DNA of 64,000 bases from Rosellinia necatrix (Eukaryota > Ascomycota > Sordariomycetes > Xylariales > Xylariaceae): the NCBI GenBank assembly GCA_021209875.1, contig JAGYVD010000001.1:5456001-5520000 (forward strand), read 5' to 3'. The notes under the pieces were generated by a model that was given only the letters and a program-made list of their open reading frames with translations, was not told where the DNA came from and did not search any database. A program made the translations under genes and the position numbers. Below are positions 1 through 64,000 of this stretch, one piece after another. Every line of letters starts with the position of its first letter. Position 1 is the stretch's first letter.

Positions 1-189
1 GAAGCGGAAAGCTTTGGGAGGGCCGGCCCCCCAACCCCTTTCGCATGGGAGGAGGAGCAGGAGGAAGGGGTGCTTACAGAGAACCGAGGACATGATGGCC
101 ATGCAGGCACGCTCCGGCTTGCCATTGGGATTTCGCACTCGCAGGATCTTTAGAGGTGGGAGGCGGATGGGCTTCTGGGCGGCAGACAT
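1..189 (-). CDS. MRP10: Mitochondrial small-subunit ribosomal protein mS37 (Mrp10), 5' exon only
   Basis: Partial gene cut by the left window edge. The visible exon runs from the ATG at 189 down to 78 (37 codons plus one base), followed by a GTAAGC donor at 77. No acceptor in the remaining bases continues the family sequence, so the next exon lies outside. The start reads MSAAQKPIRLPPLKILRVR, then a first cysteine and MSSVL. This matches the fungal Mrp10/mS37 N-terminus, in which an LPPLK..RVR stretch precedes a twin CX9C (CHCH) fold. mS37 is a small mitoribosomal protein imported through the oxidative-folding route. It is transcribed away from the siderophore transporter. Identification rests on a short stretch but the pattern is distinctive. 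Confidence 0.72.
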   Translation of the reverse strand, partial: MSAAQKPIRLPPLKILRVRNPNGKPERACMAIMSSVLCKHPFLLLLLPCERGWGAGPPKAFRF

Positions 190-2739
190 GATGAGGTCGG
201 TCGGGTATGGTTCGTGGTGGGCTGAGGTTGATGGTTGGCAGTGGCTTCGCAAAAGGGCAGGACTCGACAGCTAGATAGCTATGGCCTTATCATATTGGCC
301 CGGATGCTTCCCGGGAAAATGTTTGGAGCAGCCAAGCAGGGACCCCAGATTCAAGGTCACGTGGCAGCAAGTGCTAAAAGGTGGAGACATATTTATCTTA
401 TCTGTTGCCTGGTTTGTGTTAGGGCGTGGCTAGTACCTGGCAAAGCCCAGGCCTGTTATCCACGCTCTCAGATCTAACTTAGCCTTCCAAAATGCCATAG
501 TGTATATGAATGAAAGAAAAGGCACACTTGAACGTATTTGGGTAATATATATATTAAATATTAAATCATGATAGACCCCGAATGTCTACCGCGCTTTTTA
601 CAACAAGCGAACATGGGTCAAGCCGTAGCAGTGCCGCAGAACAGCTATTCTTTCAACGTTGGTGCTTATAATATAGTCATGTGTCAATGGTTTTTTTTCT
701 CCCGCAGACTACTCTGATAGTATAAATCAAGTGTATGATTCTTGCTGCAGTAAATCAATTTGCCTCGAAGCTTTAAATAGATATCGTGTTTGCACATCCG
801 GTAGCGTTTGGCAGCTATTGGTCTCATTGGCTAAACACTTATCCGAGCCCTTGGCCAACCGTTACCAATCGCCATATTTCTAGCTTTGTGTCCGCCAAAT
901 GAGAGAGCCATGTTGGTATAGCAAACCGAAAAGGCAGTCCCAGTACCCCACAAAGTAAAGTTTATGCAATGTTGGGCTAGGCGACGCGGAGTTCATTCCA
1001 CTTTGTCGTATGTCAGTACGTATTCAAGGTCTTCAGGGTGTGCCGTTCTCGCTGGCAACCCCCAATCCTACATAATCGTACATGACTGGTTTTGTCTAAA
1101 CGTAGGATGCAGTGTGGGGGTCCTCGGAGATCTACATATGCCTCTTACTCATGCGTGAGGGTTCGATAGCCTATTGGAAGCCCATTGGATATGTAAGTAC
1201 CTCTCGTATATTGAAACGCGTAGCCACCCAGCAGCATTAGACTAATTGTGAACAAACTACCAAAAACATCGGACCCTAAGACAACTCTGTTTATTTCCCT
1301 GTTTATTCGCATTGCACAACGTACACTACTGCGATCTTATCTTAAGCAACCTGGTACCCTAACTTTAAAATCCAGGGGTACATAGTACAGTTGTCTATAT
1401 CCGGTTTAGGATCGACATAGAATGGAGAGGTTCTAGAAGCAAGCTAGCTGTGCATACTGCATATGTATGTACTTATGTACGTAGTTCGGTTCGGTCTTGG
1501 AAGAAACTCGACCATTGATTAAAGATCTCCGCGCCTCAGGCTCGGATAGGTAGAGCCAAGCCAAGGGTCTTTTCATTACCTCATCGTCGTAAGGCTAACC
1601 ATACTGAGGCTGCTATGGTTTGGGCTTCGCCAGCATTCCGTCTTTCGTCTTTTGAACGTGCCGGAGCCCGCCCATTTTGCCCATGCTGTCCATACATATT
1701 GCCCACCAAGCGCATCAAGCGCCACCCGAGGTCCGTATTCGGACCGTCTGCTTGCTGATTCGGTGTCGAGAGGCGTAACTATTGGCGGTGTCGGCTGTCG
1801 GGTGCCATCGAACGTAACACCATCCTCGTGGGCTCCAATATTCCTCCTAGCTTCAGCGTGGGAAACAGTAAACACGACTAGAGGCACGCTACCATCCTTT
1901 CGGGGCTTTTTACCGGAGCTACATAGTGTTAGCCGTTATCTTATCAATCAGATCAATCAGATCAATCTGATCAATCTGATAAAATTTTCAAAACTAGCGG
2001 GTCCACAGGATCCAGCAGCGTTATTAGTTCGTCCTCGGTCGACACAGCATCCCGGTTCCCAGCGGTGGAGAGGCCCGAGGAGCTGAGCTGAATGGTTCCA
2101 ATGCAGCTCGCCTCTCTTCCAAGCCTACCACCCCCAACGGTGATCATCCGACATGTAGGCCGAAGACCCTTCTTATGGGTCTGTCTTGGTGTGACGGCCT
2201 CAGTCGGCGGGTTGGTGGGACTTGGGTAACCATAATAAAAGCTCACTCGCACGGCGTGTGGGCTTCTCGGCCGGGGTTGTCCGATTGAGGGAATAGAAAC
2301 CGCCTCTAACTAGTGTAAATGTCTGGCTTGAGTGAAGTGCGTGCATGGATCCTACGATGCGACAATATGTTCGCTTGTCCCGCTGTCGACATATGCGGCG
2401 TGGTCGTACATGGCCGCCCTCTTGCCTGCATCGAGGCAAGACAGGACGCAACGTTCTCCACCCCTTGCGTGGGCACTATCCTAACCTTGGATGAGGAAGC
2501 ACGATGAATGGCCTGGCCGGAATGCTGGGATCGTGCCACTGGCCTGGTCCTCGACATGGTTCCCACCCGTAGCTCGCCCGTTTCTGTCCGTAGTCTTGTG
2601 ACCATTGGCTTTGTGATGTCTTTAAATATCCGGCATGCCCAGTCATTTAGCACAAACCCCCCTCTGCCTTCATCCTTTGAAAGTCCGTCACGGTCCTGGG
2701 TTCATAGCCAGCCGCTTCGATCGTCCATCTGCATTCACA
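190..2739. other. Intergenic region between mS37 and the siderophore transporter
   Basis: About 2.5 kb between two divergently transcribed genes. I see no conserved coding sequence; the short open frames here have no recognisable motif. The only structured element is the GATA-motif cluster near 1936-1982, described separately. Confidence 0.6.
1936..1982 (+). promoter_or_regulatory. GATA-factor site cluster, including ATCTGATAA (candidate iron-repressor SreA/SRE site)
   Basis: A near-tandem run of ATCAATCAG/ATCAATCTG units ends in ATCTGATAA at 1974-1982. TTATC motifs (GATAA on the other strand) sit at its left end. The extended motif ATCWGATAA is the known target of fungal iron-responsive GATA repressors (SreA, Sre1, Urbs1, Fep1). 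The cluster lies about 760 bp upstream of the siderophore transporter start, which fits iron repression of that gene. Binding is inferred. Confidence 0.5.
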
Positions 2740-4673
2740 ATGAAGAACCCTCTGAGGGATTTCATAGTCCGGGAGAAGCCCCTGGTCGAGGAGGAGCAGC
2801 CGCGGCCAGATGACAAGGAGACTGGTGTAACCAACGAGCGGCCGGAGTCTAGCGATGGAGGCGACGATGATTCCATCAACAAGGATGCCCAGGCCGGTGT
2901 GCAAAATATCGAGGCCATCACCAAGGTCTGGACAACCCGCGACCTATATATCGCCTACGTTCTGTATGCCCGCCACGAACCCCAAGCCCTGTCATGGTCG
3001 GCTCTAACCCCTCTACAGGATCTGGGTCATCTACTTCGTTGATTCGATACAGCAGGGCATGGGATCCCTGTTGACCCCCTATGTCACTAGTGCTTTCCAG
3101 GAACACTCGCTGACAGCCACAACGGGCGTTGCCGCCAACATCATCGGAGGCGTTTCTAAGCTTGCATTAGCTAAGATCCTCGATGTCTGGGGGCGCCCCC
3201 AGGGGTTCCTGTTGACAATGTGTCTCATGGTATTCGGGCTTGTGCTCATGGCGGCGTGCAACAACGTGCAAACATATGCCGCAGCACAAATCTTTTACTG
3301 GGTTGGGTAAGACTCCTCCTTCCATTCCTTAGCATCGTGAACCCTTTTCCATTTCCTCCCGATGCGCAAAGCAGCAGCAGCAGCAGCAGCTAACGCGGGA
3401 TCCTTTTTTTAGCTACAACGGAATTTCTTACTCCACCACCATCTTTATCGCCGATACGTCGGCGCTGAAGAATCGAGGGCTGGTGCTCGCCTACGTCAGC
3501 TCGCCGTACATCGCCACCGTCTGGATCACCGGCCCCCTCGCCCAGAGCGTCCTCCAGACCATCGGCTGGCGGTGGGGGTTCGGCGTCTTCGCGATCGCGA
3601 CCCCGATCGTCTGCCTGCCGCTCTACTTCCTGTTCGCCTACAACCAGCGCAAGGCGATCCGGGAGGGCATCCTCGTCCGCCGCAAGAGCGGCCGCACGGT
3701 GCTCCAGTCGATCAACCACTACTTCTGGGAGTTCGACATCACGTGCCTCATCCTGCTGTCGGCCGGGTTCACGCTGTTCCTGCTGCCGTTCAGCATCTAC
3801 TCGAACCAGAGGTACGGCTGGCGGGACCCGCTGACGATCTCGTTCATCGTGGTCGGCGTGGTGCTCATCGGCGCGGCGGTGGTGTGGGAGAAGTACTTCG
3901 CGCCGGTCAAGTACATGCCGTGGGAGCTGCTCAAGGACCGCACGGTGCTCGGGGCGTGCGTGCTGGCGGCGGTGCTGTTCATCGAGTACTACATCTGGAC
4001 GGCGTACTTCAACTCGTTCCTGCAGGTGGTGCTGCGCACGTCGGTGCTGCAGACGGGCTACATCAGCAGCATCTACAGCCTGGGGTCCTGCTTCTTCTCG
4101 GTGCCGGTGGGGCTGGCGATCCGGCGCACGGGGCGGTTCAAGTGGGTGGCCATGTACTTCGGGGTGCCGGCGACGATCCTGGCCATCGGGCTGCTGATCC
4201 ACTTCCGGCACGCGGGCACGCACCTGGGCTGGATCATCTTCGTCGAGATCCTGTACGCGTTCGCGGGCGGCGCGTGCGTCATCTGCGAGCAGGTGGCGGT
4301 GATGGCGGCGGCGTCGCACCAGCAGGTGGCCGTGGTCATCGCCGTCGAGGGCATGTTCTCGAGCGTCGGCGGCGGCATCGGCGGCACCGTCGCGGGCGCC
4401 ATCTGGTCCGGCGTCTTCCCCCGCAAGCTGATGGAGTACCTGCCCGACGAGTCCAAGCCCGACTTCGCCGCCATCTACGGCGAGCTGCCCAAGCAGATCT
4501 CCTACCCCGTCGGTTCCGCCACCCACCAGGCCATCGTCATGGCCTACGACGCCGCCCTCAAGAACATGTTCATCGCCGCCACCGCCATCACCGCCATCGG
4601 CCTCGCCGGCGTCATCGCCTGGCGCGACATCAAGATCAAGGACTTCAAGCAGGTCAAGGGAAGGGTCATTTAA
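2740..4673 (+). CDS. Siderophore-iron MFS transporter (Sit1/MirB-like)
   Basis: Major facilitator family permease that takes up ferric siderophores across the plasma membrane. Three exons, 2740-2963, 3019-3306 and 3413-4673, give a 590-residue protein of normal family length. Introns are 55 and 106 nt with GT-AG ends; the second carries a short GCA repeat. The start at 2740 gives an acidic, charged cytosolic tail of about 70 residues, then the first membrane segment containing IWVIYFVDSIQQGMGS (about 76-91), characteristic of siderophore transporters. The loop motif DVWGRPQG follows near residue 130, and many hydrophobic helices run to the C-terminus. Third codon positions become almost entirely G/C from about 3480 on, unlike exons 1 and 2. 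Iron-repressor-type GATA sites lie upstream. The siderophore transported cannot be told. Confidence 0.9.
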
Positions 4674-4710
4674 GATGTCTGGTTGATATGGATGGTCCTC
4701 TGATATGTGA

Positions 4711-4789
4711 ATGGATGGTATGAATGGATGTATGGTATGGATGTATGGTATGGATGGATGGTATGGTATGGATGTATGGATGTATGGAA
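4711..4789. repeat. Short tandem repeat of ATGGTATGG / ATGGATGT units
   Basis: Interleaved 4- to 9-bp units built from ATGG and TATGG repeat for about 80 bp just after the transporter stop, within its probable 3' untranslated region. Confidence 0.8.
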
Positions 4790-5433
4790 AATGTGCGGAA
4801 TGGATAATTCACCGCACTGAGCGTGACGTGACCACCGCCGGACCGGGAATGCCTGGTTCCTACTTGATCTTCATCTATTTAATGAGGTCGAAATATAATA
4901 ATTTTCGAATGGTCAAAACATTAATCGACCAAGGCTCCGACTACATAATAAATGCTCCACCAATACTCGCCAATGCAGAGATGAGATTCGTCAAGTATAT
5001 CCCCGTGGCTACAGAGTCGTATTTTATTTCGTATTTATAGAGTGAGATGAATCATGACCCTCTGCGCTTGCTCTCCACTCTGCCAAAACCCTATCATCAC
5101 TCACTCTATCACTGATTAGTATCCCTCCGAGCAAAACAGCCAGTGAGGCTCACCTGCTAGGCTGCGGGAGTTAGTGTCTAATGTGGAGCCCTAGCACCGC
5201 ATATCTCCCTGCAAGTTCGCCGCTACAATTTATAAACCCCCCACCCTATCGCTTTCACACATCACATTCATTCAATGACAATGGTCTCCCTCCTTGCACA
5301 ACAGGCGAGCTGCAGAGACAACATATCTCGTCGTAGCCTACTAGAAGCGTTCATATTGTAAAATACGGCCAATAATCTACTGCCTAAATTTATAAGAGAT
5401 CAAGAAGCTTTGGCCGGCCATTGAACTAGATCT

Positions 5434-5477
5434 GCTCATCTGATCTCATCTGATCTCATCTCATCTCATCTCACCTC
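5434..5477. repeat. TCATC / TGATCTCATC microsatellite upstream of MED18
   Basis: Repeated TCATC and TGATCTCATC units form a pyrimidine-rich tract 60-110 bp before the MED18 ATG, a usual position for the 5' untranslated region or transcription start of fungal genes. Confidence 0.75.
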
Positions 5478-5540
5478 AAACCCTCCCGCCTCCCCCAACC
5501 CGACCCCCTTGCCAAAACCCACAGAGAGCCAAGAACCGCC

Positions 5541-6501
5541 ATGCACGAGCTCTTCCTGACGGCGTCGGTGAACCAGGAGGACTTCGACACGGCGTGTGCG
5601 ATCCTGCAGGGCCTGTCGTGGATGACGGCGCGGCGGACAGTGTACCGGATCCAGTACTTCGCGGGCCAGCCGCAGCCGCGGAGCCTGCCGGTGGCGCCGC
5701 AGGCCGAACTGCTGCCGCGCCAGCAGGACCGCCAGCTCTGGATGGAGCTCAGCCGCCAGCTGCAGCGCTCGTCGTATGTGCTGCAGGCCGCGTACGAGGT
5801 CTCGCCCGAGACCGACTTCGGCCGCGGCGGCAACAACAACAACAACGCCGCCGCTGCTCCCACAGACCTCAACCGTCTGCCCGCCACCCTGCGCTGGACC
5901 GACCTGCCGGATCCCTTGCGCGACTCGCCCATCACGTCTCGCAAGAAGATCGAGATCCCCTTCCGGTTCAACCTGCGGGGGGGTCCTGTCGGCAAACCAG
6001 CACACGTACGAAACCCCAACCTAACCTCATTATCCTCCCACCCACCGCCCTTCCCCCCCTCCCCCTAATCCCCCATGATTTCATTTTCCCAACATGAAAA
6101 TTTCCCTTCCCTCCCGCCCAAAGCTAAACCAAAAGCGCGCAGATACACGAACGAGCTCATACAAGAGAGCTACTCGTTCAACCGGGGCGACCTGGAGATC
6201 ATGCTGAGCCGGTACTACCACCTCCCCGCCGGGCAGACCCCCCGGGCAGCCGCAGCCGGCGCCGCAGCTCCCGCCGTGGGCGGACCTGCGGCCCGTCGAC
6301 CCGGCGCAGAAGTGGGCGCTGACCGTCAAGCTCCACGTCGCCGAGGACGGCCAGCCCGAGAGGCTGGCCAAGGCCACCGAGGAGCTACTGCGCAACAAGG
6401 CCGAGCTCGACCGCCTCTTCGACTTCCGCCCCGTCGACCGCCGCGTCTTCGACACCCGCGTCGCGCCCCCGCCCGTCGTCCCCGGCCGCGCGCCCCCGTG
6501 A
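5541..6501 (+). CDS. MED18: Mediator of RNA polymerase II transcription subunit 18 (two apparent frame breaks)
   Basis: Head-module Mediator subunit, nuclear. It starts MHELFLTASV and contains ILQGLSWMTARRTVYRI near residues 20-40, both typical of fungal Med18. Exon 1 is 5541-6005, exon 2 is 6143-6501, with a 137-nt GT-AG intron. The conserved block SANQHTYTNELIQESYSF spans the junction. The sequence as given is not in one frame: continuity needs one base fewer in the G7 run at 5977-5983 and one fewer in the C6 run at 6238-6243. With both, the model is 273 residues ending at TGA 6499-6501, normal for the family. Both breaks sit in homopolymers, so sequencing error is more likely than a dead gene. 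The whole coding region is very GC-rich. Confidence 0.85.
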
Positions 6502-7533
6502 GGTGATGGCCCGGGTTGGCGGGCGGTAAGACGGGACGGGACGAGACGAGTGGCTGTTTCTGATCGTGACGACGATGGTGATGCTGCTGCTACTGCTGCT
6601 GCTGATGATGATAGTGTACGCGCAGCGAGGTGACGCGATGTGCGTGCTTCGCGTCGTGTCCTTCGATTCGAATGCAGGGCGGGGGTGCCTTTTATCCCCC
6701 GAAGCGGGATGTAGACCCCGGCAATTCGGGCTATGGCAGCGTGGAGATCGATCGCTTGCCGGCGGTCTCGTAAGAGGACGCGCTACTTCGTGTTCCTGCT
6801 TCGTAGAGGGACTGCCACTAAGATAGGAATAGGGGGGGTGATAGGGTATGATGTGCGGCAAGAGGCCGTTGATGCACGAAATTATTACAGTCGGTGGTCT
6901 TATTATGCCCCGATGTCTGCTAGATGTAACGCCTGGCGTAGCGGTGGCAGTGATAGGGTGAACAGTCAAACCGAAGTAGAATATCACCCTCATGCCATAC
7001 TGAAATAGAGCGGGAGCTCTTACTTATAGCGCCCATCGTCAATATTATGAGAATTGTTATATACCACTCGCTCCATGATGTCTATTGCTACGATTTCCGT
7101 ACGCGAATGGTGATGGCATTTACATATAGTTGTAGAACCATAGCCTCGGGCTCATCATCCTTTCTCCCGCCCACCCCGGAGGGGCCAGCTTCCGGAAATC
7201 AACACGGTTTGTCATTCTACCTATATCAAGACTATATCACCAATTCTGGAGGAAACCCTAACTCCCTGATACCGAAATGACGCCGGGGGTATAATGTAAA
7301 AAAAAAAAAAAACGCGCCCCGTTCCAAACAATACTTTGGCTAACCTGAACGCCATGGTCTTATACCACCATGTAAACCACAAAGAAGGTAGACCGGGGTA
7401 CGGATGACGTAGTGCGTCCTCGCGTGAGAATTGTGGTACGTGCTGTTAGTGCCAGCTGCGTGAGACATGGGAGATGCTTCTGGTCTTTCATTCGGCCCTT
7501 ATGTGTCGCCAGAGAACGGTCGGTCGGTCGGTT
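6502..7533. other. Intergenic region after MED18
   Basis: No gene recognised. It contains a short CTG-rich stretch near 6580-6605 and an A-run near 7300. Confidence 0.5.
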
Positions 7534-9404
7534 CTATTTTCTTTGACACTCATTCGCGCGCGCGCCCCGTAGTCGCGGCGCAGTCGCACCAGATGGCCGT
7601 AGCCCATTTTTAAAAGCAAGCGATGGGGGGTTGTGTGGCCACTTATGCCCCTTAATATCGACCACCCTGGCACCGTTCTCGAGAAGTAACCATGATCTAC
7701 TTTCTCGGCCACACCGGACCCGCGTGGTGTGACAGCGTGGTGTTGGACGAGTCCAAAGCATTGACATCGGCACCCTTTTTTTTTTTTTTTTTTCAATGAA
7801 TACCCGTACCTACCACAGATTCGTTCCTGGCCTTAGTAGCATAAAGTAATGGCGTGTAGCCAAGCGGAGGCCTGCAGATTGAAATCTACACCTTTTTGAA
7901 GGGGTTGCTTTAGTATTTGCTCGCTTCCCATACATGCGGCAAAAATCGGTGCTTTATCATAGCAATCTTGCGAAGCAACACAAGCGTGTTTTTCGAGAAG
8001 CAGTCGTGCTATTCTCTCTTGCCTCCTCATAACAGCAAGTATGAATGGTGTTTGGCGGTTGTGATCAATAAAATTAACATTGGCGCCATTCTCGAGAAGC
8101 AGTCGTGCCATTCCCTCATGATTGTTCAGAACAGCACGCACTAATGGTATTTGACCGTTGCAATCGATTCAATTAACACTGGCGCCTATTTCGAGGAGCA
8201 GTCGCACTATTCCCTCCTGCTCTTCCACCACAGAGACTCCAAGCAGTGTTTCGCCTTGGTAATACAAGTCGATTATAACACCTATCTCAAGCAACGTATC
8301 TACAACTAACTGATGGTCATGGCGGATGGCATGGATCATTGTCACGACCGTATCACCGCCAGCTCGGTCCATGTTGTAGAATTATGCTAGCTTTTCGACT
8401 AACCCGTGAAGTCCAAAAATGGCCGCGAGGTGCCATCCGTTTTTGATGTGATCCCTTTTGTCGAATTGATAACCGGCATAAAATAAGGAGGCCTGGGCTT
8501 TGGGTAGTGTTGTGAGAAATGTCCAGCAAAAGTCGTAGTCCTCGCGCAGGTATGTGTGCCGTCCCCAATATAGACACGCATACTTGTACAAGGGGTTTGC
8601 GATCAACCGTGTCTCTAAAGAGTGCCTGTCACTGGAGGTATCTATGTTGCTACAGCATTCTACCACCGAGAGCGGCTCGATGGCGTCGAATAAAAGGCAA
8701 GTGACGCATTTTTGAGTGATCTAGAATTCTGCATGGGGGAATAATAATAACTTATTCCGTTCAAAGTATTCTTGTGTTGTATAATGGACGAGTCGGACAA
8801 TATTGCTTTCTTTATCAACAGTAACAATGCCGCAGCAACTGGAGACTATGTCACCAAGATCAGGGAGGTTATCCTGGTCAAATCTCGTTGACCCTAGCTC
8901 TGCTCCAAGAGCATTTGTGAGTTCATCGGTCTTCGGGGGCCTTTTTGCGAAGATGATCCATGATAAAGCTTCTCGGGCGAGGTCCGCCCGGTCAGGAACC
9001 TGGCCGTTGATTCGGGCCACGACATCGTCGTACGCGGTATGATAAGCGTCCGGCTCGTTGCCTCTTGCGGAGCCAGGTATACCAGGGCAAAACAGCGTTT
9101 TCTTTTCCGTGGCCACCCAGTGTTGATACTCGGGCGAATTGAGCAGCCATTGGCCCGTTCCTTGTTGGCGTCGGGAAATGAAATCCGACTGCTGGGTAGA
9201 ATAGTCAATCGGCGTAAGCCAATTGATAATCTCTTGCCTGACGACCACAGAAATCAGTATCTGGTTTGAAGGCGGGGAAAGTGAATGGACGGACTCGTCG
9301 AAGATCTGCTTTAACTCACGTGGAGCGCTTGCAAAATCCTTTCGGACCTTGTTCACGAGCTTGACGACGGCGATGAAGTCGCCAACACCAAAGCCGAAAC
9401 TCAT
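7534..9404 (-). pseudogene. Decayed NACHT-ankyrin (NLR-type) gene
   Basis: Relic of a fungal STAND/NLR receptor of the self-recognition and immunity-like class. Reading down from ATG 9404, the frame gives the N-terminal motif MSFGFGVGDFIAVVKL, then NWLTPIDYSTQQSDF and TLFCPGIPG, the lead-in to a NACHT P-loop. The GKT of the P-loop and most of the NACHT core are missing: the sequence jumps to the helical region ending in VRLVHYTTQEYFERN. Ankyrin repeats follow, for example ARLLLENGANVNFIDHNRQT. The same frame is interrupted by stops at 8721 (TAG), 8382 (TAA), 8169 (TGA) and 7833 (TAA). More degraded ankyrin pieces continue to about 7534 in another frame. The internal deletion plus several stops mean it cannot make a working receptor. 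Confidence 0.85.
7776..7793. repeat. Poly-T run of 18
   Basis: Eighteen consecutive T bases inside the most degraded ankyrin part of the dead NLR-type gene. Length may be unreliable in the assembly. Confidence 0.8.
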
Positions 9405-11003
9405 CTTTGCAACGCAGTTGTGGTAAGTGGTCCTAGTAAGTTGTTCTGGCAGGTAGAAATATAGCACACGAGGGGCATGTTTCGCCATTATACCCGCCGA
9501 GCAGGCGGATAGCTGCCCCACGAATGTGACAAATGAATCCGGTTCTCAGGATGTAGCATCGCGCAAGTCTCAATGCCATATTAGCTCCGGTGTAGATCCA
9601 TAGAGGGCACTGCCACTATGCTCACAACCACCGTGACATCGAGGTCTGGGGCAGGCACGAAGGCGGCGGCGACCAGGCCGACATGCAAATTTGTCCCAGC
9701 ACACAGCCCCCACGCGCGTCAGACCTCCCGATACTAGCAGGTTCATGTATGCGCATGGCCACTGAACCGCGGGGCTTGTTTGTCGACAACTACTAGATAC
9801 CATTTGGTTCGGTCCATATCCATGTGCGCCGCATCGTTTTAGACATGATCTTACACGACGTGCCGATGATGCGGCGGGCGATAATGTAGTATAATTCACC
9901 GCCGCCCGTGGGTGCACGCCCACGACGTTGGACGTTCTACCCGTCACTGATGAAGTAGGTGGGTTGAAGCTAATAGGGAGGGACTCGGGGAGCCGTACGA
10001 CATGCAGGGCGCGGGGGTACCAATTCTAGGCCATATGATTATTGAGAGGCAAGTAACTAGGCGGTTTGAACATTCCTTCTGATCGATATTGGCTGGTCCA
10101 GCTTTGTCATCTCGCTGCTGGTAGAAAAATACGTAGCATCATCATTTTGTGATGTACTCAAGGCGGATATTTCAAGTCTCGGATCATGTCAAATTAAGGT
10201 ATACCGGACCAAAGACGCCATGGCCGGGAACCCCTGCCGCGGGTCCCGAGAACGCCACGGATCTGGGCGGGTAGCGGGAACAATCCAACATTACCCCACG
10301 GGGTTGGGCATGCATATAGTCTACTTGTTAATTGGCAGCTGGTACTGTAAATGGGGACCTCGGGGAGACACGCGTGGTAAAGGCGGCGACTCAACCAACC
10401 AACCGCAATGACTCGATTAGTTGATGACATCGGGTCGCTTTCCGTACGCACCAACGGATGCAGCCAGCGGTCGGGAATATACCCGACCGGCTCGTGACAA
10501 ATGGATGAGACACTAATCTGTATGTCGGACCAAAAGATACCATGCTCTGGAACCCGCCCCAGTCCGAATCGGCCGGATAGCGCGGCGTATGTTCGGAGAG
10601 ATTTGGGTTCTGCATAGCCGCCGGAACGGGATGCTATCTAGGTAGACAATGCGGATCTTTGGTTAACCATCAGCCTCATAGCCCACGTGCTAGCCCATCA
10701 CGCGCGTGGGGGTTATGGGGTTATAGAGTTTCGACGATGTCAATACAGATGTCGAATACGATTCGCCGATAATCGCTAATAGGCAGAAAAACGTCGCCAG
10801 ACGCGGCATAGGAGCCAAGGAAGAAGCCCTCGGGCATGTGGTGTAGGCACCGCGTATTCGTGTCTGTCAACAACCTGATGTACTATCTGTCACTCTACAA
10901 GGACCTTGTAGTTGATGCTCTCTAAGGTCTGGTTTTTCTATTCGGCTTCTTTACCTACCTAATCGCCGTTGAGACGGCTGCACACTCTTCCCGTGAGAAC
11001 GGA
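9405..11003. other. Gene-free region with an imperfect direct duplication
   Basis: No coding sequence recognised. Two short related blocks begin near 10199 and 10519, sharing CGGACCAAA..GA..CCATG....GGAACCC with mostly C/T and G/A differences, as left by repeat-induced point mutation of an old repeat. Confidence 0.4.
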
Positions 11004-12285
11004 ATGTCATCTTCGCTTCCTGGGAGACGCGAACTTCCAGTGTCTCAATATGATCTCGACACGTACTTGGGCCGTGTGAAACACATGGCTAACATCACTG
11101 ACCCAAGGCGAGTACTATAACTTCAAGAAGCGCCTGCCACACTGCCCAGGCTATCCCGCTTTTCGCCCGACGGCCATCAATACATATTTGAGCTAATCTT
11201 TCGCCCTCTAGGACGCTCTTCGTTCGAAGCGATGGCCTAGACCAGGCGAAGAAACTCGTCACGGCGTATAAGCAGGGTGAGGTCAAGCAGATGACGCCCG
11301 AGCTATGGAACGCGAAGAAGATAATCGACTCGACCCTCCACCCCGAAACGGGCGAGGCCGTGTTCCTGCCCTGGCGGATGTCCTGCGCCGTCCTGGTCAA
11401 CTTCGCCGTCACGGCGGGCATGCTCACGCCGGGTCTCAAGGTGCACAACCTAAACCCCCCCCTCCCCTCCCTCTTCTTCCCCTTTCCCCCGTCAACTCCT
11501 CCCTCGAGAGAAACTACTACGAGTCGAGTTTGAAGCGGCTAACATCTTATACACTTTGCCCTTTCCCCCCCCCTTTTAGACCGCGGGGACGATCTTCTGG
11601 CAGGTCACCAACCAATCCGTCAACGTGGCGGTCAACTACTCCAACGCCAACAAGTCGGCGCCCCTGCCCCCCTCGCGGGTCGCGCGATCCTACCTCCTCG
11701 CCGTCGGCGCCTCCTGCGCCCTCGCCGTCGGCCTGGGCGCCGCCGTGCCGCGCCTGACGGCCCTGTCCGCCCCGACCCGGCGCGTGCTCGGCCGCCTCGT
11801 CCCCTTCGCCGCCGTGGCGTCGGCCAGCGCGCTCAACGTCTTCCTCACGCGCGGCGGCGAGCTGCGTGCCGGGATCGACGTGTTCGCCGTCGTCGGCGGG
11901 GGCGGGGGCGGGGGCGAGCAGGTGGATAGTGGTGGTGGTGTGGATACGGAGGACCGCGGCGGTGGCAGCCTCGGCAAGAGCAGGAAGGCGGCTGCCCTGG
12001 CCGTCGGCGAGACCGCCCTGAGCCGCGTGTTCAACGTCGCCCCGATCATGGTCGTCCCCCCCGCTCGTCCTCCTCCGCCTGCAGGGCACCGAGTGGTTGA
12101 AGGGGAGGCCGCGCATGGCCCTGCCGATCAACCTCGGCCTCATCCTGACGATGAGTTTCGCCGCCCTACCGTTCGCGCTCGCCGCGTTTCCGCAGCGGCA
12201 GAGGATCAGCGCGGACAGGTTGGAGCGCGAGTTTCATGGCAAGGGCGGCGCTGATGGCATGGTGATGTTTAATCGTGGTATATGA
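11004..12285 (+). CDS. FSF1: Sideroflexin, mitochondrial inner-membrane amino-acid transporter (one apparent frame break)
   Basis: Sideroflexins are mitochondrial carriers; the human member SFXN1 moves serine, and the yeast homologue is Fsf1. The start MSSSLPGRRELPVSQYDLDT and the core motif HPETGE (residues about 78-83) identify the family, followed by membrane segments and NQSVNVAVNYSNAN. Exons: 11004-11107, 11212-11440, 11580-12285. Intron 1 has GC-AG ends (AG|GCGAGT...CTCTAG): no GT donor nearby keeps the DPR-TLFV frame. One base must be dropped from the C7 run at 12056-12062 to reach the conserved end (PPLVLLRLQGTEWLKGRPRM); the model is then 345 residues. A glycine/aspartate-rich insertion sits near the C-terminal third. 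It neighbours the proline genes, so a role in mitochondrial amino-acid flux linked to proline is possible but inferred. Confidence 0.85.
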
Positions 12286-12862
12286 CAATGTTGAAATTCC
12301 CCCTAGCACCAGTCTTCATAATTATCGCTACTGTAGTTCTTTCAAAGTGTGTGCTGCCGTATCAATACCCCTACCCCTTCTCTAACAGAAATAAACCCTT
12401 TCCCACGATTATTATCTTACTAGGTTTCACCTTTTGACCCCTTTCTATCCCGGTGGAGTTAGAGTTGGTGTTCTTGGCGCTATAACTAAAGACACGAGGG
12501 GCTGAGTGTCATCTAGAGAATGTCCAGAATGAGTTCTAGCCACTAGGAAGTAGCAGCTGGGTCGCAAGTAGATAGCTGAGTATAGGGGTAAGGCTTAATA
12601 CCATTGATTCCTGGGCCTACCATCTCAGGTGGGAGGCCTTCAGTCCCTATATAGGCCAATACGCCTCTAGAGCTACACTGTAAAGCAGCTAGTACCTCGC
12701 CATGTGCTTTATCTACCTCACACTGAGGCGCAAACCGTATGCAATGGGGAGGACGACAGGTTTAATAGCCTCCGAGGCTGATCTATAGTGTAGTAGCTAG
12801 CTTCAAAGAACCCATGTAATCCCCCTAACCGTGGAAGAGTACACGCCTAACTAATGATACAT
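12286..12862. other. Intergenic region between convergent sideroflexin and permease genes
   Basis: About 580 bp of AT-leaning sequence between two convergent 3' ends; no gene or clear repeat seen. Confidence 0.6.
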
Positions 12863-14524
12863 CTATACAGAGTTTGAGTTATCCGCACATGACCATGCAG
12901 CTGAGCCACCAGACTCGCGATAGGAATCAATAATGCCCACAATCGATCCGTAGGTGCCAGCAATTGTGAGGAATGTGCCAATCACAATGACAAAGACACT
13001 GAAGAAGACCATCGCATACCAACGCAGGCTTCTTTCTCCATCCTTTTTCCCCCAGTTATCATACAGCCACATGCAACCCATCGGTTGAAATGACATAAGG
13101 GTGCCCAGGAGGGCACCAACTAGCGATACCAATCCACCAAAAACCGGGATAGCGCTGGCGATGATGTATGCAGTGACAGTGACACCGCCAGTACAACCAA
13201 ACCATGAGACCCAGTGAATAAGGGTATTCTCAGATAGATGTCGCGTGCCACTCAACATGCGAACAAGGATGTATTTAGCGGGAAGCTGTAGCTTGGGATC
13301 AGTATTTCATACCTAGATGGGGGTGAGTTAACCCTTACATGGATGACAAGTGTGGTGGTAACTATTAATCCGGGCAGGGCGATGCCATATGCGACCCTCT
13401 TCACTAGAGCGCCAGCAGAGCCCAGAGCCGGCGTAGCAACGTACGACCCGCAGAAATAATAAAGTACGGTGGCGATTATAATGTAAGTGATGGTGACCCC
13501 GGATTGGCAAATCAGCAATGCTCGAGTATATTTCTTAGGATCTCGCATTTCGGATATGATGGCGAAGAAGCTGGGTGTTCCGGCATAAGCGAAGACAATC
13601 GAGGAGACGGCCGCAATCCCCTCAGCGAACGACGGGTTGCCGATAATCTTGAAGTCGGACTCCCAGGGGCCCTCTTGGGGAGCAGCCGCCGGCCGATCTT
13701 GGACACCAACGGCTATCGTGACGGTGAATACTGTGTTTGGGTGGGAAACAATCAGCGACCTTATTCCCACCAATCTCATCCAGATTCGGGGAAACCAAAT
13801 GTGCCAACTTACTAGCAGTGAGAATGCCAAAAAGGCCAACCCAGGCCAGCCAAGTGATGCGACCTAGCGTTTGTATACTAGCTAGTGAAAAACCTGCTAT
13901 GGCGGCAACAGCGACAAAAACGGCAGTGCATGCGCCATGCGTGGAAATAGCATTGAGGGAAATCGATAAACTTAGCATACCGGAGCCAGAGACGGCGATC
14001 CAGTCTGACATTGATCAATCAACGAACTACGCTTATTGGTGTAATAGGGGTCAATACTTACAAAGACAGTACGCGATCCCAAAGATATAACGCCCAAAAC
14101 GGCCAAACATCATAGCACCGGCATCATCAATGCTGTAGACATTGGGATGGAGAAGTTTGAAGACACCTATCATGTAATCCGACCAAGTTGTGATGGCGGC
14201 AACACTCAAGAGGACGATGATGCCCGGGGCAAAACCTAAGACGTTGAAAGCGGCGGGGATAGAAAGAACGCCCAGTCCAATTTGAGACTTCATCATCAGA
14301 GCAACTGTCCCAAGCCAGCCGACCTAAAGAGATGTCAGTGTAAATAAGCGCAGTCCCCTACGTGTATGGGAGAAATATCGTACATTCCTGTAGTTAGGTC
14401 CCCCTTTGGTGAGTTCACCAAAGACTTCATCATGCGTGACATGAGTTTCTACTTCGCCGGTGCGTACAACGGCGGACTGAACAGGACCAAGGTCCTCGGA
14501 TATCTTCTCCTTTTGTGAATACAT
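12863..14524 (-). CDS. AAAP-family amino-acid permease (neutral amino-acid permease/Mtr type)
   Basis: Plasma-membrane amino-acid transporter, probably proton-coupled. Five exons on the minus strand: 14524-14384, 14323-14062, 14004-13813, 13730-13339 and 13285-12863, joined by 53-82 nt GT-AG introns in consistent phase, giving 469 residues. The hydrophilic N-terminus leads to MMKSQIGLGVLSIPAAFNVL, the first membrane helix signature of fungal Mtr-like permeases. Later come ISTHGACTAVFVAVAAIAGF, the loop QDRPAAAP, and SFFAIISEMRDPKKYTRALL. About eleven hydrophobic segments are visible. It is divergent from proline dehydrogenase over a shared 1.2 kb region, as prnB and prnD are in Aspergillus nidulans, although PrnB is from a different permease family. 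Proline as substrate is therefore inferred from context only. Confidence 0.88.
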
Positions 14525-15743
14525 CTTTGCAAACGGCGGGTGACTAGATAATCGATAGAAGAATCATCCTTTGATGCCAGAGCAAGAGAGATTTCCTGCA
14601 CCCGGTCCAGGGGACTCTTGATCTATTATAAGCCGTTGGATAAACGGTGTTCAGGGAGTAATATGACATAACCTTGCATGTTAACACATGCGAGGAGCAA
14701 GGCGAACCCAGGGGTTCTGCATGTAATACATGGTTGCCTCGTGCTATTTGAGGTCTGTGCATTTCCCGACGTGGGCAGATTATAAGCGTGTTAGCCCACT
14801 TTGGAAATTAGTGAAACTCTGACGAGTTGCCAGTAACCAACGACGGCTAGAGACAGGAGAACCCGAGTTCAAGCGGATGAATATCTAGTACAAGACCCAC
14901 TGCGGTAAGGATAAGCCTAACCCATGCTGGCGCCTTCCACGCGTGTAACTACGTCTTGTTTATCATCACTCAATGTGCCATTTCTGGATTTGCCCCAGTT
15001 GTAGATCGATAGGTTGCCCTCGAGCTAAAAATAAGGTGAATCTGAGGGAAAGGCAGCGAGCTATATTGACGGCGGCGGGAAATGTCGTTTCCAAGGTAAG
15101 GAGTAATATATACGTAAAACATATGGCGATTGTTTTAGTGGTTGTTCTCGTCATTAGTGTGAAAATAAATACGTTTCATAACAGCAACAGGCATTGGTCA
15201 ATGGCCCCACTGCAGGCTCCGCTGGACAGGCCGGGGTCCCGGGCCTTGTGGAGAACAACACCCCAGGTTTACCCCGCGAGCTTATCAACGCCCCCTGCTG
15301 ATCCAACATCAGCTCGGGTTAAAAGTGACGTACAACCGGAAGCGCTTCCGATGCAACCAACATCGACGCACCTCGCTACCAAAGCTAGGCAGTGCGGCTC
15401 GGCAATTACCGTATCAACCTCACCCGGTGGTGTGGCTCGGGGTTCGCAAACCGTGGGGTATGGGTGGCAGAACCCAACCTGCGGACTGCGAACCACCTTC
15501 TCCATGTCCGCGCGAGTGCTCTGCATTCTGTGCCCATGTGATGCTCTTCAGAACAGTCGAGATGGATGGATCGGTTGCGCCTAGAGGCCGAAGCCGGAAA
15601 ATGGTCCCGTGGATAGACAGCGGCTTGCTGGGCGGAAATATGGTTGTAGTCTATGTAGTAGAAAAGACCGCCTCGTGGGTATAATGAACATGGTGTAGAC
15701 GAACTTTATATTCTCAAAACGAGAGCAAATAGAGAGAATAATT
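14525..15743. promoter_or_regulatory. Shared divergent promoter region of the permease and proline dehydrogenase
   Basis: The 1.2 kb between two divergent starts has no recognisable coding sequence. HGATAR motifs (GATA nitrogen-factor type) occur at 14546-14551, 14553-14558, 15007-15012 and, on the other strand, 14960-14965; that number is about what chance gives. More notable is the perfect inverted repeat CCGGGGTCCCGG at 15231-15242, containing CGG-N4-CCG as zinc-cluster regulators prefer. Function is inferred. Confidence 0.5.
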
Positions 15744-17534
15744 ATGTCGAACTCTACGAGACAAATTCTCCGTTGCCGGGGCGTAAAAATTCCTTATTCC
15801 TATCATATCGTGCCTTTCTGCGCCGTGTCGAGAACCACCAGACCGCAATCACATGGCCGTCTCCCCCGAGCTTGGGTTGCAGCAAAGTATTTTCACCATT
15901 CAAAGCGAGTCTCGACATCGCCGGTGATAGCGAGAGACAATGGCTCGGGGGTCGAGACCAAGGCAGAGTCCTTGGGCTTAGCGCCTCTTTCGGCTTTACC
16001 CATGTCGGCCCTACTGAGATCGCTACTCGTAACTACTGTCTGCTCAAAACCTTATCTTTTAACACCATCACTCTCCATCCTGTCGTTCCTCTCCAAACCT
16101 CACAGGACTTTCCTGTTGAGCATCGATAGGAACCCTATTCTACACTGGCTCGTCAAAAAGACGTTTTACAATCAGTTCTGCACCGGCGAAAATGCAGCAG
16201 AGACGAAGAAAACCATGAAGCAGATGCATGACTATGGATTCGCAGGCGTTATCCTAACTTATGCTAAAGAGACCACATTCGATCACAAGAGCAAGGCGGA
16301 ACAGACAACCGGCACGGCAGGGCCGCTGGCGGATCCCAAAGATCAGAGGTGCGAACACATCGAGGCATGGAGGGTAGGAACACTCGAAACTGTTTATATG
16401 ACAGGCAAAGGTGATAAAATTGCTATCAAGTAAGTGTCTTCTACAACGAATCAGGGGATGGAATAAGGAACCTTCAATTTTAAATCTCGAACATGGAAAT
16501 GAAATCGACTAACTTCTCCGCCCCCGCCCCCCCTTTTCCCCCGTAACTATAGGATGACGGGAGCAGGCCCAGTAGCGACCAAAGCGTTCGCGGCGGGCGA
16601 ATTCCCGCCGCCGCAGATGATGACGGCGCTGGAGGAGATCTGCGAGGCGGCGCGCGCGACGGGGGCGAGCATCGTGGTGGACGCGGAGTCGCAGTACTTC
16701 CAGCGCGGGATCGCGCGGACGGCGGTGGCGCTGATGCGGAAGTACAACCATCCTTACCCTCACCAGCACCACAGCGGCAGCAGCAGCAGCAGCAGCACTA
16801 CGGCAACGCGTGAGGAGCAACAACAACAACAACAGCAGAAGCAGCAGCAGCAGCAGCCACTGGTGATCCAGACGTACCAGTGCTACCTCAAGGCGACGCG
16901 GCGGCACCTGGCCAAGGACATGGCGCTCGCGGCGCGCGAGGGCTGGCACTGGGGCGTCAAGCTCGTGCGCGGCGCCTACATGGCGACGGACGAGCGCGCG
17001 CGCATCCACGACACCAAGCGCGACACGGACGAGGCGTACGACGGCATCGCGCGCGACCTCCTGCGGCGCGACGCCGACGCCTTCCGCGACGGCGACGGTG
17101 CCGCCGACGTGCTCGGCGGCCGGCCCTTCCCGCGCATGAGCCTCGTGCTCGCCACGCATAACCGGGACACCGTCGTCGCCGCACACAAGCTGCATCAGGA
17201 GCTCACTGCCGCCGCCGCCGCCGCCTCCGCCGCTGGCGGTGAGGGTCGTTCTGTCGTACCCCTCGAGTTCGCACAGCTCCACGGCATGGCCGACAGCCTG
17301 AGCTTCTCCCTCCTGCGGGCCGGGGCCGGAGGGACAGCGGCAGCGGCAGCGGCAGCGGCAGCGGCTCCTCCGAGGGTCCTCAAGTGCAGCACCTGGGGCA
17401 CCATGGACGAGTGCCTCGCGTATCTGCTGCGCCGCGCGGTCGAGAACCGCGAGGCCGTCGCGCGCACGCATGACGAGTTCAGGGCGGTCAGGGCGGAGTT
17501 CGGTCGGCGCATATCATCGGTCTTCGGGTTTTAG
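15744..17534 (+). CDS. PUT1: Proline dehydrogenase (mitochondrial, FAD-dependent)
   Basis: Oxidises L-proline to delta-1-pyrroline-5-carboxylate at the mitochondrial inner membrane (prnD in Aspergillus, PUT1 in yeast). Exon 1 is 15744-16429, exon 2 is 16553-17534, with a 123-nt GT-AG intron; 555 residues. The basic N-terminus fits a mitochondrial targeting sequence. Conserved barrel features are PLSALPMSALLRSL, KTFYNQFCTGEN, VKLVRGAYM (about 364-372), LATHN, QLHGMADSLSF and a WGTMDECLAYLLRRAVENRE helix near the C-terminus. Low-complexity insertions stand out: a Ser-rich then Gln-rich stretch at about residues 300-333, and alanine runs near 447-453 and 490-500. Exon 2 has almost only G/C third bases, exon 1 does not. 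P5CDH, the next enzyme, lies 2.2 kb downstream. Confidence 0.93.
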
Positions 17535-18118
17535 TCTGTCTGTTCTGGTAATTTAGTGCGTATTGCCTACCGATTTGTTTCTGGGTTGTCGGATTATGCT
17601 ATATATGGCGCTTAGTCGCACAAATTTGAACTGGTTATCTACTTCTACTTCTCCGACCTTACCGCAACTTCTCCCAGTTACTTGATGACTCTACCAGGCG
17701 AATGTGATGTTGATATTTCCGGCGTCAAATGTTAAAAGCCCCGTTTACGAATGCATTGGAATCATAATTACTCGTGGTAGTATCGAAGACAAAGTTGTCT
17801 GCTATTAAAATAAGATACTTCGTATATATCGGAGTTATCGCGTTGGACTTGTGTTATTCTTCGCTGGTGTAAATCACGCCCGTCTCTAGATTTATTAACC
17901 ACATATCTTAAGTGATAACTACCCTTCAGCATTCTCAACAACCAATTTTATTTTCGATAACATGTAATCTAATGGTTCCCGGTCTGTTTGGTTCAATTTT
18001 TAGGGGGACGCGCATGCTTGTATACTTATTTCTATTACAATGTAAAACACCAAACTTTCAAACAGAACCCCAGTCCGTGTCCCAAACTGTCTACCCAAAC
18101 CTTGCACAACCCCCCCCT
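17535..18118. other. Intergenic region between convergent proline dehydrogenase and unknown membrane protein
   Basis: AT-rich, about 580 bp, no gene seen; presumably the two 3' untranslated regions. Confidence 0.6.
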
Positions 18119-19250
18119 TTATCCCGCGCGCACGGCGCCATGAAACAGCAACCTCAGCTCCTGGTTCGCGAGCACGCCGACGCCGAAGGCGGGCAGGATG
18201 CGCAGGCACCTGGCGAAGGTGGCGGCGGCGAGCCCGGAGCCGGGGCCGGCGGTGTGCGCCAGGCGGTCCGCGAGCGCGATCCCCGGGCCCTGTCGCTGGT
18301 AGAGGTCGAGCCCGAGCAGGTGCACGGGCGTGGCGACCAGCTGCGTCAGCGCGGGCACCGTGAGCTGCGAGGCGGCCGCCTTGGCGTGCGCGTTCGCCAC
18401 CAGCGCGTCCGGGATCCCCGCCGCCACCCGCGGCGCCAGCGTGATCGACCCGAAGAGCGTGATCGCGTCCCGCGCCAGGAACACCGCGGCCACGGACCGC
18501 GGCATGCGGCGGATGAGCGGCGACGGCGGCGGCGGCGGCGTTGGCACCGAGGCGGTCGGTGTGTTTGCGAGGACGGTCGGCTTTATCGCCGTCGCCACCA
18601 CTGCTGCTGCTCGGCTGCTCTGGGGGATTGTCGTGGGGGATGGCTGGAGATGGCTGAATATCTGCGCGAAGCGGATATCCTTCCATATGCCGAGCGGCAC
18701 ATTGATCGCTGTCGTCGCCAAAAACGTGGTGGCGCTAGCCGCAGTTATCTGGTACTTCCTTCCAAGTGTGTCTGAGCAGCTCGCGACCGTGTATGTTGCA
18801 GCGTATAGTGTCCAGATGATAGCAAACGGCCGGGCGAAGAAAAAGGTCTTCGGCCGGGCGACGGCGCGTACTGTGCGTTTCCAGAGGGTGCGGAGGAGGG
18901 ATTCCCCTGATGCCGCTTTCTCTACCACCGCCCTATAATACCGAGTTAGTACTCTCGCGTTATGTTTCCCGTAAAACACTCATAGACATACCTGTCGATT
19001 ATGACAATGGCTGGGGAAGCCAGTGTTGCCGATATCAGCGCTGCTGCTACATCTCCAGCCAGTTGATCGAGCGTTCGCGACGGGCGCGAAGGCGGCTCTA
19101 ACATGACAAAGGCAATATCCTCAGTGCGCAATCTCTCGCGGGGCCCCTTTGAAAGAGAACATGTTGTGGTACTTCACTCTTGACCCCGATATGAGAGAGT
19201 ACCCCTTTGGCAGCTTCGGCTCGGTAAGACATCCTCGCTGACATCTGCAT
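18119..19250 (-). CDS. Conserved multi-pass (probably mitochondrial) membrane protein of unknown function
   Basis: Not assignable to a characterised family. Three exons on the minus strand, 19250-19203, 19146-18992 and 18932-18119, with 56 and 59 nt GT-AG introns, give 338 residues. The spliced N-terminus reads through ...GPRERLRTEDIAFVMLEPP, then TLDQLAGDVAAALISATL and PAIVIIDRAVVEKA. Hydrophobic stretches near FFFARPFAIIWTLYAATYTV, ATTFLATTAINVPLG and DAITLFGSITLAPRVAAG suggest several membrane spans. The KDIRFAQ motif follows one of them. ATG 19250 is used; nearer in-frame ATGs (19244, 19232) are alternatives. It sits between proline dehydrogenase and P5CDH and shares a 514-bp divergent promoter with P5CDH, so a part in mitochondrial proline handling is plausible. 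I recall similar predicted proteins in other filamentous ascomycetes, without known function. Confidence 0.75.
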
Positions 19251-19764
19251 AGTACTAAGTCTGGGCCATTTTCAACCGGTTTCAGTCGCTCATCGGATCG
19301 AGTCAAGCCGGTCACCATCCCCGCCTCACTTTTCGTGGTTCAACATTACATTAGTGCATCCGTAACATGAAGCAACCTTTACATGTTCTCAGGTACCCAA
19401 TACCGAGTCTTCCGATGAATAATAACTATCACAAGCGAGGTCGGATGGCGGCGTCATGTGCCAGTTTCTTTAGGTCACGTTCTGGCGGAGATCTAGAACC
19501 CGAGCGTGTGGTCGGCGACAGCCATGTCGGAAAGCCTTCCGAGCCCGGTACGGAGTGGAGCCGGTGGGATTTGAGGGGCCCTCTGGCCGTGGTCGGCGGC
19601 GATCGGTAGCTCGAACCTCTCCAATGGCGCCTGCATTCTGTAAATGCATTGAACAATGTAGATAACTTGAAAGAGGTCGGGAAGGAACTGATGTTGCTAT
19701 TAAACGGCCATATCCCGCTACTTCTACGTCAAGAAAAAAATCCTATCACCATCGTACATTCGTC
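19251..19764. promoter_or_regulatory. Shared divergent promoter region of the unknown membrane protein and P5CDH
   Basis: 514 bp between two divergent starts. It contains the perfect inverted repeat TCGGAAAGCCTTCCGA at 19527-19542 (six-base arms, four-base spacer; core CGG-N8-CCG), about 220 bp upstream of the P5CDH start. The yeast proline regulator Put3 is known to bind CGG-N10-CCG, so the architecture is similar but the spacing differs. Regulatory function is inferred. Confidence 0.5.
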
Positions 19765-21734
<1,970 letters not shown>

Positions 21735-21957
21735 TAAGGTACTTCATCCAACATGGCGGGTCAGAGATATCTATCATCTATCATCTATCAATAAAGGTTT
21801 ACGACGACAATTCTATGTATAAAAACAAAAACAAAAAGGGGGAGGGGGGGTATTACCTAGAATGAACATAATACACAAATCACAATAACCATCAAGAACC
21901 ATGACCATGGTGAGCATGTCCCCTCCAGGGACCAAGATAGGGGGGTGAACGACGTGA

Positions 21958-21984
21958 TGCCATGCCATGCCATGCCATGCCATG
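21958..21984. repeat. (CATGC)n microsatellite
   Basis: Five perfect CATGC units in tandem. Confidence 0.85.
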
Positions 21985-22541
21985 CTCGAGCTCAACAAAA
22001 CAAAACCCTCAACTTCCCCCGGATTCCGCATATGCACTTTGATGTATAGGGGGGGGAGGGTCAGAAAGACGCCATCTGACCGCCGCTCCCGCCGGCCCCG
22101 CGAGCTCTCTCGCATGCATGCATGCAATGCATATGTGCATCTTCGCATGCCAGTGCTCGCCCATGCCGCTCGGGGTCACCACACACACAGACGCACACAT
22201 ATAGTGTAACTATACATGCATGCGCACAAATCAAAAACCTCAAGTCTTGGCACGTATGGAAATATGTAAATAGAAATAAAAAAGTTGAAGGGCCGGCCCC
22301 GCATGATCTCGCATGTATACGACCCGACACGGCCGTTGGCGCAGACGCTAAAAGCCGGAGGAGAATCTTCGAATTCGAAGCACAGCTTTTGCGAGGTCAG
22401 ATCAGACTCGGACGCAGGCATATCTACATCTACACATCCTATCCATTGTTCTAATCGAGCTCCAAGCTCGCCGTGTCTTCCGGAAACTAGATCAGCGGGG
22501 GGGGAGGGGGAGGGAGGTAGGGGTTCGGGGCGGACGGGCAT

Positions 22542-22563
22542 CTGACTGACTGACTGACTGACT
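22542..22563. repeat. (TGAC)n microsatellite
   Basis: Five TGAC units in tandem after a G-rich stretch. Confidence 0.85.
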
Positions 22564-23619
22564 CGTGCGTTTCCCTTGGCGAAGTTGGTCCCCCCCCCTT
22601 CCCCCCTTTCCCTCTTTTATCTGGATTTCAGTTTATCATGAACGGATAAAAAAAAAAAAAAAGTTGGGGTTGGTGATTTCTGGGGAAGAGAAAAAGAAAA
22701 AAAAAAAAACTGGAGAAGGCAGAAGAACTAGGCATGGGATGTTATCAATTTGTCTCACGCTACGGCTAGACATCCGATGTTGAAGACCCCCCCTGTCGCA
22801 TCGGACACCCATCCGAGAACGACAGGGGTGGTAATCATGGCTTCTAGGTCCATTGCATTTGTTTTTCTATCGGCAACTTTGCAACAGACGTAAGTAACCA
22901 AGACTGCCAATTTTAGCGAGAGATATACATAATGCGCTTTTAAGATTACCATATGCGGCCTTGGGCCTTATATCTACAGTCACTGCTTTACATGGTGATC
23001 AAGAAGGCAAAAAAATGTAGATGGTGGCTTATCAATGAACGCAAGTGAGCAAGCGACCTAACTACCTAGGTAGCTAGTACGTGTCCCGTCATTTTCTCTT
23101 CCCTGCATGTTGAGATAGGTACGGTGCCATCCTGCCTCTTAGGCCAGCTACCCCGCACGACCCCAAAATCATGTTGGGGTTTGAATGGTTTGCATGAGGC
23201 GGCGAGCACCAACAACGTGCCTGTCTTAGGGTCGGTTACGAAGAACTCGCCAATGCGTATCTTTTAACTCGTTGCATCGTGTGTTTCTTGTTACTCAATA
23301 ATGGTGCGATTATCGCCTGACCTAAACTGTATCCTTTACACACATATATTTCGTCCTCTTACTCCCGATCCGTCCCTTGTCTGTCGAATAGAACTAGAAC
23401 TCCCATGCTAGACACCAAGTCTGAACACTACATCACAATGAACCGAGTAAACCGAGTAAACCGTCGCATGGCGGTTCGAATTTCCAAACCGAACTCCACG
23501 GCGATTGCTGCTATCGCCGTCCACGCTAAATGCAACATGATCATCAAAGCACACTTTTATCAAACGCCAAGGAGTCCAGGCCATACCCAGATTCGAGACC
23601 GGTGCAGGTGCTGTTCGCC

Positions 23620-26339
23620 CTAGTCCAGGATTGTTTGGAACACCCACTCCGCGTCGAGATTATCAATCGAATTCGCCATTTCCGTCAACTCGGCCGTCGT
23701 CATTAGATTCTCAAACGAGATATCGCTGCCACAAGGGTCAACGGCGTCAGCAATAGGCGGCAATAGCGTCGTGGCTAGCCCCACATTGTTGCGGATATCG
23801 TCGATGGACACGACTCCGTCCCCGACTACGCTCGAAATGCCTTCGCTATGAGACCCAGCAAGGATTGAGCTCCCGTCCGGGGGAAGGCTGTTCAGCAATC
23901 CGTGTAACTGAACAAGTTCGGATTTGCGGGAGAGCGCCGCCTGGTTGCCGAAGCTGACGAGCTCTTCGAATATAGAGTATGCCTTCTGCAACCACAGCGG
24001 GACATTCTCATTCAGGTGAACATCAAGCACATAAGCCACCATTGCACTGACCGTAGATACGAACAACGAATCGAGGTCAAATGGCAGGAAAACCTCTATC
24101 ATGGGCGTCGGCGGGTACCTATTAGCCTTGGCATTATATCAAGTAGAAAAGAAAAAACGACAGCAAGACAAGCATCATGGGGCATCCCGATAAACATACC
24201 TAACAAGCCCTGGGTTTGCAGTAGCCTCAGCATCGTAATGCTTTGCAGGGAGGAGTCAAGGCACATCCGTATCAGGTTTCGGACCGTCTCGGAGGTATTG
24301 ATTCTTCTCAAGCACTCACTTGCTGAGGTCAATCGGATCTCCAAGAAAAAATATAGAAGTGGTCTTGTCGCCAGGATTATACACTATGCAGACACTGTCA
24401 GCACTGCGCCAATCATTCGCTGAAATCAAAGGATAAGTTTCCCGGCGAAGGCCTACTTGGTGATATAGAAGATGGAGATGAGCCGAGATCCTGGACACCC
24501 CATGGCCCGGCTTCTCCCGCTCGACAGGAAATGAATGGCGGAGCTCATCCGCCACTTCTGCGATATCGGAAAGTACGGCTTTCGCGCCGTGCAAAAACTT
24601 GCGATCTTTCTGGCCGTCAGCACCGTAGACGGCTATGCAGGTTAGCAAAGGCCTCGGCGTTATTTCGGAGACAATAAATTCATAGATCAAGAGGAAACCT
24701 ACTGTCGTTGATCTTGGCCATAATACGTGACGTCTTGATTCGTATTCTGAGCGCCGAAGTACGCTGGACAGAACCCAGAAATGTAGGCAATTGGGGGCAC
24801 ACGCCATTGTCATGATGCGACTGCGGCAAGCCCATGAGAGAGGTCATCTCGCGATCCAGTATGTAGACTGTCCACCACGCTCGGCGCGCCCTCTCGACTA
24901 GAGCCTCCCCAAATCGCCCAGTCCCCATATCGGTGTGCAGGCCGCTGCCTAGCGCTAATCGCATCGCTTGACCGATCTACATGGTACGCGTCACATGAGT
25001 TCTCGTGACCCCGATGGCTGGATAGCTAGTTAGGGAAAGGGGTAAGAACTTACGTAATTATGCGCCACGATTCGGACATCTATGCAATGCAGGTAGAGCG
25101 CAACACAGGACAGAATCTCGATCGCCTCGATGGGGCGAGTCCAGAGCATCATCATGTTGGGCAACAAACGGAGTGCCTTGGTGAAGTACTCCTCGCCCGG
25201 TGGACGCTTGCCTTGGGATTTCTTGGTGGTGAATGCTTTACCGAAGGCCATGAGGAGGAGGAAGTGGACGTACCACAGTTCCTCCGAGGGCTCCGGCTGC
25301 TGCAGAGGGTTGTCGTAGAGCGCGTATAGGGACGGCATGAACGAGTCCTCGTCGAAGAGGTGGAAGACCTGGCAGCAGTGGAATTTCACCGCGTTGATCA
25401 TGTGTAAGCAGTAATCAATCGCGGGTAGAACGGGTGAGGCTGGCGTAGAGGATGCGACCGCGCTTTCGGTCCAATCCAGATCGTATATCATGCCATCGAA
25501 TCCCAGGTCGTCGGTGGAAGGAGGTAGTTGGAACAGCCTCTCGTGTGTCATATTCAGGATACGTCTAGTGAAAGACCAGTTTGAGGAAGTGCCCATGTAA
25601 AACGTGAAGCCGTTCCCGGCGGTGGTGAATACCGAGCGGCTTGCGGACAATGGGTTTGTGATCTGTTGATCGTCGGAATCCGAAGCTGGCGTGTATGGCC
25701 GTGCTTGCCCATCGTCGGTCACACCGGATGGAAAAGGGCTAGGGCCGTCGTGATAATCTGGGCGTTGGTTTGAAGAGGTCGAGGCAGCCTGCCCAGCTGT
25801 TGTTGAAGTTGACGGCCGGCCGCGGTGACGACGATACGGCTCGTGGCTATCGCGGGTGGCTGAACTCGGAGTCTGAGGTTCCGCGTCTTCCGCAGGGCCC
25901 TCAAAAGCCGTGGCTGCCGCCGCACCCCGTTGCAGCTCTTCGATGTATCTATAAATTGGCGCGCCGTGGTCAGCCGTTCGTATGTCGGGCACAGCATAGT
26001 CCTAGCAGGAAAAGGTAATGGCATGCCTTCTAGTGACCATGATCTTTTGGTCGTCGACGTTGAACGTACAGGTCAAGTTGCGCTTGCGGCAGGCGTCACA
26101 GGGACGCGACCCCGAGCACCTGACCTTCTGGCGGCGACATCTCTCGCAACTGATGCAAAGGTCATTGATGAGATTGCTGTGATGCAGGCGTCCCAGGATC
26201 TCTGCTCGAGCACGGTTACTCACGCGTTGGATGATCTCTTGATCACTCTCCTGGACGGGGGGGTCGGCTTCGGAGGCGGACTTGGAGCGGTGTCGCCGGA
26301 GCTCGGGTCAAGGGGATAATCATTTTCCTTGCGTGACAT
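23620..26339 (-). CDS. Zn2Cys6 fungal transcription factor (candidate proline-utilisation activator)
   Basis: Nuclear DNA-binding regulator. Seven exons on the minus strand: 26339-26224, 26149-26027, 25948-25054, 24976-24703, 24632-24457, 24383-24200 and 24095-23620, giving 747 residues with consistent phases. The zinc cluster has cysteines at 40, 43, 50, 56, 59 and 66 (CX2CX6CX5CX2CX6C), preceded by VIKRSSNA and followed by KIMVTRRYIEELQ. A Ser/Pro-rich linker leads to a fungal-specific regulatory domain with AIDYCLHMINAVKFHCCQVF, ELWYVHFLLLMAFGKAF and ERARRAWWTVYILDREM. Intron 2 (26026-25949) has GC-AG ends, needed to join TRR to YIEEL. A G7 run at 26257-26263 in exon 1 is in frame as printed. 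This general type is often annotated as proline utilisation trans-activator, and its position beside PRODH/P5CDH supports that, but I cannot prove orthology to Put3/PrnA. Confidence 0.85.
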
Positions 26340-26695
26340 AACGGGGCCCCGAACGGACTCGGCGGAGAGACTCGGCGGAGAGGCTCGGCAAGGGACTCGG
26401 GGAAGGGGTTCGCGATAAGTTTGCTTGGTTCAGCCGACTGGTTCACTGGGCACCGAGGTGTTATCCGGGCATGTAGGTTCCGTTGCAGGCAAGACAGACC
26501 GCAGGTAAGACAGAGAGCGCGTAGAGAGTGGAAGGGGGCTTGAGCCGTGGTGGTGCCGGTGTAGCCGCCGACGTTAACGCGGCCGGATATTGTTGCTGGG
26601 AAGGTTGGGCGGATGTTATCCGGACGGAGGTGGGGGGTTGGGGAGTAAGAGGTAAGTAATTGGCATTTATCGTGTAAGTAACGACCTATTAGGCA

Positions 26696-26770
26696 CGTAG
26701 GTAGGCAGGCATCTAGGTAGGCATCCAGGTGGGCATCCAGGTGGGCATCTACCTAGTGGGCATCTAGGTA
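26696..26770. repeat. Degenerate GTAGGCATC(T/C)AGGTG tandem repeat
   Basis: Units of about 13 bp (GGCATC-TAGGTA, GGCATC-CAGGTG) repeat five to six times with small changes, upstream of the Zn2Cys6 gene. Confidence 0.7.
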
Positions 26771-29700
26771 AGATAGGGAGATAGTACCAGGACCAGGGTA
26801 CGGGTAGGTACGGGTGTGGGCACTGGTGCTGGTACTACTGGCGCTGTCATCTATCTCGGCAACATGATATATATCTCCGACTGGAGCTCGAGGTAGAAAT
26901 ATAAAACGGGGACGTTTGCTAGAGAAATAAGCCAGCACGGCCTGCGATAAGGGGAATAACTACCTAGTGATTTGAAATATGTACTGGGCAGGGGCCACCC
27001 ACCACCATTCACATCATCCACACCACTCACGCCATGAGCCTGTGCGGGGAAATGCGGGGGTGGGGTTGAGACGAGTCGGGGATATGTATTACAGAGTTGT
27101 ATAACGGAGTTAGTCTAGCAAACTGCAGGCAAGTATCCTCACCTTAGGTAAATGTTGTATTATAAAATCATCTCTTTAGTAAAACGCCGCTAACGCATCA
27201 TGGCGCTACTTGCTATTGCCCCTGAAATTTCGAACGGCCTTTTAGATCAAGAGAACCTGCCACTCGTCAGTCTTCTTAACCCCCTTCCGAACCAGGAGAA
27301 CGGTTCCATTCCCCGGTCTGACGGTCTGGACTGGATCGAGTCGCACTGTTGGTGCTTGTCGGGACTGTTGTTGGGACTATTGTTGGCTCCATCAATTCCA
27401 CTCGTTTTTACATATCTCACGCCACCCTAACAAACCTTGCTGTGCAATCTAATAAGCTATACACCCCTCTACACTTTGCGACGTAGGAGGACACAACAAC
27501 GTCGTTGGTATGTCACGGGTGTTTTATGGTATATCATTGGTGTTTTATGGTACACCCCTGGTATTGTGTGCATGGTGTTTGATCCGATTATCGTTTAGTT
27601 ATATGGTGGTGGTGAATGAGACTGAAGATAAGCTAGTATCTATATACACGTGTTGTTGACTGGTAGTTATGGTAGGTGACAATAATTTATAGATTATTTT
27701 GTACCATTTCGATAGCGCAGATAATGGAAAAGACACCCACGATACTCTGGGCGTTTAGGTTTCAATATATTTTAATAGCACGCGTTACCACTACTAACTC
27801 GTAGTTTTAGTCCAGGGCCGCCGGACTTGACTTCATACTCCCTATAACATAGTGAGATCCACAACAAATCGTTGTGAAGATTGCACTGCGAACGTAAAAT
27901 CCCAGAATTTATGGCATATCCCCGAACATACTTCCAATTTCATCTCTACAGTGTTATTGAAGTGGCGTATTATGACCAAGTCAATAGGGAAGTGGATATT
28001 AAAGTGCTATGTTGGCTTGAGCGGCATAAAAGGAAGCATGAAATCGTCCATTTAAATTTTGAATCTTCACTCCTACACATAGCTTTTTGACTCGTTGATT
28101 TTTATCTTTTACTTAAATTGATTTCTACGATCTCACGATGCCTCGATCAACTAGTTCCGCAACTGTGCAAGTGATACTAACTACAGTTAGAAGCGTAAAG
28201 GCGACATATCTCCAAAGGAACCGCTGTTATTATCATTTATTACAGATGGTTCACTGCATTATCTATTACCGAATACGCTAGGATGCGCTCACTATTGCAG
28301 AACAGGCCATGGCCCACAGCTTTCAAGTATACTTGAGCATCTCGCCACCGCTGTCGAAAGACGAAGAAACGGGGCTAAATAAGGGCAATATCATCACAAA
28401 TAGCATGTTGAATACCGAGAGAACTTCTAAAGGACTTTCAAATGAAGAAGGCCGTAGCCGTCGACATATTTATTACCTTGACTACAGCTTGTAGCAAGAG
28501 CGGAATAGTAAGACGGGAGCTCACCCGAACTTCAAGCATGATCTGAAATTCATCAGCACAAGCAAGCCTGGCCGAACCGCTGCGATTATAGGTTGCAGAT
28601 TATAAGTGATCCGTAGATGCAAACGGCAGTAGCTAGGTTTCGGACAGCAACCTACGTGATTGTTGGGGTTTGGATGACTAGGTTGAGGCGGGCACTAAAA
28701 GAGATAGTCAATGCACCTCATATTGCCTATAAGGAAGTCGGGGCAAAACATAACAAGATATAAATGGTTCGCATTGCCAAATCTACAGCCAGTCCGCAAT
28801 ATTACTCTGGGCAACATAGTATCTTGCAGAAACCCAAAACAGCACTGGCGAGTAAAGCTCGATCAAGAAACTTGGCGTGGTGAGTGCCCTCTCTACTTGT
28901 CACTGTCGTTCGATATTAAGTATGGCGGGGAACGGTGGGGTCACGGGCATTGGTGATGTAGTTTTCAGGGCACCAAAATCCAAAACTTATGGTTCTAGCC
29001 GCAGCACCTGAAAGGTCGATATAGAGGTTGGGTCAAAATCAGTCCGCTTGTGAATACATATGTACGGTGCAATGAGGCTCCTCTACCACGGATGATAAGC
29101 CGCATTAGTTGTAAATGCACCTCCAACCAATGATCTCACAACGGAGGCAATGCCAAAAGTGGTAGAGAGTGGGCTCGTGATGGCCGGTCTGATTCGCGGC
29201 GATGAAGGCAGATGGATAAATTATGGCCAAGACCAGCGCAGCTTGTGCCCGTAATATTCCGCCCAGCAATAGAGATATGTTAAACTAAGGTACTTTTTCG
29301 GTATTGGGCATTGTATGTGACGTTGTGTCTCCACCTAGGTATATATTGGAAGCTGAGGACCCAGCCCTTCCAAGACCGTACCCTGGTTCCTACTGGACTT
29401 ACATACCCCATATTGCACACCTGCTGTTTAAAATCATGGCATACATTGACTTTGACCTTTGGCACCTATCAACTAAACCTACCTAGGTTAGTATGTCTTA
29501 TAAAAGGGCACGGCTTTGTGGTTCTGTTCCGAAGTCGGAAAAGGTGCTTTTGGCCAAATAATCTATCGCAGAAAAACGCGGTCGTCCATGGTCAGGAGTA
29601 ATAATGGTATGCTTGTATAAATAGACTAGTTAGTGGACCTTCATATTCGACCTGTTGACAAGGGTCTATTGTATTGCGGGGTGAAGCGTGGGGTCTACCT

Positions 29701-30823
29701 AGCGCGGGATATACATACATAGTGTGCCCGAAGTTTAGGTCTGGTCCGGAAGCAGTTTGAACCTCTGATAGTTGAAGCTCTGATAGAAAAGGTTGGTTAA
29801 AACACATGTTCTGTTCTAATTTAAATAACACTCCGAGAATGAGATCATCATGCAGTTTAGTTCAACTCTCCTTTTTATGGTTAAGGGGGAGTCAAGTAGC
29901 CGCATTAGTTAGTGTGAAGGGTCAAATGTACGTGTGTGGGAATAGGTGTGTGACATAATGAGAAGAAAAGCAGAAGAGAAGCAGAAGATAAGGCGCAACA
30001 TTGCCGCGTAGACCTCATTCTACCCCCCGATACATTGCCGAGCCCATAGCCGACTTACACCCCCCTTCAGTCAGAATGCAATAAGTCAGAAAGCATGCGC
30101 CTGCGGTGCTGTGCTACGTCATTTTCCCAGTAGTGCCGCCACGGGGCGCACCACTCGGCCCGCCCGACTACTGTAGAGAGGTGCCCGAGTCGCTGCGCTC
30201 CGGCATCTAATTTGACGCGCAACAGCTGCAACTACACTAGGCTCCTTAGCGTTGCACATGTGCTGAGGCGGCGCTTGTGCAGAAGACTACTGGGCGGCGG
30301 AGGCTCGTCTGTGAGTGCCAGAGTATGAATAACTAAGGGACAGAGAGAATTTCCCTCCGTCGAGGTCTCCGCCGATCCCGACCCCTGTACGCCGCATTCC
30401 GCCTAGTTATAACCTATCGGCAGCCATGTTGACCCCTTAGGCTTCCGTATATTGACATATTAAACATCGCACCTCAGACGGGGCCCTGCTGTTCGTCACA
30501 GATATCGTGGATCTGCCTAATACAGCAGGCGCGGATCCCGTCGGGTATTAGGCGATAATCGTCGCAGATCTAGCGCACCATCGATCGACGCCCACATGGT
30601 CGCCCTCTAGAGATTCAGCCACCGTCAGCCGTAGTTACCAGAAGACACGAAAAGTAGCAAGCCTAGGTACTGTTCTAGGTGGTCAGCGTATCTAGCGCCG
30701 CACTAGGGTGGGTATTCAGCTCCGGACTCACCCAGCTAAGTTACGGCCGTCCAATGCGGATCGAGCCCCTACCCGACAGACAAGCGGCGTATTTTTGTCA
30801 ACTGTGATATTGAAGTACAACGT

Positions 30824-30833
30824 TATATAAAAG
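30824..30833 (+). promoter_or_regulatory. TATA box of the P450 gene
   Basis: TATATAAAAG lies 105 bp upstream of the P450 ATG, a normal distance for a fungal TATA element plus leader. Confidence 0.5.
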
Positions 30834-30937
30834 TAACCATCGGCTCCCGCGTTTCTAATAGGGAAGTCAAATCAAGGTTCTGTCTCATCATCTTCTCCAC
30901 TGTTCTGATCTGTTAGCCCTAAGACCACTCCCTAATC

Positions 30938-32894
30938 ATGCTTTCTCACATTGGTCTTGGCCTCCTCGGCGTGTTTGCTTTGCAGTATATTTTCAAGATT
31001 ATCTATCGGCTATGGTTTTCTCCAATAGCCGGCTTCCCGGGACCGAAGCTGGCTGCTGTGACGAGCTTGTACGAATTTTACTACGATCATTATAAAAAGG
31101 GGCAGTACTGCTTCGAGATTGAGCGAATGCACCAGGTTTATGGTAAGCGTCGACCATGAATTCCGATCCGTGATATGCTGATTAGGCAGGACCAATCGTA
31201 CGTGTCAACCCCAGAGAGTTGTCCATTGCCGACCCGGACTTTTATGATGAAGTCTATGTGCCCGGAAGCAAGCGACGGACCCAGGGATACGCTCCGTTCG
31301 CGACAGGGATGGGGTTCGACGGTATGGTGCTTTCTTAAGCAGGAAACCAGGCACTGAGCGTATCGCAGGCACATTCCTCCTGTCCCACACCCATGAATTG
31401 CATCGCAGGCGCCGCAAGCCCGTGGAGCCCTATTTTTCCCGCCGCGGTATTATCAAAGTAGAACCCTTGATCAATAGCGCCATACAGAAGCTCCTTGCGC
31501 GCTTCGAGTCCTTCCAAGGGACGGGGCGAATCGTTCGCCTCGACCATGCGATGATGGCCTTTGCTGGTGATGTCATCGGCCATGTTTGCGTAGACGATCC
31601 GGGAGAGTTGATCGACGACGAAGACTTTGCACCAATATGGTGGGTGCGGAGCATCTTGTCTATGTCAACCTCATGACTGATAGGAGTAGGTTCAACATCA
31701 TACATTCGATGATCCAGTTGATACCCCTTTTCACCGAGTTTCCTTGGATGATTCAGTAAGTGGTCTTTTAGCTATAGCTACTATGAATGAAGGAGGCTCA
31801 TTAATTTCCGGTAGCCTCGTCCGCCGCATCCCAACCTGGGTTGTTCTTTGGTTGGACCCGAAAGCGGAGTGTTTTAAAACATGGAAGACTGTTCGTCCAA
31901 CGTACCCGATTATATAGAATGCCTCACTGGCTGATATGCCTCGCAGCGAGCCGAAAAACACATTGAAAATCTCGTCGAAGAAAAAGAGCAACAGCGGATG
32001 ACAAAAGCGGAAACGACGGTGGGAGGGCGGCCGACTTTGTTCCGCTACATGGTGCATGAGAGTGACCTTCCGGAGGAAGATTTAACAGTTGATCGATTGG
32101 CGAACGAAGCGCAGGTCTTCTTAGGCACGGGATCAGTCACCATCGCGCACGCGCTGCATTTCATCACCGTCTATATCTTGCTGAATCCTCATGTGCGCGA
32201 ACGATTGGAGGGTGAACTCCAGTTCGCCAGCGCACAGCCTAGATGGTCTGAGTTGGAGAAGCTGCCCTATCTGCAGGCCATCGTTAAGGAAGGACTTCGG
32301 TGCGTGGAGAGTGCGGCCAGACAAAGTCCCAAACGTAGATACGCGATGCTGATGACGGGCCGCGCAGACTCAGCTACGGTACCATGCACCGACTTCCGCG
32401 CGTGTCGCCCGACGAGGCGTTATACTACACGAACCCAAGGGACGGGAAGGTGTGGAGGATTCCGCCTGGGGTAAGTCATGATCCCTCTGCCACAACCACT
32501 CCACCGTCGTTGTTGTCTTGGCGAAAGGAAAAAAAACCCAGCGCTGATCCCTCGCTGCATCGCAAAGGTGCCGGTGGGCATGACGGCCTACTACCAGCAC
32601 ACGAATCCGGACGTCTTCCCGGACCCCTACAGTTTCGCGCCCGAGCGCTGGCTGGCCGGCGTCTCGCCGCAGATGATCCGCAACCTGGTGCCGTTCACGC
32701 GGGGCTCACGCAGCTGCATCGGCATGAACCTGGCCATGGCCGAGATCAACCTCATGCTGGCCGCGCTGTTCCGCCCCGGCGCACCTAAGTTCGACTTGTT
32801 CGAGACGGACGAGACGGATCTGGTCCCTGCACACGATTACATCGTGCCCGTCCCGCGGATGGACTCCAAAGGTGTGCGCGTTATCTTTCGCTGA
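30938..32894 (+). CDS. Cytochrome P450 monooxygenase
   Basis: ER-bound haem monooxygenase of unknown substrate; the sequence resembles fungal secondary-metabolism P450s. Eight exons: 30938-31142, 31190-31321, 31369-31639, 31690-31755, 31815-31890, 31947-32299, 32368-32470 and 32568-32894; introns 47-97 nt; 510 residues. An N-terminal membrane anchor is followed by the proline hinge FPGPKLAA. The I-helix has FLGTGSVT, the K-helix ExxR is E365/R368 (KEGLRLSYG), PERW follows, and the haem loop [10 protein letters not shown] has its cysteine at 452. The donor of intron 5 (GTTCGT) is weak, so that boundary is least certain. No polyketide, peptide or terpene synthase lies beside it in the window. 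The last exon is much more GC-rich than the others. Confidence 0.88.
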
Positions 32895-33973
32895 GATCGG
32901 ACTGGGAATGACGAACAAGGGCGAAGGTACTAGGTAACTGCCTTGGTGGGTAGGTTGTAGGCGCAGTGCCAAATGCTTGTTTACGGAGCTATCCCCTGAC
33001 CTTAGATAGTAATTATAGCGTCCTTCAAGGCTAGAGACAGGGTGATGCTCTACAGATACTTTGCATACTTTTAGCCTTCGACTGCGTGCGATCTGGGGCA
33101 GAGAGGCGCACAATTAGACTGAAATAAAAGAAACGAAATACACACCCGGTTGCATTATTTTCATATTTTTACAATCTCTCCCAAGTTTGATCTATTCAGT
33201 GCGGATTACTGACCCCTTGCATAGCGTGAACATGCTCCCAGACGAAATCGGCGTTGCGCCACCGATGCTAATGGAAACTAAAATGCTGCGAATCTCGTAA
33301 ACCGTCATACTATGCGCTACTAGTGTAAAGCTCACCCTATAACGAAAAGTCTTGATGCTTTCTATTTTTACCCTAGAGAAAGCGAAGGCAGCAGCAACTT
33401 AAACTTCAGGTTGGCAGCGCCAAGCTGTCGTAGGCAGGGGTTCTTATTTTAGAATACACCAATCCTTTCCAAACGAATCCCGTGATACATGTTCACAATC
33501 GTCTAAAATTCGCAAAAGTGACGGGGAATTAATTAAAGCAGTCGGTGTCCAAAAACATGGCAGTCAATTCAAAGTCTTCGACCTTAGTAGCAATCCGTCA
33601 TGCGTACAAGCAACTACTAATCGACGCTCCCTTATAATAGCTCCTAACATCTATCATTCTATCAGCCCACCTTGAAGTAAACAACCATGGTCAGCAACTT
33701 CTCTTTTTAATGCAGTACCTAGTCAGTACGGCGATGTGTCAATAAAACGCTGTGCCGCACACTATTACTTCAAGCTCTACCCAAATATTTCCAGGGCCTA
33801 CACGAAGTAAGCTCGGCTTTATTATCGAATCGGAGTTATTCGAGCCTGTATCCTCCGACTACGGATTAAATGGGGAGATATAAAAGACTACCCGTAACAA
33901 TTAATTATTTCCTATGACAAGGCCTTACCAACACACCGCCCTCAGCCTTGGGCCAAAAGATCCCATTCCAACC
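32895..33973. other. AT-rich intergenic region between P450 and secreted protein
   Basis: About 1.1 kb, no gene seen apart from the TATA element of the downstream gene. Confidence 0.6.
33879..33886 (+). promoter_or_regulatory. TATA box of the secreted-protein gene
   Basis: TATAAAAG lies 95 bp before the ATG at 33974. An in-frame ATG at 33914 would fall almost at the expected transcription start, which favours 33974. Confidence 0.5.
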
Positions 33974-34730
33974 ATGAAGTTCACCGCAATCGCCAGCTCG
34001 CTGCTCGTTGCAGCTACTGCTACGACAGTCCCAGCCCAATGCCCAATAGTATGGGATGATCCCAGAGATGTTTACGGAAACCCGGGATATCACAGTCTCG
34101 ACCCATACTTCGCTGGTACTGGAAAGATTCATCTGCGCGCAGGCTGCACCTATTGGAGACAGAACTATCCAAGGGACATCCCAGACGAGCCTGTCTGGTG
34201 TATGAACGAGGACGGTCTCGTAGTCCCTATCGCAGACGACGATTGTGCTACCTTCAACTTCATTCCGGCAACTGGCGAGCTTGAGGATTACCCCGTCACG
34301 GTCTTGAGAACGGTGAAGAACAAATGGATCTGTGGCTTTGACTTTCTACAACCAAATGGCGAGTTTGGTGATGATGGCAGGTGGGCATGCAAGGAACTTA
34401 ACGACGATTGGTACGGTGATTTGATTGATACTTGGGTGAGACTTACCACTTTGAATTGGCAATACACTGTCGTTTCTCACACCTAAATGCCCGTCATAAT
34501 TAACGGATTACGATATATAGGACGGAGACGCGCCCCATTATCTCTCAGAGTACGCCGGAGGAGTGATCTCTACAACTCTTTTCACGTGGTGGATGCAGCA
34601 CCCTCCCGAGAGCACCGACAACGCGCAGGCTCTCCAGTGGCGCATCCCGGACAACCCCTATTCAAACTATACTCTCAAGCCAGGAGATGGTACATTCCCA
34701 GTTCTCATGGAATTCGTGCTAGAGAGCTAG
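33974..34730 (+). CDS. Small secreted cysteine-containing protein (effector-like, unknown function)
   Basis: Family not recognised. Exon 1 is 33974-34435, exon 2 is 34521-34730, with an 85-nt GT-AG intron, giving 223 residues. The start MKFTAIASSLLVAATATTVPA is a textbook signal peptide with cleavage expected before the glutamine at about 22. The mature part is acidic and rich in Trp, Tyr and Asp, with six cysteines, all in exon 1, probably paired as three disulfides. Exon 2 has a likely N-glycosylation site (NYT). The protein ends PVLMEFVLES. The gene lies in AT-rich, gene-poor sequence near a P450 and dead NLR genes, a setting common for effectors or secreted antagonists. That role is inference. 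Confidence 0.72.
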
Positions 34731-36260
34731 ATAGATTAGCTACGAATCTTATCACTAAGCAGAAGCTTAACATTGTCTGCGAGAAGCTATATGAAAAGAT
34801 TAGATTCAAGTTTTCGGACCGAAGGGCGCCCCATGAACTTTTATCCTTATTTTTTTTAATCTTTAAAATCTACTCGGATTAGTCAACTTAATCGCTTCTC
34901 TCAACGCATTATTTCCCCCTACTTAGCGAGGGTCATCAGTCTAGAACTTCAGCATAGGTTAATAGCAAGGTACAGAATTCAAACTAATCAAGAGAATAGA
35001 CATAGAGATCGTTCATCTATTAAGGTTTTTCGGATTAAAAGATTGCTCAAAACTTAAAATTTGCCGTTAATGATCAGTAAGACAGAGGGAAAAGGGACAT
35101 ACGCACCGCCGCATATAGCTGTTAATCATGCGGCAATAGGAGGCCACAGAACGTCAGAAATCGGACGGGTTTACTTCCAAAGTCGATCTAGAGACCAACT
35201 AGTAATATGTATTTACGTTAATTAAGTTGAAACTAGCCTACTCATTCGAGGGGGGAGAATCCAAACATCTATATAACACATCGTTGAATGGCTGATGTAG
35301 AAAAGGGGCAACTTTACCAAAAGTACATACATCGAGCCGCACGGATACAGTTATCGTCCCCACTGTTGCACGGACTGCCCCGACTTGTTAGATCAGACAT
35401 GCATAGAACTCCATGCCACCGGGGATATATGCCAATAGAGGAAGCTTGATTAGTGAGTTTATAGTAGCTGATGCAACTGTCAAGTTAGCGGGCCCCTAAT
35501 ATCAGCCCTAATGCAGCTCAACACGTGGAAATTACTTTCGATTCGTCACAGGTTATATGATGCTGAGCGACAATTAGGAGAACAAGGACCGCCATGTAAA
35601 ATACATAGTTCAATTATGATGACTTACTTACATACAAACGGCGGCAGTAACGGACCCCGTATCAAGTTGTATCAAGTGGTAAAAACATCATATGGGCAGT
35701 AGCTTTCAATGCCACATTGCGGCCTAGTTTCTCCAAGAAGCTGTTCTATATGGTTCATTTAGAGGTGCTCTACTGGTATACATTATTTTTTTTCCCCTTA
35801 TAGTTATCTCTACCATTCTAGAAATCTTCGAAAGCCCCAACATCATATTCAGGGTTTTTATTGAATGCATCTTCCATCGCGTGTCCCGACGCCACAGTCA
35901 CATCGACTAGGCTCGCATAAGTAACGATGTGCAAATACTTCCCAATTTCGACCAGGCACCCGTCCTACTAGAACAAACCGCAGTATCCAGCTATGATCTA
36001 ATCAACGCCAATCTTATTCGGATAGCAGATTGATCTTCACGAAATATATGGCTAATGCAAAGCACCTTCGTCTCTGTCAGCGTACTTAAGAGTAGGTAAT
36101 AATGACAATTATGAGTTGCGCTTCAATCTGGGTAGAACTATTTCGCAGCCTTCCATATCCATGTCGTCTTCTTTTTTACCCTTTCAAACACGACAGTTTC
36201 TCGTGTTCTAGCTCCTATTTATCTCAAAACTATACTCTTTGTCTTTGATTTCCAACCAAG
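34731..36260. other. AT-rich gene-free region
   Basis: About 1.5 kb of AT-rich sequence with no recognisable gene or repeat. Confidence 0.6.
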
Positions 36261-39200
36261 ATGGCAGACCCGTTGTCGGTAGCCGGCCTTGTGGCAGGTG
36301 TCATATCCGTTGGCCTTCAAGTTACCAGTGGCTTAACTCGGTCATAAGGCAAGCGAAGAACATGCGTAATCTACTTCTCGCTACTCAAGACCTACTTCTA
36401 CGGATTAAAAGTAGTTGGCCCACTACAGCGAATATACTCGAGCGCCACATGAGATGTTGCGATGTGGAACTCAACGGTCTCGAGACACGGACACCTAAAC
36501 CATCTCAGACAGCCAATTCTACTTCGGGTATCCGGCTTCGGTTTGCAGAAAGAAAGAAGAAGCTTGGTTCCCTCTTTAACCGAGTCCACATGATACACCT
36601 CGAAAACCGAGTTGTCAGCGTCAACAACGCATTTCAAACAGCTTTACAGGTGTCCAGATTGTAAATAGACGGAAGTTTGTGGGTGTTTTGGTTTTATTCG
36701 ACTGCTTACCAGTAATCAGAAATATCTCATTGTCGACACAAATTGCACTACGAGATATCCATAATTTACTTTTTCCCCATCATCCAGCGCCCCCCCACCT
36801 ACTTAAAGAATCAGAATCCTCTTGTCTCGCTACCGGGGCCGAATATTCAACTTCTGCCACATGTATGTACATTGGCTTTTGACAGGTTAAATTTGTAGAT
36901 ACTCATATATTCCAGCGCCAGACAGTTTTATCGTTAGTTTCGAAACCAAGCCTGTTATCCGCCTCGTTAGATAACCTAGCAAGACTGAAAGAGCAAACAA
37001 TAGAACATCGAGCCCCCAAGGCTTGTCTATGTCAGATTCCGCGCATGATGTCACGTTATCGAAGCAGTTTAGGGCCATTCTCCTTTACCTGAGCGACATC
37101 ATGCACTAGAAAACATTTACCCAGCTGCCCCTTTTTCCCGCCCGGTGACGAGCAAACTAATCAAATTTTTCGCTATTGAATACACCGGCTTACAAAGATT
37201 GTGTCAAAAGGCGATCGCTCTCTCATTTGTTATTAACCATGGCGGTGGATGGTTCAGCATCGGTCCTAACTTTGCCTACTATCCATCCGTTGATGCGAAA
37301 ACGGCTCCTGCCTTCCGCATAATAAGGCTGATTGGAGAAATAGTCTGGGTTGAGGATCGGTTCCTGAACGAAAGGTCACTCGCGTAGATACTAAAGCTCT
37401 GTTTTGAAAATATCTTGGCCCTCTATCGCGAAAAAGGGGCTTCTCCTAGGGACATTGACTCATTTGGGCAGTCCTTGATGGCTTGGGTAGCGAAGATTAT
37501 TGTGAGTTGGGCTTTCCGCCCGTCCCGCATATGACTAACCCAATCTACAGCCATCGATTAGAATGCTCATCGGCGTTACGACTGGTGATGATCTATATAC
37601 GCGTACGGTAGTTTCAGGAGTCGCGAAGTTGATCGCTAACGGGGTCCCTGTGGCTACACACGACCCGAACGGATGGTGAGTGCTGTCTACAATTCAAAAC
37701 CCAAACAGCGAATAAAGCTTACGAAACAAATCAGTACCCCGGGAGTAACTGTGTTGAGCTCATACATTAAGGCCAAAGTAGATTCGTCTATTGATTTTCT
37801 GAAGCTTCTCGTCTGTTTTACATGATGTGCCCTTGTACTTAGCTAGGCGATTTGACCTCTTCGGGCTACCCGAGAAGTTTCTTTATACCTTTGAAAGTAA
37901 TCTTGACATTGCTGAAGGTTCGATTAAGCTTCCACGAAATCCATTCACCTTACTAATACAGAATGTAGCCGCCGAATACGGGTCATTAGCCCTTGGGACG
38001 ATATGCGGTGATGAGACCGTTGTGCAAGACCTCGTTTGTCGGCACCCTCAGCTTCTCGAAGAATCAAATATGTTCGGCCAGACGCTTCTCCATCTTGCAA
38101 TTTATCATCCATCATGCCTATATCATATGGTTAAAGCAAGCGAACCATCAATACTTGAGAGCCCGGACGTCAAAGGTTGGTCCCCGCTAAAGTATGCCTG
38201 CTTTCGAGGCTGTGCCGAATCGGCTCAGATTATAATGTCTGCGCGGCGTCGCATTAGAATTCAATGCATGATGAATGCACATGAATCCTGCTTTGATAAT
38301 TTGCTCATCGCCTTCAGGAAACGGAGAGAGGAGCTGAAGCTATTGGCACTGAAAAGTCTACTCAGTCTGCTCGCCCAGTCTTTGGGACTCCACGAGGACA
38401 AAGTATTGGACAGCAATGCTATCGAAGTGTGTAGCCTACTGCAGAGCAGAGGGATAGAGATTCCTTCTCACCTATACGTAGAAGATCAGGGTCACGCTTC
38501 GGTGTATCATGTTGAATTTCGGGCAAACTGGGCGAACACTGATGCTATGGGCCCCGATATCCGTGAGAGGCTGTGGGGTCTCAGTTTTCGCAATATCAAT
38601 TGTTGTGATAGAGAATGGCGTCTCCCTTTAGTCGCATTTTGGAACCAATTCCCGATTACACAAGGGCTAGTTGAGCACAGCACGGACTATTGGACACCAG
38701 TGAGTGAGAAAAGCAGCGGTGACAATGGCACGGAATCAGCCACGCCTGCACATTTCCTCTTCGCTCGCTTCACATCCACCTACAAAGGAAATAAATGGGA
38801 TGCTCAGTGGTATATTAGGAAGGTGTTACAAGTCCGTGTAAAAGACGCTTGCTCTTGTCGGTGTTCTGCCGATGGCTGTACGCCGCCGAAAAGCTTTTTC
38901 GATTCCCAGAAACAACGGACACCGAAGCCCTTCACAGCTCGGGCAATCGCGGAAAATTTTTGTCAAGTGGACCAAAGACGTGCAGCCTCCATTCACTATA
39001 GAGCATCTCATTGCCGCAGTTAGGCACATGACTTTCGACGCGTTGGAGCTGACGCATACTTGCTGTCGGTTCAGTCAGCATTCAGGGGGATGCGAAAATA
39101 CAATACGCACGTCTGAGTAAATAGACGAAATCAACCTAGAGCAAGCGGCCTTGTAACGCTTGTTTAACAGGCTCTTAGTTGAATTTGAGAAAACTGCATA

Positions 39201-39447
39201 TGAGGATCAGAATAGTGTCCCTCTCATAATCAGGGACCCCGAAGCCTTCTGGATCCAGCACTGGCTTCCCCTGATAATAGAGGCGCTAGCCAAGCTGAAT
39301 GGTGATGATCTTACTGAAAATGAAATATCTGCAGCCGAAGAAATCGGTATGATCTGGGGCCCTCAACGGTCAGAAGTAATAGAGGAAACGCCCGCCTATT
39401 CGCCAGAGCAGTTTATGAGCGAATTGGAGAAAATTATGGACGATTAA
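36261..39447 (+). pseudogene. Decayed ankyrin/NLR-type gene with fungal STAND N-terminal domain
   Basis: The start MADPLSVAGLVAGVISVGLQ is the N-terminal domain signature of many fungal STAND and ankyrin proteins. It stops at TAA 36345 after 28 codons and resumes in another frame with QAKNMRNLLLATQDLL and SGIRLRFAERKKKL up to 36664. Further pieces in changing frames are EYTGLQRLCQKAIALSF and SIGPNFAYYP (37145-37387), a 398-codon open stretch at 37827-39023 with ankyrin-like GQTLLHLAI and WSPLKYACFRGCAESA, a frame change near 38900 in an A/T run, stops near 39118 and 39154, and a conserved tail ISAAEEIGMIWGPQ to SELEKIMDD. Homologous order is preserved over 3.2 kb, but stops and frame changes rule out a full product. 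Introns may explain some breaks, not all. Confidence 0.75.
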
Positions 39448-42400
39448 TGATATTTCAATCATATAAAGACATTAATCAGCGATTTTATACTAGATATAGC
39501 ACTCGAAGGGGCGACAGACAGCGAGTGTTTGCGCTTCGTAGTCCTATTAAGGTCTTGGAATGAAGAAATATGTTGTCAAGAGGTGCCATGACTAATAATA
39601 CTGTCTGACAAATTCGTGATGAATAACTAGAATTTAAATGTAAAATGACTACGGTTTCCTAAATCTGTTTCCTACCTATTATAATACTATGGTAAAATAA
39701 TTATCTAAAAGCTACAGTGTTAAATGTGAAACGAACTGCGATGATGCATTTACATATTTACTTATCTCCGTTAATATAGGTATTCATATGCATTTTTAAA
39801 TAAAAGTGTTCATATTAATTCTTTTAAACCAAATGCACTCGTGGGCCAATAGTGAGTGAATGTGATCCAACTATTTAAATGAATGTCTTAAAGAATGCTT
39901 TTTGTTGAAGGCTTCTGGGCTTCACGGGCCATGATCAGTTATAGCAATCTGTATATAATTTAGCAAACATTAATACTTACAATCATCATGATGCTTTCGT
40001 TCGGGTGTCTAAAATATTATACGAAATGTAATTAATCGTTCAGCTTACATTATTTCTATATGAGGCTCTTCGTTAATCCCTGTGAGAATCAAGACACTTG
40101 GCGCCGGGATTAAGAAAATGGAATACACTTAAATATAGCAGCGCCTCCGGTTTGCCCGGCTCCTGAAACCGCTAGAGTCACACGCTTTAGCTCTTATACG
40201 TGCCAGCCAAGTCAGTTGTCGATTTTGTAGCGCAGCAGTCTACGAAGCCATGGCGTATTTCCTGTTACGGTAAGCCCACCCCGTTCTGCCTGCTTGCTGG
40301 GGGCTATATACCTTACCCATAGTAGAAAACAGGATAGATCAGAACCGTATCTTGATGTATCTAGGCGTTCATTTATGTAAATGTGTGCTTGCTTATCTGA
40401 CAGGTATCTAGGGTGCTGGTAGACCCTGGTCTGGCACCTTACCAAGGGTGTTGTTAGTATCAGGAGTCGCTGGGGGAGCGGGTCCAAACCAATCCTATCC
40501 ACATCTATAATCCCATTATCATTGGTGAATGTACGGAGCAGGAAGCTTCCCCGGCCACGTACAACTGTCCCTAAGGTGCATCTATCACAAAAGAAAAACC
40601 TATCATACATTTTTATGTACGCATTGATACGTTAGCATCCTTCTAAGGTAAGGATAAGAGAATCTCTGTAAAAGCTAGCGTTTATGAGATCAAACATATG
40701 CCGTTTTACCTACTGAATATCTTGATTGGACGGCTCTTCCATAGCCGCCCATGAGCATTAAGAGCATCTTTTATTTCATTAAACTTGATATAGTATAGCT
40801 TCTAGAGGGTAAAGGGGCGCTATCCCTAAAGCATAGACATATTCCGCTTCGTGTGCTACTGTGTTAGGTCATCCGGTGACTTCAACCGAGCCTCAAGCGC
40901 GGCATTCTCAGAAAGTCGCCGTTTCCGGAATAGATCCCCCAAATTACAATCCTTCCAAGACGGGAACTAAATATCTGGACTCGTAAATCTGTCCAGTCAC
41001 AGCCTTGTAGATCAACCAACCCTAGTGCATGATCTTGGATGCTCCAAAAAAATACCCCAGGATAAGGGTGTACCTATACATATAATGCGTCGCCGCTAGG
41101 CCACCCAGTATCAGAGGCATGCCGAGAGTAACTAAGAAGGGCTTCGTCCTGCAACGTGGTGATGTTGTATTGATGAATGACTGCCCCGGCGAACAGTCAC
41201 CTCCTGCCCGGTCCCGGTCCAAGACTGAAGCCAAGCCAATAGTAGTCTCAACGAGCCACAATTCTCATCCTCTATAAAGCTCTTCATGGGGTTGGTTATA
41301 TTTGAAATATAATCTACATCTTTGGCAGGCACACCTGCCCCTCTGGAAGTAGCACCGTGGAGGAACTACGAATGCTAGGTTCAACATATATCTCCCTACC
41401 CCTTTCCCCAATCTCCTAACAATTCTGCTTAGTCAAAACACGGAGCAAATTTATTTGAAAACCGTCTTGTTATAAATGGTACAGGTATTTATAGAGACAA
41501 CGCTGAAGACAAGATCTTGATTGTCGCAATATCGGTGCCTGGGGAGATTTATACACCACCCGCACTCTGCCCGTATAGGTAAGGCATGGAACAGCGTGCT
41601 AAGTTAATCCCGTCTCGGTACACCATCCGCCCGTAATTCCCGTTCAAGGAAACCATAGGGCACCCTGGCGGCTTCGCAAGTAGTTTCCTTTTCTTCTAGA
41701 AGACCAACAGCCCTACAGGGCTCTGATGGTGGGACGAGGGGACTCATAGCTAGGGTACACAGATATCCATGCATTTATTTCCAATCACCATAGATCATCT
41801 TAAGATACGAAGGTCATCATGATGTAAGCGAGCGTCTCTCAATACACTATCATTTGCCGCCAATATACCACCATCACAGGGGGGAAAGCCTACAGAGGGG
41901 CAATAAGCTCTGCAATTATCGTGAAGAATACCCGGCCATGAACGGGGTCCGACAAAATGCCGTTGGCGTGAAAGTACAGGTACAAAGTTTTTGATTTCTT
42001 GGTATATTCCAATCCACAATGCAGTGCGGGAAAGAATGCATTTTCGTTTTAAGGTCGCATCTACACCAATATAATAATTCATATTGCAACCAAGATAGCA
42101 GCCTTAGTTAGTCCAATACAAGCTGTCTTATTTGTAATAATTGATGGCTCGGCCTCGCAATAGTGAAGCCGGAGCGAACCCCGAAGTTGAACTGTGTGGC
42201 AAGTTTCCATGATACCCGTGCGACCTCTCGATATCACGGTAACCTCGCTGTTCCCGTTCCGTGTTGTAGGCCTCGCAGGTTCAAAATGACTCACAGCACT
42301 ACCTGTTCATGGCCTGATTTCCCAATCATAGAAGATATTGCCTGCAAAAGTTCCTTTAAAATCACCCCCAATGCATCGCAGTCTCCAAGAAGGAAGGTTA

Positions 42401-43402
42401 GCTCATATTGCATTATCACAACCAACAGGATGGTACGGAAACTGGCTATCACACCGAAAAGGGTCCAATACGTCCCGATATAGACTGGCAATATTAGCCT
42501 CCAATGGCCAAATGCGTAGAGGATTTGTGTACCTTGGTCGGGATTGTGCCAATAAATGGTATAGGGTCGCAATGTTGAGTATGCACGTGATACCGACTTC
42601 TCCCAATGCAAGGACAGTATCGGAGCTAGCTGCCCCCTTCCCCGGAATCTTCACCCTTCGGGCTAGTCTTCTAGATTATACCAAGCTTCCATTCTTTCCG
42701 TCACTTCCAAACTCGATTGAAAAGGGGATGTATTAATAGTCTGAGATGCGCCAGCACATAAAGTGCCGCCCCCCACCCTTCTTCAAGTACCGAAAAAGGG
42801 GCTGGATGGTCCCTACTACATTGCCTCGAGCGCAGCATGAAGTAGGTATATACACTACTCAGTTTATCAGACATGTTTTTGTTTTGCAATTACTTCGCCT
42901 TATGTCTATAACGTGCTCTCCGGGAAAACATCATCCAACCCTCCCCACACCTCCCTCCTACTTGCCATGACGGATGCTAAGGCTACTCCGCCACACTCGA
43001 GGCAAATGTGGTATGTAAGTTCACTAAATGATGCATACATGATATGAAACTTCACATGCGCGAGGCATGGACGAATGTCCTACCCCAATGAGATCGTTTC
43101 CGGCAATGTATATCGGCGAGCCAAGACTGCCATGTGATCTTCAATGCGCGCTGCACCAAGGCTAGGCTGTGCGAGCCCTACCCCTATCCGCCTTGGTAAA
43201 AGAAATATGCACCCTCGGCAACCAAACCAAAGCACTCCACAAGGCGAAACTGGCCGGTCTGGTCGCCTTGAAGTGGTCCTTTGGGAACCCCCCGGGGAAG
43301 GGGAGGGGACGGGGGGACGGGGAGGGGATCCTGCACGTATCAACGAAAAAGGGAACTAACTCACCCGCCGGCGATAGGGTCCTTGGGGGCCAAAGAGGAA
43401 GA

Positions 43403-43436
43403 GGGGAGGGAGGGAGGGGGGTGGGGGGGTGTAGGG
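43403..43436 (+). repeat. G-rich tract with quadruplex potential
   Basis: Five or more runs of at least three G separated by one base within 34 bp. A second such tract lies at 43677-43701. Confidence 0.8.
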
Positions 43437-45001
43437 AACGGGTGTAAACAAGCAAGCACACCGGTGAAAAAGACGGCGTCTGAAAGAGAAAGGGCCAAAC
43501 TTATGCAACGCACAGGCCGTCTGAAATGTTTCGTCCCAAAGAAAGAAAAAAATGATATATTTTTAGCCCCGAACGAGGTAGGGCCGAACAGAAGATTCGC
43601 GCGGAAGAGTCTTTACGCTTTTCTGCGTTTGGATGTCGGTATACCGCATCGAGCTCTGGCGATTTGCATACGACATGGGGAGGGGGGGGAGGAGGGAGGG
43701 GACCGAATTCCGACGGAACTCGATATTTGGTTTTACTAAATGCTCATCCGACCCGCGGCATTTATTTCCAGTCACGTCTCTCTTTCTTTCTTTCTTTTTT
43801 TTTTAATAGATTTAAATCACGGGGAAGTAGAATGAACAGAACGCGCTAGAAGCTCGCCAAGTCGTTTGTGGTGACCGGCTTGATATCGGTGCCTTGCGGA
43901 GTTGTCGTAGATGCCCCGGGCCGGCCCCTTGGCGCGGGAGTGGGCGTTTGCGCCTCACCAGCACCAACCCCCTTCCCTTCCCCTCCCCCCCCCTTGTGAC
44001 AATAGCACATGGCGGCGGCTCCCGGCGATGCATACAAACCTCCATATTAGCTACATACATATTACGCGCCTTTTCGTTTTCACGCATGTCAGATTTTAAG
44101 AGAAAAGCCGAGAGCGAGGAAGAAAGAGGGAGGGAGAGTGGCCGAGGTACCTGAGGCGGTCAATAGGGCAAAATTAAACCCGTCTTATTATATAAGTAAC
44201 CTTACACGTTGTACTGTAGTAGCAGTAGTGCCGTGCGTACGTGCTTTTTTTTTTTTTCTCGTTGCTTACGGTAGCACGGAAAAGCCCCACGTCCCGAGGT
44301 AACGAGAAAGTGGAAAAGGAAAAAAAAAGGAAAAGCATAGGACAGGGCTGGTTTAGGGCTGAGGTGAGACAGTCCGACCGGACATTTCGACCTTTTTTTT
44401 TTTCCCTTTGGCGTGTCGCGCGTCCGCCTGGGGCTTGAGCGACTGTGCGAGACCTTGTCTCTCCGCCCACGGCGAATCGCACATCGCACGCATGGGGTCG
44501 TGGTCACGGGACGGAGGTCGAAACCGCAACAGAAGAAACTACCTAGCCTCCTCAAGATAGAAGAGACGGGGGGGGCGGTGGAATTTCCCCCCCTGGTGCG
44601 CGTCCGCGCGGGGAGCAGGCGGATGAGGAGGAGGAGGGGGGATCTACGTGGAGGAAGATGAGAGAGTGCTTGGCCTTGGGAAGGGAAAGAAAAAAATAAA
44701 TAAAAAATAAAAAAAAGGTCAGGGATGCGCTGGCTTTCATGACTCGGACTGTAACAGCGAGGCGTCTTGGAAAGGGCTCTAGCCCGCAGTAGCTTCGCAG
44801 GCGCAGGGGAGGGAGGTGAAGAAGAGCCTCGTCGGCCACGTTGTTTGTTGCGATCTCTCGCTGGCTCCCACGTTCCCGATCACACGCATCAAAGCTCTGG
44901 CGGGAGAAACCAGGTCAGGGCGTATATCCCAAAGCGGCCGGCCCCATCCATCAGATCGGAATAACGGCAGGTTATTATTATTGCATTGGGAAGCGGCCTC
45001 G

Positions 45002-45018
45002 TGCGCGCGCGCGCGCGT
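45002..45018. repeat. Alternating CG/TG tract
   Basis: A run of alternating purine and pyrimidine, mainly GC repeats, a sequence type able to form left-handed DNA. Confidence 0.8.
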
Positions 45019-46295
45019 GTCTTCGACGTAACCATAGCCCCGATCAACATTTCCCCGTCTTACCAATAATACGTTGGGTCTCCATACGACACACCGTAAG
45101 CCCTGTAGCCGGTGACCATGTATGTGTTTGGTATAGTGCCGTGTGTCGGCCGTCGCCTGGGTTGGTTGACTGGGCTGGTTGACTGTCCGCTTCTGGACTA
45201 AAGTCAAGTCTGGTTTGCCTCACCGTGGGCTCCGCTGGCCCCCTCTCCCTGCCCATGCGGGGTCTCTCGCTCCAGCTCAGAGACCTGAGATGGCCCAATG
45301 GGAACCGATGGGGGGGGCATAGATGATGTCTGCGCGAGGTAGTGTAGATGAGGGAGGGGGTGACTAGTGTGAATGGTGCCTCTGAGGTGACAGCGCGAAG
45401 CCATGATTTACCGTGTACGACCGTGTACTACGTAAGGCACAATAACACACGATTACCGTGTGTGAGTCCGTGTGTGTATATGTGTGTGTACCGGCGAGAG
45501 TGTGTTAGTATGGACAAGCATTTTCTTATTCTCCCGGACGTGATTCGTGGCGCGATGATGGGGGACGTAATCGTCTGCTGGGATGTTGACCAAAGTCTAG
45601 GCAACACGAAATACCATAACTAGGTAGTATGTATGGCGAAAAGCCTCCCAATAGTTAACTAGCGGGTTCGCGACGGTGCTGAACGTCCGAGAAGGGAAGT
45701 ACTTCGTCATGTTTTCGGGAGATTTGGTGCTGATGCTAAGACGCTGACAAGAGTGAAGCGTGCACTAGCTAGAAGATGTTGGGTAGTCCGCCAGGGCATT
45801 CATTGTTCGAGGGCGTTGTTCCTGGAATGCCTAATACACTATACGTAATCCGGCGGCCTGGTCTTTTAGGGTCTACGTAGTACAGTTAGTCTGTTCGCCG
45901 AGACTAATACGTGCCTTATCGTCTTACAGGCTTCAGGAGGGGACCTGATCCTGGATCTCGGGTTGTGAAATCCATAATTAGTACCGCTAAACCAGGCAAA
46001 TTTCCGATGGTTAAATGACGTCTTAATGCCTAACGCGTTTACGTATTGGATATATATTTTAATATAGAACAAGGATTTCATCGTTTTCTTCCGACCTCTG
46101 TCGGATCGATGTGCTTAATCGAGATACGCATTCATAAGTCCGGTTGATATTAAGGCAGGTAGATGATCTATACCAGACAAGTACTTCCATACTTACCTAC
46201 AGTATCTACAGTACCTACAGTACCTACATAGTAAGTCAGTATCAGGTATGACGAGCGATGTGCTTCAAAGGTGCCCAGTTCACTGGTTAGTGCCT

Positions 46296-46418
46296 TAGTA
46301 GTAATAGTAGTAGTAGGTAGTAGTAGTAGTAGTTTATTAACGTCTAGTCTAGGCTATAGTGGGTTAGTAGGTAGTAGTAGTTGTAGTACCTATAGTAGTA
46401 GTAGTAGTAGTAGTAGTT
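46296..46418 (+). repeat. (TAG)n microsatellite
   Basis: Three blocks of TAG repeats, broken by short unique stretches and GTAGG units. Confidence 0.85.
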
Positions 46419-48845
46419 GTATTGGTTAGTGCCTTAGGTACCTAGGCACTTACCTTACTTTAGGTACCTAGCCCCCTTAGGCCGGCGCTGCGGGGTATAT
46501 ACCCTTCAGTAGGGCTGCTCCCAGTTAAGTTGACGGTCACGAATAAGGTACCCAGATCCTGAGAGCTGAGTTAGGTAACTTGGCATATAATCGAGTAATG
46601 CAGTCGAAGGAATCTAGCTTCTTTTGCTTATTGCTACATAATCTATATGGGGCTCCCGGTCTCGAATCTATTACCTCTGCCCAGTCGGGACGAGTTATGG
46701 ATTCAATGACCGAAGCTTTAGGCCGGCTAGGATCGAGACATCAATAGCGCTTATCGTTTGAAGGATAAAACCCTCGTCAAATGCTGGCCTTCCACGCGGT
46801 TTGGTGGGGATGGTGTAAGAAACCATTTGATGCTTGCTTACTTGTCGTGTTTACATCGAACATCATCAAACATTGAATGTGCACAACGTAGTAAGTAACT
46901 GGTTGCCATTCGACCAAGGTGATGCTCGGCCTTACTGGGGCCGTATAACGATTTCCCGTTGCCACCTACAGGCTACTGTAGGTACGGTACGGTCAATACC
47001 TGCGCCATACCACCTGGTTACACTACTCCCCAGCCAGTTGTAGTCGATGGCAGCAGATCGGCGCTTTGTCAGGTGCATGTCAAGGCCTCATGAGATATCC
47101 AAGGCACACTAGAGGTTTTGCGCTGCCACGTTACTTATTTGCACATGATTAACTACCCCAGATTTCAGGGCTGCTCCCGTCCACCCCCTCGCAACCAACC
47201 CCCCCGCGCGCGCCCATGTATCGTAGCAATCTTGCCATTTAATGTGAAACGGACACAGACTTGAACCCTCATGCTGTCACCCAAAGCCTCATGGCAAAGG
47301 AGAAAGATTAAGCGGAGATGTGGTACCGCATTAGGTGTTGTATAACAGAGATCGTATTCGGCCCTAGCCCGCCAATACGATTCGATGGGAGAGGGTGTAT
47401 CTATAGTCGCAAGTTGACCACCTCTGGGGGCGGCGATTCGCTGGTACGTCCCGCGGCATAATTACCCTCTGTCGACATGATGGGGGTGTAACGCTATTGC
47501 CGGGGGAGAGGGAGCGGCTCCTATTACAGCTGATATACGATATATCCAGAGCAATGGAGTTGCATCTTTGGCCGCATAGGTTTGAGAACGACCGGGGGTC
47601 CGCCCGTGCGGATCAGGCAAACCTGTTTGCGAGTTATATAACTGGCTATGAGGAAGCAGGATGGCAAGATGATAGTGCATGCTGGTGGCAATGAACGCGG
47701 GGCCTTGGTGGGCTGGAATGAAGACGGCCGTCTGAGGCGGACCGACAGGAGTAGCCAGCCAGTCGCAATGCGACTTGCTATATTCCCGGACCTCCTGTCC
47801 AGCTCTCAGTGTCACGGGACGCTAGTCTAGTTATGCGAGGGCTGAACTAGGCGCTTGTTGACTTAGTGAGGCAGATCTCGAAACCCTGAGAGGGAGATCG
47901 CCAAGGAATTGCGGATGACTCTATGCAACGTGGGACTAATTATCGGCTTGGACCATGGCTAATGCGACGCCTTCATCCGTAATCTTCGCGCGATCCAAGG
48001 CGAATAAAGCGTTGCCGAGTGTAAACAGTATTATCTCTAGGGGCAACATGAATCTTCTTTCAACGTTGGTGGTGTATGTTACCCCCCCCGTTATCCATAG
48101 ACCTATCAGGCATCCCGACCAACGTGGTATGTAGCAGCATTGGATGATCGTATTTAAGGATTCTGTATCAGGGCCTATTCCCATTCGATACCATACATCC
48201 AGTTTCGTCAACCGCCTGACCACACCATGGGAAGGCGTTCACAACCGGATTGGACAAAGTCGACAGTTCGCCCAATCAATAAACGTCGTGGCCAGCCGAG
48301 AGGCATCGGCAGCCTTCGTATTGGCGTGATAGATCTGCATCGAAAGAAATGATACTTTCATGGACGTTTTGCGAGCCGGTCTAGCACCCGGACCATGAAC
48401 CATACTATCGGGTGTCATAATCAGGAAAAAACAAAATCAGGAAAAGGGTTACATATCGGCTCCTGCTGTAGTCACCAATCCCGGCCAATCTCTCTCGGCA
48501 TCGACACCTCCCGTTTAATTGCCAAGGCGCGTATTGTTTTGGGGCGATCATTAGCCCTCACAGTGGCAATAGCTACTACAGCTCGTCCAGCCGCGCTGCC
48601 TGCTGCGCTGGTTTTAGGACAGCACCACTTGGGCGGGGATATAGTAGTTAATCATCAAGTAGGCACAGCACATACCTGCATGTCGACGATCCCAGGCAGG
48701 CACCGAGCGGATAGCATGACTTGATCCGACGGGTATTCAGCCCTGCAGTTGTAGGGTGATCGCGCAGCTTGCCGTTCCGGTAGTTAATGATCACGAGCCA
48801 AGCCTTCGGCACCGTACGTTATTTATTATCCGGTCCAATTGAGCC

Positions 48846-48862
48846 GGGGGGGGGGGGGGGGG
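48846..48862 (+). repeat. Poly-G run of 17
   Basis: Seventeen consecutive G bases, very unusual in fungal DNA; the true length is uncertain. Confidence 0.75.
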
Positions 48863-49049
48863 CAACCATGGTTGCTGCACGGCTATGTAAATCCGTTTCG
48901 CATTCCTCGTTTTTTTGCCCTTCTCGCCTTTGGGTATGAAACTTGACAGGCGGAGTCTACGTCAAATCCTGGGAATTGCCGAAAGCCCTCGTGAGAAACC
49001 CCCCAGCTAACTACTAGACATAAAGTTTGGATGAGTAGCCTAGAGCCAA

Positions 49050-49050
<1 letters not shown>

Positions 49051-49088
<38 letters not shown>
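49051..49088 (+). repeat. (GA)n microsatellite
   Basis: A nearly perfect GA dinucleotide tract of about 38 bp. Confidence 0.85.
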
Positions 49089-49090
<2 letters not shown>

Positions 49091-50783
49091 GGCGATAGAC
49101 GGTATACCACCTAACGCAACGCCCAGCTGTTCGATATACTATTCCAAATCGTGCTAGACCGACAAGTTGGAGAGCGTGGTCACCTATTAGTTCGCCTAGA
49201 ATCTGGGCACATGCTTGAATTTGGAGGCTAGAGCCGGAGTGTCTTGCAGTTGCCATGGTAGCTACACTAGGTGAGCCCTACGAGCCCTATGTATAAGGCT
49301 GGGGTAATTCCATGTTGACCTAAATTTAGTAATGAGAGTACATAGGTGATGAGATAGCGTCACAGTTACATCGTAAGTTTTGTATGCAACGCCCGGGAAA
49401 GCGCACATGCACATATGCAGTGCATATTAAATACACTGTCACAGAACCCGGCGGGTATGTATGGCGCCTCTAAAACATGGCATCGCCATCCCGCCCAATC
49501 CCACTTGTTGAGGTAGAATCGAGATTTGGCTCTGGCCACCGGAAATTAGAGCGTGGGTTGATCGTGTTTCTCTTGTTCCCGAGCCGTGGAGAGCAATGGC
49601 TGATAGGAACTTGGCCCTATAATTGCATGTACGACAATACGGACATACCAGACCAGGCTATGTGAGAATCGTGATGGCTGCGGAGAGTATTATTCGGCCC
49701 ATTATGTAAGTGACCCGAAGAATAGGTAGCTTTGCCACCTCATAAAAGTGGTAGCGCCGAAGTTCGAGCCAACCTGCATGTAGTAGGTAGCGATGAAGGT
49801 GGAGGTACACGGAACATCCCGTGCCCGGGTCAGTGCTGCCCGAGTGTTGTCGAAATCAAGGATCCGCAGAGCCGATGCCGGTACATACGTGGTTGGCGTG
49901 ATTCTCAGAGCTCATATCCCGGTGTTGCAGTTGAAGCACGAGAGGATTGCATGCTTCTTGCAACTGCCGGGTAGGTAAGGGGCAGTTGACGATACCCCCC
50001 TGGCCTGGGAGGGGAGCACCTGGGCAGGTAACTAGGTTTGGCTATCTCTATCCGACAATCTTAGATAGGTATGCAGTGGCGGTTGCCCCTTTCGGGCCCT
50101 TGCGGGAGCGACCGCTAAAAGGGCGATGGGCGAGGAGTACATAGTATAGTGTAGACGCCTGACAACACAACATCATGGCCCAAACTTTGCATCGCTGCGC
50201 GTGGGGGCCGCCTACAATTACCGGAGGGCACTCTGTCTCTATTAGGTACAAGCTGAACGCACTGGCATTCGCCGTCGCCTTGTTACAAGCCATTCGGGCC
50301 CTCCGCGAGAATTATGTCTCGGCGTGTAGGACTCACTCATTGTCGATCTCCCTTTGGTATGGTTGCAATGATCGATCACGGGCCGACGCTGCTTTGGCAT
50401 CACCTTCCTAAAAACCGTACACCGGACTCCATAATCACACCATATTTGCCGTCGTTAACAACTGTCGGAACGGCTCTGTTGGCGGAACATCTACTGTCAA
50501 TGTTGAGATATGATCATATCAGTAGGGGTCTCAACAGAGTTCTTGAAGAGCGTCATAGGGGGGGTGCAGGCGCGGGTCGTAAAATTTACCACCAAAGACA
50601 CATAGGTATATAAACCACCTACCTATGTAGGTTAGGTAGCCTCCAAATATTAAGTTAACTACATAGTTATTTCTTTAAGCAAAACAAAAAGATGCTGTAT
50701 TGTGTGGTTGATGTATGTGTGTGTATGTGTATGTATGCTTTTGTGTGTTGCCAGGGTTTGTCTACATACCTACTTGAACAAGG

Positions 50784-50880
50784 TACCTAGGTAGGTAGTG
50801 TATAATATAGGTAAGTAATTAACCGTTGGCATTTTAAGTTGTTACCTACTACCTACACTACCTACCTAGGTACCTAGGTA
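50784..50880. repeat. Cluster of TACCTAGGTA palindromes
   Basis: Exact TACCTAGGTA copies at 50784-50793, 50863-50872 and 50871-50880, with further CTACCTAC and GTAGGTAG half-units around and between them. Confidence 0.85.
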
Positions 50881-53800
50881 GTTAGGTAATACATCTATTA
50901 CTTACAGTGCCGGACTTACTTTTGATTTGGATTGTGGTTTCCTACTATGGTCGAAGCAGATTTGATTCGATAGGCTTATATTTCTCTTATAGCGTTGCGA
51001 TATACATTTGAAGTGGGTCGGCCACAACATCGAAAACCCCACCAGGCACAACACACCGACACACATGCCCTCAAAACTGTCCAGGTATGACCTTGGCCTT
51101 CTTGGTTCGGGGGTTGAGACGAGTTAGGACTAACGTAAGGCTTGGACAGTTCATGTAACATCGGCTCAACTATCGCCCATAACCAGGTCAGCGACCCTGA
51201 AGAATGATAATCAGCCATCTAGCTACTACTCTGTATGTGTTCGCCTGTAGTAACACAACGGCATAGTTGGAATGAGAAGCAGGTTATATGCATGGACCTG
51301 ACTAGGTCATCTAGGTGAGTATATTTCATGCTCCGTTACTCCGTGCTGGCGTATCCACTACATTGGTAGAACTAGCGTTAGAGACGACCGTGGCGATGAT
51401 TCAGGCGAGCTGATCAACAGCGAAGAAGGGCCGGGCTGGAGCCGCTCCCTCCTGGTTGGGTCGCTGCGCTTTCCCAAAGCACGCTGTTCTGCCGAAGTTG
51501 TCGTACCTGCGAAGTATACCCGGGCCGGTTGGTTGGGTGGTTGAGGTGATTTGGCTTCCAGGCCAGGCCGGCCTTAAAACATACTGTTGCATCAATTTTG
51601 GGAGGCGAGTCCCATTATTGAAAGTGCATATATATACGTACATACGTACATACATCCATTCATACATACTGTGGCATGGTATCCCAACGGTGGTCTAGCT
51701 TTAGTTAACCCTCGACGGACTCTCTTGGGGGATCTCCCACCGCCTACGATTTCCTAATGTCTTTAACGCCGGACTCTTGGCTTGTCAACTCCGCATCTAA
51801 CCAGATTTGTCCGCTCGAGGGACAAATAGCCAATCACTAGAAAAAGAAAATTTTAGCTTGTCCCACAAACCCTATAGGGCTGAAAAAGGGCTGGGGAGAG
51901 CTCTGGAAACATTGCTTTTTCCTTTTGGACTCGAGCGATATTTGTGTAACCACACCGACGGTTTACGTCACCTTGGAGTCTCGAACGGCCATACTTCGCA
52001 CACTAACTAGGTATGTCAGTATGCGCACGCATTGAACGGTATGTATGTCTATGTGTATATTTCACCGACAATTCACGAGGTCGCTCCGCGGTGTTATGCC
52101 GCTTGCACCCTCCTTCCAACCGACAGCAACAACGGGCATCGATGGCGGTACAGAGAATCGAGCTTGGGTCTCACTCATACCCGATACGCTGAAACTCGAA
52201 AATCATCGATCGTGATGGGATGACAAACACACCTAACCAACGACCTGGTCTGATTCTTGCCATTTCACCTCTGCCGATCCCCCCCGTCCATCCCAAGTCC
52301 CGTGATATCATTTCCCTTGCCATGTATGTAATTAAGTACCGACGACATGACTCTCGGTTCGGGACTTCGGGACCGAGCTTACGGAGCCCTTACCCAGGTA
52401 AGCAGGCGCCGAGCCAGATCGAATATCGGTATTTGCGAATTTGACAACATCGCCCAACAAGTTAATCCCAGATGAGATGCCGACGACGACGCCTATCGAT
52501 CCTCGCCCATCGGTCATCGCCCATGGGTCATCGCCCATGAACGATCCGTAGAACAGGACGTCCAGTGTTAGTGTTGACTGGCCTACTACTGCGACAGCGG
52601 AAATCCATCAGACCGACTGGTCTCGGACCAGGGCAGAATGGCGCGATAAGCACCTGATATCTGCCCAGTCTTCTTGCTTCCTTACGTCCATTCATAGTTG
52701 GTCGGGCTCGCTCAGTGATAGCCGTCAGGCTCAATCGACAAGAGAGCCCTAACTATCTCAAGGAAAGCTGCTAGTTATGTGACAATGCCGAATGTGGATA
52801 TCTAATTGGAATATCGCTCTTCCGATGCATAGCCCGCATGACAAGACACACCGAACGTGAGTATCGTATACCTCACGACTTGGTATCTTCCGGCTTGCCC
52901 TTTAGGGAGGCTAGACGACCATGTGCGACTATGACCCTGGCTTGGGGGAAGACGCTGACTAAGACCACCGGATTCCATCACCACGCGGGGCACGGCATGG
53001 CAGGACAGGTTGGACTGACTATATATATGTGCACATTCACGGTGTATCTGGGGTGGTAAGGAGGGACCAGGAAAATAGAAGCTCCCACAGGACCTCGTGA
53101 GAAAATGGAAGGGAGCAATCGAAGCCCGTCGGAATCACCTTGGGACTTGACAAGACAGCGAGCTCCACTCTCAGGTGAGGCCAAGCATCCACGGTAATCC
53201 ACACACTATCGACTCTGTCATTGCTAAACTTGGCGGGTTTAGTTCTGGCTGGACGAGAGGATCCTAATTTGGTATTACATACTTGCACATACCAGATACA
53301 CTCGGGGCCCGGTGGAGCATAGGGCTAAGGGGTTCCTAGTTACATAATGAAAGCTATTGTGACAGTTCGCTTAAATACGTCAGAAGTCAAGTCAAAGCCG
53401 TCCCAAGCTGTATATTGAAATCCCAACGCAGAACACCACGTACCAAATCACGTACCAAATCGTTTTCGGCACTTGGGAGGCATTGCTCTTTCGTGGGCAC
53501 ATGCCACATGCAGTTACAGTTATAAATGAGATGGAGGTAGGTGGGTGAGTAAAGCCCCAAGGGTGAGTAGCGAAAGAAATACCATCACAGTGATGCCGAC
53601 GGGTTCATCACATCACCCGGCGTAGTTTCGTTTTCAGGCAAAGCATAGAGTGAGAGCAATATGATCGGGTCCCCTAAGGTAACCTACGTTATCACAGCTG
53701 TACATCTGTACATGATCGTGAGAAATGGGAAAGGGCGTAGCATACGGGTGCATCTACTTGGATGGAGGTGAGTCTGAGAAAATGGGGAAGGCCTCGGGAA

Positions 53801-55557
53801 GAGGTGCGAAAATATCGTTGTTGGGCAAATATAATGGCTGCATGGGTACCGAATACGTTTGGGGAGACTGAGACAGGGCCAGCCATTGACTGAGAGGTAC
53901 TTTTGAAAAGGGAGTACATCCATGGGAGAGCAGCTGCTGTGCATAGTAGGGCATGGTACAGTGCCCTGTGCATCTCTAGGTATGTGGGACGCACCATTTA
54001 GCAAGATACCTCTGGCCAGGTTCACGACAAGACAAAGGGGGCTAGTCGGTGTACATACGAAGCAAGCACGGTGTACCGTGGTGTCAAGGTGATATGCTCT
54101 GGCATGTCTGGGTACCTACCTACATATATCTTGGTTGCCGATGCTGAATATCGATACCTCACTACACTGGTATAGGTTAGTACGGGGTATAGCGCACAAT
54201 GCTAGGCCTACACCCTCTCCACTTAAGAATATTTGTTGACAGCTAGGCCAGTTCAGGGTCAGTCCCTGCCTTTGTGTAGAGGTACAACCTGGAGCTAGCA
54301 GGCCTATGTACAACAAAATCCCTGCAAGTAATCTGCACCCGCGAGCCAAACCCCCTGTCAGGAGGGTTACAGACGCTAAGGGTTGATCCACTAAACTGCT
54401 CAACCCTGGTACAGGCCCTGTCTTCTCACTTGGAAGGGCTGAGGAACATTGGCCCACACACCCCCTCGACCTCTTCTATCCTCATAGGGCAGAGGAGGCA
54501 CTAGGTCCAGAGAAGGAGGTTACCTGGGCACTACTAGGTATGGATGGTAGTGGTCACTACCTACCTACCTGGTGTACCTAGGTAGACACCACCCATTTTA
54601 TTGTGGTTACATACCCTTATTTTACCATCCTGCTACCTACCTCATAAACCACCTATCTCTCTCATCTTCACCCCTCCTACCGTGTTGACCTGCCGTGAAC
54701 CTTTCTTTCGATACGAGAACAGAGAGTGCAATCGACACAAGGCTTCCTGGTCAATGAAGCCGACACTGCTGATCTCGTGAAGGGAGGACTGCACCGGGAG
54801 ACCGCTTGTTCGTGGAGGCCTCTCTCTCGCCTGTTGTTAGTCGCCGGGTCGACTGCACCAGCTCTTGGTGGCAATTCCATGAGACGTCCTCGACTCTTCT
54901 CGCACCACACGCCGCGCATCCCGACCCAGCCATTGAGCATCGACCGCAGCGCTATCCGCTAGTTGGGCTCCGTCTGGCATTTCAATGGTGAAATTGGCCG
55001 CAGCTTTCGCCTTACATATCCAACCTCTCCGCCCACCGCCTTGCGCATTCGAAACCCGATGAGATTACTGATATACCCGTCCACCACCCTCGGTTTCTCT
55101 AACTCAAGCCTAACTGTTTTACGGCCATAATCCCCCGGCGATTCTACCTGGTCCCTGCTGACCATGACGATTGTGGTCACCCCACCAAGAAAGTAACGAA
55201 CGGCTATCTCGCACAAGCCTCCTCCTGGCATAGCATTTCCTGGTTCGATAGTGGCCGTTAATATCCCCCGTTGGCCACCGCCGTTTCACGACCTACCCTT
55301 GTTCTCGATTCTGATATTGGCTGAGAACACGTCCGCTGTGGCAACACCGATACCCCCCCCTTCGAGCTCGCAACACACTCTCCATCGTATCACCTACGAT
55401 CGCTTGCGCCAACCACCCCTATCTGCAAACAATCTATTCGACCGTGATTGTCTCTAACCACCACTGGCCACCCCGAGTTGGTCATAGGCAGCGCTCTATT
55501 GGTACATTCCCCAACATATAAGATTTGGAGAGCAGGCTTTCGCTCCCAATAGACACC

Positions 55558-57601
55558 ATGGAAATACCTTCCCGATACTCCCCGAGGGAGCCAGGTGGCC
55601 CACCAGCTATATACATTCAAGAAATGGGCCGGTTAGACGGACCAAGTCGTTTTGGCCGGCCGCCACCCCAGGGGTCCAGCTTCTCGCCCTCTTCTATACC
55701 GATGTCAATACCGAATAATCGTCGAATTGCCGAGGATGATGCTCCCCCTCCGCTGCCACCACCCAGGTTTGTGCCGGGGGTGGGGCCGCCAGGTCCACAA
55801 ACCCATGATCGTTTCCCTTCCATCGACTCAAATGCCAGCTGGGAAGGGAGTATGCGCGATAGTGGAGGCGATCACTTGCAATTTAGGAAACAAGATGTTC
55901 GTCGACCCCAAAGAGACGAGGGTTATCACAGCATGGCCTCGACTCTCTCGTCGCTCGGGTACGTAGATATATCATAGACCTGTCGATAGACTTCGTTGCC
56001 AGGATATGAAGTCATCAGAACTGACCTTGAGCACACAGTTCCCAAGATTCGTTTGCGAAAAATCTATTCATGTCTCACAACCAGTTTCAGCTCAATAAGT
56101 CAGCGGGGAGCGACTACGACAGCCACTTGAAAAAAAAGTTGGATTCCCGCCGAGTTTTTGATAACCGCTCTCCCCCTCGTCGATCCGGACTCTCGATGTC
56201 ACTCAACCAGAATCAATCTGAACCTCGTCATCCCTCGCTTGTCCCACTTTCTCTACCCCTGCGAGTGAACAATCAATTCTCGGCAGATTCTCCGAGACAC
56301 CCCACCGACCCTTCACTACAGGCATCTACAGCAACATCTCCAGGAGCGATGTCGTATGGCCGACCCAATGGTCCCGAGTATCGCTCACCAGTGGAATCAG
56401 TAGATGTGGAACGTTCACCACTTTATCGGGCCAGGCGGAACAATAGTGATGATGCCACTATGTCAACACACAGTGGTTACGACAATACAGAGGATGCGGA
56501 TTTTCCGATGGAAGAAACATCTGGTATCAGAAGATTGCACATCGATGACTCTCAAGGGCGGGTGGACTATCACGCTATTGGGCAGAAAAGACGTGCGTCG
56601 TCACCCCCAGCCGGGGAAAGCCCGCCGCAGGGGCCATTGGGCTCGAATGACCTTACAAGACGTCGCGACGTCGGGAGGGGGTCTCCGGCTCCACGATTGA
56701 CTTTAGTGCCTCCGAGCTCCCTGTCTTCAGCCTCATCCGCCGGACGTAGTGGGTCCTACGTTTCAACAGCGTCTCTCAATACGAGTATATCAAGTCTCAA
56801 TTCATTCGGCGGGAAGTCGCCCAGCGGCCTGTCATCTGGGGGCTTATCCCCGGTCGACATGATGGCCAATTCGCCTTACAGCACGCCTATATCTCTCGCT
56901 CATCCATCATGTGCTCTCTTTGGTCGTGGCCCCCACCAGCGGAATGTCAGCAGCGAGAGTCGGCAGCTCGCATCACCCCGTAAAGTTGTCGAGGTGCCAA
57001 AAGTCACCATGTCGAAACTACAAGGGGGCTTTTTCATGTGTGAATGCTGCCCCAAGAAGCCAAAGAAATTTGAGACTGAGGAGGAATTACGGTATGTTTT
57101 ATATTCTATTGCCGGTGGCTCGTATTTCTGACGTGGGTGAAATTTAGTGTGCACGAAGCCGAGAAGCAGTACGAGTGTTCGTTTTGTGGTAATCGCTTCA
57201 AGAACAAGAACGAAGCGGAGCGTCACCAAAACAGTCTCCATGTCAGACGACACAGTTGGTCCTGCTCAGCGCTTCTCATATCAGGTTTCGATAGGGCATT
57301 CCATGAAAGCACCAACCGGCCGGGCGAAGCCGACACTTGCGGTTATTGCGGTGAAGAATTTGGACGTAGTGGAGGGGGCGGGCGTGCACGGCACGCAACT
57401 CAGCGTGACTGGGACCTACGATTGAAACATTTGCAGGAGGTACATAAATTCCGGGAATGCAACTCTAGCAAGAAGTTCTATCGGGCGGACCATTTCCGAC
57501 AACATCTGAAGCATAGCCACGCAGGCACAAGCGGGAAATGGACTAATATGCTAGAGAATGCCTGCATGTTGGAAGAAGAGCCACCTCAACCTTCACGGTG
57601 A
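55558..57601 (+). CDS. C2H2 zinc-finger protein, Ser/Pro-rich N-terminus
   Basis: Probable nuclear DNA-binding protein. Exons 55558-55958, 56039-57091 and 57148-57601, with 80 and 56 nt GT-AG introns, give 635 residues. The ATG at 55558 is in an ACCATGG context; no earlier in-frame ATG was seen. The first 480 residues are Ser/Pro-rich and mostly disordered (SLNTSISSLNSFGGKSPSG). The C-terminal part holds the fingers: FMCECCPKK.., then YECSFCGNRF with RHQNSLH, then CGYCGEEF with LKHLQEVH, and a last degenerate finger with RADHFRQHLKHSH. The final intron falls inside the first finger. The stop codon TGA overlaps a good donor (G|GTGAGC), so an alternative spliced end cannot be excluded. No target genes can be inferred. 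Confidence 0.82.
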
Positions 57602-59296
57602 GCAAACACCTGGGGAGAAACCTGGTTCGGGGTGGGCAAACCAGCTGTCAAAATAATGCAGCTCAGCGGCACCGACGCACGGTTAAGGCGTCGTCTCATT
57701 TTGAACCCCCCTCCTTGCGCGTTGTTCAACTTATTCTCCTCGGCCAGTCCCGCGGCTCAGTCAGTCAACGAGTGTCTTCCACATTTGCGGGACAACATGA
57801 CAGCAATGTGGCGGGCCGCCGTCAGCAGATGTTGGGTATACGATGAAACCCCACTACGGACTATTGGCTGTTGATGGTCCGTTTGCGAGCGGCACTGCTG
57901 GCTGACGGCACGGTTGCATGCGGAACAGGGTTCGACGTACCCAACAACATAACGAAGTTTCGGGTGCCCCAAAATGGCCATTTTTATATACCATTTACGG
58001 CTATGAACGATAGTTTCATGCAGCTGCTAGTATTCCGTCTGGTGCGGCGTCAGTATTAACGGTGGGAGAGCCAACACATGGAAAGCCCGGACCATGATTC
58101 TGTCGCTGCTGTCCTAGATCAGATTATATTGAGTAAGCTGACCTTGCTGATGCGCGACTTTTCCAGGTCGCACGGAAGTTTACCGCTTTCGGTTTCTATT
58201 TGAGCGTGGTTGGGGCAAGCTGTGTACCGCCGCAGGAGGCTTAGGTTTGGCCTTGGATTTGGCAAAACTTTTAACGAAGATATGTGTCTCCCAATTCACG
58301 AATGATATTTTATTGTCGGATAGCATCTTTTCGGCGCATGGCAAAACGAAGCAGTTTGGTTCTTAGAATACCCAACGAGGCAGTGAGAGAACCTGAGGCA
58401 AGTGTCACCGGTTCTAGAGTCTTGTTTGTTGTGTTATACGGCGATCGTGTCGCTACGATACATGAAAGGTCGAATTCCCGGCCCTCTATCATCGGAGTTC
58501 CTTTATAAGGGCGACAGGCGGCGAGTAAGGCTCGAAAAGCGTCCAAAATCATCGCATTTACGTACAGTATATCCATCATAGCTCAACACAATCGCTACAA
58601 CCAAGCGTGTCTCGCTCTAGCCCCCCCTACGTGATACTCCGGTCCAAGGCTCGGTGCACTCTCCTGCTATGCTCGTTGCAAGCGTGTTAGGGCTCAATAG
58701 TTACCCACAAAGCATGTGGCGCCTAGAAAGTTGGGGACAGGGGGGATAAGGGGGGCGGACAGCCAGGGGGAGGGCTCTGCTCACGTGATTCAGCCCTGCC
58801 CCGCCATATGATAAAGAATCGATAGAAGGGAAGAGGGGCATAGTTACAGGTAGACACAGGTAGGTTGTAGTGACATAGGACTCGGCAGATACCTTGCCGT
58901 TCCCAGTATCTCCGGGTAGGCACCTACCTAAGCTACCTACCAACCTACCTGGTAAATGCTACCTAGGTACTTGGGGCCAGGTACTTCTGGTACCGCTAGG
59001 CTAGATACAGCTACCAGATGGTACCGGATGCTACCTAGGTACCGCGAGATACGACCACGAGACACGACCACTTAGTACAACCACTTAGTACAACCACTTA
59101 GTCCAACCGCTTAGCATGACCACTTGGTGCGACCCAAACTTTTTGCAGTTTGCATCCTGAGATGCATCTTGTCTCCAATGACGGCCCAGTCCTTGCTAAC
59201 TTTAAACCCCAAGCACCACTCCCCTACATAAGCAGTTCCCTACATACTTAGGCAGTCCCTACTACATAGGCAGTCCCTTCTCAATACGAGCGAAGA
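57602..59296. other. Intergenic region before YVH1
   Basis: No gene recognised. It contains a four-tract G-rich element near 58733-58774 and TACCTAGGTA palindromes at 58960-58969 and 59032-59041 in CTACCTAC-rich sequence. Confidence 0.6.
58733..58774 (+). repeat. G-rich tract with quadruplex potential
   Basis: G runs of 4, 6, 6 and 5 bases within about 40 bp, upstream of YVH1. Confidence 0.7.
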
Positions 59297-60569
59297 ATGG
59301 CGACCCTGTCAAGGATACCGGGCGAGGACAACCTGTTCGTCGGAGGGTGAGCAAGCCCCCATCCCATGCCCCCCAAGCCCCCCATCATCCCCCCCCCGTC
59401 CCATCCCATCCCATCCCCTCATCTCCCTCATCCCCCCCACCGGTCGTCGTCTTATGCCTTATGCCTTACGCTCAGCCCAGGCTCCCAAAGCTGCTAACAG
59501 CCCCCCCGGCAGAATCTGGGTCTTAAACATAGAGTCATACAGAAACCACCTCTATGAGAACAACATCACCCATGTATTGTCCGCCATACAGTTCTCTTTC
59601 GAGAAATGGGGCGAGGAGGCCAAGCGCTTCAAACACATGAGCATCGATATCGACGACGATGAGTCGTCGGATCTCCTTGTTCGTTTCCCAGCGGCCGTAC
59701 GCTTTATCGACGACGGTCTGTATCCGCAGGGTTCCGAGACGAGAGAGGGAGAGGCCACGGCGGCTTCCTCGCCCAGGAACGGTGTTTACGTACACTGTGC
59801 CATGGGGAAATCTCGCTCGGTAAGCTGTGTGGTGGCTTATCTGTTGTACAAATACCCGCATCGCTTCGGCGGTCAGCAGTTCATAGAGACTCCTGCCTCC
59901 ACCCAGCGGCGGCGTATCACGGCAAAAGACGCCGTCAACAGCGCATTGCAATGCGTTCGAGAGACCCGGCCGGCAGCAGAGCCCAACCCGGGTTTCATGC
60001 GCCAACTTGAGCTTTGGTGGGAAATGGGTTGCCCAGCCGACGACGATGGTGCTGTAGAGCGCCATCCTACCTACCAGAAATGGCTATATGACGGCATGCT
60101 CCAGGAGGCCCGAGATATGAAGATGGCACCCGACACCGAGCAGATTCGCTTCGAAGATGAGGTGCGTGTGGGAGAGGAGGGACAAGGTAATGCAGCGGCA
60201 CCGCAAAAGGACGAAAAGGAGGTCCGCTGTAAAAAGTGCCGCCGCACACTTGCCACCCCCGACTTCCTCGTATCTCATACACCTACCGGACAGGCAGCCG
60301 GTTCCAGCTGCGCTCACGTATTTATCGAGACGTTGTCTTGGATGCGTCCCATGCTCGAGGAAGGTGCCCTCGATGGTCGGCTGGTCTGCCCGAACACCAA
60401 ATGCAACGCCACCGTTGGCCGATTCGCGTGGCAAGGACTGCAGTGCACGTGTAAAGAGTGGGTGGTGCCAGCGTTCTCCTTAAACCGAAGTCGAGTGGAC
60501 GAGGTGAGCTCACGGCCAGTCGGTTCCACGGCAATCCGCATGCCTCCCGGCCGAAATGGAAGTCTCTAG
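59297..60569 (+). CDS. YVH1: Dual-specificity phosphatase Yvh1 (DUSP12 family)
   Basis: Protein phosphatase with a C-terminal zinc-binding domain. In yeast, Yvh1 acts in 60S ribosome maturation, releasing Mrt4, and in sporulation and growth control. Exon 1 is 59297-59346, exon 2 is 59513-60569, with a 166-nt intron, giving 368 residues. The start MATLSRIPGEDNLFVGGIWV is typical. The HCx5R phosphate loop is HCAMGKSRS, with catalytic cysteine at about 112 and arginine at 118. The C-terminal domain has CKKCRR at about 256-261, a conserved SCAHVFIETLSWM segment, LVCPNTKC and CTCKEWVVPAF, the cysteine pattern known in this family. The intron has other AG sites 30-50 nt before the chosen one, but only 59512 joins the frame to IWVLNIE. 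No frame breaks. Confidence 0.93.
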
Positions 60570-63500
60570 CGGTTAACCGGTCACTTCTAAATGGACAGCT
60601 ACCGTCACAACAAGATTGAAGAACCCCTCCACGCTTTGCTGCTTCCGTTCGATTCCCGCCGCCCGTCACGAAATGCAGCCCCCGGGCAGCTTACTCATCG
60701 GCTATCGAATTCCCAATACAGGCCGGCAATAATACGCACTGAACTAGGCAGGGGACGGTGATGGCACATACGGGCATACGTCAAAACAATCCCGTCAATA
60801 AGCTTATTCGCTCAACTGGGCATTACCATCATATAGAAATGATGTGCCTTGCGCCTCCGCCCTACGAGGCGATGCGTCGGCCCGATGAGACCCAAACTGT
60901 CAAGCCAGTGCCGCCAATTGACTAAAATATACGTAGTGCACATGACAGCCGCGAAAGAGGATTGCTTGGCTAGTCCAGGGTCTCGTCACCTCCCGCAGGC
61001 TTGATGCATGACGGTTCCTACCTAGCCCATCCTAACGAGCCGAAACAAGGAAGAAGGAAGGGAGAACACGGCGTATGTACATGTGCCGCCCGGTTGAGTG
61101 ATCGTGAACAACCTCGTTCCAACCATGCATAGTCTCCAAAATTCCAAATTATAACCAAGCTAAACTTTGCTCCAACGCATCCATCTTCTCTGCTATGTAT
61201 TATTATACATGGCCAGAGTCTAAACACATTCGATACCCCTATATCCCCACGCCTATTCCTTGTTCTATCTTATCCTTAGGCGTCCGGATTTAGTTCACTC
61301 GAGCTTGCATCAAGTCTCAGGCAATCCATCGCAGCATCCTACGTACCACCAAAATGCTTATCCTACCGCAGATCCAGTGGGGAAGCCGGCGATTGCCCCC
61401 AAACTCACACTTGGTCTAGTCTATTTTCCTCCTCATAGCCCTATCCCATCTGGTGGTAAACAGCCCTGTCCGGGGAAATCCCGCGAATATCATACTCGAG
61501 GTAACAACACAGGACTTTGTGATGCGTGCAACCCCGTTAGACATCATAACCTACCGTCCGTAACTGCATGCAAGACTAAACGAAACCGGACAGATTACCC
61601 TGCATCATCACATATGTCCCTCACAAACTAGGGTTGCCAGGCGGAATCCTTTCCCTTTGGTCAGAGTTGCAGCGCGATGCGAAGTGTGCAATCAGACGAA
61701 GGTGGCATCCCTAGAAGCACATTGGTGCTTGTTAGCAGCCTTGTCGTGCAGTGCATGCTATCAGTGCAGTCGCTCGAGGTGTATGGCCGACTGCCCAGCA
61801 GCCGTGGCCTGCTATTCTGTGGCCGCCCACCCCGGTTTATCTAGAGTACGTAGATTGTCGCGTTTGGCGCGGCGGCCATGCCATGATATCTCCCTACTAC
61901 GTACGCGCAATACAGTTGCCGGCACCTCGAGGCCAGGGGATTCCAAAGCAAGTGGGATATATTACACCTTTTAAGGACCACGCGGTTCAAGGGGATCGCT
62001 TCCCCATACATAGTAGATATATGTCATGCCGCCGCGTAGGGTAGCTGTCGAGCTCCGGCTACTACCATGGTTCGCTCCGCAAGGCAATCCACGACATCGA
62101 GGGTTACTAAACAAAATGCATGCGCCAACCACTCACTCTCCATACTACGTAATTCAATTCACGTCGCATTCGCGAACCCCACCTAGATCTTCTGATAGGA
62201 CGATCTTCAACGGCACAGCGCAGCGCGCGGGCTTGGCCAAGATAGGCAAAAAGAGCGCCTTATTCGGCTACCATATAACGGTGGTAAATTCCGGTAGCGA
62301 AAAGACGTTTAATCTAAAAGATACATTAAAATGGGAAGACAAAAGGTCGGGCTCCGAAGAGGATGGCCGTTTTCGGTGAATGATAGGCCCTTTCGTCACC
62401 GAGTTCATCCTATTGGGAGGGAGAGGAGAGGCGGTCAAGGTTCGAGCCGGGGATTTACTTTTCAGCACGCCAGCCCTGTTCTGCCCTGTCGTTCCGTGCC
62501 TCAGGCTGGCCTAGTGCTAAGTTGGCTTGTCAAACTCATAGAAATTCCCTGTGAGGCGTTCTATGTGGCAGGTAACGCTACATCAACACCCCCTGGTCAG
62601 GCTACGCGCACTAGCTATTTCAAGCCTGACCAGGGCTGCATATAGTGCCATAGAAGGGTTTGGAGGGAGCCTTAAAAGTCACTATTCGGTAAGACGCCTC
62701 GTGGCGATAAATCTGCCGTACCTAGCTGGAACTACGGTACGGAAAGCAATACTTTGGACATGTCCGCGGAAAGAGACCACCCGTATACAAGTACGCTCAC
62801 AGTAACTAATAACTAGTTACTGGACATGGCGATACACCCTGCTACGGAATCATCTCCTGCCCCGGCTGTTTGTTTCCGGAAAGACCTGAGACGGCACGGC
62901 CACCGGGAACACGAAGGCAACCTGCCTGTCTGCTCTGCCCCTGAACCCTTTTTTCGGTGTAACGCGCCACCTTTACACCACATTTCGATCCCTGTTTCCC
63001 ATCACTTCACATATTGCCTTCAACATACAGTGGTAGTTAGTGTACATGCATACTTTCATAGTACATTCAATGGATGTAAGTGCGGAGGGGTAAGCCGCGC
63101 GACCAAGACAAGGTTCGGGCGAGTAGCGGAGAGAGAGAGGCAAAGATGGTTGGTTCTGGTCAGATAGGTAGGTAGCAGTGTCAGTTACTTTTAGTTCGGC
63201 CGCGCAACCAAGCGAGCGGTAACACAGTCGCATCTCAAGCGGAACCCTTTTTTTTTTTTTTTCCCTCTTTAGTTACACTTTTTTTTTTTTCCTTTCGCCT
63301 TTCTACTTCCATTGTCCCTTCTTTTCGCCCCCTCTTAACCCCCCTCCCCAACCTTAACTTGCAGTATACGTGTATAGACACTACAGGTATGTGCATACGA
63401 ATGAGTATATATATAACTAACATAGGCACGCACGCAGTGTACATTTGTTGCTTGCTTGCCGCATCCGCGCCACCTCCGCCGCCTTTCATATCGCGCGCGC

Positions 63501-64000
63501 TAGCTGGCCAGCTAGTCTATCCCACGCCACACTACTAAATCACTGAGCTTATAAAGGGTTCAGCATGCAGTAGTGTACCGCGATACAGTGCTTTTCGTCT
63601 TCGATTGGCTGAGAGGGGCGGGGAGGAATGAGGAGGAGAAGGGAGGGAGAGGTATGGTAAGTAGTGTATTGTACTTTAGACTTTAGTTAGTTAACTACCT
63701 AGTGTAGCTTACAGCTCCCCCGCCAAGAATTCCACGGCTAGATAGGCTGCTGCGCTTGCTTGGGTAGGTTAGGGTAGCTGAAACGTGGGGCCGGCCCCCC
63801 GATTCAGGTCAATCTTTGTCACATGTTGCTTGTCTGATTGATGAGGCTAAGGTAAGATAGGATAGGGAAGTAGTGTATATGGGTTCAGTAAGCTCCAGTG
63901 GCCTTTGTTGACAATCGATTAATACACCACATAAAGGCGGCGGCGGAGAGAGAAAGAGAGAGAGAGAGAGATAGAGAGAGATGTAGATGAATCTAGACTA
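60570..64000. other. Right-end region without recognisable gene
   Basis: About 3.4 kb with only short open frames lacking known motifs. It holds poly-T and C-rich runs near 63250-63350, and a GA microsatellite at 63946-63981. Confidence 0.5.
63946..63981 (+). repeat. (GA)n microsatellite
   Basis: GA dinucleotide tract interrupted by AAA and ATA, near the right window edge. Confidence 0.85.

What the first reader, a model, noticed from the sequence alone, without database searches (positions are those of the whole stretch)
18119..19250. Unknown membrane protein between the two proline enzymes: candidate mitochondrial proline-pathway transporter or assembly factor
The 338-residue product has several hydrophobic segments, no recognised domain, and shares a 514-bp promoter region with P5CDH. 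To my knowledge the fungal mitochondrial proline carrier has no firm molecular identity, so a conserved multi-pass protein exactly here deserves testing. It does not show the repeated PX(D/E)XX(K/R) signature of the standard mitochondrial carrier family.
Basis: inference. Interest (0 to 1): 0.75.

Follow-up and report, generated by a model that had tools for sequence, protein, structure and literature searches.

The report
Divergent mitochondrial-carrier-like protein beside proline genes
Between the two genes that burn the amino acid proline in this fungus lies a gene for a six-helix membrane protein that is predicted to fold like a mitochondrial transporter but has lost the usual transporter signature; it appears to sit on the same contig as the proline gene in most related fungi that could be checked, so it is a concrete, testable candidate for a missing part of the mitochondrial proline pathway.

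The parts
18119..18932 (-). carrier-like gene, exon 2 (last base of codon 38 to residue 308 and stop)
   Evidence: genome search
18992..19104 (-). carrier-like gene, exon 1 (ATG at 19104; 37 codons and two bases)
   Evidence: start shared with ortholog P0001
18933..18991 (-). 59-nt phase-2 intron, GT...CTAAC...AG, same residue and phase as in the C7 paralog
19012..19014 (-). P31, helix-1 signature proline (PAIVIIDR: the charged signature positions are lost; D37-R38 follow)
   Evidence: register scan; coordinates; conservation
18677..18682 (-). invariant K122-D123 at the end of helix 3 (VPLGIWKD)
18467..18472 (-). invariant R192-D193 in helix 4 (R191-D192 in P0001), possible contact-point-II pair
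   Evidence: register inconclusive
18320..18322 (-). invariant H242 of helix 5 (H241 in P0001), at the acidic position of the third signature (PVHLLG)
18200..18202 (-). invariant R282 in helix 6 (R281 in P0001), three before P285: contact-point-III region
19105..19764 (.). 660-bp upstream region shared with P5CDH; no significant excess of PrnA- or Put3-type sites
19765..21651 (+). P5CDH gene (two apparent frame changes near 21334 and 21577)
15744..17534 (+). PRODH gene, convergent with the carrier-like gene
11034..12282 (+). sideroflexin gene (several exons; outer limits from profile hits)
12863..14323 (-). Aa_trans amino-acid permease gene (several exons)
23620..26217 (-). Zn2Cys6 protein: zinc cluster at about 26157; downstream limits uncertain, no Pfam hit in its other pieces

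Best explanation
[not shown]
Confidence: 0.5

Rival explanations
1. Pseudo-carrier: an SLC25-fold protein that no longer transports but anchors or assembles PRODH/P5CDH (or the sideroflexin) at the inner membrane, as the carrier-like chains of Tetrahymena complex IV (recalled) seem to do.
For: The canonical gate motifs are lost. Tetrahymena complex-IV chains are among the best structural matches. MTCH1/2 and SLC25A46 are SLC25 relatives with other roles (PMC12410006, passages).
Against: Many polar residues in the predicted membrane helices are invariant in both paralog types, which a mere scaffold need not keep. No interaction data.
Confidence: 0.35
2. The proline importer of this cluster is the sideroflexin at 11034-12282; the carrier-like protein serves another step (P5C or glutamate movement) or supports it. 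This overlaps with the best explanation and with the first rival.
For: A sideroflexin lies in the same cluster and has a dispersed second copy. [quoted passage not shown] the preprint it cites was not held).
Against: Sideroflexin linkage was seen only in this genome; no protein search was left to test other species.
Confidence: 0.4
3. Neighbour without pathway role, or a dispensable accessory like Aspergillus nidulans prnX.
For: prnX, a proline-inducible prn-cluster gene of unknown function, is reported as not necessary for proline utilisation (PMC5983819, passages).
Against: Linkage recurs in 19 of 21 named strains of many genera, unlikely by chance. Whether prnX is an ortholog is untested: the reported 40 kDa does not fit the 240-304 aa of the six relatives read.
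Confidence: 0.08
4. An unrelated six-helix protein whose carrier likeness is an artefact of helical bundles.
Against: Two models agree, unrelated chains in the same lists score 6.0 or less, and a sequence register scan agrees.
Confidence: 0.1

Closest known systems
SLC25 mitochondrial carriers (UCP1, ADP/ATP carrier)
   Same: Predicted fold: six long helices in three repeats, short helices after helix 1 and before helix 6, signature prolines at the ends of helices 1, 3 and 5, R-x-x-P in helix 6.
   Different: No PX[DE]XX[KR], no complete [FY][DE]XX[KR], a low-confidence linker instead of the matrix helix of the second repeat, no Pfam match.
Chains M1, M2 of Tetrahymena complex IV (7w5z; recalled as carrier-like subunits)
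   Same: Among the best structural matches.
   Different: 7-10% identity in the structural alignments; no evidence here for a complex.
MTCH1/2, SLC25A46 (divergent outer-membrane relatives)
   Same: SLC25-derived with other functions (PMC12410006, passages).
   Different: Not compared by sequence or structure here; name-level comparison only.
Sideroflexins
   Same: Mitochondrial amino-acid transporter family (PMC7920303, passages), present in the same cluster.
   Different: Different Pfam family; the gene in question has no PF03820 hit.
prnX of the Aspergillus nidulans prn cluster
   Same: Protein of unknown function within a proline cluster (PMC5983819, passages).

Membership tests
SLC25 mitochondrial carrier family | Match to Pfam PF00153 (Mito_carr) | tested here: not met
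   No Mito_carr hit for the gene at E<=1 nor among the 13 families listed for 46 members, while the same genome has 116 exon-level matches elsewhere
SLC25 mitochondrial carrier family | Three PX[DE]XX[KR] motifs | tested here: not met
   0 of 3; P kept in 3 of 3 places here, 2 of 3 in the C7 paralog
SLC25 mitochondrial carrier family | [FY][DE]XX[KR] on even helices | tested here: not met
   On helix 6 only the final Arg is kept in the best register (N-Q-E-L-R); no such motif in helices 2 and 4 (sequence)
SLC25 mitochondrial carrier family | Six-helix, three-repeat carrier fold | tested here: met
   Predicted models only; register. The matrix helix of repeat 2 is missing in the P0001 model, and Z lies under the tool's bar for helical bundles
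SLC25 mitochondrial carrier family | Contact points of the substrate site (II class pair, III Arg) | tested here: inconclusive
   III: R281 of P0001 in the best register; II: Arg-Asp invariant but register uncertain
SLC25 mitochondrial carrier family | Inner-membrane location and transport | not testable with these tools
   Needs experiment
Mitochondrial proline carrier (functional class) | Genetic linkage with proline catabolism (supporting, not defining alone) | tested here: met
   19 of 21 named strains present in both hit lists share a contig length
Mitochondrial proline carrier (functional class) | Transports proline | not testable with these tools
   No assay data
Sideroflexin | Pfam PF03820 | tested here: not met
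   the separate gene at 11034-12282 meets it

The most novel reading that the evidence does not exclude
This family is the fungal mitochondrial carrier for proline (or its partner that returns P5C or glutamate): an SLC25-fold transporter that works without the canonical salt-bridge gates, kept as a clustered copy beside PRODH/P5CDH and a dispersed second copy.
Probability: 0.27. Interest if true: 0.85.

Novelty: new variant of a known kind. Interest (0 to 1): 0.62.

Why it matters
Papers seen here in passages state that the mitochondrial proline importer was unidentified when they were written (PMC6769469 of 2019, PMC7519068 of 2020, PMC7920303 of 2021); a 2025 review points to recent evidence for sideroflexin-1 and says P5C transporters are unknown (PMC12523316). 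A fungal gene that is physically tied to PRODH in many species, has a predicted carrier fold and lies in a cluster that also holds a sideroflexin gives two named, removable genes with which the question can be tested directly. If it transports, it would show that the SLC25 fold can work without both canonical gates; if it does not, it is a new pseudo-carrier in amino-acid catabolism.

Tried and rejected
Sequence-only links to carriers were weak. hmmsearch of A1 against PDB sequences gave nothing at E<=10, and of A2 six unrelated hits at E>=0.14. hhalign of the whole A1 profile with 13 own-genome carriers gave E 0.097. Single repeats against the carrier-repeat profile gave E 0.0029, 0.22, 0.12 (window type) and 0.015, 0.45, 0.13 (C7 type); the family's own repeats against each other were not significant, E 0.22-0.63.

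Carrier profile for the register scan: 25 repeats from 13 own-genome carrier frames, of which 4 rows (partial or off-register) were dropped; the frames were picked from 18 loci by signature count and length.

Promoter test: in the shared region CCGG-N(0-10)-CCGG 0, CGG-N10-CCG 0, and CGG-N(1-20)-CCG 7 against 3.6 expected (reached in 9% of shuffles); none significant in the six regions tested. The Zn2Cys6 protein is therefore not shown to be the cluster's regulator.

The PRODH tree does not separate carrier-linked from other PRODH rows (18 changes, shuffled mean 19.9, 60 of 500 shuffles as low, FastTree with a long outgroup branch). Both protein lists are capped (96 found among scored candidates; best 120 of 383 and of 1308 listed), so absence of a partner cannot be read as loss.

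prnX as ortholog was considered and left open (size mismatch, no sequence). A pullulanase-domain hit (E 0.17), an acetylglutamate-kinase hit (E 0.069) and a nuclear export factor hit (E 0.14) were taken as chance.

The chance product of about 1e-38 assumes 40-Mb genomes and independent species and is an order-of-magnitude guide only. Placing the named genera in three classes is from recall (only Rosellinia was looked up).

Full report
What is there. The window lies in a 49-Mb assembly of 12 contigs; the nearest relative of this protein is in Rosellinia necatrix (95% identity; Xylariales), so the organism is a xylarialean fungus. The gene lies on the minus strand between PRODH and P5CDH. The best model has two exons (18992-19104 and 18119-18932), a 59-nt intron with normal splice signals, and codes 308 residues. 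The R. necatrix ortholog starts at the same Met. The region shared with P5CDH, whose ATG is at 19765, is 660 bp. PRODH and this gene are convergent.

Relatives. A search found 96 homologs at E<=1e-3; only the 7997 candidates sharing most words were scored. Named ones include Xylaria, Hypoxylon, Fusarium, Penicillium, Aspergillus, Diplodia, Bipolaris and Aureobasidium, which by recall belong to Sordariomycetes, Eurotiomycetes and Dothideomycetes. A second copy lies on contig C7 of the same genome, 37% identical in two exon matches, with the intron at the same residue and phase. Its family is larger: 1308 hits, best 120 listed. A quick tree of 65 rows separates the two types (SH-aLRT 100, branch 2.07 changes per column). 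Names given by sources range from 'sequence orphan' to truncated entries beginning 'mitochondrial substrate/s', 'mitochondrial carr' and 'mitochondrial fission process', so automatic annotation is inconsistent.

Register. I built a profile of carrier repeats from the same genome's carriers (25 repeats, 4 dropped) and slid its odd-helix and even-helix blocks, without gaps, along both families. The odd block's best places are P117 and P31, with P239 seventh of 282, in the window type; in the C7 type they are P58, G149 and P234, ranks 1, 2, 3 of 273. These are equivalent residues of helices 1, 3 and 5. Permuting the block columns with the proline column kept reached the observed sum in 3 of 2000 and 1 of 2000 trials. 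A reversed block scored -7.0 to -12.5 at these anchors, but up to 4.8 and 3.2 elsewhere, so the agreement of the three places matters, not any single score. The even block's best place is P284 (P277), with an invariant Arg three before it (35 of 2000 and 26 of 2000). Helix 2 gave no convincing register; the helix-4 Arg-Asp register was second and third best in its helix and reached by 125 and 152 of 2000 permutations. Whole-profile HMM comparison alone is not significant.

What is lost and kept. None of the three PX[DE]XX[KR] motifs survives: the odd helices read PAIVIIDR, PLGIWKDIR and PVHLLGLDLY. Of the even-helix motif only a remnant (N-Q-E-L-R) remains on helix 6. In A1 (46 rows, 44 of the window type) K122, D123, H241, R191, D192, R278, R281, N293, N115, Y81 and T84 are invariant, D37 is kept in 45, R38 in 43 and D246 in 44; in A2 (51 rows, both types, 16 rows shared with A1) all equivalents are kept in 51 of 51 except R65 (49 of 51). 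Reviews seen in passages assign R[DE] at contact point II to amino-acid carriers, no charge at contact point I to the glycine carriers (PMC6769469), and a nearly always positive contact point III (PMC12410006). The pattern here would fit a neutral amino acid, but the helix-4 and helix-2 registers are not secured, and the C7 paralog shares it. PMC9104175 (abstract and one section) shows that real carriers can lack one charge of the signature; loss of nearly all is far beyond that.

Linkage. No fungal genome with context other than this one was available, so I used contig length as a fingerprint. A search with the cluster PRODH found 383 hits and listed 120. Twenty of the 96 carrier-like hits have a PRODH hit on a contig of identical length; 19 of these pairs carry the same organism name and one is unnamed. 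By my reading 21 named strains are in both lists; two disagree, Xylaria multiplex and Bipolaris maydis. Locus tags are consecutive in Monosporascus (000288/000289), Kalmusia (001808/001809) and Paraphaeosphaeria (002790/002791), next but one in Penicillium argentinense (002806/002804), and far apart in Xylaria multiplex (g2631/g9048). Ten of the 20 contigs are shorter than 350 kb.

Cluster. Upstream of PRODH lie an Aa_trans permease (12863-14323, minus) and a sideroflexin (about 11034-12282, plus); beyond P5CDH lies a Zn2Cys6 protein. PRODH, P5CDH (54% identity), sideroflexin and the carrier-like gene each have a second copy elsewhere in the genome, on C5, C1, C5 and C7. The same four kinds of protein thus exist once clustered and once dispersed. 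That is an argument for a joint function, but in one genome only; the permease and the Zn2Cys6 protein were not tested for copies.

Interpretation. The gene belongs to proline catabolism with high probability. Whether it moves proline, moves P5C or glutamate, or only holds other proteins is open. For transport speak the invariant polar residues in predicted membrane helices and the contact-point resemblance; against it the loss of both gates. The sideroflexin is a serious rival for proline import: a 2025 review reports evidence for sideroflexin-1 (PMC12523316, passages; the cited preprint was not held). In Aspergillus nidulans prnX, a prn-cluster gene of unknown function, is reported as not needed for proline use (PMC5983819, passages); if it were the ortholog, an essential role would be excluded there, although a paralog could cover for it.

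What is in print. Ten searches of the held open-access library (at most 15 titles seen of each, and of very many hits) showed no title or abstract start about this family or about a carrier-like gene in a fungal proline cluster. Subscription papers are mostly not held, so this is no proof of novelty.

Noticed in passing
window 11034-12282 (+): Sideroflexin gene in the same cluster, with a dispersed second copy at C5:2706109 of the same genome; a rival candidate for mitochondrial proline import.
   Followed up: partly
window 19765-21651 (+): The P5CDH reading frame changes near 21334 (run of G) and returns near 21577 (run of C): assembly indels or a damaged gene. Described only.
   Followed up: no
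window 23620-26217 (-): Zn2Cys6 protein (zinc cluster E 8.8e-10) beside P5CDH; possible pathway regulator, but no significant excess of tested site patterns upstream of the cluster genes.
   Followed up: partly
window 12863-14323 (-): Aa_trans amino-acid permease next to PRODH; the Aspergillus nidulans prn cluster instead holds PrnB, described as a member of the YAT family (PMC5983819, passages).
   Followed up: no
P0244, P0245, P0292, P0307, P0330: In 5 of the 120 listed PRODH hits (Colletotrichum, Kalmusia, Paramyrothecium) the protein also carries PF14748 and PF03807, which I recall as P5C-reductase-type domains: a true fusion or merged neighbouring genes, which would add P5C reductase to the cluster.
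   Followed up: no
L004 about 160-240: Short tandem repeat (unit about atcagtgagg) upstream of the C7 paralog.
   Followed up: no
window 16779-16856, 17208-17225 and 17337-17366: The PRODH frame carries poly-Ser, poly-Gln and poly-Ala runs within its catalytic-domain region.
   Followed up: no
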